In this document: one piece after another, positions 1 through 64,000 of the stretch
Layout: each line of letters opens with the position of its first letter
How positions within the stretch are numbered: position 1 is the first letter of the stretch
NCBI GenBank assembly: GCA_001910725.1
Contig: MJGA01000007.1
Coordinates: forward strand, 1,178,001 to 1,242,000
DNA: 64,000 nt
Reading direction: 5' to 3'
Source of the DNA: Phanerodontia chrysosporium
Lineage: Eukaryota > Basidiomycota > Agaricomycetes > Polyporales > Phanerochaetaceae
Program-made: the position numbers and the translations under genes
Notes under the pieces: generated by a model
Told to the model about the DNA's origin: nothing
What the model saw: the letters and a program-made list of their open reading frames with translations, nothing else
Databases searched by the model: none

Positions 1-554
1 GAAGCAGACGAACTCGCCAAGGATGAGGTAGTCGAACAAGTTGACGATATCGACGAGTCCTCTGTGAACGTCGCAGAAAGTAGCTCTCCAGCTCTAGGCG
101 ACATCGTACCGGCTAACATTCCTCTCCCCGATGACCTGGACGACGATCTCTCTGAACTGGACGAAGTCGCTCCTAGCCCTACCAACCCAGCGGACGTACC
201 TCTTCCCGATGACGACGACCTCGTGTCGACGCCCATGCCTCCTTCCCGGTCGTCGAGGATTCGGAACTGATGGACTTCGCTCATATCGAGGTACCTACAG
301 GGCCCGAGGACGTTGCGACAAGCCCTGCTGAGACTGCCGCTGCTGTGGAAGAGCGCGGTAGCACGGATGCAGCGGCCATCAATGAGGCTGAACCCGAACA
401 CGTCGCAAACGCCCCGGAATTAGCTGTCTTGTCGATGGAGGCTTCGATTGGCACCTTGCTCGACGCCGCCGCGAACTCGGTATGGTCGCTGTCTTCACCC
501 AGCGAGATCGTCAAGCAGGAAGAAGCCAAAGAGGACGAAATTCACGGCCTTTAA
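1..554 (+). CDS. C-terminal part of an acidic low-complexity protein, with a frame break
   Basis: The window opens inside this reading frame (frame 1). It encodes an Asp/Glu/Pro/Val-rich tail with a repeated element of the type P-L-P-D-D near residues 41 and 64 of the visible part. Frame 1 stops at 268-270. Equally acidic sequence of the same style continues in frame 3 from about 213 to the stop at 552-554, reading through FPVVEDSELMDF across the first stop. No GT-AG intron joins the two, so this is either a one-base assembly error or a real frameshift near 213-250. I see no domain and do not recognise the family. It converges on ZPR1, whose stop lies 126 bp downstream. Confidence 0.5.
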
Positions 555-679
555 GCTTGTGACGACATGTCCTCTGTTCTCATTAGTAGTATTACAGTAC
601 ACCGGCAATGAGTATCGATACACATGCATCTATAGTACACTGTTATTTTATGCCTATGATTGCTGAATTAGATTATGCC

Positions 680-2341
680 CTATGACGATGCAGTCTCCTG
701 CTTCTGCTCCTCCTGCTTCTGCTCGTCGTTCTGCTCCAGGTTCGGATCGCCCTCGTAGCCCTCGACCTTCATGTCGTTCAGGCCGAGGTCCTCGTTCTGC
801 TCCCATGTGCGCTCGTACTCCTCGATCGTCATGTTGGGATCCGGATCGGGTGCGTACAGGTTCTGCAGATACGAGTTCGCGAGCGGATCGTCGAGGATGA
901 GAGTGAATGGGTGTTCAGCTGCCTTGACGGCCTTGAGCTTCGCGAGGAACTTCTCGAACGCGCCGTCGTCGGACTTGGCGTCATTGAAGACCTTCGCAGA
1001 CAGCTCCTCGTACACTTGGTCGAGGATACCCTCGAGGGTCGTAAAGCGACCACCAAGCGTACCCGGCTGCAGCACTAGGTCGATTTCAGGGATTTGAAGA
1101 CCGCAGGACTCGGACTAAACTATGAGTTAGCACACTTGTCACTTCTAGAAAAAAGTCGTGATGCCTACCTTAAGGATATCTCGGCTGAGATCCTCCTTAT
1201 CCTCGACCTTCAGAGTGATCTTCTTGCCAAGTGGCGAGATAGCAGCACCCGACTTGACCTCGTTATCGCGGTATCCGCACTTGTCGCAGTTGACGGACAT
1301 GATGAGGATGTCCTTGAAGTACGGGATGTTGACCTTCTTGACGAGAGTGTCCGACTTGTGCCCGCAGCTCGAGCAGACACCCGGGAAGACGTAGATCTCC
1401 TCGTTCTCGCCCTCGAGGCCACCGCCGATCTGCTCGTCGGGCTGCGCCGCATCCGCGTCGGGCTCCGCGTCGGGGTTGACGAGGCCAAGGTCGATGTTCT
1501 GCTGGCGCGTGCGGCGGTACGTGCGCAGGTTCCACTTCGGATCCGCCATCGAGCCGACGAACTCAAGGAACGAGTTGCCCGCGGGGTCGTCGAGCGTGAC
1601 CGTGAACGGCTTCATCGGCGCGTCCCTGTCCGACGCCCGCTGCACGCGCCCGGGCGCGTCCTCGTCCTCGTCATCGTCGTCCGCGAGGATCTCCTTAATG
1701 CCGTCAATGATCGCCTGGATCTTGTTGTACGCGACCTCGTTCTCAACACGCCGTAGCGGCTGATCGGCACTCAGATCCGTGACAATGTCGCGGAGCAGAC
1801 CTTCGACTGTCGTGAGCTGACCGCGGTGTGGAGGGATCGTAAGCTCGAACTCCGGAATCGTGACCGTGCACGTCTCGGATTTGACAAGCTGACGATTGAG
1901 GTCTTCTCGTGCAAGGATACGGACGGTATATACGGTTCCCTCCGCTGCGCAAAGGAGTCAGTAAAAAGTCAGCATGAGTCCCAAACCGAGCCTGTACTCA
2001 CGTCGGATGGTTCCAGCAGACTGGATTTCGTTGTTTTGGAAGCCACAGTGCTCACATCGGAAGGACATCACAATGACCTCCCGAAAGAAGGGTATGCTGG
2101 TAAGCAGCAGTCTTGTTGTGCCCTTCGCATGGGATCAGTTACATGCTTGCACGCATCCACAAAGCGCAAGCGGACGTACCTGCTGGTAGCACTTCATGCA
2201 GAGCGACTCGATCTCCTGCACCGGCCGTTCGTCGTCTTCTGTTGCCTGCACCACCTCGGCATCTGGGTGCTTGGCGGTCTCGTCCACGACCTTCCCAATC
2301 TCGGGGAAGAGGTTAGGCTTCGTCTCTGTCTTCTCAGCCAT
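680..2341 (-). CDS. ZPR1: Zinc finger protein ZPR1
   Basis: ZPR1 is an essential eukaryotic protein that binds eEF1A and helps it fold. The two ZPR1 modules are both visible. The first C4 finger is split by an intron: CMKC ends exon 1 (2180-2341, 54 codons) and CEHCG follows in exon 2. The second is CSSC followed by CDKCG at about 1390-1280. Each finger is followed by the A/B-type domain with the conserved LTTVEGLL and FTTLEGIL segments. Introns are seen near 2100-2179, 1935-2010 and 1110-1165. The C-terminus is a Glu/Gln-rich tail ending in TASS. Start: the MAEKTE methionine is the first in-frame ATG and opens directly into conserved sequence. The order finger-domain-finger-domain is the family standard and nothing appears broken. 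Confidence 0.95.
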
Positions 2342-2733
2342 CTCGGATGGTTTTGGTTGTAACTGTAGGGGTATCAGAGCGTGAGGTGAGGTATGTCTAT
2401 GGTAAAAGAGAAGAAAATGGCTAACGGGAGGCGGCTATATATCCAAGGTGGATTTTGAAGAAAGTGCGAGAAGTTAATCGACGACATTACTCAAGCGCTT
2501 CCGCTTATCTGCGGTTTACCATATATGGACGGGCCATCGACGACGTCAGCTCGCAAGTCACGGTACACGCAAGGAAGAGGGGCTGTGTTGGAACTTTATA
2601 TTCAAAGCTTTGTAGAATTGTACAATTTTGTATTGTGACAACAGTGATCTTTCGTAACGTACTGATACAACGAGTCCCAAGAAAGTGAATGGATACACGT
2701 GTACTCGAGAGGGACAGCTAATATTTACAACTT
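2342..2733. promoter_or_regulatory. ZPR1 upstream region and PYC 3' flank
   Basis: This gap of 392 bp lies between the ZPR1 start and the pyruvate carboxylase stop, both on the minus strand. It must hold the ZPR1 promoter and the PYC terminator. It is more AT-rich than the neighbouring coding sequence. I see no other feature in it. Confidence 0.4.
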
Positions 2734-5700
2734 CTAGTGGACAATCTCACATACCAGGTCGCCCTGATTGATAGAATCGCCTGGGGAGCAAAAGGTCAGC
2801 ATCGTATTTCGGTGAAGAGGAGAGGGTAAGCGTACCTTCGTGCACAACGACGCGCTTGACGTGACCGGACACTGGCGCAGTGACGGCAGACTCCATCTTC
2901 ATCGCGCTCATGACGGCGATCGGGTCGCCCTTCTTGATCTCCTGGCCCTCCTTGACGCGGACCTCGACGACGACACCAGACATGGTAGCGCCGACCGAGC
3001 CTGGGTCGCTCGTGGCCTCTCGCGAGACACGGTCTCGACGGCCGAGTTCTTGTCCTCGACAGAAACGGCACGAATCTGACAAAACGACATCAGCGACTAT
3101 AGTATGCTGCAAACAGAGACCACCGACCTCGCCGTTGACCTCGAACCAGACATCACGCTGGGCACGACCCTCGATGACGGGTCCGACGGCCATGAGACGG
3201 ATGATGAGGGTCTTGCCCTGCTCGATAGAGATGTGCATCTCCTCGCCGACGTCAGGGCGACCAAGGAAGTAACGCGTGGGGAGAACGCTGAGATCGCCGT
3301 ACTTCTCGACGAACGCCTGGTACTCCTCGAAGACCTTAGGGTACATCACGTAGCTGGTGACGTCCGAGTCGGTAATGTGCTTGCCAAACTTCGCACGGAG
3401 CTCAGCCTTGATCTTCTTGAAGTCGAGCGGCTCCAAGCTAGCACCGGGGCGGCCGTCGATGCGTGGCTTGTTGCGGATGACCTTGCTACGCAGCGGCTCG
3501 GGGAAGCCACCGACGGGCTGGCCAAGGTAGCCCTGGAAGAACTCCACGACGGAGGATGGGAAGTCGAGCTCCTCTGCACGATCTAGAACATCCTGCTTTG
3601 ACAACTTGTTCTGGACCATCCACTGAGCGAAGTCGCCGACGACCTTCGAGGAGGGCGTGACCTTGATGATGTTGCCGCAAAGCTCATTGGCCTCGATGTA
3701 CTTCTGCTTGATCTCCGTCCACTGAGTGCCAAGACCGAGCTGCGAAGCCTGGAACATGAGGTTTGTGTACTGTCCTCCAGGCATCTCGTGGTCGAAGACG
3801 GAGGAGTCGGACGCGCGGACGTTGGCCTCGAAGCACTGGTAAAGAATGCGGACCTGGCTCCAGTAGAGGTTAAGTGCCTGGATATCGGCGTAGCGAATAC
3901 CAGTGCCGAGGTTGGTCTGCTCGAGGGCGGAGCAGATGGCACCCATAGGTGGCTGAGAAGTGAGACCAGACATGCCTGCATAGGAAATGAGACTATGTCA
4001 TGCGTAAGACCTAGACAACACGTACTGTCAATAGCGACATCCACAACATCGGCACCAGCAGCGGCGGCAGCAAGCATGGATGCAGTAGAGATACCCGCAG
4101 TGTCGTGCGAGTGGACGTGAATGGGGAGGTCTGGGTACCTCTTGCGGATAGAGCCAACGAGACTGTATCGATGATCAGCATCTGACCCGCACTATACAAA
4201 CGCGAGACTCACAGTTTGGCGGCCTCGGGCTTCAGAAGACCCGCCATGTCTTTGATACCGAGCACGTGGATGCCCTCGTTGACGAGCTGATCAACGAAGT
4301 CGAGATAGTACTGAAGAGTGTACTTGGTCTCCTTCGGGCTCGCCACATCGCCGCTGTAGCAGACGACGGCCTCGACGACACCACCCGCCTTCTTCGCGGC
4401 ATCGATACCAAGACGAAGGTTCTCGATGTAGTTGAGAGAGTCGAAGACGCGGAAAATGTCGAGACCGTTCTCCACCGCCTTCTTCGAGAAGTCGTAGATC
4501 GCGTTGTCGGGGTAGGACGTGTAGCCAACACCGTTAGCACCACGGACGAGCGCCTGAAGAGGAATGTTGGGCACGAGCTTGCGGAGGGTGCGCAGACGCT
4601 CCCATGGGTCCTCGTATAGAAGCGCATCGCAACATCGAACGTTGCACCACCCCAGCATTCGAGCGAGTAGGCGTTCGCAAGTGCCCAGGAAGTCTCCTTG
4701 GCAATGTTAACCATGTCGATCGTACGGAGACGGGTGGCAAGCAGTGACTGGTGCGCATCACGCCAGGTGGTGTCCATGATGAGCACACCGGGGTATTCAC
4801 GAACGGCCTTGGCAAAGGCCTCGGGGCCGTGTTCGACGATGATGTTGCGCCAGCCAACCTCGCAAGGCTGGCTGCAATCAAGTGGCGGGCCGTTCGGGTC
4901 ATCGCGGTTCTGGAATGGCGGGACGACAACTTCGTCCTTAAGACCGGGTTCGCCCTGCTGGCCCTTGATGGAGCTGCCGTTGACGGCGAGGTCACCCAGG
5001 TATGCGAGGAGCTTCTGGGCACGGTTCTGGCTCTGGACGAGCTTGAAGAGCTCAGGGGTATCATCGATGAATGTTGTCCAGGTCTTTCCACCAATGAAGA
5101 CGTCATGGGTCAACAGGCGGAAAAGGAAGGGAATGTTCGTCTTGACACCACGAATACGGAACTCTACGAGGGCGCGGAGCATCTTGCGACGAGCAACTTC
5201 GTATGTTGTGCCGCTGACCGTGCACTTGACAAGTAGCGAGTCGTAGTGAGGGGTGATCTGAGCACCAGCGAAACCAGAGCTAGCATCCAGACGGACACCG
5301 TTACCACCTGCACTGCGGTAGACCTCGATCTTGCCGGTATCAGGCTGGAAGCCAGCAGCCGGGTCTTCGGTGGTGATACGGCATTGAATGGCAAAGCCAC
5401 GCTTGGTAATCGCGTCTTGGGTCAGACCGAGCTGAGGAAGAGTCGCGCCAGCAGCGATCTGGATCTGCGCAGCGACGATATCGAGGCCAGTGATTTCCTC
5501 TGTGGACTAGGAGTCAGATTAGTTTGAGCAGTGTCCCCACAATAACGCACCAGTAATGGTATGCTCGACCTGAATACGGGGGTTGATCTCGATGAAGTAG
5601 TGCCTGCCCATCTGGTCGACCAAGAACTCGGCGGTTCCTGCGTTGCGGTAGCCGACGCTCTTCGCGAGCTTGATAGCATCGCCGAGGATTGCCTGGCGAA

Positions 5701-6890
5701 CTTCCTCCGGCAAGTGAGTGGCGGGTGCGACCTCCACAACCTTCTGGTGACGACGCTGAACAGAGCAGTCGCGCTCAAAGAGATGGATGGTGTTGCCCTG
5801 TGCATCCGCAAGGAGCTGCACCTCAATGTGGCGGGGGCGCTCGAGGAAGCGCTCAATGAAGACCGTGCCGTCACCGAAGGCAGACTTGGCCTCGCTCACC
5901 GCACGCTCAAAGGCGCTCTTGAAGTCGGACATCTCGCGAACGACACGCATGCCACGGCCTCCACCGCCCATTGCGGCCTTGATGATCACTATGCACGATC
6001 TTTCGGTTTGAATTCTAGTGAAGTCACGGAGGAGCGAATATACTCACCCGGGAACCCGTATTCCTCAATGAACGATTGCGCATCGGTGTAGTCGCCTACA
6101 GGACCGGGGGTTCCGGGAACGACTGGTACACCGATCTTCATCGCTAATTGACGGTTAATCTGGCGTAGAAAACATGGATGTACATCTGATCTCACCTATG
6201 GTACGCGCTTTGGTCTTATCGCCAAGCGCGTCGATGACCTCGGGACTGGGGCCGACGAACGCGATGCCCGCTTGCTCAACCTTACGTGCGAACTCTGCAT
6301 TCTCGGAGAGGAAGCCGTATCTTCACAAGCCGGTCAGGAAATCCGGCGCAGTGCATAGGGGGCCGAAACTCACCCGGGGTGAATCATGTCGACACCATGC
6401 TCGAGCGCGATCCGGATGATATCTTCCTGTGCGAGGTAGGCACCCACGGGGGTGAGGCCTTTGCCGACTTGGTACGCTTCGTCGGCCTGCGTGGTGCCGT
6501 CGCGTCAGCATCGGTTCTCCCTCGCGGCAGCGGGGCGATCCTAAAAATACCTTCTGACGATGTGCCGACATGCGGTCTTCGTAGGAGTAGATCGCGACGG
6601 TGTGCATCGCCAGCTCGTGCGCGGTACGGAAAACACGAATCGCAATTTCCTGCACAAGGGGCGCGCATATAGTCAGCTCAGGAAGCAGTGGGACGCTCCA
6701 CGGGCACGAGAAGGCAGCTTACACCGCGGTTCGCGACGAGGATCTTGGTGAGCGGTCCCGAGTGCCCAGCAGACTTCCTGCGCATCGTCTGGATGGAGTG
6801 CACGGGCGTGCCGGGGGCACTGGGCGTGACGGCGAACATGGGTGCGAGACGCGGCGGGTGCAGCGTCCCGGAGGCAGTGGTGCTGGCCAT
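2734..6890 (-). CDS. PYC: Pyruvate carboxylase
   Basis: This enzyme makes oxaloacetate from pyruvate and bicarbonate with ATP and biotin, an anaplerotic step that is cytosolic in most fungi. The domains follow the usual order. The N-terminus reaches KILVANRG near 6770. The biotin carboxylase ATP-grasp loop [11 protein letters not shown] lies near 5970-5930. The carboxyltransferase core has [15 protein letters not shown] near 4780-4740, WGGATFD near 4650 and [11 protein letters not shown] near 4250. The biotin carrier domain has SAMKMES near 2905, the K being the biotinylated lysine. The last exon (about 2734-2782) completes the end [14 protein letters not shown]. At least seven short introns interrupt the gene. 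The start is the ATG at 6888-6890, and the N-terminus is not obviously a mitochondrial presequence. Full-length and apparently intact. Confidence 0.95.
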
Positions 6891-7701
6891 CTCTCGTCGC
6901 CGGTGGTGGTCAGGAAGCAAGAGGTGTTGGGGGGCGGTGGCGAGTCAAGGGGGAAGCTGGGCGAAAAATCGATCGCGTCCTTTATCTGGTCTGGGCGGAC
7001 GGTGACGCGAGCGAGCGGGGCTAAATCACAGGGCGCGGGGGAAGTACCGATGACTCGATCGCGTGCAGCGGCCGACGAACTCGAACGTGACCAGACTCGT
7101 GCAGACGACGAGCAGCGAGAGGGGATCGTTAGGGAAAAGAGAAAAGGCCGGCCAGTCCTTTGAGACAGGCTCATATACGAGCAGCGAGCGGCAATGACCG
7201 CAATCACACGCGCGCTTGGCGCAGGGCGAAGAGACGTCACAGCTCGCCGAGTGCCAGTTCCCGATGTGTGCTATCCGGTCCTCCTCACTAGACATTTTCG
7301 GTGTTAGCGCGGCCCCTCCGCATAGGAGCCGCACGAAATTTCACTGCTCGTATGGCTACAGACACGGTACAGATGAGAGTGGAGTTGTCACTGCCAGCGA
7401 CGGACAAACGGTGCGAATTTACCCTCTACAAGCGACAGCGAATGGCCAGGGCGCGATATCGATGCAGCCACTAGTCCCCAGTCGCGCCATCCGAACCGAG
7501 CTGAGACTCTGCACAGAACACCTGACCTTCGAACCGCACCTTCCCCGCCCCACGGCATACTACGTGCGAGTGGCCCCGCATCCGATATTCCCCCAGGGTC
7601 TCTGAACCTTGCTCAGCGCATCCTGTATGCAATATTAAGGCAACCGCGTCTGATACACATCTATAAACAGTCCTTCGCAGACCAAACTCAGCGCAGCGAG
7701 T
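6891..7701. promoter_or_regulatory. PYC upstream region
   Basis: This 811 bp gap holds the 5' leader and promoter of the pyruvate carboxylase gene and the 3' flank of the sugar transporter gene, both on the minus strand. Short ORFs occur on both strands, but none shows a domain or a codon pattern I trust. I see no RNA gene or repeat here. Confidence 0.4.
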
Positions 7702-9242
7702 TCACGGCTTCCGCGTCATGGGGAGCACGTTGTTCTGCGTGGCCATCTCCGCCTTTTTCTGGTTGTTCTTCGCGACGGCGTACACAACGCCTGCGAAGAA
7801 GCCAACAGAAACGGCCGACACCGATCCCAGCGTCACAGGATCGCCAAAGAAAATCATGCCAGAGGCTGCCACTGGCAGTTTGTTGAGTGCCCCGACCATG
7901 CTAGCCATGCTCATGAGTTCAGATCCTCACCGAACAAGAACTATCGTTCTCACCTGTAGGTCGTACTGCTCGTTACGCGTACACACCACGCAGTGGTGTA
8001 CGAGATTCCCACGGCAGCCGCGCCTGAGAACGCGATAGCGAACAGCAGGAAGTTACGTGTTTCTTCAGGGCTGCGAGGCGGTTGGTTAACCTTGTCCGAC
8101 TGATCCACTGACTAACTCACAAGTTACGCGCCAGGTTAGCGGCACTCCAGTCCTCCGCGACGAGGGAAAAGAATGCAAGGACGGGGATCGAGAGTAGGTT
8201 GTTGTAGAACATGGAGTCCCAATCCGAGAACCCCGTGATCTTGATGCGCTTGCGCATCGTGAGGACCTGGACCACAAGCTCAGCGAAGGGCGCAAAGACG
8301 GTCTCAAGCCGGCACTCACGTAGGCGGCACTCGTCAAACAGTTGACGAGCATCCAGAAGTATCCAATGTTGACTTTGGAGACCATGCCAGACAGGTGTTG
8401 AAGGCCCCATCCTTCACTCTCGAGGACTGCAGGATCGCCCGCAGTCAGAGCGTCGCTGATATCCGCCCATGCTGCTATTACGGACGAGAGGACCTTAGGG
8501 GTAGGCATGTCAAGGCTTTGTCATTCAATACGTATAGTTGTGCCTCACCATGAAGAAGAAAGACACCAGGGTCAGCCCTGTGACGCGTCCCCCAAACCAA
8601 ATGACTTCGCCATAAGCCTAAAAAGTAGGGATTAGAAATGCTGTGCCGAATAGAGGGGTTCTAAGCACGCACGATGAGGATGATGGTCAGATTCTTGAAG
8701 ATAGTGTACACGGGAATGCTGAGATATTGCTGGAGCAGGGTAAGTGCTCGTCAACAAAGGCAAGGCAAAAGCGCTTACCAAACTCTTGGACCCCGTGTAG
8801 ATCACGCTGACCAGTAGAAAGCTTATAGGGAACCAAGCTTTGGCATCCTTGGTGTCCCAGTCACGGAAGGAGATGACGCCGAGTTTCTTGGTGATATACA
8901 CACAGGCAACACAGACAGTGCTTTGGATGCAAAGCAAAAAGAAATTCATGTTGAATAGTTTGCCTGAGACAACGAACTTATGTTTGCGGTTGGTTGCTGC
9001 GCCACTGGAGGGGAATCACCGGACGCACTTTGTTTACAACAGTCATGAGGATCGACGCCAGGCAATAGCATACTATTGGAGGAACTGGAGCATGGCTTTG
9101 TGTAAGATACTGTTCAAAAAGATATCCAGAGTATGCGCGACTCACTGGCAGAGGTAGCAGGCCCTTCCTTGGCGCTGCCAGTCGCGATGGCCTTCTTCAT
9201 CTCGACGACATCCTCAGGCTCGTCCTTGCGATCAGACGACAT
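7702..9242 (-). CDS. VRG4: GDP-mannose transporter (Golgi, Vrg4/Gmt type)
   Basis: A multi-membrane-span nucleotide-sugar transporter that brings GDP-mannose into the Golgi lumen for protein and lipid mannosylation and, in basidiomycetes, wall or capsule glycans. The diagnostic GDP-mannose contact motif GALNK is intact in the last exon (near 7885), followed by [11 protein letters not shown] and a final hydrophobic helix. Upstream exons carry hydrophobic helices, for example [21 protein letters not shown] near 8940-8880 and a later helix with VIYTGSKSL. The protein starts with a hydrophilic cytosolic stretch [11 protein letters not shown] at 9242 and ends with a Lys-rich tail ([12 protein letters not shown]). 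There are several short introns. It is divergently transcribed from a second nucleotide-sugar transporter, with only about 430 bp between the starts. Confidence 0.9.
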
Positions 9243-9668
9243 GACGTATTACAACCCGGGAGACTGCAGTGCTTCACGGATGCAAAGTGTGTGTGTCGGG
9301 TGCAGAACTTGCTGCAGGCGGGGGTTGTTGGGCACGCTGTGGCGAGGGCAGATGCGGGGCCGGGACAAGGAGCGTAGGGGGTAGAAAGACAGTGGGGAGG
9401 CAGACAATCGAGGAGGTTGGCTCTTGGGCAATGTTGCGGTGCTCACGGCGCGCAGACTCGTGAGACGTTGTGCTGGCGAACGTGGCCGTGCGAAACGACA
9501 GGGCCAGGCACCTGAAAGCGCTCCCCAGGCGCCCATTAACAACCCCTGATCTAGGGTTTCCATCATGTGATGCGACGCGCCGTGCACGTCGGCGCCGCCG
9601 CGTTCCCCGCCACCGGTCCTGGGAAACAAAAGCTCTCCTTCCTCCCTCCACGTACGCCCCTCGCCAAT
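9243..9668. promoter_or_regulatory. Shared divergent promoter of two nucleotide-sugar transporter genes
   Basis: Only 426 bp separate the start of the GDP-mannose transporter (-) and the preferred start of the UDP-GlcNAc-type transporter (+). Both promoters must lie here. If the upstream in-frame ATG at 9567 is used for the plus gene, the space shrinks to 324 bp. I see no clear TATA box. Confidence 0.5.
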
Positions 9669-11427
9669 ATGAAGAAACGCCGCCAGCAGCACGACGACAA
9701 CCGCGCGCAGAAGCTGAATCGCATGCTCGCCGAGATGGTCGTCGCCGCACCGAAGGACAGGCCTGTGCAGCGCCCCGCGAAAGCCGCACAGAACGAGAAG
9801 GTCAAGGTAAAAGCGGAGCCCGCAGAGGCCAAAGTAGGGCCAACGCCGTCAGAAGCATCCGTTAGCAAGCCGATAGCGATGTCCATCGTCGACTTTTCCT
9901 TGGTGCTTAGCTTGGTATTCGGCGGATGCTGCAGGTGTGGACCTATGTCATCTCCCGTTCACAAGGTACTCACCGTTTTCGCAAGCAATGTCTGGACATA
10001 CGAGTATCTACTCAGGATTGAGTCGCGAATAGGTGCGTGCTCTGTATCTGCTACTCGCCCGTTGACATGATTCAATGCCCATAGGCACTGCCTTGACCTT
10101 CTCTCAGATGGCCTTCGTGACCATTCAATCCCTTCCACGATTCCTCATATTTGACGGCCCATATCACCTGCCGCAACTGAGACCCCGACATATACCTCTG
10201 TCCCAATGGGCGATGCAAGTCCTAGTGCTCACCGCAGGCTCGCTGCTCAATAATTGGGCATTCGCCTACCATGTCCCACTTACAGTGCAGATCGTATTCC
10301 GTTCTGCAGGTATGTCTGCGACGCTTTTATGATCCTGGCTCAAGCTTAATATCATCTTGTTAGGACTGGCTGTCTCCATGCTATTTGGTGTGCTCTTCCT
10401 CAAGAAGAAATATACCCCTGCACAAATAGTCGGTATCTAATCCTCCCGGAATTCTATGACTTACACACCCTGCACAGGTCTCTGTTCTGTTTGTCACCGT
10501 TGGTGTGATACTGGCGACTCTATCGACTCCATCTCAAGCGCAGGATACCCACGCACATGTTGATCTGACAGAATATACCCTCGGCATCATCATGCTCACC
10601 GCTTCCCTGCTCATGACAGGCGTATTGGGAATGCTTCAGGAGCGCACATACACTCGCTATGGTCCGCATTGGCAAGAGGGGCTGTTCTATACCGTACGCA
10701 CCTTACATTCGCTCATTCCTTGAGCCAATCTAACAGTCTATCTCAGCACGCCCTGTCCCTCCCGATCTATATTTTCTTCATTCCCGGAATTAAGTTCGGC
10801 TTCTCAAGTCTCCATGGGGCTTCCTTGTGTTCACACAATCCGTCGTCGGGATACGCCCGGCTACCAGGTTTGCAACACCTCCCACCCTGGCTGAAGACGT
10901 TCGCGCCCTACATCATGCTTGCAGTGAACCTCATAACACAGCTTGTATGCGTATCAGGCGTGAATCAGCTCACTTCGGTGCGCCTCTATATCTCCCGGTT
11001 CATTCACGAGGCTGACGCTATATGTCTGCAACAGCGCGTGTCGAGCGTGAGCACAAACCTCGTGCTGACGACACGCAAAGCACTCAGCTTGTGCTTCAGC
11101 GTATGGTGGTTTGGCAACGGCTGGAACGGTCAGCTCGGCGCTGGCGCCGCGATGGTCTTCCTGGGCTCGCTTCTCTACACCGCCATTACCTCCAGGATGT
11201 CCGCGCAGAAGGCCCCTCAGAAGTCTGTGTCGGACGCGCGCATGGCCAACAGCAAAGGCAAGGGTAAGATGGCGAATGCCGGAGGAAATGAGCGTGCAAA
11301 TCAGAATGGCGTGGCGGACGTGCCGAAAGTCAAAGAGGAGCCGCAGAGCCCCAAATGGCGTGCCAAAGGGAAAGAGAAGGCGCAGACGAATGGAAAGCCT
11401 AGGACTGCAGGACAGAGACATAAATGA
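9669..11427 (+). CDS. YEA4: UDP-N-acetylglucosamine/UDP-xylose transporter family protein (Yea4-like)
   Basis: A UAA-family nucleotide-sugar transporter, in yeast an ER protein supplying UDP-GlcNAc for chitin synthesis. After a charged, Lys-rich cytosolic N-terminus of about 75 residues, the family signature FGGCCSNVW is made by joining exon 1 (donor near 9934) to exon 2 (near 9987). LPRFLIFDGP, LNNWAFAYHV, VQIVFRSAGL and LQERTYTRYG follow, with roughly eight to ten hydrophobic helices. Late exons carry VNQLTSRVSSVSTNLVLTTRKALSL. The C-terminus is a long Lys/Gln-rich tail with lysines near the end, consistent with ER retention. Start: ATG at 9669 (MKKRRQQ), although an in-frame ATG at 9567 adds 34 residues and cannot be excluded. 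There are at least six introns. Confidence 0.88.
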
Positions 11428-12358
11428 GAATAGTATGCATGTGTGTAAACGTAGCTTCTGGAGATTGGAGATTGTGTCCAAATTGCAGAAGACGTGTACA
11501 GCTTTGACTGGTTCGCCGTCCCGAGTTGCCAAGTCCATCATACTCAGTGAATGTCTCGGACGCCACATTCGACCTCTTTTTTTGCAACTTACCCGTCCCG
11601 ACACCGCGCGGGTACTGCGGCGGGATCCGCACAGTCCATGCATAGGACTTGTTCTTGAGGGGTTGTTCGCCACTTGCGGTAATTGAGCGGGGTCGAACGC
11701 GACCTGGGCTGCGCCACGCCAGCGACCGTCGCCGCCGAGTGCGAAGTGTCGCTCATATACACCTGAAACACAGATCATATGCAGCTCGCAAACGGCAGCA
11801 CCGAAACCACATGCTCTGACGCATTCAGCGGCCAGCACTTTATTTCCCTGTCGTCGTGGCTCGTCAGAAGGACGTCCGGGCTTCTCGAGCACCACGAATA
11901 ACAATGATAGGCGTGGTGGTACGGCGAAGACCGTGCAAGCTGAGCACGCGCCGCGATACCGATCATGCTGCAGACAGCAGGCCGCATCGGAGTTCTGTGT
12001 AGTGCACTAGAAGACGTGACGGCCCCGTGCCAAGATCGGGCACCGTGATAGACTCGTCGAAGCGTCAAGAGCCCCGGTGCTCAATTTTTGTCGTCTAGAA
12101 GACGTTGGAACTGGCCAGGTGATCTTCACGGAGCGGACACATCAGTTTTGGGCAAGTTTTATCGGGAAGAGGATAGAGCGAACGCCAACTGCACCTCAGC
12201 CCGTGAAGTTGTTCCCTCTCATCTGGTACAACTCTCCATTCATGGCTGACTCAGCCCGAACCTGTGGGGCAATGTGGTGATGACTTTCTTCATTGAGCCG
12301 TGTTCCAAATTCAGTACATTTGTTGGCCGTGACGGTAGACTACCCGAGTCACACACGT
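11428..12358. other. Convergent intergenic region, no gene seen
   Basis: This 931 bp lies between the stops of the Yea4-like gene (+) and the nitronate monooxygenase gene (-). It should contain both terminators. A minus ORF from 11,904 reaching into the transporter exons shows no domain and is antisense to real exons, so it is not called. Confidence 0.4.
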
Positions 12359-13745
12359 CTAGAGACGAACCTCTGGACCAGCCAAGAGCTGCTGTGTCGT
12401 CCTGAGCCGCTCGATCATCTCTCTGTGGAGCTGACGCACGATGTCCTGGGCACGCAGTGAGCATGTTGCCCAGCACGACGCAACGGCGTGGCCTACCTGG
12501 GCACCCTTGATCTCGCGCATCTCGCCCACGCCCGTGCCAGCCCAGATCACAGCATACTCAGGGTCGCCGCCTGCGCGCGCATTCGCGGCGAACCGCGCAC
12601 GCACCGTCGCGAGGTCCGTGCCGCGCGCAAAGTCGTCGACGAGCCGGTTCCGCAGCCCGCGCCCGTCGACGCCCGCAGGCCAGCCGAGCGTGTCGCGCGC
12701 GTGGTCGAACGCGGTCGTGCGCACCGTCGCGCGTGCGTCCGCGGCGAGCAGCGCGGCCTTCTGCGTGTCGCTGTACAGGCTCTCGGGCGTGAGCAGGAAG
12801 CGCGTGCCGAGCACCGCGCCCGCCGCCCCGAGTGTGAGGAAGGACGCGACCTGCGCCCCGTTTGCGATCCCGCCCGCAGCGAGCAGCGGCGGCCCCTCGG
12901 AGACGTGCGGCAGCAGGACGACACGAGCGAAAAGACCGAGGGTGCGTGACTGCTACCGTGCCCGCCGCTCTCGATCCCTGTCCGAGGCGGCGCTGGTGAG
13001 ACATGGATGTGAAGAGGCGGGAGAATAACGGACCCTGCGCTACGATAACATCTGCCCCCAATTCCTTCGCGGCCAGGCCCTCCTCCACCGTGTTGGCGAG
13101 AATGAATATCAGGGTCCTCGGGGTGGAACGGTCCCTGTTGCGAACATAGTCGACCCAACGGCGAAGGTTGTCCCCAAATGATAGCCAGATGGCCTGGACC
13201 TTTGCTGCCAGGGCAAGGTCGAGGACCTCCGCCGCGGCTTTCTCATTCTGATCCAGCTTCCAGCCGAAGAAGGCTATGCCAACGGGTATTTTGCCACCTG
13301 GGCGTACGCGGCCAGCACTATGAAGGGCTTCTGTGGCATAAGCGAGTTCATCCTTGACCGTCTCGGCGAGCCAGTACCCTACACGTAATGCAGGTCAGCG
13401 AGATTGGTGTCATGACGGAGGACGTACCGGCTCCCATGAAGCCAAAGCCACCCCCCAGGGTAGCCTCTACCTGTTGTCTCGGGTGTTACATACAGATCGC
13501 ACGTAGAAAAAGAGTCCAAAGCACCTACAGCCAGTTTGGCCGCACCAACATTGGCCATAGGGGCACATATAACAGGCACCTTTGCGAGCACAGGCTCAAC
13601 AAGCTTCAGAAACCAGGCGCCTGTGTGATCTTACCTCGATATCTGTGACACGGCGTGTGAGGCTGTTGTACACGATGAGGATGTGATAGGTGAAGAACCC
13701 TAACTTACCGAGTAGACGGGTGAGCTGGTTACGAATGCGTGACAT
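12359..13745 (-). CDS. Nitronate monooxygenase (2-nitropropane dioxygenase family), possible frame break
   Basis: An FMN-dependent TIM-barrel enzyme oxidising alkyl nitronates, including propionate 3-nitronate. Visible features in order are LTRLLG then PVICAPMA (N-terminal flavin-site strand), VEATLGGGFGFMGAG, VGIAFFGWKL, ADVIVAQG followed by ESGGHG (the conserved phosphate and active-site region), LLAAGGIANG (FMN phosphate loop), and GAAGAVLGTRF. Exon 1 is 13,709-13,745, and a GT-AG join to about 13,630 is phase-consistent. Between ESGGHG (near 12,980) and the LLAAGGI segment the frame must shift by one base around 12,911-12,926. I find no usable intron that keeps both motifs, so an indel error or a damaged gene is likely. 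The last short exon ends LLAGPEVRL. It is divergent from SmB. Confidence 0.8.
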
Positions 13746-14166
13746 ATTTGCCTGCTGCAGATATAACCAGGTAGACAAAAGTCGTGGCTGAAGCGGGAGC
13801 GAGCTTTAAGAGCTTTAGAATCAGCGTGAATTCCGGCGAGTAGTGCGGCGGAAACCGCTATGGAGGTTACGGCCGATGGTGTTCAGGCAGCTGATCAATG
13901 TAGATCCGGCGTTGGTCAGCGCGGCGAGCAGCATACCGAGGGCGCAGACCTGAGCGGCGAGTTCAGACAATGTACAAGGTCCCGAGAGACTGGGAAATGT
14001 GGAGGCGGAGGGCTTGGGGAGGCTTTGACGTTGTTCGACTCGAACTCTTTTCGGAAAGGGGTGTCGGCTTTGTTTGGTTCTGTTTGGCGCGCACGTCCTT
14101 GCGTTGAGCTCGTTGTTCGCGGCGTCCAGCAAGCGTCCGTCTCTCTAAAACCCACCATCGCCCACT
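13746..14166. promoter_or_regulatory. Divergent promoter between nitronate monooxygenase and SmB
   Basis: 421 bp between two divergent start codons. No coding evidence and no RNA gene seen. Confidence 0.4.
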
Positions 14167-14926
14167 ATGGTCAGCCCCGTCTCCTCGCCCCGCGCACGCC
14201 GTACGCTAACCTTTTTGCGATGTCCAGCCGCCGCCCAAATCAAAGGGAGGCAAGATGCTGAGCCTCATCAACTGGAGGCTCAAGGTCACCGTCAACGACG
14301 GCCGCGCGTTCGTCGGCCAGATGCTCGCCTTCGACAGGCACATGAACCTTGTTCTCGCCGAATGTGAAGAGTTCAGACGCGTTCGCCCAAAGAAGAAGCC
14401 CGGCGAGACAGAGGCGGGCCCGGTGCAGGAGATGAAGAGGACGCTTGGTCTTGTGATCCTGCGTGGAGAGACCGTTGTGAGTCTCAGCGTGGAGGGCCCG
14501 CCTCCTGCAGGCGATGATGACAAAAAGTCCACGGTGCGTACCATCGATCCATGTCGCGTTGCGCCGTTTTGACATCGTTTGTTTGTGTACGCCAGCTTCC
14601 TGTCGGTCCTGGAAGGGGAATGCCCGCCGGTCGTGGTATGGGCATGATGCCTCCTAGTGCGTCACGGCTGCTTGTCTCGCGTGAAGATCAGTACTGAATG
14701 CGTTTTCTGTCCTTAGTGGGCCCGCCCTCCCTGCAGCGTCCCCCAATGCCGTTTGCACCTCCGGGCATGCCTGGCTTCCCTGGTGCGCCTCCAGGCATGC
14801 CTTTCCCTCCCCCTCCTGGATTCGGACCCCCGCCTGGGTACGTACCGCGTTACATAACCACACACGGACCCTAGCTGACCGCACTTTGCTCTGTGCGCGT
14901 ACAGCTTCCGGCCGCCGCCTCAGTGA
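14167..14926 (+). CDS. SMB1: Small nuclear ribonucleoprotein SmB
   Basis: SmB is part of the heptameric Sm ring on spliceosomal snRNPs. The Sm1 motif is seen as LKVTVNDGRAFVGQMLAFD with HMNLVLAECEEF, and Sm2 as LGLVILRGETVVS. A Pro/Gly/Met-rich tail (PPGMPGFPGAPPGM, PFPPPPGFGPPPG) follows, ending RPPPQ, as in the family. The best start is ATG at 14,167-14,169 followed at once by a 58-bp GT-AG intron (14,170-14,227). This gives the N-terminus M-PPPKSKGGKML, as expected for SmB, so the first coding exon is three bases long. Later introns begin with gtgcgt near 14,535, gtgcgt near 14,659 and gtacgt near 14,837. An alternative start is the ATG at 14,255. Intact. Confidence 0.93.
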
Positions 14927-17900
14927 TGATGTCGACAGAAGTGTTGTAACTACTACCATCGCATCGTATCTTGTTGTTTGTGTCTGTACTATTCCATGCG
15001 ATTCGATGCTTGCTGACACGTCCAAAAAAGATGCAAGTGTGGGAAGAGGCCCGCCCAAGTTCCGTGTTACTGTCTGTCAGCTGAGCGGAGTGACGTGCAG
15101 GAAAAGGGCGGCGGGAGACTGCTGGGCGGTGGAACACTGCGGGACATTACGTGCTGTGAGCAAGGTTTGTACGTAGTCTGCCAGCAGCGGACCATGGTCC
15201 GAGCCTTGGCCATGCAATCCCAACTCTATTACCACAGCTGCAGACGCTCTCGCTCGTCGAGGGGACATGGCTGGCTAATCGACTCTGACGCACGACGCCG
15301 ATCGCAGGCACCCCGGTGGAAAGAAAGATGTGAACTGCAGCATGGGCAGTGGGCTCACCCTTGGCCCGCGCAGAGCAGCGAGACGCGAGTGCGGGCCTGC
15401 CCCGTAGAGTTCTCCCGCCATTCAGTTGCAATGGTTGGGCGCCGACTGGCATCAAGGTAGATCTCTGCGTCGTCTTCCTGTTCACTGCCGTCCAGCTCAC
15501 GCGAGTTCCCTGCGGCTTAGGCATGTCCTTCGGTAGCCCACGGCCCAACGTCGCTCGGCCGCCGCCCCCGAAGGGCACGTCCAGCGCATTCAGGGCGTTG
15601 GAGCACCGCGATATGACGGGTGTGATTGCACCGAGAGCGATATTGTGCTGCGGGCGAGGGGGACGACGTCCCTCTGTCCTTCCTGCGCGTGCGCCAGTCG
15701 AACACTGGTGCAGCGGAACGAGGGTTACAGGGGCCCTTGTCCTGCAGCAACGTGCCTGTGCATGCACGGCACCATGATCTGCGGCATCGATGAGGGAGAC
15801 GTGCGTGGGAGCGTACCCTGGTGGGAGCCCGCTGACGAGAGCAGCCCGCAGAGATACGCCCTCCTGCGTGCACGGCGTGTGATGCGACGCTGCGAGTGTG
15901 GCGAAGCCTGCAATCGCCCCGGCAGAATGGTCCCGCCGCACTCGCTCCCCCCCTCCCTCTTGCGCGGTGTCCCTTCCTCGGCGCGCCGTCGAACAGACTC
16001 TTTGAGTTCTCTTCGTCCGCCTATGCGTGTGCTCCGACTCGGTACGGCGACGTCGTCTGCCACATTTTCGAGGGTGCGGCTCATGCAGCTGTGCAGCCAT
16101 TGGCCGTATCACGCCAGTCCAGGAGGGCATGGCGCGCGCGCGCGCTGGCGTCCATACAGATACGCACCCAGAACAGGCAGATCGCACGCCTAAAATACGG
16201 GGAGGCGTGTCGCACGCCATGGCGACAGATAGATCCGGGCGACCGTCGAGCTAAACCGCTTTCGCCAGCCAGCCAGGTAGTCCCGGCGGCAGCGCAGCGC
16301 AACACTTGCGCAGGATCCCCGCCCATGGAACGCACGAAACGAAAGGCCGGCACCACGCAGACAATAGTGTGCCAGGCCAGAGGGTCTGCCCCGCAGATGT
16401 TTGCCTTTGCATGTCACAGCGGAGCGTGACCTCGCGTGTCTATAGGCCCCGATCTCCCTGCCCGATCATACGCACTTCCCGCCGCCGGACCCGCCTCCGC
16501 CTCCCCCCCCCCCCCCCCCTGTCTGCGCACAGCGCGGGATCGACGGACACCTTTCCGCCCTCTGGTGCGTCGGGCCTCCGTACGCGCGCGGGACCGCGCC
16601 AGAGAATCCCGTCGCGCGAAAACGGCTACACCCACGAGCAGCGCCAGCCATGGCGCATCTGGCTGCACCCCGCAGGGCCCGGCAGGCGGGACTGGCGTAC
16701 TGTCCCCCGGGGGCCTGCGACGGGCGGAGGGGCGCATGGGAGGAAGAAAAAACGCCACCAGGCTAGTCCGCATCCGTGCGCTGGTTGCGCTGTTTCGGAC
16801 GCACTTTCCGGCGGCGCGGCGCACCCCACCCAACACGCGGGGGCTTTACGCTCGATGGCGCTCCCCGAAGGCTCTCTGTGCGCTGCATGATGGGGCCTGG
16901 GTGGGCACAAGGCTGCGCCGACGCGAGCGATCGCGGGGGCATGGCGTGCGCCCGGAGACCGACGGGCGGAGTGTGCGTTGCAGGACCGTCGCCCCGGGGG
17001 ATCCTTCGGTGCTCGTCGCGGGGCGTGGCTTATCGGGGCTATGTTATCGGCGGGTGCGAGCTGAGTCCCGCTGCGGGTGCTGCATCGTGATAGCATGATG
17101 GAGGCGCATCACCCGCCCTGTGCAGCTGCCCCGGCGGGCTCTGCAGCATCTCTGGGCGACGCTGGCGGTCTCGCGCTGTCAGCGGTGCTTACGAGCACAC
17201 ACAGAGGGCCCTGGACCGTGCCTGCTAACCGTCAATCGCTGTCAGCGCGACGAGGCTCGGCATCGACTGCGCACCGCCAAGGTTCGATAGGATCGTAGAG
17301 GCCCACTGCTGAGATCGCTTCTCGTGCGGCCACGGTGGGCTCAGGCTGTGACGTACCCCACCCTTTCCCGGCGCGGCGAGGACGATCCCTGGGGATTTGT
17401 ATATCGCAGCAGGGCGCATGATACGCTGAATGCAGTGGTGGAATGCAATGCGCCACTATGATTGAGTACTGTAACCACTGTCTGCTTCTTGGTCCCTGTC
17501 GTCTGAATGCTTGCTTGCTGCATCAGGGCGTGCGCTCGAGACGACGTTATTGCTCGTCGTGACAATTGTCTCAGTCCCATGTCGTCGCTATCACGCCTTC
17601 CCCGAAGATGGCTGTCACCAGCGACGAGATCGTGCTAGCCCCCAAGCCCCTACAAATCCCGGTCCTTCTCGGACTCGCTCGATCCTGCAGCCTTTGGTCG
17701 TGCAGCACGCTGGATAAATGCGGCAACATGAAGGGGAAGCAGCGTGCTGACACAGGGAGCGCGTCGCGACGGGGAGGCCAAGGCGTGCAGCCGGCGTCGC
17801 AGCTGCATCTCAGACATGCCAGCGTTCTCCATCGCCCGCGGGGCCTGCAGCAACGCCCTCTGTGCAACAGGCCCAGACAGGCGCGCGTCCTCATCAAAAA

Positions 17901-20900
17901 CCGAGCCGCGACGCAATATCCGCGGGCACGACCGTAGCCGAGCGAAAGGACGAGACGAACGTATGCCGGCGGCCGCGCACCACAATGTCGGGACATGCGG
18001 TGCGCGCCATGTCGCGTTTTTAATAATGCCCGCTGTGCCCGGACGGGCGCGTAAAGTCAACTTTCAGAACCGGCAAGTCGTCGGGCGCGCAAGAGCACGA
18101 GGCTCGCGAGCCGCAGGCGCGCCTTCTGCGCAAAGGGCCTGCGCTGAGGGGGCCTGCATTGCACACGCACAGGCGTGCTGCTGCTGCTGCGTCATCTGCG
18201 CACCGACGCCAGAGGCCCCTCCCAGAGCCGCGCGCACCCTTGCGACCCTTGCTGTCCGGCACTAGCAGCCCCAGGCCTGCGCCGCCCGCTGTCCGCGGGG
18301 TGGTTGGGGCCTGGCCGCGCCTGGCTGGCACTCCTTGCGTCCCGCCCGCGCCGCCCCTCCCACGCTGCGCGACTCCACCTGCCGCGGGCTGCACCGCCCC
18401 TGGCGTTGTCGGGAACGGCGCGCGGGGCGAGGCGCCACCTCCGCACAGCTACACGCCTGCGATCTCGGCGGGGGCGATCCGACGAAATATTAAACACTGC
18501 AGTTAATGCGCGCCGCCACGCGTCACGCCTGGCCCAGCACCTCGGCGCGCGCCTCAGCCCCGCCCCCACCGCTCCCGAGCTGAAAATTGCGTCGCCCATT
18601 TGTATTTGGGTGCGCTGGGCAGCTGCGGTGCCCCGCAGAGACGCCTCGATCAGGGTTTGCCGCCGGACGCGGAGGGCCCCACGGGACACGCGCTCTCCGT
18701 GCCAACCCCCAACACCCCGCGCGCCGCCGCCGTCGAATCGAACAGCAGCGATCACGCCAGGCCGTCGCGCTCCTCCCGCCTCCGCGTGACCACGCCCTCT
18801 TGTCCTCGCGCAGCCAATACAAATACAAGCTTTCTGCCCCAGGCACGCTGCCGCATCTCTGAGCCGGCCTGTACAATTCAGTGCGCTGCCCAACAGCGGG
18901 TCTGGTCATGCGCGATCATTTCCGCAAGGGAAAAAAAAAAGATTTTAGAGTTTTTTCTGCTCCGTTCTCTGCAAGAGGCTGCCTGCCTGCGCGTCTGGCC
19001 GAGGAATGTAGGCGCCCCGCTCGTCACGCCTGCCGTCACGCGCGCCGCGCGCGCGCGCCTGCACGAGCGATCGCGTCCATAGCAGGCAAGTGTTTAGAGT
19101 CGCGGCGGGCTAGCCGCAATCGGGTGGGCTGTGCGAGTCCCCAGCTCACCTGATGGCGGCGGCTCGGATGGACCATCGCCAGGCCACGTTGCACGGGGGT
19201 ACGCAAGGCATGACGGCGGGGACAGGCCAACCGTGGGAAGGCGCCCCGCAGCGAAGGCGTCGACCACCCCCCCAGCTGCACCTTGAGAATTCAACAGCAC
19301 TTTCGCGCTGCGTTGTCCTCGCCCGTTGCGAGGGAGTGCTACTTAGTGGCGACGACCCTTCTCCCCAAACGCGGTCAAAACGAGACCCTGGAGGCCCGGC
19401 TATACGCACCGCGCCCGGAGAGCCGGAGCGTGCAGAGGGTTCCCACCGCGCGCAGGCAGACAGCGATAGCGTCGTCGGCCTGCAGGGCCAACTGATACAG
19501 CGTTTTGGCCCCAACCAAGCCACGGACCTCCCGCACGGACAATCTGACAGGCACACCCGCGAACACGATCGGCGCGGAAAGCCTACGACCCTGCCTGCGG
19601 GGAGGGATGCTGCGGGCCTGCAGCGTCCCCTCCTCTGTCCGCGCGCGCGTCGCTGCCTGCACCGTCTCTCTGAGTACAACCGCGAGCCGATGCTCTCATG
19701 TGCAGGAGAGGCAGCAGCACCGCCCCGATGCCGACGGCCAATATGAACGCGGCGAGATTGGCTCGGCCGTCGATCGGCGCTGCACGCCAGTTTGTGTGTG
19801 TGTTCAGCCTTGTGCGCGCGTCCACCCGAGCGGAGGCCCTCCCGTGCCATGCCAACTCAATGGCGAGTGATGGCATGGACAGCGGCTGCGATCGCCGGGA
19901 GGCTCGACGCGCCATTTCGAGGGCCACATGCCATATCCATTGTTCGCTGCGCCGGCCAGCGCTGCCGTGGCTGCCACGCCCTCCCAGAGTGCGCTTCTTG
20001 GCAGGATCTCGCGACCGGGAGGCCCCCCCCCCTTCTCGCAGGTGGAGCCCGCGAACGCTAATGCTTTTCGATGCAGAAGCCCACGGCCGGTCACGCACAG
20101 AAAACCAGGGCCGCGCCTGCGGGGGACGCGAAGCCCTCGGGCGCAGAGAACACAGATGATAGGGCTCCTGGCCGCGCGCGGCCGCAGGCTAGAACACCCC
20201 GCGCGTGCGCGTTATCGGTCGCGCCCCCGGACGATGTAGAAGTAGCATGATAGAGTTGGACGTGTTGCCGCCGCCCCTGGGGCAATCTGAATTCTCGAGG
20301 CATGGTGTGGGGCTCATCCGTTCACCCGACGAGGCGAGCTGCCAGACGAGCAGGACCAGCGCGCGCGCGTGTGAACGTGCTCTTTGGCACGGGGGCCAGG
20401 GCCGCGCCTGGGCTCTGCGCGCGCACGGGCCCTCGGCAGCGCTGTCTCGGGCGGGGCCCACCGCAGGCACCTCCCAAGTGTGCGTATGCGTGCGCGTGCC
20501 TGGGCGTACCGAGACGAGGCCACCAAAGTGCAGCGCTATGTGTGCCTTGCCCCCGATCGCCCGTCTTCCCGCCCGCGCTCCGGCGCACGCGGGGCGCGGC
20601 GCGGCCACGGCGTGGCGGACGCCACGACGCCAGCCCACGCCCCGCAACGTCACACAACGAGCTTGCGCAGGCGACACTCGCGCCGGCCGCCACGCGTGCG
20701 CAGCGCAGCGCGTCCGGGAGACGGTGCACGGGCCAGCTGTGAGCACCTTGCGTCATCGTCGACCCATATTGGGCCCGCTTTGCGCGGGGGTCCGACTCCC
20801 CCACTGCCCCCGAGTATCCTCGCTGCGTCGAGCAGCGAAATGCGCGCGCATGCGCGGGGGGAGAGGCCCCGTATGCAACGCGCGCCGGGCACAAAGGGCG

Positions 20901-22370
20901 CAGGGAGGTCCTCACAGAAGTGCCTTCCACATGGTCAGCGGCCGTGGCCGCGCGAGTGACGTCGAGGGACTGCCGCAAGGCCCGTGCGCACGCAAAAAAC
21001 GATCCGCCGTCGAGCTAGCGTGCAGCGACCCGCGACCCGCGAAGCGGCACCCCCGCATCGTGGGCGCGACGACATATGATCCCGCGAAGGCCGCTGCCCC
21101 GGAGATGCATGCGTGTATGTGTGTGTGTGCATCAGAGTAGAAATAGTGCACCAGCGACGGCCTGCTGTTCCCGCACCGTCGAGAGCCCTCGAAAAAGAAA
21201 GGAAAGAAAGAGAGAAGCAAGTGCGGCTGATGGGCGACGCGCGAGACATGCATCCGTGATGACTTCGCGCGACTCCCGACATCACGAACAACAGCAGCAG
21301 CGGCAGCCCGCTGCGTGCAAACGCTCGGATATTCGGCGAGCAGAGTCAAGGGTGCTCTCCTCTCGCCACTGCGTCCGAGACATTCAATATTGCACTGTGC
21401 GTGCCTTGCGGTGGCGTGGCATCCCGCGCCTCAAGCGGGCAAGGGCCGCAGCGTGCGCCACGGCCGAGAAGTAACTCGGTAGCTGCCTGCTTTGCATGGA
21501 CGAGCAGCGCGACGAGAACTCCGCCACCGCGGCGATCGCGCCACCATGGCGCGGCCCTGGGGCCTCCTCTCACGCGTACATACTCTTCATTTCCTGTCGC
21601 TTTTCACGCGTATTCCGGCAAGGTGATACAGCGGGATATCGGGTCTTTTGCATTCCTCTAGTGGTATACCAAAAAAAGCGGCACGCGACATGGCTACATC
21701 CACAAACGTATGTGACACCGAGTGAGAACAAGCAACAGCGGGGGAAAAAGGCAGAGAAAAATAAACAGCGAGAACCTCTATAGAGCCGTGCTACGAGAGA
21801 TGTATGTGATGCGTGCAGAACTTGCTGGACAGACGGTGCATAGACAGAGAGAGGAAAAAGGACCAAGGACAGTGGGGGTGGGTGGGAGATACGAAACGGG
21901 CGTGGGGAAGCGCACTGACTAGTGCCAAAAAATGGGAGGGGCGGTATATATGAATGTATGTGTATATATCGATAATGCGTGCGATGGGGCGAGTTTGCGA
22001 GTGTATGTGAGACGGAGCAGAGCGGCGGGAACGAGTGTGTCGTGGGTGTGGAGGGCCAAAAGCGAGAGAGGGAGCACCTCCCTCTGCCAAAGCGCGGCGG
22101 CACGAAAAAAGAACGGCCAAGGCGCAGGTTTTCGCGTGAGCGGTGGTTGCTGATCATGGCAAAGAATCCAAGATAAAAAAGGGGGGCGGCCGAGTCGAAG
22201 TGTAGAATCCAGGAAATATAGAGCAGTGAATAGAAGTACAAACAATCCAGCGGTCCGTGGGCGTTTTGATGAAGCGTCCGGGCGACACGAGGCTTTGCAG
22301 GCAGAAGGACATCGCCGCTAGCGCGGCCGCGGTGGTCGTTAGTCGTAGAGCAATGACGGTGGGCGTCGTG
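14927..22370. other. 7.4-kb GC-rich gene-poor region between convergent genes
   Basis: No gene can be supported here. The sequence is very GC- and CpG-rich. It carries many overlapping ORFs on both strands (up to 357 codons at 15,147-16,220 minus), but these are Arg/Ala/Pro/Gly-rich, lack recognisable motifs and mirror one another, as expected from stop-poor GC-rich DNA. It contains a 17-bp C run at 16,503 and GC and GT dinucleotide tracts (for example near 19,040 and 21,115). The last 700 bp next to the Ecl1-like gene are less GC-rich, with TATATA stretches near 21,945-21,970, which suits a 3' UTR or terminator. Both neighbours end here (SmB on plus, Ecl1-like on minus), so this is not a promoter for either. 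Confidence 0.55.
16503..16519. repeat. Poly-C tract of 17 bases
   Basis: An uninterrupted run of C inside the GC-rich gene-poor region. Length is approximate because homopolymers are error-prone in sequencing. Confidence 0.7.
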
Positions 22371-24110
22371 TTATTGCACGACACCTTCGAGGCCCTGCAT
22401 GACAGCGAACGTGCGCTCCTGCCTCTCCGCGCGGCGCCCGCGCGCCTGGAACACCTCCCGCTCCGCGTTCTCGTCAAACGCGTGCAGCTCCTCCTCGCGG
22501 ATGTACGTCGGCGCCGTCCGCTTGCGGGCCGCGGACTGGTGCCACATTGACGGCAGATCGACGCGGCTCTGCACCCGCGACGCTGGCACGAGGCCACGCC
22601 CCACGCGCAACGTCCGCTGCTGCTTCTCCTGCGCCTGCTGCTGCTGCTTCCCCGACGCCGGCTTGCTGCTCTTCTGCGTCAGGCGCGGCTTCTGCTCCTC
22701 CTGCGCAAAGTAGCCCGCGAGCTCGTCCTGCATTGGGAACATTGGCGGCGGCGACGCGCGGTGCGTTCGCGGGCAGAAGCCGCCCTTGCTGGCCACCCCC
22801 ACTCGCGGAATCGGTGCGCTGGGCAGCGGACTCGGCGGCCGTGACGGCTCGCGCGAGGGTGCCGCGCTGGTGGATGCCAGCGGTTCGTCCAGCTCCCGCT
22901 GTGCACGCGCAAGCGAGCACTGGCGGCTGAGCGAGTGTGTGTATGCGCCCTGCGCAGGCATGACATGGCCGTACGCGTACGGCTGGTGCCGCGCGCTGCC
23001 CGCCCACTCACTCACGCGCGTGCTCAGGCTCTTCACCGCGGTGTGCACCCAGCTCTTTTTCGCCGGCCGGCTCTCTGGTGTCTTCTCCGCCTCGTCATCG
23101 TCGAGGTCGTCGGGGTCGCCCGCGATGCTCACGGACGCAGAGCCCGGACACGAGCTAAGGTGCAGCGAGCTGCGCTGCTGCGACGGGTACAGGCTGTTCG
23201 GGCGCGAGGACGGACGGGACTGGGGGCGTGATGGTGGGCGCGACGCGGTGTGGGGCGTGGCCAGACTGCTGAGACTCGCCGTCGCACTCTGGGTGGTCAG
23301 GCTTGGGAGCGAGATGCGGGGATTGAGGATCGGCTGCACGGGCGAAAGAGCTGGCGACTCATCGTACGTTGATGTTGACGCGTGGGGGAGCGCGGTGCAG
23401 GTCGCGGTGTATGGCGAGCAGACGCTGCTCTCGTGGCCGGGGCTGGGCACGCACTCGTGCTGCGACGGCGAGGTGCTGTGGAGGAAGAGGCGGGGAGGAG
23501 CAGGCTTACGGGTGCTCACGCTGGAGGGCAGCGAGGGACGAAGCGTCGCGGAGGACGGCGTCGGGTGCGGGTGGCTCTTGGAGCGCGAGCGGGGCGGGCG
23601 GCCCGAGGAGGTGGAGGCGGCGCTGCTGGTGCTTGCGCGGGGGCGTATGGGCTGTGGGGACGTCTTGGAGGGGGACGAGGGCTTGAGGGAGGCGGAGAGG
23701 GGAGGGGCGCCTAGTGGGATGGCGGCGGCCCATGCAGCAACACCGCTCGCACCTTTTCCGGCCCAGTCTTCTGCGTGGGTAACGTCGGGCACGTGTGCGT
23801 CTTCGTAGAGGAGATGGTGATGGGGGAAGGGGTGGTCTGAGAGGACGGAGAGGGCGGGGGACGAGGGGCAGGAGGGGATGATGAGCGGGTGGTTGTCGGC
23901 GCGGTGGAGGTCGCGGCAGGCGTCCGAACAGAACTGGTCGCCCTCCTGCGGGCGTGTGAGTGGACTGGGTCGGAGGCGGGCTGGGGAGGCCTGTGTACGC
24001 ACCTGAGGACGAGAGTCGCCGCAGCGGAGGCACCACTCAGTGTCGACGCCGTTCATCATGTTGAGGGGAATGGACTGCAAGCGGCGAGGCGGCGAGCAAG
24101 GGACGGCCAA
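22371..24110 (-). CDS. Ser/Pro-rich protein with N-terminal Cys cluster, Ecl1-family-like
   Basis: Near the N-terminus are WCLRCGDSRP and FCSDACRDLH, giving two CxxC/CxxxC pairs. This resembles the short zinc-binding head of the fungal Ecl1 life-span factors (CxxC...FCSxxCR). The ORF is open throughout, but 23,946-24,002 has a GTGCGT donor and CCGCAG acceptor and is exactly 57 bp. Removing it joins GDSRPQ to EGDQFCSD and brings the two Cys pairs to the expected spacing, so I read it as an in-frame intron and the protein as about 560 residues. The rest is Ser/Pro/Arg-rich and probably disordered, ending QGLEGVVQ. Start: ATG at 24,108-24,110, or the MMNGVD pair near 24,059. A transposon lies 191 bp upstream. 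Family assignment is by resemblance only. Confidence 0.65.
   Translation of the reverse strand: MAVPCSPPRRLQSIPLNMMNGVDTEWCLRCGDSRPQVRTQASPARLRPSPLTRPQEGDQFCSDACRDLHRADNHPLIIPSCPSSPALSVLSDHPFPHHHLLYEDAHVPDVTHAEDWAGKGASGVAAWAAAIPLGAPPLSASLKPSSPSKTSPQPIRPRASTSSAASTSSGRPPRSRSKSHPHPTPSSATLRPSLPSSVSTRKPAPPRLFLHSTSPSQHECVPSPGHESSVCSPYTATCTALPHASTSTYDESPALSPVQPILNPRISLPSLTTQSATASLSSLATPHTASRPPSRPQSRPSSRPNSLYPSQQRSSLHLSSCPGSASVSIAGDPDDLDDDEAEKTPESRPAKKSWVHTAVKSLSTRVSEWAGSARHQPYAYGHVMPAQGAYTHSLSRQCSLARAQRELDEPLASTSAAPSREPSRPPSPLPSAPIPRVGVASKGGFCPRTHRASPPPMFPMQDELAGYFAQEEQKPRLTQKSSKPASGKQQQQAQEKQQRTLRVGRGLVPASRVQSRVDLPSMWHQSAARKRTAPTYIREEELHAFDENAEREVFQARGRRAERQERTFAVMQGLEGVVQ
23946..24002 (-). other. 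Probable in-frame intron of the Ecl1-like gene
   Basis: Read on the minus strand, this 57-bp segment begins GTGCGT and ends CCGCAG. Its length is a multiple of three and it has no stop, so an ORF finder treats it as coding. Splicing it restores a compact Cys cluster. Confidence 0.65.
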
Positions 24111-24292
24111 GGAGTGGTTATATCACTCTCACCACGGGCCATTGGTACCGCTCCCTTGGTTCGCCCATGCCATTCTGGGGTGGTATGACTTGCCCACCAG
24201 ATCGTCCGCTGCAGATCTATCGCGGGCCGTCACAGGCGTGTCACACGCTGGTCACAGACCCTGGCTGGATTGCGGTCTACGCTCGATTCGTG

Positions 24293-24301
24293 ATGGGGAA
24301 G
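24293..24301. repeat. Left target-site duplication (9 bp)
   Basis: ATGGGGAAG immediately precedes the transposon. The identical nine bases follow its right end at 30,372-30,380. Confidence 0.9.
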
Positions 24302-24431
24302 TAGTCTCGCCAGCCAGACCTTCCGGAGCTGATCTCCGATCCGGATGCGGAATACCTGACGGTGCATCCGAGCTCCAGAAGGTCTGGTGGCTTTACCCCC
24401 GTGACTCCTACATCGAGTCACAAGTGTGACA
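24302..24431 (+). repeat. Left terminal inverted repeat (bipartite, hairpin-forming)
   Basis: Compared with the reverse complement of the right end, bases 1-9 match fully, and bases 81-120 (24,382-24,421) match at 39 of 40. The 70 bp between have diverged but are the same length. This middle part can fold: 24,314-24,330 pairs with 24,371-24,387 (16 of 17) and 24,342-24,348 pairs with 24,364-24,370 (7 of 7). A second small hairpin, GTGACTC/GAGTCAC with a 7-nt loop, lies at 24,401-24,421. Confidence 0.9.
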
Positions 24432-24499
24432 AAATTGCGTGATCAGTCTGCGTGCTCCTGCCCGTTTTGCTCGCACAGACGCCACCACGCAGACACCAC

Positions 24500-27322
24500 A
24501 TGGACGAATTTGGCATGGACGAAGAATGGTTCGGCTCGGACGAGGAAGAAGAACCCATGGACGAGGGCTACGATAGCGACCGTCTTTCGGACATCTCCGA
24601 CTGGGACGAAGATCCTGCTGCCCCTTCAGCTCCGCAGGACCCCATACAATTGAAGAATACGCGGCGATTGTGGGCCAAGCTAAGGGGAGGCCCAACAGAC
24701 TACCGCGCGAAGGTGCGCAAGGTCCTGTACATGATGGACGTCGAAGGAATAAATCTGCCCATGTTCCTTCACCTTGTGTGCTGGGGAGATGACGGCTGCA
24801 TCAAAGACGAGAAAATTCGGTATGAACGGACCGCTCTCATGGTGAGCGAAGAGCTTCCCGGCATCTTATCTGCCATGCGCGAGCCTCCGCGCTCGAGCGA
24901 ATCACGATCTCACGCACGGCGACCTGCGGGAGCAGCCAAGGCGCTCAACGACTTTGCCGTCGACACTGTCAGCAACCTCCTGGACGACGAGCTCGAGCAG
25001 AGCACCCGCCTCTTCCGCTCCCCCGCAGACGGTCTCTCTGAGGCCGAACTCAATGGCTTCTCCATACGCGACACGGCGAAGCAGCTCGCAGAGCCGTCAG
25101 GAGCGCCCACTCTCGTGCGCATCCTTCGAGCAGCCATGGACAGGCAGCGTAGACCGCGCAAGAGGAGGCGGCCTGGTGAGGAGCGGAAGACACGGAAGGA
25201 CTTCGACGCGGTATGTTCGCAGTACTTTCATGTTGTTAGCCTCGTCTTATGCGCCTGATCAGATTGTAGTTATGCTTGTTAATACCTTGCAATACACACG
25301 TTCCCACAATGCAAATGCGTGGACGAAGCCTCTCACTCTTTATCTCAAGTACAAGGGAGCGTCTGCAAAGGCTCTCGATTTCATGCACACGCTGGGGATT
25401 ACCATGTCCCATAGCTGGTCAGTCCGTGCCTTCAGGAAGATATCTGCGCGGGCCCTCGAGCAGTTGCGCGAGATGGTTCGTGTACATCCCTGGCGCATCG
25501 GCCATGACAATCTCAACCTGCCCTTCGTCGCCTATTCCCAGAGGCTCAACAATCAGTCTCATTTCGATTCCGGCACCGTTGGGTCGATATTCATAAAACC
25601 GTCTGCACCGAGAGAGCCTCCGCTTTCTGCTATGGAGCTTCGGGAGGCTCAACGCGAAGGCCGCAAGCAACCGCTCACGGCCGTCGACCTTGCACGGCTG
25701 GACAGAGATGCGGCGCCCCGGCTACATGAGTGGAAGGTCTACTATGCCTTGCGCTACCTGCTCGACAGCCCGGAGTTTGGACTAGACACGTACACACACC
25801 GGAAGGACCCCATTCTGCAGGCCCCGCCGTCACTCCGTCAACTACCACATGGTGCTGAACATGTCACCAAGCAATGGGTGCTCGAGACGTTGCATCTCGA
25901 TGAGTCGACATACGAGGGCACGGATTCAATAATAAATTCGTATCTGCACATGCTCGATCTTGACTCGGACGAAGATCTGCGGGCTACAAGCCTGGACCAG
26001 GTGCTCGTATGGATTGGCGACCAACTAACGGTTGAGCGCATGCGTGGACTCGCCAACTATCGATGCGAGGACCGCAACAGCTTCGAGCGACTTGACTGGA
26101 TTTTGACGTCTTTCGGCTGGTTTCACCTGCTCATGACGTACGCGAATTCACTACACAAGCAATACTTTGGCACCACCTCCGGCCGTGGCCTCCGGCACGC
26201 GTTTGCGCTTTTACATCGTCGCGGACTCCAGTCAGCGCAGATCAAAGGCACCTTCTACCACCACCTTCATGAAGGCATCGAACATGTCGCAGAAGCACGA
26301 CTATTGACCGCCTGGCATGCACTTACGGGCGCCGTAAAGCTATCAGACTTGTGCGACAAGACTCCTGCGGACCTGAAAGCGCTTGCCGAGGAGCTTGTAT
26401 TGCGCTACGCGTCAAACGATGCCTTAGAAGACCACGATATGCTCCCTGATAACCAGCAAGACGGTTTACTACGTCAATCTATTATGTGGAACCGCGACAT
26501 CCTGCCGTATCTCATGCTTAATGACGCTATCAAGCGCGGCGACGTGGGCATGATGGAGGGGCTACTTCCTCACATGTTCTTTCGCTTCTCTGGCTCCGGC
26601 AACAACAAGTATGCAGGAGAGATATTAGAACTTCTCCAAGGACTTCACCGTGAGTGGTCCCCATCTGTTAGGTATGTCAATTCATGGTTTATTGCGTGCA
26701 TATACTTCCAAGTCACTTATTAATATTTTAAACAAGCGATTATGTCCGTCAGCACTGCTGGCTAGTTAACATGAAGGGTGGCGCCAGGGACTTCACCCCG
26801 TACGATCTCGCTATTGAGCATACAGTCAAAGACGTAAAAGTAACACTTCGACCGGGAGGGCCGTATGGCTCTTGGGAAGTTATGCAGCAGCGCAGCCCTG
26901 CTATCCCGACGCTTCGCACGCTGGGTGTACACATTGAAGCCGAATTTCCAACTGTCTCTCGTGGAGTCAAGCATAGCGCACCATCGAAGGATCAGGACGT
27001 CAAGCTGTTGCAACAACACTATGCATTATCGGGTATCTACGCAAACAAACAGCGCATACTCGAGTCAGACGACAACACTACTGATTATTTGATGAAAGGC
27101 TTCGATGACGGGGCCCGAAAAGTCCTTCCTGGGTGGGTTGAGAGGCGAAACGCATACATGCATGCATCACGACAGACCTGGAGTGACTACGCGAACGCAT
27201 CGGCGGCAGGGGACTCGGAGCCGCAGTCAGAGCTTAGTGAAGTGGCGCCCGGATGTCGGAACAAGGGGGATAGCGGTGGCAGCGGTGGAGGTGTCAACGG
27301 AGCCATGGCGGGATCTACATAG
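24500..27322 (+). CDS. DUF6589-family protein, probable transposase
   Basis: 901 residues from three exons (24,500-25,210; 25,263-26,671; 26,737-27,322); the introns of 52 and 65 bp are phase-consistent. An acidic N-terminus (DEEWFGSDEEEE) precedes the conserved region. Blocks I recognise from DUF6589 proteins are DNLN with SQRLNNQSHFDSGT, VLVWIGDQLTVERMRGL, YCWLVNMKG-like CWLVNMKGG, and IEHTVKDVKVT with a following HIEAEF. Candidate catalytic acidic residues are D319 (DNLN), D490 (GDQLT) and E734 (IEH), an inference from their conservation and spacing. The C-terminus is a Gly/Ser-rich tail. Start: the ATG at 24,500 (MDEFGMDEEW); an in-frame ATG at 24,452 would add a weak 16-residue leader. 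Its place inside TIRs with a target-site duplication supports a role in transposition. Confidence 0.88.
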
Positions 27323-27859
27323 TTGTGAAGATCAGTAGCAGCAACAATCGAAGTGGCATGTGAATGACGGGGTGCAAGCGGTGAACGCGGACTCTGCGGA
27401 GCGACACCAGGGCCGGATAATCGAGTGTTCGATCGTGCAGTTGGCGGTAGGGGACACAGACCGCTAGCGATAGTGCCATGGTCCTTGTTGTATGGCCCCG
27501 CGTATGGTGGTGGTGTGCAGCGTGTCGGCATGAGGCAAGCAGCCTGTATGTTGTGAAGTGGACGTGCTCGTGTGGAGGTGCGCACCACAGGTTCCGGGAC
27601 TGGCGGGAATAGACGTGGATCACTCCTGAACGAGGTTGCGGGTACTCCAGGCCCTACGAGAGCCTGCCAGGGTCGCATGAGAGTGTCTAAGATATAAATG
27701 AGCTCGAGTAAACGTCTAGACTAAGCATATTGCACTCACCTTCGGGGACTGGCAGCGGCAACACGTCGAGGGCATTCTCGACCATGCGCATATGACGGCT
27801 GCCTCGGTAGTCCATCTGTACAGCATCTGGGGGCACGGCAGCTGGGAGCCTCCGCTTCT
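27323..27859. other. Spacer between the two convergent transposon genes
   Basis: 537 bp between the two stops, expected to hold both polyadenylation regions. Several ORFs cross it, but none has a motif. I see no third gene. Confidence 0.5.
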
Positions 27860-30147
27860 CTATGGCCCCTTTGCCTTCTTCTCGCGAACTGCCTGCCGCT
27901 GTGCCTCGGCCGCCTTCTTCCTCTCCTCGGTGACCTGCCGCTTGGCAATGCGCCGTGCCTCCAGCTCGCGTCTTCTGTCCTCTGCCTGACGCCGCTTCTC
28001 CTCCACTGCCTCCTCTCTGGCTCGCTTCTGAGCCTCGACAGCGTCCTTGCGGCGTTGTTCGTGCGCAGTATCGAGAGCTGTGACAAGCTCGATGACCTCG
28101 CCACCATGTTCGTCCAAGAAGATCCAGGGTGGCTTGAGAACTCTGCGTAAGCCCTCGATTGACTTGCAGCCTCGGCGATGGCTTGCAATCGTTTGTACGG
28201 CACGGTCAGGGAGCAGGTTCATTGCTGAGAGGGAGCTAAAGGGGTACAGACGTCGTCGAGCGGTTACCCGCCACTTGCGGAGGCCCTCCTGCACATCTTT
28301 GAGGTGCTGATTGGTTCGCCTTTTAGGGGACAGAGGAGGGAGGCTAGGGTTGGTGTTCTCGACATCAGAGTGGTTGGAATGAGAGTCAGAAGGGCTGTCT
28401 TGTGCGTCCGGCTCGGCGTCACTCGAGGCAGCGTCACTGGTGTCACTGGAAGTTGCTGACTCGATATCGGATGGAAAATCGACAGAGCTCGGGGAGGTGC
28501 TCTGTTGTGGCATTGCTGCTTGCTGGGCAGCCTGTGAGCAATTGTCGCAGCACTCGTGGGGTCGGAGAGCTGGAGGTCGAAGTCAGAAGGTGATCCCATA
28601 TGAAACCAGAGTCTTACCGTGTGAACGAGGTGGATTATTGAAATGGGCGTCCAGAACCACGCGTCTGCACCCATTTGTCTCGAGCCACTCCCTTACACTT
28701 TCATCGACCATCTTCTTGAAATCTTGGCCGTCTTCAGGCTCTGCTGGCGTGGCCTGTTTGTCTGCTCCCCTCTTCCTCTTTCCAGGCTTCCTAGCAGCGC
28801 CCTTCTGGGTGACCGAGATCTCAACCAACATCACCGCACGGGCGCGCTTTCTCTGGGAGCGTCCAGCCCGTCCGGCTCGCTGAACCCAAACGGTGAGTGA
28901 ACTAGCCACTCCAAACTGAACAACGAGCTCTATGTCTGAGACATCCATTCCCTAGTACACCAATGGTAAGCAAAACGCACTCCAGCTACCGGGAATCACT
29001 CACCAATGCCGCCGCCTCAGTCGCGACAAGTATTCGGACTCTGCCTCTGGCAAACTCGTCCCAAACCTCGTGCTTCGAGCGTGGAGACCGAAGGGCATGG
29101 AATATACCAATGTGAGTCGCAAGAGCCGGCCCAACGAGCGTACGCAGCCGGCGAGCCACCGCATGTGTATCGGCACGTTTATTGACAAATATTATTGCTC
29201 GCGGCAGGTCTTCTCTCGTAGCATGGCCTGCCTTCTGCGTCGCCGCGTCCACAACAAAGTCAATCGCAGCCCAGTCCTCTGCCGACTTCATATACCGCAC
29301 TTCTTGGTAGAGATTTTGACGGTCGTTCCCCAGATTGAGGCAGAAGGACTTTTCCGTGCGGATTCGAAGCTTCCTCTTGACTTCGCTAAGTGCGGACGGT
29401 GTTAATGTTGCAGATGCGGCCAATACTGGGATTCCAAGCTCAGCAAATACATGTAGGTTTTCGAGTCTGCTGTACTCGGGTCGGAACTCCCCACCCCACT
29501 CGCAGATCATGTGCGCCTCGTCGACAACGAGAAGCCCGACCCTTTGTACAAATCTTGGGGTTGTAAGGAGTCTACGCAGCCTCTTGTTGTGTGCGAGCAT
29601 CTCGGGCGAAGTCAAGATCACTTGGACCTTGAAGTCCTCGATTTCCTGTCAGAGCATTGAGTCCTGTACAATGTGTGCTACTGAGTGAATGACGCACCTT
29701 GTGAAGCGCATCATTGTACGTCTCGCTGTTGACCGCACGAGCGCTGAGCCCCATTGCCGTGAAACGCGCAACCTGTCATTCATTAAGCTGAGTTCCGCAC
29801 ACAATTTCTGGCACTCTTACTTGGTCCCTCTCGAGGGCATTCAAGGGAGAGACGATGATCACAATTTTATTTGTAATGAACGCCGGCATCACAAAAGGAA
29901 GTGTTTTTCCAAACCCTGTCCCTGCAATAACTACCCCGTCGAGCCCCAGGAGCAACGCCTCCGCCACATCTAGCTGCCAAACATACGGCAGCTTCTCTTG
30001 GCACCTGCTCTTGAACTCGGCGGTCAGTTGCGCTCGCACAACCTTAGAGTTATAGTTGCGCTCTTCCCGGGCGTTTTCTCGGGCCGCCTCGAGCTTCGCA
30101 TAGAATTCCGGGTGAGTCGTTGGACTAGGCGGCGGCGGGGTTGCCAT
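27860..30147 (-). CDS. RecQ-family DNA helicase carried by the transposon
   Basis: A 3'-5' superfamily 2 helicase of the RecQ class, 695 residues from five exons (29,821-30,147; 29,698-29,772; 29,004-29,645; 28,618-28,951; 27,860-28,569). All four introns are 48-52 bp. Motifs: Walker A GTGFGKT (76-82), DEAH (176-179), the RecQ aromatic-loop type CEWGGEFRPEY just after it, SAT (212-214), TEAAALGMD, and motif VI QRAGRAGR (372-379). The RecQ zinc cysteines are present: C443 in CRR, then ECCDNC (466-470), the last created by an exon join. No RQC winged helix or HRDC domain is apparent. Instead there is a Ser/Asp-rich linker and a Lys/Arg/Glu-rich probable coiled coil at the C-terminus. It likely helps unwind or repair DNA during transposition (inference from context). 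Confidence 0.92.
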
Positions 30148-30241
30148 AGAAGGTCGCCAGAGAGCTATAGATGGAAGAACTGGGATGCGCAGGTGGACGA
30201 GCGTGGAATGATGGTGCAGAACGCGCAAAAAGAAGTCGCAT

Positions 30242-30371
30242 CGTCACGCGTGTGACTCGATGTAGGAGTCACGGGGGCAAAGCCACCAGACGTTCAGGAG
30301 CGTCGGATCGCCGAAGGCAACTGATCCGAAGGCCGCAGGCCCGCTCAACAACGGCTGGCGCCGCGAGACTA
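30242..30371 (-). repeat. Right terminal inverted repeat (bipartite, hairpin-forming)
   Basis: Mirror of the left end, with the outer GCGAGACTA and a 40-bp near-identical block at 30,252-30,291. Between them, 30,286-30,302 pairs with 30,342-30,358 (13 of 17) and 30,303-30,309 pairs with 30,323-30,329 (7 of 7). This is the same stem order as the left end but with different bases. The small GTGACTC/GAGTCAC hairpin is at 30,252-30,272. Confidence 0.9.
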
Positions 30372-30380
30372 ATGGGGAAG
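30372..30380. repeat. Right target-site duplication (9 bp)
   Basis: ATGGGGAAG directly follows the transposon end and is identical to 24,293-24,301. Confidence 0.9.
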
Positions 30381-30823
30381 CCCCGCCGCTGCTCCCACCG
30401 CGAGTCATGGTCCCCCGGCGCCGGCGCCCGACGGCATCCCAAATGCGGAAGCCGGCCGCGCCGCCCTTCTCTCCCCGCCCTCCTGCCCTCTATTGCTCGG
30501 CGACCCTCCGCCAGGCTCGGTCCGACCGCCGCCCCCTCTCCCTTCTTGCCCCGCCGGCACGTGCTCTCCGGCAACGCCCGCTGCGCTGGCCGCCTCCCAT
30601 TGGCCTCCCGTCGCACCACCACCGTCCTGCTATCGCTGTGGGACGCGCGCGACCCGCAGGACCCTCGCCGTATCTTCGTGAGAACGCTCCCGAAAGAACG
30701 ACGACGCCTTGTCGGCTCCTCGCCGGAAATCTGCCTCGGACAGCTCAATCCGGATAGCCTTTTTGCACGAGATAGCCACTCTCGAGAAATTTTTCCACAT
30801 ACAATACACAGCATGGACGGCAC
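30381..30823. other. Intergenic remnant: SET gene 3' flank, original upstream region of the Ecl1-like gene
   Basis: 443 bp, GC-rich. Together with 24,111-24,301 it made up the roughly 630-bp spacer between the SET-domain gene and the Ecl1-like gene before the transposon inserted. ORFs here have no motif. Confidence 0.5.
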
Positions 30824-33800
30824 CTAGTCGCTAGTGTACCCTGCGAGCAGACCCAGCCCCGCAGGGCGCCGCACGTCCGCAGACTCTTCGTCGCCCGACC
30901 GCCTGCGTTTCCTCCCTCCCGCCGGAGCGCCCGCATCCCCCGAGCTCCGAGGGAGCGACGCCGCGAACTCGTCCCAGAGTGCGGCACAGCTGTCGAGCAC
31001 GCTGCGCTCTGCCAGCACCTGTGTGAGCGCGAGCCGGCTCTTGGGGCAGCCCTCAGGCAGATCCTACAGAAGAAAGCACGGTTAGCCATTTGGCGCCCAC
31101 TAGAGAGACAAAGCGCAAAAGAACAAAGCCGCCACGGCGAACACGCGGACCCACACGCTGCACGGGCCAGCGAAAAACACACGTCGCCAACGCGCCGGGT
31201 GCGCAGGCCAAAGCGTGCGTGTCCGCTGCGATGACGCCCCGCACCGCCGGGAGCATTCCCCGCACTGCCCCACATGGTGCGCCGCCGCCGCCGGTGCGCT
31301 CGCATCGTCGATCCAGGCCGTCACGCACGGCGGGGCCCAGTGACTGGTGCTAGCACCTCTTGCAGCGGGCGCGTCGCCGCAGCCCGTCAGTCTCGGTGCT
31401 GCGGAGCACAATGGACAATGAACAATGGCTGATGGATAATAGATAATGAATAATAGGAAACCCCGACGCGAAGAAGAATGGACAGTGTGTGCTGGCAGTG
31501 ACGTTCGGGCTGCGGCGCGTCGCGCGAGAGGCGCGCCCACCGCGCGCTCCGGACGCCGCCAGCAATGCATCGCGACATGCTGCATGACGCAGCCATGACT
31601 CGAGCACGAGAAGGAAACAGAAACAGAAGCGCGGCGCAAGCGACGTCAGCTGCCCGACGGGCGGGCGATGCACTGCACCGACGCGTCCTCGGACGGCGCA
31701 ACACTCGACCGAGGGCGCGCCGCAAAGCCTCAGAGGCGTCCGCGGACGCGCCGGCACGAGGATTGGACGCCGCGAAATGAATCGCCGGGGCGGACATGCG
31801 ACTCAGAGGGCCGCGGGAGCCCCCTTACTCCCCTCGCACGCGCCCAGACCGCCCTGCGCCACAACGGCCCAGCGCGCGCGCAGCGTCCGCTCTCCTGCGT
31901 CTGCGCCGTCCTCCACGGCGCTCGTGCGTCCTCTTTCCGCGTATGCGTGTGTGCGGCACCGCCCGGGGTGCATAGGGCACGCCTAGCGCCCAATGGAACC
32001 GCAGGCGCCCTCAGGCAGGGTACGCTCGCAGAAGTCCCAGAAGGCGAGGCCGTGGAAGACTACCTCCGAGGGAGAAACGAGCAGAGATAGCATTCGCGAT
32101 CGCCCCGGCCCAAGCTCTCCGCTGCTCCTCGCGTATCGAGACGGGGCCCAGCCCTCGCACAACCGCAGATCGATTGCACAACTCTCCGTCGCCACCTCAC
32201 CCGCGGAAGCAGGACAGGATACAGAGCAGAAACGTGCCTGCCATGCCTGCCAAAACACGATCGGCCCCCCCGCCGCAGGACCCTGCGCCCCCGCGCGGGC
32301 GTCCGCCGGCGCGTCCGCGGGGATCCAAAACGGGCAGGCGGCGGGCGCGCGGGGCGCGCACTGCGTCTCGCGCGGCGATGACGACAGTGCTCCCGCGTGC
32401 GACGCGAGGCACGGCGCACAGCGAGGGGCGCACCGCGCGAAACAAGGTTTCTGCGCGCGTTCGCGGGGGGCGAAAAGGCCAGCGTGACCCGGGCGAGAGG
32501 AGAGCGCGATAGCCCGGCGGGAGGCGTGGAAGCAAACCCCCAAGTGACACGTTTCGCCCCGCGGCGGCGTGACAGGCCCCAAGCCACGTCTCGCGCGCGA
32601 AGGCCCGCCCCGGTCAGGGTGCGCGCCGGCATCTCCCACTCGCGGGCACGCACCCGCTGACGGCCCTGAGGGCACACCCTCGCCCGATCGCGGACGTTGC
32701 ATCCAGAAAACGAAAAAGCGTAGCACCAGGGGCTGGCCTGCCTGGATACCGAGCACAAAAACCAGAAACAACAAGTACCCTGCGGGCGCGGCGTCGTGTG
32801 CCAGGGAGGGTGTCGATTTGACATCGGTGCGGGGCAAAGGAGGCACACGCGCGAGCCCAGGCCGGCCGCGCTCTGCGCAGGGCTCGGGCGTGACGAGAGG
32901 TGTGCTGCGTGCGGGACGGGAGGGTTGTGCGGGCTCGGAGCGACGCTGGAGTTGTGCACCGCAAGGCACCCCGAGGAGGCCCTGCGCGGTGGGACCCAGT
33001 GCGCGATCGCGCGAGGACACGCACAAAAAGGCTATTCGACTCGTGTGCCCGCACGAGCCCTTTGGCTGCCGACACATCCTCCATCGATGCAGAGCCCAGT
33101 TATGGCGCGTCGCGCCCCTTCGAGGAGGGTGCGCCCAGCGATCCGGCGGCGCGCCGCGCGTGACCTGCTCATGCGACCGCGCCCGCGTCGAGCATTTGGG
33201 TTTTGCATGCCGTCACGACGTGTCGGTTACGGCACGCAAGTGCTTGCTCTGTGCTCTCGCCTCTCGCTCTCCCTTCCGCGCCCCGGCGCACATCAGCCGC
33301 CACATTGTCTGGCGACAGGCGCACGCATGAAATGGCACTCTGAACCATAAATAATCGAGGGCGCGAAACGGGAGGTACGGAGATGCCAATAGAACAAGGG
33401 CCCCGCCCAGACGCGTTCCAGGCCCGCCGCTATCGACACGCACCCACGCCCGCCGTGCAGACGCTCGACGGCGCAGGCTCCCCCACTGCAGTCCCCGGAC
33501 AGGCGAGCGTACGACGCGGCGTTCCACAGCTTGTGCAGAGCACAAAAATACGGACAGTGCGAGACGGCTGCCGTCTCGTCCGAGGATGGAAGTGCCCCGC
33601 ACATCTGCGGCCAGGGCTGGTGGACACGCAGGCTCGTGCGCGGACGCTGTGTTCAGGACGGATTGCATCATGAGAAGCGATGTCAGGGTCCTCGAGACGC
33701 GCGGCCTTAGGGGGCTGCAGCGACGAGCGAGACCGCAGGATATCCAGAAACGCCGTCGGCATAAAAACGACGAAAAGGCACCTCGCGTGCGGCGTGACAG

Positions 33801-36800
33801 GGAAGGCAAAGAGAAAATCACGAGGCGGCAATGTAGGTTGCGGGTGCGCGATAAGGGTGTTGGAGAGAAAAGAAGAGAGAGCGGGAAAGAGACTCACATC
33901 GAGCTGGGCAGCCAGCTGCGGCGTGCTCAGGGCGCCCGCCTCGGGCGTACGGCATCCCAGTCGCTTGGCCCGTGTCGACTGGGTGCATGTCCACGCTACG
34001 ATGCGCGCGAGCGTGGCCAGCGTCTTCGCGTCCTGTCAACCGTCCGCAATCAGTCATCAGAGCTCGCATTACGCTGGGAATCCCGGAAAAGACGACGACA
34101 CTCGATCGCAGCCCGCGAATAGGCAACAGCCTTGGGCGGGCGAATCGCAGCCAGCATGTGTGTCTCTCGTGGAGGCGTGGCATGTGCGTCTGGGACGGCC
34201 CCTCGCAGGCGCTCAGGAGGGTGGAGGGAGGGAACGTTGGGCGTGCGCCCGCACACATGCGACTGCGCCAAGCAGCGCATTTGGAGTGCAGAGAAAGAGG
34301 GAACACACGCAGATGCCCGGTGCGCAACAGACTTCCCATGGGTTCATTCTAGACAGAGTGACACGGTGGCCGCCGATCGTCCCTCCTGGGCAGTACCGAG
34401 TGGAACCCTTTTCCACTGCCGCACTATAGTGAGATAGCCTAGATGCGCAGGCCACATTTGCAAACACTGAATCGTGATGTACGAACATGAACGCTGCGGC
34501 GCGATACCGTGCATCACATACGAGCTAGAAGCGAGGCGAAAAATTGAAGCAGGACTAGCGTAGAATGAAACATACCTTATCTAACTCGCCTGTTGTTCCT
34601 TCATAGCGCGGTAGATCCCCACGTCCCTCGTCGTCATACGCATCTGCCTCGGAAGTTGCGGAGTTGGCCCCATCCGCGCGCGATTCGAAAAGGAGCTGGC
34701 TGCGTGCGAGCCGTCTGGCCGCCACCGCCACCTCGCATGTGTCGGGCTCTCGACCCTGCGTGCCCGCTGCGTCGAGGATGGCAAGCACGGCGCAGTAGAG
34801 CCAGAGCCCGTGCGAGACTCTCGCGTCGCCGTTAATAACCATGGGTACCGCACCGCGGCGGGCACCGTCCTGCCGCTCGAGACCGCCCTCGGGTTCCGCC
34901 TGCGCTGATCCCGCAAACTGTGCATTATCGGGCTGATACACGAGGCCTGACGAGTCCCACAGCTCGCAGCTGGGGAACAGGACGAGGGTCCGTTGGTAGG
35001 AGCGAGCGAACGCCGCGCGGTCCATGGGCAGCCGCCGAGTGGTTACGTCCGAGACAGCGGGCAGGTCCGCCCAGCTGAAGCCGACCGTGTCGTTCTCGTT
35101 GCCGTCCAATGCGAAGCCATACCGCGCGAGCAGCTGCGCGTTTGTGAGCTGTTCGCCGTAGGTGTTGAAGACCTCTGTCCCTGCCGGGATTAGGCGATTC
35201 GCCACCATGTCGCATGTATCCGCCTCCTCCGGCGCCGGCGGGCTGCCCAGCTCTTTCGCGTATGCGGACCCGAATCAGGCTCCGCGCCGGCGGCGGAAGC
35301 TGCGCTGGCCTGGGTGCTCCTCCGCCGTTGCGAGCTGGGCCCGGCGCCAAGATGTCCATTGATGGGATGTTGGTGGGACCGTCGCCCCCTATCATCACGC
35401 TCTCCAGCTCTTCTTCTAGATCGTGCTGGCATTGCGCGAGTGAACCACAGATGACGCATACATCGAACTCGCTCTGTTGTCACGCCCGCCCGAGACAACG
35501 ACGGTTATCGTGGTTATGGCAATTGCCCAGAGGATTAATCGGGAAACAGCGGACAAAGTCAGATGGCGTCGGACACGTATCCAATTATCGTCGGATTTTT
35601 GCAAATATTGGCAGTCGGCCGGTCAGGGTACGTTGAGTTGGAAGACAGCACCATCAGCGACTGTTACCGGCGGGACGGGAGAAGGCGGGAGAGCACGCAA
35701 TTAAACTACGCACTTCAAGGTGGACGTGATTTTCAGCTGTATGGTTGAACCTGGCAGATGGGAAGAAGAAGCGAGGTCAGACTGGGCCATAACGATGCTG
35801 TAAGCGGGCATGGGAGGAAACCAGACCGCACGTCGGGGAAACGACTGGAAGCTGTGTGTAACAATAGATACCTCGAATATCTCGTGCAGGCTTCCCGGGC
35901 GGTCATACCGGATATCGAGGTAACCACACATCCGCCTGTCAGGGAAGCCCTACAAAGTCGAGTACGGCGCAAGGCACTCCCTTGAATACGATATCCGCGG
36001 AAGAATTTGTAAAACGAAGTTGGCCCGAGAGAAAGACTCACGCATCAGCGATGGGCACCATGGCGAGTGCATGGTAGGCATCCACGAGAAAGGAGCGCGA
36101 GCTGACGAGGGAATAGGAATGGAGGAAGCCCGCGAACGATGCCGCGGGCGGCGAGGGGAACTTTGCTCTCCAGCGTGATTCGGACAGCGTCGGCAAGACT
36201 GTGTCGGTATAGAATTGCCGCACTTCGTCCTACAGCGCAGGAAATCTTCAGGTGAGTGCACGTTGGCAGCAGAGAAAGAAGGCACGCAATCAGAAATTCG
36301 ATATAAATCACATCCAGGCCTGCCAGTACAAGGGCGACCATACACTGCAGCTTCCTCAATAAGACCAGGATGGTAACGGGCGGGCACCATATACGACCTG
36401 GGTGCAGCCGCAGGCAGACGAAAATCACTCCAGGGGGCGGAAGACGCACCAAGAGACTGACCCCCTCGTCGCCCAACAGTTCCTTTTCGATCTCCGTGCC
36501 GGCACTCAGGGCTGCAGCTCGGCGAGCATCTCGCATGCTTCTTCACCTGATCAGTCCATGCTTCGTCTATCCCCCACAACAAAGCGATGGGCACCGTGTG
36601 CTTTGGAAGCGACTGGAGGTAGCCGTGCCACCTCGAACATTCCCCCAAGAGCCTGAGACATGCACGTTCGGTAAACCCGCGCGGTCACTACGCTCCTTCC
36701 TGGTGGCTTTGCAGAAGACACACTCACATCTCCCCGTAGAGTGCAAGCGAGAGCGCGAGCCGAGCTCCGTGGCCATACAGAACGGTGGGATGGCGTCCGC

Positions 36801-37152
36801 GAGCGCACACGAGCGCGCCGAGAGCACAGCAGTCTTGGGTATCGTCACCACTGAGCGGCGGAGCATTGACGCAACAGGTCCCGGAGCAGCGCGAGAACGT
36901 TCGGTGAACGGCGAAACAGATGGGAATGTGAAGATCCAAGTGAGCAGGCAGGGCGGACGACCCTTGTGCAGGGACGCGACTCACAGGTCGTGTGGCTGTC
37001 TATGGGGTTGTCGAGTTGTTGAGTACGCGTAGGCCGCCGTGCTCGTCGTCTAGCACGACAGACAGCCTGGGGTCGATCCATATGTCATACTGGGCGCACC
37101 AACTGAGAAGGGTCGCTATGGCCAACGTGGTGTTCTGCGGGCATTCTGTCAT
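30824..37152 (-). CDS. SET-domain lysine methyltransferase (SETD/Rubisco-LSMT class) with a giant intron
   Basis: N-terminal MTECPQNTT at 37,152 leads to LLSWCAQYDIWIDPRLSVV. Then come IPKTAVLSARSCALAD (about 36,850), SRWHGYLQSLP and ALLWGIDEAW (about 36,600), GTEIEKELL, the split-SET core AFNHTAENHVHLE (37-nt exon near 35,730), CVICGSLAQCQHD (about 35,440) and ADTCDMVANRL with EVFNTYGEQL (about 35,210-35,150). These match the SET plus Rubisco-LSMT type of fungal methyltransferases. The C-terminal part is split by large introns: 34,033-34,575 (543 bp) and 31,063-33,897 (2,835 bp, GTGAGT...TTCTGTAG, phase 0). The 45-residue exon between them ends STPQLAAQLD and joins DLPEGCPKSRLALTQVLAER in the last exon. 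Around 35,250-35,340 the frame cannot be joined cleanly, so an intron or indel there is unresolved. Substrate unknown. Confidence 0.75.
31063..33897 (-). other. Giant GC-rich intron of the SET gene
   Basis: 2,835 bp from donor GTGAGTC to acceptor TTCTTCTGTAG. Flanking exons join in phase 0 to continuous, family-like sequence. The contents are GC-rich with many motif-free ORFs on both strands (for example 31,983-33,077 minus, 364 codons) and look like the 15-22 kb desert. An alternative is that the final exon belongs to a different transcript. Confidence 0.6.
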
Positions 37153-37460
37153 CGGCGAAAGTTCGATACGCGCGTCGGTGAGAGTAGCAGGGTCTAGAAA
37201 AGCGTGCAGCGACCGACGCGACGGGCGGTGGGTAGTGGAAGCTCGTCAGCAGCAGACGCGTCTCGCCCAGAACAAGCGAGCCATTCTCACGTTACTTTCC
37301 CGAGGAAATCCAACTCTCTGACAGTAACGTAAGATAAGCACACGGGCTTATGGCATGTCTTTGCGCGTAACAGACTGAGATATCGTCGTAACACATGTAG
37401 TCACAACAAAAGCACTGCATAGACAAGAGAAGTCTGGGGTAGACCCTGCTAGCAAGCCAC
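37153..37460. promoter_or_regulatory. Upstream region of the SET gene and Shr3 3' flank
   Basis: 308 bp between two minus-strand genes. Nothing else seen. Confidence 0.35.
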
Positions 37461-38311
37461 CTATTGATCTTTCTTGTTCTCGCCTGCTGTCTCCGTCGTC
37501 GCAGCAGGGTTTTCCTGCTTCTTCAGCTCTGCAAACCTCGCCAGTTCCTTGGCTTCTGCGCGTCTTGCGTACTCCTCCCCTGCCTGCAAAAAGCGTCCGA
37601 TCACACACCCGGGTAATGGCAGAAATACCAATCAGCAAAAGTACGTAGAGCGTAGTGTCACACGTTACGAGCGGAAAACTATGCACCTGAAGGAAGAGTA
37701 CTCCGCCGAGGAGCGCGATGATAATGGTGTTGCCAGCCGAGAGGAGCTGGAGTGCCTCAATCTGGTCTTCGCGCGTGTCCACGCCCTCGACCGGGGTCGC
37801 GATCGTCCTCGACGCAGGTAGACCGACCGTGAGGTAGACGGACAGCGCAAATATATACGCCGCTGTGGGAACATGGTGTCGAGCGATGCACCTTTTGCGT
37901 CAGAGGTGAGGGTGGTGCAGGGCCGACGGAAGGGACGTACCGAGCGAGGAGCCGTCGAACCACTTTGCACTCTCGTCCATCTTCACCAGCTTGCCAATGA
38001 GGCCTATTATACCAACGCCCATGATGGCGTGCATGAGAGCCTGCGGGAGGGCGGTGTCAGTGTCGGCGAAAGGAGACGAATGAGAAACTCGCCTTGATCG
38101 CTGGCGGCGCATGAAAGAACGTGGTATAAAACTCAAATCCATCCCGTACAACGTCATCCGTGAGGGGCGTAAAGAGCACCCGGTAGTCGACGTTCAGGCA
38201 TATGAACAGCACACCTGTCCGCTGTGAGCTCAAGTGCTTTCCAGCAGAGACGACGGGCTCACCGAGGAAGAAGCAGGTGGACGAGAGCACAGCAGCCTGT
38301 CTGAATCCCAT
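37461..38311 (-). CDS. SHR3: ER packaging chaperone Shr3 family
   Basis: Shr3-type proteins are ER membrane chaperones that let amino-acid permeases fold and leave in COPII vesicles. The protein starts MGFRQAAVLSSTCFFLG at 38,311. Introns are removed to give VLFICLNVDYRVLFTPLTDD, FFHAPPAIKALMHAIMGVGI (membrane segment), AYIFALSVYLTVGLP and LSAGNTIIIALLGGVLFLQ (membrane segments). This makes four hydrophobic helices, followed by a charged cytosolic tail AGEEYARRAEAKELARFAEL ending ENKKDQ. Four helices then a hydrophilic tail is the family layout, and the length of about 200 residues fits. Family assignment rests on layout and recognisable segments. Confidence 0.8.
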
Positions 38312-38932
38312 GTCGTCCGAGCGCGCAAGGTGAGTCGTGGGCGTGGGTAGAGAGAGTTAGCTGGCGGTCGCGCGCATTGACGAAAGAGCTTTCACGAGCA
38401 CGTTCCTGGCGCTAGATCAATCCCATCAGGCGCGGCGCGCTCTTCCCCAAATTGGCAGGTGTAGTCTGTTTGATCCCTTTTCCCGCCCGCTGCCCTTGGC
38501 GGCGACCAATGCACAGTCGCTGTGTAACAAATCAAAAGTGAATTACATATATGTGGACCCACAAGCAGACACGGACAATTGTCAGAGCAATTCTGTAGTT
38601 TGTCCCGACGGACTATCCTCCATTTGGCATCGACTGAGATATTATAGTGCGTATACGACAGGTACCGATAAGTAGTAGCCCATGAAGGGTAGCGAAGATG
38701 AAAAGATAGCATGTACATTGATAAGGGGTATCTACAAACGGTTCGGGAGCAAGTACACCAACATGGTACTAGGACGTCGAACAGTATATCATGAATGATG
38801 ATCCCAGAGCAATCGTCGTCGTAGCGGTGGAGCTGCAGCCAGGCTAGAAGCCATCCATGCTGCTCCTCTAGAGCAGCCGCCACCGAATTGAAAATGGTAT
38901 CGGCACACGACCATGGCAGATGCTGATAGGCT
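38312..38932. promoter_or_regulatory. Shr3 upstream region and RhoGAP 3' flank
   Basis: 621 bp. The part from about 38,500 to 38,900 is markedly more AT-rich than the surroundings, as expected for a 3' UTR and terminator. No gene seen. Confidence 0.4.
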
Positions 38933-41900
38933 CTACCTCGGTGCATGGGGGGACACCGGAATGTAGCCTGGCGACGCTGGCGGCCGCTGTGGCGTGTGGG
39001 GGCTACTATGCGGTGAGGGTCGCGGCGAGACGGGGAGCCCAACGACCTGGCTCCGCCGTCGGCTGGCCTTGTCGCTCGTGGCGATGTTCAATCCTCGATT
39101 AGCGGCGACGGCGGCAGCCTTGTTGCGGGGAGTCGACGGCGCAAAGTTGCTACTGTGGTCTCCGGGATGCAGGTAGCCGTCCTGCTGGGGTGCAGCATAG
39201 GCTCCCGAGTCGTGCGTGGCCGAAGATTCCGCGATGGACTCGTTCTCGGGGTCGCCCGTACCCTCCGTGCCGCTCTCATCATTGACAGAATATTCCTCGC
39301 CTTCGCCCTCATCAGACTGTGCCGCTTCCGCTGCAAACGAGGCAGCGCCCGTAGTCAGAAGTCATGTTCGTCATAGGGCTCGGAAGCAATAAGATACTAC
39401 GCACCGGTCAGTGTCCGCCCTGAAAGGCCGAGGAGTTCGTCCGCCGCGGCATCAGAATAGCGCTTGCTGTTGCGCCTGCTAAAGTCGACACGCTCGGGAT
39501 CCTCGTTCTGCGCTTCAGGCTCATCCTCCTCAAGTCCGCCGTCAACATTGAACACGCGCTTGAACTCTCCCAGCATGAGGCTGAATACACCCGCGGGAAT
39601 GCCGAGAGTAGGGCTGAACACGATCCCCACGTTGCGCATCGTCATCTTGTTGACATGCGCATTCTGAACGATGAGGATGAGATGTGCCGTTAGGGCCCGC
39701 AGGAGGCTGTAGTTGGCAATGGGCAATGCCGCGATAAGCTGTGAAAGCTCTGTGATACGCTCTTGAGGATCGACAAAATCTGAAATATCCGGATTCAGAG
39801 GGTATACCTTGAGGGACAATGTTCATGAGACTCACCGATGACGGACAGGAAACGGAGGTGCAGGTCGCGGGTGAGGATGCTAGCAGGAAGTTCCCGGAGG
39901 AAGGTCTTGAGCAGTCCAGCAATGGCATGCGGATCCCAGTACTCGTCTGAGCCCAGGAGATCAACGTCACCCTCTGTGTCATTGACTTTAGCTAACCCTT
40001 CTGCGGAAAGCTGTCTGCAACGCACCGTTGTTGAAACGATCCTTCAAGGCCTTGATGACCGCTGAGCTCCCACTCAGACGGTAGATACCCTCCTCTTGGT
40101 CAGCTTTCTTCGCCTCCAGATACTGGATGCAGCGGAAGACGATCGCGGGCAGGCTTGCAATCTCCGCTACATCCAGCGACTCTTCCAGGCTCACGCCGAA
40201 CACGGCTCTTGGGACGTGCACAGGCAAGTTTGGCTTGTCTGCTGATAACACAGTCAGCGACGTCACACAAACCTTCCCGGACTGCTTACCATGTTGCATT
40301 CGGCCAAAGCCCCAAAATGATCTGGACTTGGCCTTCTCCCTGCGGTCGTTGGACGACGGAGCATCGGGAGGTGGCGCATCCTTGCCTCCGAACTTGTAAC
40401 CTGCTGGGATGGGTGTGCCGTTCATCGGTCCTGAGATCTTCACCTTGCCACTTGCATCTACGCGAGGAGTCTGCAGCACAGGATCCCGCTCGGGCGACGA
40501 TGGCCGCTCGGGATAGCCGACGTCTTTAGAGGGTTCATCGACCGCCTTCGCTCCTTCCGCCTTTGCTCTGGTGACGCAGCCGCAGCAGGCTGTTTCGCCT
40601 TCGGGACCACACGCTGGTCGGACATGTCCGTATAGTGGCCCATCTCTGAGTTTGCGCGTTGACCGACCGCCTGGAGAATGTCTGGATCTTCTCCGTCGAC
40701 GAGAGGCGAAGATGTTGGGAGTGAACTTGAAAGATGTTCAGGCGCTGTCTGAGCTGCCGTTCTGGCGGCGTGCTCGTCCGGAACAGGGGCAGACTGGAAG
40801 AGCTTCGCATTTTTGGCGTCGGGCGCGAGCTGCGAAATAGGAACCGCTGCTCCTTTGGCGATCTCGACAGTCCGCGCGCGTCGCGAGGGCATGCCCTGCG
40901 AGTCTGACGGCGTTTCGGAGCTCGTGCTTGCGCGAGAATCCGCTACGCCTGCCATGTCGTCCTCGTATCGCCCTGTCACATAGCGCACGAGGATGTCGAC
41001 CCAGCTATCGCGCTCTTCATCGCTCTCCGCGCAGAGAACGTGCCTAGGATGCGAGCCACCAGGGCCCCGTTTGGCTTCGATGATCAGGAAGGCGTGCCGA
41101 TACTCATTGTCCTCGTCTGTATCTCTCCTGTCGGGTGTCCGTTGCTGACGACCTATTTGTGCACCGGTGATCAGGATCGAGCCCAGGTGTGCCCCGCCGC
41201 GCTACGTCATTCGGAGGTGATTAGTCTAAGAACTTGAGCAAAGAGCTACCACACGCCCGGTTCGTGGGAGTGACGTGCGCATGGTCCAACGCGGATAGCT
41301 CTGAAAGAGGGAGGTTGAAAACTCACGCTCTCGTAGTACTCAAGTGACGGCCCCTGTAGGACGAAATACCGCGTTTTCCATCCGCCAAAATTCTTGCCTC
41401 GCTTGGTCAGGTAGCCCTCCTTGTATCCGGCACGTGCAACAGGCTTCTGTGCTTCGCTGGCGATACCGGAAGTCAAGAAAGAGACGATCTCATCCTTGTT
41501 CTTCATTGGCAGTGCCAGAACGGACCGCAGATATTGCTCCAGGGCAGCCTACACGTAGACACCACTTTTATCTAGCAGCTCCAGAATGCAAAAGCACTTG
41601 GACTCACCTTCCGTTGATCCACCTTAGCGGGTGCGTGGTCTTTCCACAGGCGGCCTTCAGGCAAGCTGACCAGCTTTTTACCCAGGCTCTTCCCAGCAGC
41701 AGCACGCACGCGAGAATCGAGCGTGAGCACGTCGCTGTACAACTTCTCGATCCTCCACGGCTGCTTGCCATTGCCAGGGTCCACGGCGATAACGAAGGAG
41801 AGCACATCTTTGCCACGATCATTCGGGCGTATCGTCGAATGCGAAACAGTGATGGTCGTCCGGGGGAGATCTGTAGGCAGGAGCGGTAGTGCACGGAACG

Positions 41901-43892
41901 CAGGCTGCGGTGGCGATATCGAGCTGAAAGGACTGGGTGGTGGCACTTGAGACATTGATGACTGGGGGGCCAGGGCGGTCTGTGCGGAAGAAGAGTAAGG
42001 GTCGGAAAACCCGTTGGCATGATGGTACGTGCGGCTGCCATCAGGAAGCTCAGACCGTGTCTCTGGTGGGGATCGTACCATGCCGGGGACTGCACCTGGC
42101 CTTGCTGATGCGCAAATGCGTCTGCGGCGAGGCTGACTGGTGGCGTGCCGGGTGGCAAAGGGAAGTCGTCTGCGGTGGCACGCTTCTTCCTGGAAGGACT
42201 CGGTTCGAGGTCTTCCCGATCGTCGTATTCGGACACAAGACTGTCCACGACGGACACACGCCCGCTCTCCCCCACACTTGCCTCGTAGTGACTGTCGGTA
42301 TCCTCGGCCTCCATCTCTAACAACTCGCCGTTGCCCGTTGCCCTGCTCCCGGACCGCGACTCCGATTGTTCACTCCTCTCCTCCGCTTCCTGCTCAATCT
42401 CCGCAACATCGTTCTTCGTCAATGGAGAATTAGACCTCTTCTCGTTGATGACGACGTGACGCCGGTCGGGAGAAGCAGAACCAGAGCGAATGTTAGGGTA
42501 ACTATGGGCCGACTGAGGGCCGGGCCCTGGTGATCCATTCATCGTGGTATAGTAGCGTTTTGCTTCGTCTGCCGTAGAATATCAGTCACGGACATGGCGA
42601 GAAGAGCAATCATTATTCCGCACCATCCGGTTTAAAGTGGGCCTGTGTGCCAGACGCAGACTGGACGATGACCTGTGGCTGCACATCCCTGGGACCTGTG
42701 GGTGATCGTGGTGACGCAGGGTTGCTGGAATTGCTTGCGTGCGCAGAACTGCCTTCATCGTTGCAAAGGTAAGGATCGTCGTTAGCCGGGGGGCCTGTCA
42801 TGGGTGTATTCGCAGCGCGGGTAGACATGGCATGCGCTGAGAGATTGTTCCAGCCACCCTCTGCAGCGGTAGTCGCAGTCTTGAGGTCATCGGTCTGATA
42901 GGCTGAAGCATAGGCAAAGTTGAGGTCTCACTGTCGTAAAGTGGGCTGGGTCGTGCGCTCAGCGGTAGAGGCTGAGGTCGCCGGGAGTCCGAAGTAGGGG
43001 GTATAGACAGTTGGGTGGAGGATGATGCGGCGGACGACGTATCCAACGTCGACGTCGCAAGATTGGACGAAGATGATGCCTGAGATGCCGACAAGTAGTT
43101 GACCGACATCTGTGATGTCGCGGTCGATATATTCAGACTGTTCTGTGAGCCCTGGCGCTCACGAGCGGGAGACAGGCTTTGGGTATCGATTTCATTGGCC
43201 GTGTTCAATTGTCGGTGCGGGACTGGAGGATAAACAGCCGGTCAGACCTCGAAGAAATGGTGAATGCTTTTGCACCAGCATACCGCCGGCCGCATGACAA
43301 TAGAGGACGTACCTATATCTTCCGAGTATGCTCTGTGCACCTGCGCTCGTGGATCCGAATGCCCGCTGGCACTCCCGCCGACGCTCTCGCTGTTGCGCAT
43401 GTGGGTATGAGACGCGGCAGAGCGCAGACTGCCCTCCTTGCCTTCACGCCTTTCTTTCTCTCTGTGCGCCCTCAACATCCCGTCTGTGTTCTCCCCGAGG
43501 TGCTGCAGCCGGCTCCGATAGAGGTCGCGCTCGCCGCGTACACGCTCCAGCTCCTTCAGTATCTGGGTGTACCCAGTGCGCTGCTTCTCAATGAGCTTCC
43601 AGAGCTGGGCGTTCTGGCCGGTCAGGACGTTGCGGTCGGACACTGCGGCCTCGAGCGCGGCCATGGCGGGATCTGCGGAGGACGCGTGAGTCGACAGGAG
43701 GGTCTGGACAGTCGTAGGAGCCATGGACGGTCCATTGGCTGCTGAGCTCCCGGTGGACGAGTGCAGGGCGGCGCGGGATGCGCTGGGCGAGCCGGCAGCC
43801 TGCTCACGAGAGGCTGGGTTCCGCTCGCGCAGTGGGGTGCCTTGCATGCCGGCGGACTTCATGCTGGAGGAGAACTGGAAGGATGCCGACAT
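38933..43892 (-). CDS. BEM3: Rho GTPase-activating protein with PX, PH and RhoGAP domains (Bem3-like)
   Basis: Bem3 inactivates Cdc42 at sites of polarised growth. A Ser-rich N-terminus with a coiled coil (AQLWKLIEKQRTGYTQILKE) precedes a PX domain (VLSFVIAVDPGNGKQPWRIEK, about 41,800), a PH domain (GYLTKRGKNFGGWKTRYFVLQ, about 41,400) and a RhoGAP domain. The RhoGAP part has FGVSLEESL, EEGIYRLSGS carrying the arginine finger (about 40,090), and NVGIVFSPTLG (about 39,620). PX-PH-RhoGAP in this order is the Bem3 arrangement. The tail (NDESGTEGTGDPENES and a Ser/Pro-rich end SPGYIPVSPHAPR) stops at 38,933. Start: the ATG at 43,892 (MSASFQFSSSM); an in-frame ATG at 44,015 lies upstream without conserved sequence. 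There are many short introns. Confidence 0.9.
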
Positions 43893-44594
43893 CGTCGCGG
43901 CATGCAGGTGTACGGCGACGACCGAGGAAGTAGGTGGGTGAAAGGGAGATCCAGGTACGTTTTCGTGCGGGTCGTGATACGAGGTATAATTTATCCGTGG
44001 ACTATGCGTCGTCAAGCACGGATATTGGACGTTGACGGCGACGATGAGCTCGAGAGGTCAGGGCGCGCTGAGTAGAGAAGAACGGGCTCATGAGCAGCTC
44101 GACCTCTGCTGTATCAAACGCGACGGGAACTCGCGAGCCACGTGGATACTGTTACACGAAACCATTTCTACCCAATCGTCCTCGATATCTCTCTCACCAC
44201 TGTCCGTAGCCTGCGTGAATCTGCACGTACTGAAGCGGTACGTGTACTCATTGCGCACCCTCGTTGCAACGCTCTTCCCTACTCAATACCAAGTGCTCGG
44301 ATCTCGTTGCCACACAAAGATCACTCGCACTCCCCAAGCCACGCCGGGAACCTCTCAAAAAGATCCTACCCTACGACAAGTATCAGATTGTTCAGGGAAG
44401 TCTACCTGCCCCATCCGTGTCATCCACCCATCTGCCATTGCGCGCAGCCCCCAACATGTCGTGCCTCTCAATGTTGCGATATACCTTCCAGCTCATGCCG
44501 CATCAGATGCACTACGTCCTGGAAGGCTGTCAGCTGAGTATCCTGCCAGATTGCGGCAGTGGTAGTATCGCTCATCATCGTGAAGCTGGAGATG
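43893..44594. promoter_or_regulatory. Bem3-like gene upstream region
   Basis: 702 bp between the RhoGAP gene start and the stop of the SET/MYND gene, both minus. Plus-strand ORFs at 44,032-44,617 overlap in three frames without motifs, so I call no gene. Confidence 0.35.
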
Positions 44595-45813
44595 TCATGG
44601 CCCTGGCCCCACATTAGAGCTTCGCGACTTGAGCTGGTCGTCCTCGTGCAAACAGCGACTGCATTGGCAGAGAAAGAACCAACCATCCTGAAGGTGTTTC
44701 CTGCGCTCCGCGAGACCCATATTGTCAATGTGTCCATAGCTGATGCACAGTTCGTCGCCTGCATGGACCTCTTTCGTCGTCACGAAACGCAGGCGACGGC
44801 CTATACGTTCTTTTCGAATGTTCGGTGAACAGTCTACCGCGGTACGGTCAGTCCTTTTAGATGCCGTATCGTACTGATAAGAAGCTGTGGTGCTCACGGT
44901 GGTTGAAGAACGACGGAATTGGGTATATTCCGAATCCAAGGCCCTCACTTTCTTCAGTGACGGGAAGTTGCCATATTCCGAATGAGTTGCTTGGATCAAC
45001 TCCAAGGGCGGTCCTGACATTCGCAGGCGTGATCACGTTTGAGAGGTCAGTGAAGGGTGCTGAATCCGTGTGCGAGCTAGGAGCCGTGAATCGTGACTTG
45101 AGAACCTGGTAGATGCGAATCCAGTTGCCCAGGAGCTCAGGAAACTTGCTGATATGCAACAGTTCCCCGGACTGGAGTGCGGCGAAGTCTTTCCAGTTTG
45201 CACCGCCATAGTCGCATGCTTCAAGAGAGGAAGACTCGAGTGGTTGAGAATTATGTGCAGACGCGAGATTTGCCGTAAGTTCGCGTTGCAAATGGATCAG
45301 AGCTAGTAGCACGTATCGCGCAAGGTCTGCCTCGAAGTCGTCGAGCTGAATTTGCCTCCACTTCGCCATGGTCTTTGCTCGATTCTCTTGCGCCGCGACG
45401 TCCTGCCAGGCTTTGTCAAGGATGTCCATGGTTATGCACGACACTGAGGCTGGCACGTGTTCTTTCGCCTTGCCCTTTGCCTTTCGGATCCGTGCGGCCT
45501 CGAGAGTCTTGAGCATGTCTACCGCCTCCTTCCCCTCCCGTGCCAGCCACGCGTCGCAGCAGCGGCTATCGCAGAACCACAGGCCGGCCTCTGCGTGATC
45601 GCGGCAGGTCAGGAAATCGCTTCGTCCAAGCTCGTATCGCCAACATTCCGCGCAGACCTCTTTCCGGAACTTCTTGTAGACTGTGTCGGCATAGGGGGTG
45701 GGAACATCAAGAACACAGGTATCTGGATAAAGATCGCAGGTGGCGCGGTAGGACCTGCCCGTGAGGGGGGAGATGGCGACGGCAAGGACAGACGGATGGC
45801 CGCTGGGCGACAT
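44595..45813 (-). CDS. SET and MYND domain methyltransferase (SMYD-like)
   Basis: The protein begins MSPSGHPSVL at 45,813. It has a Cys/His cluster near 45,650-45,550 (CAECWRYELG, LTCRDHAEAGLWFCDSRCC) consistent with a MYND-type zinc site, then a helical region. The C-terminal SET half has GIYPIPSFFNH joined across a short intron (donor GTGAGC near 44,898) to CSPNIRKER, giving the hallmark NHxCSPN motif. ELCISYGH, the catalytic-tyrosine segment, follows, and then the post-SET cysteines FLCQCSRCLHED. About 390 residues. The ORF is open upstream as far as 46,386, but that part overlaps the divergent gene and lacks conserved sequence. Likely a protein lysine methyltransferase; target unknown. 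Confidence 0.82.
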
Positions 45814-46063
45814 GGCGGTGGTGAGCGTCGACGGACGGCACACCGCGCGCATAGCCCAGGAGTTCCGCGCCAGCCAATCAGGACGCGGCATTCTGAAATC
45901 TCGTCTCTCACGTGGCGCGGCGCTCCCGCTGCTATTTCCAGACAGCACCGGACCTCTTTGTTTCACCGCCGCCGTCCCGCACACTCCTCTCCGCGCACTC
46001 TTACCCTCGCCTCGGACACGACACGCCCTCAAGCACAATCGTCCCGCCAGCTCTCTCCCCAGG
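45814..46063. promoter_or_regulatory. Divergent promoter, SET/MYND gene and L-serine dehydratase
   Basis: Only 250 bp separate the two start codons, so both promoters must share this stretch. It contains pyrimidine-rich tracts on the plus strand just before the serine dehydratase start. Confidence 0.45.
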
Positions 46064-49027
46064 ATGCTCGCCGTCCGTCGCGTAGCTACGCGAGTCTCTC
46101 CCTCACTGGCCGCCCGCGCTCCCGCATCTGCCGGGAGGCATCTCCAAGCGAAGAACATCGCAACCAAGTTGAAGCGAGCACGACTGGGGGTTGCAGGCTT
46201 CTCTACCAGCACCACTAGGCCTGCCCTATCAAATGCCGCTCTCCAGCCAAAGGAGGATCCTGAGACTGGTGATGCAGTCCCCGCGGACCAGGCCGACTCA
46301 CTCGCAGCTAGACAGCAAACCGAGCATGCTGTCATTTCTGCATTCGACCTGTTTAGCATCGGAGGTGCGTGGCATACCATCTCCATCCCAGTTCAACCTG
46401 CTGACCCCTTTGTCAGTTGGGCCGAGTTCGTCCCATACCGTAGGACCCATGCGCGCCGGCAAGATCTTCATAACCGACTTGCTCGAACTTGGTCTGTTGG
46501 AAAAGGTGTGTAGCCACTGAGCTGCCCATGTTGCGCGCCTCCATGAGATCGTGCAGGTTAAATCCGTCAAAATCACATTGTATGTTCCTTGAACGCATTT
46601 CTTGTCAGGATAAGCGTGTCTGACGGTAGAGCGCAGGTATGGTTCGTTAGCTGCAACAGGTGAGAATACTTGACGCGTATGATGTTCTCAGCTGACGTGT
46701 TTCTTTCAGGAAAAGGGTGCGATGCCTGCGATATCATAGTTTGCTCTTGCTCACCGTGTTGCGCGTAGCCACCATACGCCGCAGGCTATCCTTCTTGGGC
46801 TCGAGGGTGAGAGGCTAGTCTCAATTTGGCGGTATGTTGCTGAGTGTTATGCAGGCTCGGATCCGGAGACGATTGACACAGGAACTATTCCCTCTCGATA
46901 CCAAGCCATACTGGAAACCAAAAGCCTCACTCTTAATGGCACTCACCACATCCATTATGATATGGACAGGGATATGCTCTGGTGCTGGGACCAGGTCTTG
47001 AAAACGCATCCGAATGGTATGCGTTTCTCGGTATTTGACGAAAACGGAGATCTCCTTGCCACGAACGAATATTTTAGGTACGATAGATCCACCCCCATTT
47101 TGATACCATTGTCGGTGTTCCTAATTGATAATATACGTTACCAGCGTCGGAGGCGGTTTCGTAGTCAACGAAAAGACGCAAGTCGACGAAAACCTTTACT
47201 ATAAGGGTGTCGATAAGAGCAGCGTTCATGGTGCTCGTCTGCACCAGACACACAGCCTTGCAGAACCCGATGCATCTCGAAATGACCCTGCGTCCGACCC
47301 CACCTCCCCGCCATATCCATTCGTTGTAAGCCTCTTTACCTTGTATACAGCCACGAGTCTCACCCAATGTAGTCGGGTGACAGCCTTCTTGCACTGACCC
47401 GCAAGCACAATGTACGTGCTTCGCATGATCTATGGTTCAACCCCACCAAACGACCTTGTCGTGGGTAGATGACTATTGCGCAAATCGTATATGACAACGA
47501 GCTTCATTTCGGGTACTCCCACGATGAGATTCATCAGAAGGTTGGTTGTTAAGCCGACTTTTCACGACCACTAGCTGATTTTGCTGCAGTTAATGAAGAT
47601 TTGGAAGGTCATGGATGACTGTATACGCACAGGCGTGTCTTCTTCTGAGGAGAAGTTGCCTGGTCGGATTGGACTGCGCCGTCGCGCCCCAATGCTCTAT
47701 CGACGGCTTATGCGCGGGTAGAACTTCCTGTCGTCGTCCTACCTGCAGCGCTCTGACACCCCGACCGTAGATTCTACCCAGGAGTCGCAGGGGCGCACTT
47801 CCCTCAGATCGGCTCGGGCAATCAGTCAACGAGCGGCAGGATAGATGCACCTGCGAGCGACGAGCACGTCACGTCCGCCTTCAAAGAAACCCAAGACAGT
47901 CAGACGAGCGGGAAGATCGCCAAAGCATCTCGCGCGACCAAAGTTGTTGGTTCTCTCGATCACCCGATCTTGCCTATGCCGCCGGTCGGTTCCAATGATG
48001 ACGCTTTCCTGCATATTTGCTGACTGCCAGTACAGAGCAAAACGACCATACCGGCTATGGACTTCTTGTCATGCTACGCCATCGCGGTAAACGAGGTCAA
48101 TGCCAGCGGTGGCCGCATAGTGACTTCACCAACGGTGAGTGGTCTATGCAATCCGGTCCGCGCTTGACTAATACACTGACAGAATGGAGCGGCGGGAATC
48201 ATTCCGGCCGTGCTCAAATACATTGTCGAGGTGAGTGAGACATTCGTGAGGACGGCTTGGACTCTCATGTCGCCATAGTTCGTCAGCGACGATCCAGAGA
48301 AGGCCATAGAGACGTTCTTGCTCACGGCTGCTGCTGTGGGCATGCTCTTCAAGCGCGGCAGCACGATCTCTGCCGCCGAAGGCGGATGCCAGGCTGAAGT
48401 CGGAGTCGCTTGCTCTATGGCCGCGGCCGGGTTTGCTGCGTGCATGGGCGGTGAGTTATGTCATCGTCGGTGTCCATCTCGAACGTCACTCATCATTTGA
48501 TCAATCTAGCGGATCCTGAGACCGTTCTGCAGGCGGCAGAAATAGGCATCGGTACGTTGCCACTGAACACCGCCATAGATGCACTCACTTACACCCATCA
48601 GAGCACAACCTAGGTTTAACATGCGACCCCATCGACGGTCTGGTGCAGGTACCCTGCATTGAACGGAACAGTCTTGGTGGTACGTTTGCCCTGAATCTGT
48701 CATTCATGGCTGGCTAAAATGGATCTCGCTTGTAGCTGTAAAGGCTGTGACCGCCGCACAGCTCTCCATGGCGAGCCAGAGCGTGTATAGTGTGACCCTG
48801 GACGAGGCTATCGAGGCGATGAGGCTCACCGCCGTTGACATGAGTGTGAAATACAAGGAAACAAGTCTTTCGGTACGTCCCGTTCGACCCTATCGTATAT
48901 GGTACTGATTGCTCTTCCAGGGTCTCGCTGTGACTATCCTTCCATCCCGATCTCATCAACCGCATTTACTGATAGAGAAATTTCACAGCGAACGGTCAAG
49001 ATCCCACTCACCGTGCCTGCATGTTGA
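46064..49027 (+). CDS. Iron-sulfur L-serine dehydratase (bacterial SdaA type)
   Basis: Deaminates L-serine to pyruvate and ammonia using a [4Fe-4S] cluster rather than PLP. The N-terminal Arg/Ser/Ala-rich stretch [20 protein letters not shown] looks like a mitochondrial presequence. The beta domain has AFDLFSIG spliced to [15 protein letters not shown], then [13 protein letters not shown]. The alpha domain has [38 protein letters not shown] (first cluster Cys) and [16 protein letters not shown] (C-x10-C). The final intron (after SGLA, donor GTGACT, acceptor TTTCACAG) gives the end [12 protein letters not shown], so the protein ends in Cys, like the bacterial enzymes where the C-terminal Cys caps the cluster. 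About 13 introns. All expected cluster ligands are present. Confidence 0.92.
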
Positions 49028-49493
49028 GGCGAACATTGCAAACCTGTTTGACAAACTGCTGGGACAGTCTCAAGGTTTTCGCGTAGAGTGCCAATTAGAA
49101 CATACTATAGTCTTGCCTAAGGATCCTTTTGCCACAGCTCTCGTTCTTGGTTGAGGACATGGCGCCTTCGAGACTGCTAATCCAGTGGCTCTGTCTCTGC
49201 TGTATACTACTTCTTGCAAACCTTGCAGTGACTAGTGCGTCCCTGACTGAGTCATGTATGCTGTTGACATTCGTACACCGTGTTCCGCACTCTCGATCCA
49301 TGCTATGGGATCGACATACCAAAGGCTAGGCGCATCCTAGTGCTGCTCAGTGCAGCCGATACTGGCGTCGATATGTGCGTTGCCAGGACCATAAATTATG
49401 CTTCACAGTGAAGGACAGTCTTGAAGTTGCGTTTCTGAGAGATCCTGGTGCATTATTACAAGTCCTAGATATAAGCGCATTACATGATTCCTG
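49028..49493. other. Convergent intergenic region
   Basis: 466 bp between the stops of the serine dehydratase gene (+) and the zinc transporter gene (-). Expected to hold both terminators; no gene seen. Confidence 0.4.
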
Positions 49494-52400
49494 TCATGCC
49501 CCTTCCACCTGAATGGTAAGCTCCTCTAGGCCAGAGATCCGACTCCTCAACAGGGTATCTACACGCTCGACTACGCGTTCAACGTGCTGGTACCGGCCGT
49601 GCACCGTAGAGTGCGGCCCACTTGGGTCGTGCGCAGCGGCGGATGGCGCGACACTGATGTGGATTGAGCCAATGATATTGTTGTCGTCCTTTGGCCAAAA
49701 GCGTGGCGAGGAGAATGATGCAAGGCCATCCACCTGATGGAGCTGCGGAGACATACGTGTATTAGTGAGGCGAGTACAGGCATTCAGTAGGGAGTTTACC
49801 TCAGTCAGCGCCCGTTCAATATTCGACGACTTGTGGTCCAAGTCGAGCATGAGAACTTTTCCAGTGTCGATTACAAGGGGTATAACGCTCGCTGCAATAA
49901 GAATCGCGATGAAGAGCGAGGCAATTGGATCAAAACCGGTCCAGCCGTAGAATTGAATGAGCAATGTCGAAATGATGACACCGACAGAACCTAATGTGTC
50001 CTGGAAAGAATATTAGGTCCGCGCCATTGGTTTCTTCGGTGAGTGACGTACCGCCATTACATGCAAAAAGACGCCGCGCATATTGTGACTGTGCCCCTCA
50101 TGTCCACCATGCTCGTGAACGTGGGCATGGTCATGTAGGTTCGGCGCATGCGAACTCGCGTGGTGACTCTCGAAATGTTCGTCACGCTCAAAGTTGTAGT
50201 GAGGGGTTATAGGTGACGTTAAATCGTGCGAATGCTACGTTAATCGTCAGCTTTAGAAACGAATTCAAGAAATTGTCCCTCACTGTGTGTGAATGAGACT
50301 TCTGGTCACCGTGATCAGAGCTGGAGCATTTTTCATAGCCAGAGTCACGAGGTTGGACATGGGGATGATGATCATGAATATGATGGTCAGGGTCATGCTC
50401 CTGATCTACGCGGTGAGAATCCGAAGAGCATTGAGGATGCCCATGAGAGGCAGCAGAGCGCGAGTGCGAGTGCGAATGCGAGTGAGCTGGGTCGTCGTGC
50501 GTGTTCACGTGTAAAGGATGCTGATGCGGGTGGCTGTGGCTAGAGTGTGCGTGATTATGCACGGCATGGTCGCCAACTCTGTGGGAATGGGAATGGCCAA
50601 GGTGCTGGTTGTCTACAACAGAGGGCTTCGGCGAGTGTGCCGCGTGCGAATGGCCATGACTATGGCCGTGACTATGAGAATGGCCACCCTGTACAAAGAT
50701 AAAAGACATAAAAACATGAAAATTGAGAAGTTGCCTCGACATACATGGACAATCTCGACGTACGTGATGATGATGTCCTCCCATGGCGAACATTCCGAAA
50801 AGATTCACGCCGAGACCTAACGTACTGACAAGCAACAGTTGGCTTGTGTTCATCTCGGGTGGATTCATCCTGTGAGGCAGTCAGCGTATTGTTGTGGTAT
50901 CTGATGCGCCCCGACGCACAGTCTCTCGATAGCTTCGAAGACGATGAAGATGGATATGAGTATCAAAAAGACACCGTTTGAGAATCCTGACAAGGTCTCG
51001 ATGCGACTATAGCTGCACGAAGCAAATGTTAATTGACCGCATTGCGGCGATATACTCAACACTTACCCGTATGTGAAACGTTCATTGGGTGCCCAACGCG
51101 CCATGACTGAAGCTATGAGACCCACGCCGATGGCCATGCAGTCAAACGCCATGTGAATAGCTGTATAGAACTATTATGATGGTTCGCACTGAAGGCACAT
51201 GCTTCTCACCATCCGAGATTAGCCCAAGGCTGTTCGTCCAAATACCATAGAGCATTTGGACACCCATATAGCACATATTGAGCACTAGGAAGTAGAATAT
51301 CTTTCTTGATTCCGGATTTTCGAGGATAGACTTGAGGTATCCACGAGCAAGATGGGATATAGAGCTGTAGGGTGACTGGGCGATCGTTTGCCTCGCCTTG
51401 CTGAGACTGATACCTGCTAACCGTCAGAACTAGACATAGCGATGCATGTGGGATCTCACCAACCGTAGTATAGGCATCCGGTGACAATGACGTCTGTGAT
51501 AGTAAGGGTGGGAAGGCGAGGGACAACGCTGAACAGTCCTGCGGACACGATGACGACCACGAAGGCAAAGCTGATCTCGCGGGTAGTGGGAGTACATGAC
51601 AGCCGTTTGGTCATGGCTAATGAAGATATTACCAGGGTCGTGGCGAGAAAAACAACCGTTGTGAGCTGTAACATGAAGCCAGGAGTGCCTTCTGGTGCGT
51701 GTGTCTGCTGAAGCTGCAGTAATAGTATTAATGAGCGCAGGGAGACCACGGAGGATGACGCAACTCACAAATAACCACGAACACAGATGCATGATTGTAC
51801 TGAATAGCATTCCCCCAACGGTTGGCAGGATTGTGGTCATGGTCGAACCGAGAGTGGGAAGTAAGACGCCTTGTGTATGTTCGAAGATGCTCGACGCGAA
51901 AGCTCCTATTGCGAGAGCGAGATACCCAGGCAACGTGGATCTAAAGTTCTCTGGAGTAAATTCAGAATCAGAGAGGAAGGAGATGCCGAGAGCAGTTAGA
52001 AGGTAGAGCGTAGGAGAACGCTGGGTGGGCATGTCAGGCCATGACTTTACCGACAGCTGCAATAACGTACGAAGGTGCCGTTGAGCATGCAGTTCATCCA
52101 TATTGACGAGTTCTGAGACAAGATGACAACCCTAGCAATGATAAACTCGACGTTGCATGACGAACCCAAGGCACATACCTGATGGCTGGCAGCCGCACAA
52201 GCGCGAAGAGTGATGCACCGAGTCGAATGCAAAGCAACAGCGAGGCAAGTCCAACCACAGGCCACTATTTGTCCCTCGCGTGAGGATGATGGTCGAAAGT
52301 CTGAGCGAAGGGTGCGTACCTCGATTGGCTTGCTAACCCGCCAATGGCCACGCGAGAACCCCCATACAAACGCTGCTACAGCCCCAGCAGTGAGAACTTT

Positions 52401-52617
52401 GACCACGGTCGATAGTATCGTGACCTCGGCAACTGTGGCCTTTCCGAGGTACGCAGCAAGCAGGTAGAGGATGTTGGATGCTGCAAGTCGCGTAAACTCT
52501 GACCTGCTTGTGCACCTAAGTGAATTAGTGGAAGGTATGATGGTGCAGCGGAACGGACCTCTTTGCCCCTGCATCAAGATGCACCTTGCTACGCGTCCGT
52601 GGGTCTACCGCACTCAT
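49494..52617 (-). CDS. MSC2: Cation diffusion facilitator, Msc2/ZnT5-type zinc transporter
   Basis: Msc2 works in the ER and early secretory pathway, moving zinc into the lumen, usually as a heteromer with Zrg17. The long N-terminal half has many hydrophobic helices (for example ASNILYLLAAYLGKATVAEV near 52,480 and LLFSTIMHLCSWLFVSCVIL-like segments near 51,800). The CDF core follows, with MNTSQLLLVSTLGLGVNLFGM and then a very long His-rich loop (50,200-50,750) of repeated GHSHSHGHS and HSHSHSHS units. Next come the membrane helix GWTGFDPIASLFIAILIAAS and a C-terminal cytosolic domain with GSIHISVAPS, ending LTIQVEGA. Start: ATG at 52,617 (MSAVDPRTRSK), joined by a short intron to CTSRSEFTR. 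The start could lie further upstream in the same frame (52,788). Intact. Confidence 0.88.
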
Positions 52618-52950
52618 TGCAGAGCTCTTGTCACGGCGAAAGGCCGCAGATGGTCGGAGAGGGTGACTATCCTGGAGAGAGTGGGGATAGCTGGCGCCGT
52701 GGCGAACGTGCCAGACAAGCTGATCGCGCTTTGCCGAACAGCAGCTTGATGTACTCTCGATCTCTCCGGTGAGCCCAATCTCACGCAAAGACTAGAACTC
52801 AGAGCACTGGTATATGGCCGCTACAGTGACTTATATTGTACATGGTTTCAATAAATCTACCCGTTGTAACCTAAGGTACCACGATACTACATATTCCAGG
52901 ATTCCGTGCCAGAGCCTAACCGCGAAGCCCACTCCCAACCCCATGTGCAT
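52618..52950. promoter_or_regulatory. Zinc transporter upstream region and transcription factor 3' flank
   Basis: 333 bp between two minus-strand genes. AT-rich near 52,830-52,910. Nothing else seen. Confidence 0.35.
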
Positions 52951-55900
52951 TCAGCCGCTCATTGGCCCAGGTTGGTACTGAGCGTAGAAGCTCTGCCATG
53001 ATGCTTGTGGGTCAGCCTGAATTTGGGTGTCGATAGGGGAGTGGGCCTGGAAGTACGTGCCCGCAACAGGCGAGAGCTGCTCGAAAGGCGAATATTGCAC
53101 TGCAGGTGAAACCTGCATGGTCTGGGGATGCAACTGGCCGTACGGTGAAGCGGGTGGCCAGCCACCGCCATTAGAAGCGTACTGCCCAGAGTACACTCCT
53201 TCCACAGATTGTTCATGATACCCGTGCCAGTGACCCACACCGTTCGGGGCCACGCCGTTCCGCTCTTGCACTGGTGACATGTGCTCAACTGGGTACGGCT
53301 GCACAGGCGAGCTGTGCGGACTTGGTGTGTGGTGCAGGTGCAACGAATCTTGCGGCGAGTTGGGGGCAGACGGTGACCTCCGCGAGACGAGTCGTGGCTT
53401 TCCGCCCAGGGCCGCTAGCTCCTCTTCTTCTTCTTTGATAATGGGGTCTGGGGGCGTCATGCGAGATGGACCAAGTCCACTGATCCCATTAGCACCCATA
53501 GCTTGCAATGCTCTTGCCTTCAGCCTTTGCAGAACGGGCTGTAGGGATATTCAGCACCGTCATACGCAGAGCGACGCATGCTCACATACCAAAACCTTTG
53601 CCGCCCGGTCGTTCTCTTTGACAGCTTCAAAAAGCTGGCATACCGAATCCAGATTGAGCAGCGCAGAGCGTGCTAATGGCATGGTGGGGCATTTAGCAGC
53701 GATCGATCCCAGTACAATCTGCGGCTGTGTTCAACATCTATGTGGATGCGACTGGCTGGTCGAAGGTCTCACCGAGCACGAGAAGACATGAGTGAACATG
53801 AACCAAAGACGTTCAGTGAGTCTGGGGTGTTGCGAATGCGCGCTCTTAATGAGGCTGATGAAGGTGCAGGCACTAGTGTATGCAGCGAGTACAGATTGCG
53901 GGTACTTGCTAGCGAGCGGATCTTCCGGATTGTCTTCGATGGCTCTCGCAAAGAAGCCACGATGCAGATAGAATATGGCTAGTGTGGTGAATCAGCAGCT
54001 TGTCTCCGGGACCGAAGTGGTACACCATACTGATCTCCTTGATAGAGAAGGCCGTGTGACGCTGCATCGTTAACTCAACACTTGGCTGCTCGAGTTCCAT
54101 AGTTTTTGCCCCGCCGAAGCCCGGAACACGTAAAGATGGCGGCATTGGGTAGTTGCGAACTTTCTTGTCAAGCTCAAGAATGGTCTTGTACGTCGGTGTT
54201 CTAGCCCCAAAGGCTTGCTCATGAACGGGATTCAAGCAACGGGACGAGAACCTGTGTTTCCACGCATTGACTGCGAAAACGGTCACCAACCTGGACACCA
54301 CTTGCTAGCACCAATGACGTACATGACATGTCTACATCCTCAGTCTTGCCTGGTGATGGCTGAACGTCAGGCTCTGGCATCTGACAATCAATGTACGCAT
54401 TAGAAAAAGACGGTGGCCTGCCGAACGTCAGGCTCTGAAAGCACAGCGAGTATGTCAACGAGATGACGTTAGATATAGCTCTCAAAGCGGTACAACGCAC
54501 CTGCCAGGAGTCGTATGTGTACACTTCCCAGAAGAGCGACCTTCGATGATAAGCCTCCTCGGGATCTAAGTTCCACTTCCCACCGTCCCTGTCTGAATAC
54601 CAGAAGAATCAGGGCTTGACACAAAGCTAAGCGAAGGGAAGGCACTCACGCAGGCCAAGCTGTAGCCAAGCGCAAGTCAGTCGTCGCCTGGGCATAGACC
54701 AACACATGAAGACTGACACTCTGTGCGAGTTTGACCACGAGACCCATCGCAGCCCAGCGAGGGCCGTCTCGGAACGACATAAACATGAAATGGCACATAA
54801 GGACCTGCGACACGTGGTTGTCAGCGATCGTCCGTGGACCTCGGAGGGGCTAGCGGAAACCGTGAACACGCACCAGCGCCTGAATGGCTGGGATCGTTTG
54901 GTGCTCGAGGAGCGAGTCCAGCGATATTGCTGCGCGTGCCAGCTGATAATACTGAGTCGCCTCAACACAGAGGTATGGTTGTCCAAGGTCGAACAATGTT
55001 CCAAGTGCGAGGACCATGTACAGGACAGCGAGACGGTGAGAATCAATGGGGTCCTGATCTATACCTATTGGTTGATCATAGATACGCGAGAAGACTGTGT
55101 TATAGAATTCTGCATCGGGTATAGGCAGGTACCTGGAGGTCGGGTTCATTCACGTGATGCCCTAGAACGAAAAAAAGTACGCACATCCATGCACAATATT
55201 TATAGTAGATGTTGACAAGTCGGCGAGCCTTCTCGACATCCGGGAGGGAAGAGTAGAGAGATTGACGCATATTGAGCTTCGTAGCGTTAGCGGTTGCAAA
55301 GGGAAAGGTATGGCTGAGCCAGGGAATATCGGCAGGCAGAGAGATTTCGGCGTTCTCGGTCTCATCGTCGCCGCCTTCTTCATTCTGTGGGCGCATCAGA
55401 AGGGTAGATGAAGTTTCAAACCAGAGAGATCCTACCTTTAGCAAGTACTGTGAGATCCACAGATCAGCAAGACATGCAATCGTCGCGAGGCGTAGATGAG
55501 CCAACTCACCCACGCATTCGCCAATCCACCATAGAACTTTGTGCGTGCAGACTCTGATATATTCCTGAGGTGCATTGGTAAGTCAGTGCGCCACGCAGTC
55601 CTTGCGCTGCATGCCACGTACAGGGATCCAATCAGATCTATCGCCTCCGCCGTGTCAACTTCTGCTTCTTTCACAATCTCCGGAGCCTCTCTCTCGAGTG
55701 GACGCTTGATTTGCAGCAGGTCGTGGCTGAGCAGTGGATGCTGCTCAGTGGCACCTCGTGCGATATGTGCTTCAGCCAGAGCATCTTCCAGCTCCCTGAC
55801 GCGGTTAGAGAGCTCTTGGATCTTCTCGTGTAGTGCTTCGGTGTTTGCGAGCACGAATCTCAAGAGCATGCAAAGCATGGGTAATATGAAATGCGCCTTG

Positions 55901-56256
55901 TGGCTAGGGCATACCTGTTTCCCTTACCCGTGGTGAGGGAGCCTGCGGGATACCGTCATTCAGCATCAATTGTACTCCCGCGCGGGCGGACGCACCGTCG
56001 GGGCAGATTGCTGCGCACCCCTTCTTCATACAACTCGCGCAGGGGAACACGCGCGAACATCTTGAGTCATATGCTAATTATGTTATATAATGGGCGGGAT
56101 ACGACAAGGACGGACCTTAGCTTGAGACTGAGGAGCGGTTCAATTCACATACTCGGGCGGCTGATGAGCGATAGTAACTCACCGACGGCACTCTGCACAC
56201 GACAGAGGTCCAACCCGTCGCTTCACGTTCTTCTCGTTTGCGCTGGAAGAGGCCAT
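52951..56256 (-). CDS. Zn2Cys6 transcription factor
   Basis: The N-terminus MASSSANEKNVKRRVGPLSC leads into a binuclear zinc cluster with cysteines C20, C23, C30, C36, C39 and C48 (CAEC..C..CASC..C), typical for agaricomycete regulators. The cluster is spread over exon 1 (56,183-56,256), a 12-nt microexon (56,116-56,127) and exon 3 (from 56,060), with two 55-bp introns. TTGKGNRFVLANTEALHEKI and a coiled-coil dimerisation helix follow (ELSNRVRELEDALAEAH), then a fungal-specific transcription factor middle region (for example LYMVLALGTLFDLGQPYLC near 55,000 and VHGFR). The C-terminus is Ser/Pro/Gln-rich with an acidic run IIKEEEEEL and repeated S-P motifs, ending YQPGPMSG. Target genes unknown. 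Confidence 0.9.
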
Positions 56257-56610
56257 CGTGCGACGGACAGTAGGGTGCGACGGTGTGCACGGTGAAAGAG
56301 GCGCTATCAACTGACGCCCTTGGTGCGCGGCCATGTCCTCGAATTGTCAGTACGTCCGTAGTGCTGTTTTCGGGCAGTGCATATCCTAAGCACTGCGATC
56401 CCGCCTCCACGATACACTGCCGCGTAAGACCGTGCAGTGCTGAACCATGGACAGAAATGTAGTGACCTATTGCGGTATCAACATCTATTGTACAAATCGA
56501 ATGTGTTGGATCCCGAGAGTGAAGAACTACTATATACACATATAGAAGAGAGGGCTATTACTGGGTAAACCGTACGCTACGACAGCCGAATTATCATATA
56601 CCGTCGTGGC
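56257..56610. promoter_or_regulatory. Transcription factor upstream region
   Basis: 354 bp before the Zn2Cys6 gene, also the 3' flank of the coiled-coil gene. No other feature seen. Confidence 0.35.
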
Positions 56611-58086
56611 TCATTCCAGACTAGTGTCCTCCAGTCTGTCGACCAAATCAGCGGAACTTAAGACTTTGCTATGATGCTCCGGGGAATCCGTGAGAGGGTA
56701 TGTAGAAGTTTGAGACTCCGTATGAATCGTAACATTGGAGGGAGGTATTTCCGAGCCTGGGCTCACAGGTTCCGTTCCAGAATCCACGGACGAAGAGTCT
56801 GATCCGTTGCATATGGGCTCTTGCTGCTGTGAATGCGGCCGAGGGACTGAAGACGTCGAGGAGACGCTGGATCTAGAAGCGAAGAATCCCGTTACTCTTC
56901 GACTCAGCGGGGCACCGCTGGCCGCGGCGGGGGCAGATGAAGGCAGTGAAGGGGGTGACGTAGGGGTGCTTGCAGTAGTTGTCGATGAGGCGTTCCACAG
57001 CTTGAAATTCCAACGCGATGTGCCGGCCGTATTCTGGCCGGTATTCGTAGCACCAGGAGGCGCAGTTGTAGTCGCGGATTGCGGAGAAGGGCGAGCACAC
57101 GGAGGCTGCATCCCTATGCTGTTCTCTTCGATGAACGTCCGGAGAGCCCTGACACAGGTCTCCGAAGCCTCCTGGGCCTCCCGAGCTTCAGTGAGCTCTC
57201 CCCTGGTCTCCTCTAGCTGCTCCTTTATCGCTTGCAATTCCCGACGAAGTTCTTCTATTTCGGAGGCGTCCTGGGTTGGCGGCAGGTCGGGCGTGGGACT
57301 TGTCCTGCCAAAGAAGCCTGAGACCCTCCGCGAGTTTCGGGAAGACGATGCTTCGACAAGCTGCAGCGGTTCGAGTCGTGCACTATTTGGAGGGCTAGGA
57401 AGATCCCTGCGATAGGAGCCGGGTTCAGAAACAGAGACGATACGCCTGTGTCCTGCTGCTCTATCTGCCTGTGGCCCTGAACCGGTTAACGGTATGAACG
57501 AGCTTCGGCGGGACGAAGGAGGGCCAGTCGTGAAATTGGAGGGACCGGCACGCGATAAGTCAAGGGTCATCCGCCGGCTCTCCGTCTGTAGTCGCATGAG
57601 AGCTCGTCTAGTTCAGTCCCACCTCGTCAGCGCTTGGGAGCGATGCGCAACAATAAAGATAGAACCGAACCTGCTGTCTTCCAGTTTACCACGAAGCATA
57701 ATCACCGCATCCTGGTCCTCTTGACTCTTGGCAATGGCAGCGTGTAGCTCTTCTTCGAGGCGGACGCACTTGTCTGAGACGCTGTCCAGCGCGTCTTTCA
57801 GACCAAGCTCCCGGGACTCTGCCTCACTAAGCCTTGCCCTGAGCTGGTCGCGTTCCGCCTCAGTCTGGTCGAGGGCAAGACGGAGAGACGATACAAGTGA
57901 TGCCAACACTGATGGGTCCAAGCTGGTTGAGTTGATCGCAAAGCGCGAATCGGTGGGCGATGTTGGAAGGGATTCCATGTCCAGCTGACGCTCGAGTTCA
58001 AGGCTTAGGTCGATGGAGTTCCGCGAACTTGGCTGAGGGTTATAGTCATGAACGTAGGGGTTGTCGTCGTGGTTGGATAGAGACAT
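56611..58086 (-). CDS. Ser/Pro-rich protein with two coiled coils, function unknown
   Basis: About 467 residues from two exons, with the join near 57,605-57,668 (LEDSR to RALMRLQTES). The first coiled coil (LDQTEAERDQLRARLSEAES, LEEELHAAIAKSQ) lies around residues 70-150. The second (EIEELRRELQAIKEQLEETR) is near 57,270-57,150. Between and after them are Ser/Pro/Thr-rich, probably disordered regions. Two copies of a short motif are present: SRRVSGFFGR near 57,330 and SRRVTGFFASR near 56,890. I do not recognise the family. The layout suggests a scaffold or cytoskeletal adaptor, but that is only a guess. The C-terminus ends DRLEDTSLE. Confidence 0.75.
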
Positions 58087-58621
58087 GGTATAGCAGGCGA
58101 ATGTTGAATAGGGCTCGCGGGGACACGGTGCCGAATGAAACGGTCAGGAGTCTCGCCGGCACTGCCCGCCGCGGCGAGGAGGGCAGTGGGTTCGGAGTAC
58201 CTGTGCAAGATAGGGAGGGGCTGCGCGGGTGAGTATCTGCTCGGGCTGGAGTAGCTGCAGGGCCGCGGTGTTCCCAGTGGTGGTGGCTCAAGAATCTAAC
58301 AAGCTGCGGTGTTTTCCACGTCGATACGAGCCTCCTGTCCGACAACCAGCGCTTCCAAGCGCCACGTGAGACTTTGAACGAGGAATTCAACGTTGAACAT
58401 TGGATGCACAGTACATGCAAGCGTGTGCACTCGGCTCAGACATAGCAATCGTCAGGCTGAGCATCTGATGTCAATGAGGAGGGGATTCTACAGTACTTTC
58501 GTCTCGTCAATCTTACAGGTCTGCGGTACACATGCGGTATTGTGTTTTCCTACGTATACTATAGTGTTACATTTCCTTTGGATATCGTGAATCAATGAAG
58601 AATACCGTGTGAAGGGCTCTA
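58087..58621. promoter_or_regulatory. Upstream region of the coiled-coil gene
   Basis: 535 bp between two minus-strand genes. The section near the SMR gene stop is AT-rich, consistent with a terminator. No gene seen. Confidence 0.35.
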
Positions 58622-61494
58622 TCATGCATGCGTCAATGGATCCACACAGATCACACCGTCGCGCTCGCTCCACGGGTATCCCCACAGATGCAGCCATTCT
58701 CGGACACCGGCAGCCAGCCGTGCCCGAGACGCACCACGAGCAGGATCCTGCGTTCCAGTGTGCTTTTCCTCGCCCACAATAAGATACGCTTGTTCTAGTG
58801 TCAGCTATGTGCTCTCACACTTGGGCTCGAAGTTGTACTCACCCAAGCCATAGAAATGTTCGCGCTCCAGCTACAGGACCGATGAACAAATGCTACGAGT
58901 GCGACAGAATACAACACTCACCGCCAACAAGAACTCTTCCACCACTTCAGTGGCCTCAGTGGCATGCAGGCCATGCAAGTCGAGCATTACCTCCGTACGC
59001 TCCTCAGGCGTGAGCTTCTTCCCGTCTCCCACCGTTTGGCTAGCGATTCCCAAGGTAACACCTAGGCCAGCACCGCAGATCCTGCCTTTAGCAGAGCGAT
59101 CGCCGTAGTCATCCGACCACATTGAGTCGCGGGCCTTGACAGCTTGCTCTGCGAGTTTCGCGCGCTCGCGCACTAGTCGGCCGGCCGCCTGAGCCATCTC
59201 TGCGCTCATCTTCGCGTTCAGGTCATGACCTTCCCGGCTGAAGCGCTTGGCCGCGGCACCATCGCCCTTTTTCCAAGCGTCAGCGGCTCTTGCGAGGCAG
59301 GCGTTGCGGGCAGCACCCAGCTGATGAGCCCTAGATCGGTATGCCATATAAAGTTGGTTGACAGTGTCGCCAGTAGTCAGCGTCGGAAGAAGAGTGGGCG
59401 GTCGAAGCTTGATTCGCGGGGACGGCTTTGGAGCGACCACGGATACCTTGTTCTGAGCAGATTCAATCACAGCTGCCGGACGGGCAGCAACCGCCACAGA
59501 ATCCTTGGGCCCTTGAGTTATCGACGATGACGTGGTCGCGCCCGGAGTGAGCGGAGGCTGTTTCTTGACGGCAGCGGCGAAACGAGAGTGGGCTGGGTCT
59601 TGATTGGCACCTTCTGCACCGTGACCTCCGCGTTTATTCTTCGAGGGCAGATTGGCTACATGGTTCAAAGCCGGGAAGTCTTCGACAGGTGGACTAGGGT
59701 TGCTCTGTGCAGTACTGGAGCTGGCGTTCAAGTCGGTCCGCGACATCGCCTGAGAGAGTCCGGACACGTCGATATCCTTCGGCAGATGGTGAAGAAACTC
59801 GCAGTTCTCGCCCTTAGCGCATGTCCCACGCAACCAGAATCGGCAAAGCGCGCGCTCGAGATCGTGACTGCACGATGAATGAATGACTGTTCGACATTCA
59901 ACGTGTGAAGACTCACCTGAAGCGACAATCTGCTCGCAAACATTCGCCTGCGAGGAAGTACCTGCATACCCTGTTGCCACCAGGAGAAGGACGGCCGTTG
60001 AACCGATTTCCGCGGAATCCAGGGCCACTGTAGAACCCAGCACGGCCACCTCTGAAGTGGCCACCAAAGCCATCACGGGAAATGACGGTGACTCTTCCGC
60101 CAGCAGAGTGGAGGCGAGGCGGTGGTGCTGGCCCGTTGCTCGCATGGTGCGTTGCAATCTGGCGGTCGACGAGCCACGACATTGCACGGTCGAAATCATA
60201 TCCATTGCTCGCTAACGCCTCCTCGAGCTCCGAGGGAGCGAGCGTAGATCCAAAGACCATGCTGAGCACGTCAAGAGGCGTCATGCCGTCCGCCATCATG
60301 CCATTAATCTCCGCGTCAAGGTCGGAATCATCCTGGAGGGACTCAAGGAGTTGTGAGCCGTATGATTGGAGCTGAGGGTCATCGTTATAGTAATTATAAC
60401 GAGCGTCATCTGTGGATGTGGATAGCGACGAGTTTGATAGCGGAGAGTGATGCCAGGGCTGTTGCATGGCTTGATCCACTTCGCTCGAAAGGAACGAACG
60501 AGGGAGAGGCTTCTGATTGAATGGATCGAACGGATCCTCGTCATCGTCACTTTCGTCGGGTCGCAAAGAGAGCCGTAAGGAACTAGGCGTCCCAGACCGA
60601 GGTAGGAGGGCGCTGTCAGGCGTCAGCGGCGCGGCGATGGCCAACTTGGATGTGGGTCGTGAAGGATTATGAGCCCATAGATCGGGAGAAGGCGTCTCCG
60701 CTCTGAGCTGGGCGAGGGAGCCTGGGTTTGAGGAGGCTGCGGAGAGCGGTCGTGGAATAGGCTTAAATTCATGAGCTTTAGCGTTCAATATACGGGGAGA
60801 GGATAATGGAGAGGCAGGGAGACTAGAAGTGAACTGGGCAGGTGGAAAGACAGGGGAAAGAGCAGGAGATTCACTACGGGCCGTTATATAAGAATTAGCT
60901 TGCTGACCGGCACCGAGGGGCGAAACGAGGGGAGTATGGGGGCGACGAAATACCATAGAAAGAGGAGAGCCGGGGGCAGAAGTTGGAGTATCTGGGCGCG
61001 CAATGACGCGCGAGGAATGCGTTGAGGCTCTGGACGAAGGTCTAGATATAGGCCGTCTAGTCGGCGTGAGGAAAACGAAGGGAACGTTGTCAAGGTCGTC
61101 GCGATGACGGTGCATAAGGTCTAACACATGCCCGGCGAGCTGCGGGCAGAGAAGTCTTAGACACAGATGGTAATAGCCAGTAGCAAGTACGCACCTCATC
61201 GTCATCGATGTTCGGACCAAACGTATTTCTGAGCAAATTCTTGAGGTCTTCCTCGCGCTCAGCGTCGAGCAGTGTAGCCACCTGGTTGACGAGTGCCGTG
61301 GTCACCCGGTTCGAGTCGTTGTCGTTATCGTCGTCATAGTTATCGAGAGGCCGATATTGGCGAGCGATCGCTGTGAGCTGGGCACGGGTATGAGGGAAAC
61401 GTGCCCCGGACAGTTCCTGAGGAGGTTGAAGAGCTTGAGGATCTAGTCGGACTGTGTGGTCATTTGGGACAGATATAGCAGGCGGTGCATTCAT
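58622..61494 (-). CDS. CUE-like, CCCH zinc finger and SMR-domain protein
   Basis: The N-terminus begins MNAPPAISVPNDH at 61,494 and holds an acidic helical segment (LLDAEREEDLKNLLRNTFG). A long Ser/Pro-rich linker follows, then a CUE/UBA-like helix bundle (TPLDVLSMVFGSTLAPSELE, about 60,270-60,190). Next is a Gly/Arg/Phe-rich stretch and two CCCH fingers in tandem (CRYFLAGECLRADCRF, split by an intron near 59,915, and CRFWLRGTCAKGENCEFLH near 59,830). The C-terminus has the SMR domain with LDLHGLHATEATEVVEEFLL (LDLHG motif, about 58,990) and AYLIVGEEKHTG (TGxGxHS-like position), ending ICVDPLTHA. CUE plus SMR recalls Cue2, the no-go decay endonuclease, but the CCCH fingers differ, so orthology is uncertain. 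Probable RNA-binding nuclease. Confidence 0.82.
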
Positions 61495-61932
61495 GTTGGT
61501 AGATGACCGGCATAAGCAAGGTATTGGACACTATGCAACGCAAGTCCAAGGGCAAGGACTTCGAGGGAGGTCGTTCGTGGTCGACCTGCAACGTTGAGCG
61601 GTATTATGTCTACAGGCGCTTGTCCAGCGCCTCCATCACCTCCGCATCATCACACGTGTGGTCTCGCCTCGGGATCTTTGTCGGCTTTAGAATCTGCGGC
61701 CTATGCTAACATCATTGCTCTCGACGTACGGACAGGATGTCAGGACTGTATATGGGAAAATCATGTATATTATCATACATGTTACTTGCGAGTGCTAAGC
61801 ACAAAAGAGATTGGCCTGTGATCCTACACAGAACAACGGGGAGCCCGCAAATATTCTCTACAGCGTGTCTCTCGAAGAGCAGTTGAGCCCATGCGTATAT
61901 ACGACCGCAACTAGCATAGCAACTACGCCTGA
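61495..61932. promoter_or_regulatory. Upstream region of the SMR-domain gene
   Basis: 438 bp. AT-rich near 61,740-61,800. No gene supported; a short plus ORF at 61,503 lacks motifs. Confidence 0.35.
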
Positions 61933-63509
61933 CTACCGATCCCACTGTACCAGCACGACCTCTTCGCGCCAGCAGTTGGTCAAGGGTGCGCCGTTCTCCT
62001 CGCAGCAGTCCTTCTCGCATGAGAAGACCAAGCAGGTGCCCCAACCCATACCGGTCTGCTCTATGCTGCCTCGCACGTTCAGCATTGCCTCGATTTCCTT
62101 TCGTCGCTCTTCGTCCGTCTGCGGCTTGGTAGGCCCAGCAGCATTTTTGTTTCTCAAGATGTTGATGAGATTCGGCATGAGTTGGCATTCAAACACCCGC
62201 TTGCTTTTGCAGTGCGCGCATACTGGAATAGCGGAAGGGTCATAAGTCCGCTTCGCCTGGGGGACGACCATAGAGCTCGGCTTCGTTACAGGTAGGTTCA
62301 GGGCAGGCGGCTCGGGGAACAGCTCATCGAAGACGTCGTCGCTTGCGAACGGCAAAGGTATTCCGCCTAGCTCGTACCTGCGCAACTCGTCAGCGTCCGG
62401 CGCACTGTGTAAACAGACAACTCACCTTATACACTGTTCCGCCTCGTAGCCGACTCGCTTACTGAAGCGTTCGAAGGCGTGGTCCACATCCAACGAGTTT
62501 TCGTAGCCTTCCATAGCCCACGAAATGTCCTTGTCTGTCTTTCCATCGTGGTCGTGCTCGGATACCTCTACGATCTTCGGATTCGTCTTTGGCGCGGGAG
62601 GGATATATTCGGGCACTGTCGACAGGTACAGCGCTGGATAAGAAGGGGCAGAAGCCCATGCAGTGGCCTCCAGCGTGCTGGATGCCATAGCGGTCACAAG
62701 CTCCTCATCGTCCACTTCGTTCTCGTCGGTTTCTGAGTCCTCTTCCTGGTCGAGATGAGTATCTTCAAGGTTTTCCTCAGCGATTATTGACTTCTCTTCA
62801 GGCTGTTCGGAGTCTTGTGCGCCGAACACCTGCGAGCCTAACCCGAAGGGGTTTGGTGTCGCCGCAAAGGTGCCGCCACCAAGCTATGGAGATAGTTAGC
62901 GACATACGGCGCATCGAGGGCGCGAACGTACAGAGAATGGATTGCTTTTTGCCGCCTGCGGCTTCGCATCTTGCACATGTGTCTCTTGCTTCCCCCGCCG
63001 TGCCTTCTGTTTCGCCAGCTTCGCGGCATATTTCTCGTTGAAGCGCAGACCGCGGAAGGCCCGCACACTTCCCAGGACTGATCAGTTCGCGACTATCGCC
63101 AGAAGAAGGGTTACGTACCTGCCCTTTAAGCCTTGACAGACACCTCGACTGCATGCCCAAACGTACAGTGCCCTATCGTGAGGACTGTCCTCCATGGGGC
63201 ACCACACCTGCACGATGAGTTCCATCGGGGTCGAGCAGTTCTTACATAGCGAAGATTCGAAAGGGGGTTCAGGCGATGTCAAGAACGCCTAGGGCACAGC
63301 GGTAAAGACATATATTCAACATCGTGTGGCATACATGCGGCGCGAGAGGCTCGTACAGGGAGTCCGCCGATGCGCGATACTGCCGCGTCATGCAGGTCTG
63401 TCTGAGAGTCGAGCGTGCCATCGGGTACGCCGAGCTGGACCGAAGTTACCGTGTCAAGAACCTCTTCCTCGTCCTCGTCCGACCAGTCGTCGTCGTCTCG
63501 TGGGGGCAT
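61933..63509 (-). CDS. TSR4: Programmed cell death protein 2 family (Tsr4, ribosome biogenesis)
   Basis: PDCD2/Tsr4 is a dedicated chaperone for ribosomal protein uS5 (Rps2) needed for 40S assembly. The start MPPRDDDDWSDEDEEE is at 63,509. Exon joins give VQLGVPDGTLD, CKNCSTPMELIVQVWCPMED (zinc site), LYVWACSRGVCQG and FRGLRFNEKYAAKLAKQKAR, as in the family N-terminal half. The C-terminal PDCD2_C part has DHAFERFSKRVGYEAEQCIRY, PVCAHCKSKRVFECQLMPNL (zinc site) and WGTCLVFSCEKDC, ending EEVVLVQWDR. Length about 430 residues, with five or six short introns. Complete and without visible damage. Confidence 0.93.
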
Positions 63510-63858
63510 CGTATAGTCTGTTGGAGAACAGATGAGTACACGCTCCAAGTTTAAGTCAAGAAAATAGTCAGATATGCATGAATGGTATTTGAAAGATGTA
63601 TCATCAAGGAAGATCGACGAGAGGAAACCTCACGCCGACGTATTCAGACTCGTCATCTAAAAGATCATCCCTTGTTCTAGTAGGAAGAGGCACTCACGAA
63701 ATGGAGAGATGAGCGTGTCCCAAGAGCGTGCAAAAAAACGAAGTGCGCGTCTACCAATTTTATCCTCGGCGTTGTTTGCGCCAGCCAAACAGACACGGTG
63801 GCTCCAAAAAAGGCAACCGACCCGTAGACTCTCGCAGACTGCCTCCATCCGTATCGCT

Positions 63859-64000
63859 ATGGACCAGACCCCTCTTGCGACACGCGACGAGGGTATGTCT
63901 TGCGTCGAATTTGATGTTATCGAGAACAGGATCTCTTAACCCAGACCTGGTGCCAATTTTGGGCTAGAACCCGGCGTTAGACATCTGACAGATGTAAAAT
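63859..64000 (+). CDS. Possible first exons of a gene running off the window
   Basis: The ATG at 63,859 begins MDQTPLATRDE. A GTATGT donor after 63,892 and a GCTAG acceptor at 63,967 remove 75 bp and rejoin in an open frame (EPGVRHLTDVK) to the window end. Too short to identify. It would be divergent from the PDCD2 gene, with about 350 bp between starts. Confidence 0.35.

Follow-up and report, generated by a model that had tools for sequence, protein, structure and literature searches.

The window analysed here, a stretch of 64,000 nucleotides from Phanerodontia chrysosporium, contains a mobile element with discrete ends that most probably is an autonomous cut-and-paste transposon, AcademH being its likeliest affiliation. 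One of its two genes encodes a protein of the Pfam family DUF6589, which would be the DDE transposase, and the other a RecQ-type helicase, which would act as a helper encoded by the element itself. The finding is useful in that it identifies DUF6589 as the probable transposase of an AcademH-like element, giving this Pfam family a probable function and linking it to a kind of transposon with a helicase that has been little studied. In mushroom genomes, annotated DUF6589 genes and some RecQ genes may belong to mobile elements and not to host repair.

Structure of the element

The limits of the element and of its flanking repeats were read directly from the letters (Table 1), which confirmed the inverted termini and the perfect 9-bp target duplication of the original prediction. 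The two ends have eight identical terminal bases, and positions 71-129 of the element form a 59-bp block that recurs inverted at the opposite end with 91.5% identity (24372-24430 pairs with 30243-30301, about 92%); between both features the similarity is too low to be reported. The termini had been described as 130 bp long: the inverted ends are real, but their similarity comprises the eight end bases and the 59-bp block only. The two genes are convergent and intact, as predicted; 198 bp lie between the left end and the start of the first, which has three exons, and 224 bp between the right end and the start of the second, which has five, both distances being close to the anticipated 200 bp. 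The introns of the two genes were placed by eye from GT-AG borders and the reading frame, without transcripts.

Table 1. Features of the element, with positions in the window.
Feature	Position	Strand	Remarks
Whole element, 6070 bp	24302..30371	.	Ends TAGTCTCG / CGAGACTA; second copy G000:C1:2050545-2056612
Left copy of the 9-bp target site duplication ATGGGGAAG	24293..24301	.	Read directly
Right copy of the 9-bp target site duplication ATGGGGAAG	30372..30380	.	Read directly
Left terminus	24302..24430	+	Holds subterminal block and stem-loop
Right terminus	30243..30371	-	Matching inverted block and weaker stem-loop
DUF6589 protein gene, 901 aa	24500..27322	+	Exons 24500-25210, 25263-26671, 26737-27322; introns by eye
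Candidate catalytic Asp D319 (of 901 aa; D314 of P0001)	25506..25508	+	
Candidate catalytic Asp D490 (D485 of P0001)	26019..26021	+	In GDQLT
Candidate catalytic Glu E690 (E685 of P0001)	26619..26621	+	In KYxxE
RecQ-type helicase gene, 695 aa	27860..30147	-	Exons 30147-29821, 29772-29698, 29645-29004, 28951-28618, 28569-27860; introns by eye

Recent movement and ends of related copies

When the genome of origin (39.0 Mb in 145 contigs) was searched with either terminus, as had been proposed, one more copy was found on contig C1 (two in all, as a lower bound). This copy has the same ends and the same gene pair, and is flanked on both sides by a different perfect 9-bp duplication, ATCATCCGC. The alignment of the two copies extends from the left end to two bases beyond the right end, an overrun explained by the fact that both duplications begin with AT. 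Four G or C runs of differing length are the only differences, and there are zero substitutions; since differences of this kind can be sequencing errors, the copies may be identical. The element has moved, and it has done so recently. As for the idea that its termini might occur without relation to either gene, they were found in these two gene-bearing copies only. This near-identical two-copy family, together with short derivatives, offers a natural setting in which to ask why a RecQ helicase is encoded by a DDE transposon.

Nine of the 14 DUF6589-helicase pairs of the genome could be delimited (window, C1, C124, C135, C59, C102, C57, C87, and C2). Seven of them present a perfect 9-bp duplication, while in C102 it has 8 bp and in C2 it matches at 8 of 9 positions. 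Clean ends were not found at the remaining five pairs (C69, C64, C113:1331k, C94, and C60), which are degraded, nested, or have their ends outside the stretch read. The delimited pairs have TAGTCT-like ends except C57 and C87, which begin with CAGACT and possess 142-bp terminal repeats, the left and the right one being equal in C57. The strongest independent case for the ends is that of C124 and C135, two copies of 99.23% identity with two different 9-bp duplications, in which the limits of the alignment, established without any motif, fall on the TAGGCTCG and TAGTCTCG ends.

TAGTCT-like ends accompanied by an exact duplication of 8-10 bp were observed at 6 of 11 loci (window, C1, C124, C135, C59, and C102), contrary to the notion that other gene pairs never share such termini; given that the motif was derived from the window, the independent support amounts to 4 of the 9 other loci. 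In a control with 400 random hexamers, the mean was 0.115 of the 11 loci and three hexamers exceeded one locus; the same counts, 4, 6, and 4, are given by three hexamers that lie one mismatch from TAGTCT.

The ends of gene-bearing families are also found on four copies that lack an intact pair (C54, C122, and C80, of 1.4-1.7 kb, and C83, of 2.46 kb), all of them with perfect 9-bp duplications; with the window included, such a duplication flanks 11 of 13 delimited copies. C57-family ends lie on the short copies G000:C54:70293-71986, C122:7450-8846, and C80:817315-818719. These three are likely non-autonomous passengers, and in C80, the sole short copy read whole, the longest frame between stops has 142 codons. 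Fragments are also present on C33.

Association of both genes across the genome

The Pfam family search for DUF6589 gave 43 hits, merged into at least 17 loci, and the window helicase as query gave 36 hits, merged into at least 25; these counts are lower bounds because the genome search scores its best candidates only. At most 12 kb separates 14 of the helicase loci from a DUF6589 locus, vs 0.28 expected by chance, and for 11 the distance is at most 5 kb, vs 0.12 expected (a broken C60 locus was entered twice, giving 18 places for 17 loci). The presence of a related helicase near at least 14 of the 17 DUF6589 loci supports the earlier view of the helicase as a mobile accessory. Among the three unpaired loci, C83 is related to the C2 element but shorter, with a DUF6589 gene that is reduced to its end. 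At the other two (C73:11620-12848 and C2:415272-416814) there is no helicase match nearby; they may be decayed, belong to a lineage without helicase, or have a helicase too divergent for detection.

The gene order is convergent, as in the window, in 11 pairs and divergent in three, the latter confined to one lineage (G000:C124:166608-174286, C135:614203-621893, and C2:940950-955467). This C2 copy and G000:C87:46630-60974 are each about 14.4 kb long; some 8-10 kb of additional DNA lies between or within their two genes and may correspond to nested insertions or cargo.

DUF6589 as a probable transposase

The spliced product of the first gene matches DUF6589 with an E value of 8.8e-116. Its predicted structure contains an RNase H fold with D, D, and E residues, a triad whose glutamate could alternatively be E693 (E688 of P0001); in two divergent loci, C59 and C113:1331k, the E690 column has a Tyr. 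The predicted fold and triad support the original proposal of a transposase, and on this modelling the protein would be of the DDE type. Foldseek gave no match to the prediction that was significant by itself, the DUF6589 profile had none among PDB sequences at E<=10, the Pfam scan of 31 DUF6589 proteins at E<=1 yielded no transposase family other than DUF6589, and NCBIfam had no match. A scan of viral contigs returned 65 pattern matches and zero relatives, and no mention of DUF6589 was found in the open-licence PMC papers searched. No family was excluded on grounds of absence from a fold search.

Origin and history of the helicase

The second gene product contains DEAD (E 2.6e-22) and Helicase_C (E 3e-16) domains which, judged by sequence, are nearest to RecQ. 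The closest solved structures are WRN (1.5e-33, the best of 157 PDB sequences) and RECQ1 (E about 1e-32). RecQ_Zn_bind reached 17.4 bits, below the Pfam cut-off of 25, and past the helicase core there is a CCDNC that visual inspection suggests to be the RecQ zinc site.

The fragments underlying the trees and distances were query-anchored and 134 to 901 residues long. The groups C124/C135/C2, C57/C87, and C60/C64/C69 are common to the transposase and the helicase trees, the last two being sisters in both. Over 12 loci, the distances of the two proteins correlate with r 0.92 (0 of 20000 permutations; 63 of 66 pairs, three with fewer than 60 shared sites and C135, a duplicate of C124, being left out). 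When each group is represented by a single locus (8 loci), r falls to 0.44 (334 of 20000 permutations), and for seven deep lineages it is 0.10 (7959 of 20000). The value of 0.92 rests on the recent groups, within which helicase and transposase have travelled together. To read it as one old partnership is not borne out for the deep lineages, either by the one-locus-per-group test or by the identities to host-like RecQ, although the pairing as such recurs in them.

A tentative possibility, which concerns the history of the helicase and is compatible with the AcademH reading, is that DUF6589 transposons acquired their RecQ helicases on more than one occasion; the helicase would then be a repeatedly captured helper and not one ancestral partner. 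In addition to the vanishing correlation between deep lineages, the deep nodes of both trees disagree: for example, in the transposase tree the window groups with the C57-C60 side (support 0.802), and in the helicase tree with two RecQ loci of host-like type (support 0.867). Over shared sites, and with the bias that the window protein served as the anchor for all fragments, the identity of the window helicase is 35-38% with the host-like locus C2:136k (L040) and 27-33% with the other element helicases, a proximity that hints at a separate capture. Nonetheless, short, saturated, window-anchored fragments favour matches to the window, and, the tree being unrooted, a slowly evolving window helicase beside the root would give the same picture; moreover, near-universal pairing across lineages would demand many captures.

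Proposed mechanism and terminal stem-loops

We infer both the cut-and-paste mode and every helicase step. The DUF6589 protein would bind the ends of the element, cleave them, and transfer them to target strands cleaved at positions 9 bp apart, and repair of the staggered target would produce the 9-bp duplication. The RecQ-type helicase would be a helper retained by most transposase-bearing copies, probably acting by unwinding structured ends or strands while the element is excised or the gap repaired.

The left terminus forms a stem-loop with arms at 24314-24330 and 24371-24387 (fold z -5.25), and a weaker one is found in the right terminus (fold z -3.28). Considering 150-nt ends, z was below -3 in 6 of 10 vs 1 of 32 internal stretches, a comparison in which the z cut was chosen post hoc, 40 shuffles were used for controls and 100 for ends, and the left and right ends of C57, which are one sequence, count as two. 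The six comprise both ends in the window (24302-24451 and 30222-30371), both of C57:586439-592633, and the right ends of C59 and C124; the other four tested ends (C124 left, C59 left, and both of C102) showed no stem-loop. At least one end folds strongly in four of five lineages, and terminal stem-loops can tentatively be regarded as a feature of these elements. RecQ enzymes unwind such structures, so the ends and the helicase may, hypothetically, be matched to each other. It seems unlikely that the relation goes further, with DUF6589/RecQ elements forming a helicase-dependent DDE class, possibly outside Academ, in which RecQ must open or resolve the long terminal stem-loops; in that case, the many mushroom DUF6589 proteins would be transposases of this class or genes derived from them.

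Relationship to known transposons

AcademH is reportedly a lineage of the Academ superfamily that was defined by Kojima in 2020. Among other DDE transposons, KDZ and MULE are found in fungi and have transposase models in Pfam, and neither profile was matched by the 31 DUF6589 proteins at E<=1. hAT (Hermes), the P element, and Transib/RAG1 are not known to carry a helicase and differ in the length of their duplications (8, 8, and 5 bp, respectively); in PDB, none had a sequence match to DUF6589. Kolobok elements target TTAA.

AcademH, named as the closest precedent in the original prediction, is the best named home for the element by its helicase and its 9-bp duplication, and membership is likely as judged from the description of AcademH. 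In the sections consulted of one source, duplications of 9 or 10 bp are attributed to AcademH and of 3 or 4 bp to AcademX, a difference tied to helicase vs nuclease, and MuDR-type elements are given 4 to 10 bp (PMC10045372). AcademH is further described, in an excerpt, as low-copy and present in Basidiomycota, Ascomycota, and Mucoromycota (PMC10799480). The elements studied here agree with these partial accounts in encoding a helicase (14 of 17 DUF6589 loci paired), in their duplications (perfect 9 bp in 11 of 13 delimited copies), and in their low copy number in a basidiomycete (at least two copies by either terminus). AcademX, of the same superfamily, was rejected on its shorter duplications and, according to the same sections, its nuclease. 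No Academ sequence or end was contained in the available portions of PMC8290104, PMC9587614, PMC12210899, PMC12730594, and PMC3017866.

That the element represents an undescribed type of DNA transposon is unlikely. A separate helicase-bearing superfamily outside Academ, with helicase and 9-bp duplications gained independently, appears improbable; it would accord with the lack of other Pfam transposase matches and with the silence of the open-licence PMC papers searched on DUF6589, and a helicase gain can recur, as RecQ helicases in Kolobok are reported, in part of one study, from KolobokH and one red-algal element (PMC9587614). However, the combination of helicase, duplications of 9 or 10 bp, and occurrence in Basidiomycota is what the excerpts report for AcademH, the preferred reading. 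KolobokH resembles the element in being a fungal DDD/E transposon with a RecQ helicase and, in that part of the study, is known from fungi alone, with its helicase downstream of the transposase domain (PMC9587614). An assignment to KolobokH is nevertheless highly improbable, given that the helicase is here a separate gene on the opposite strand and that the duplications have 9 bp and differ in sequence instead of being TTAA.
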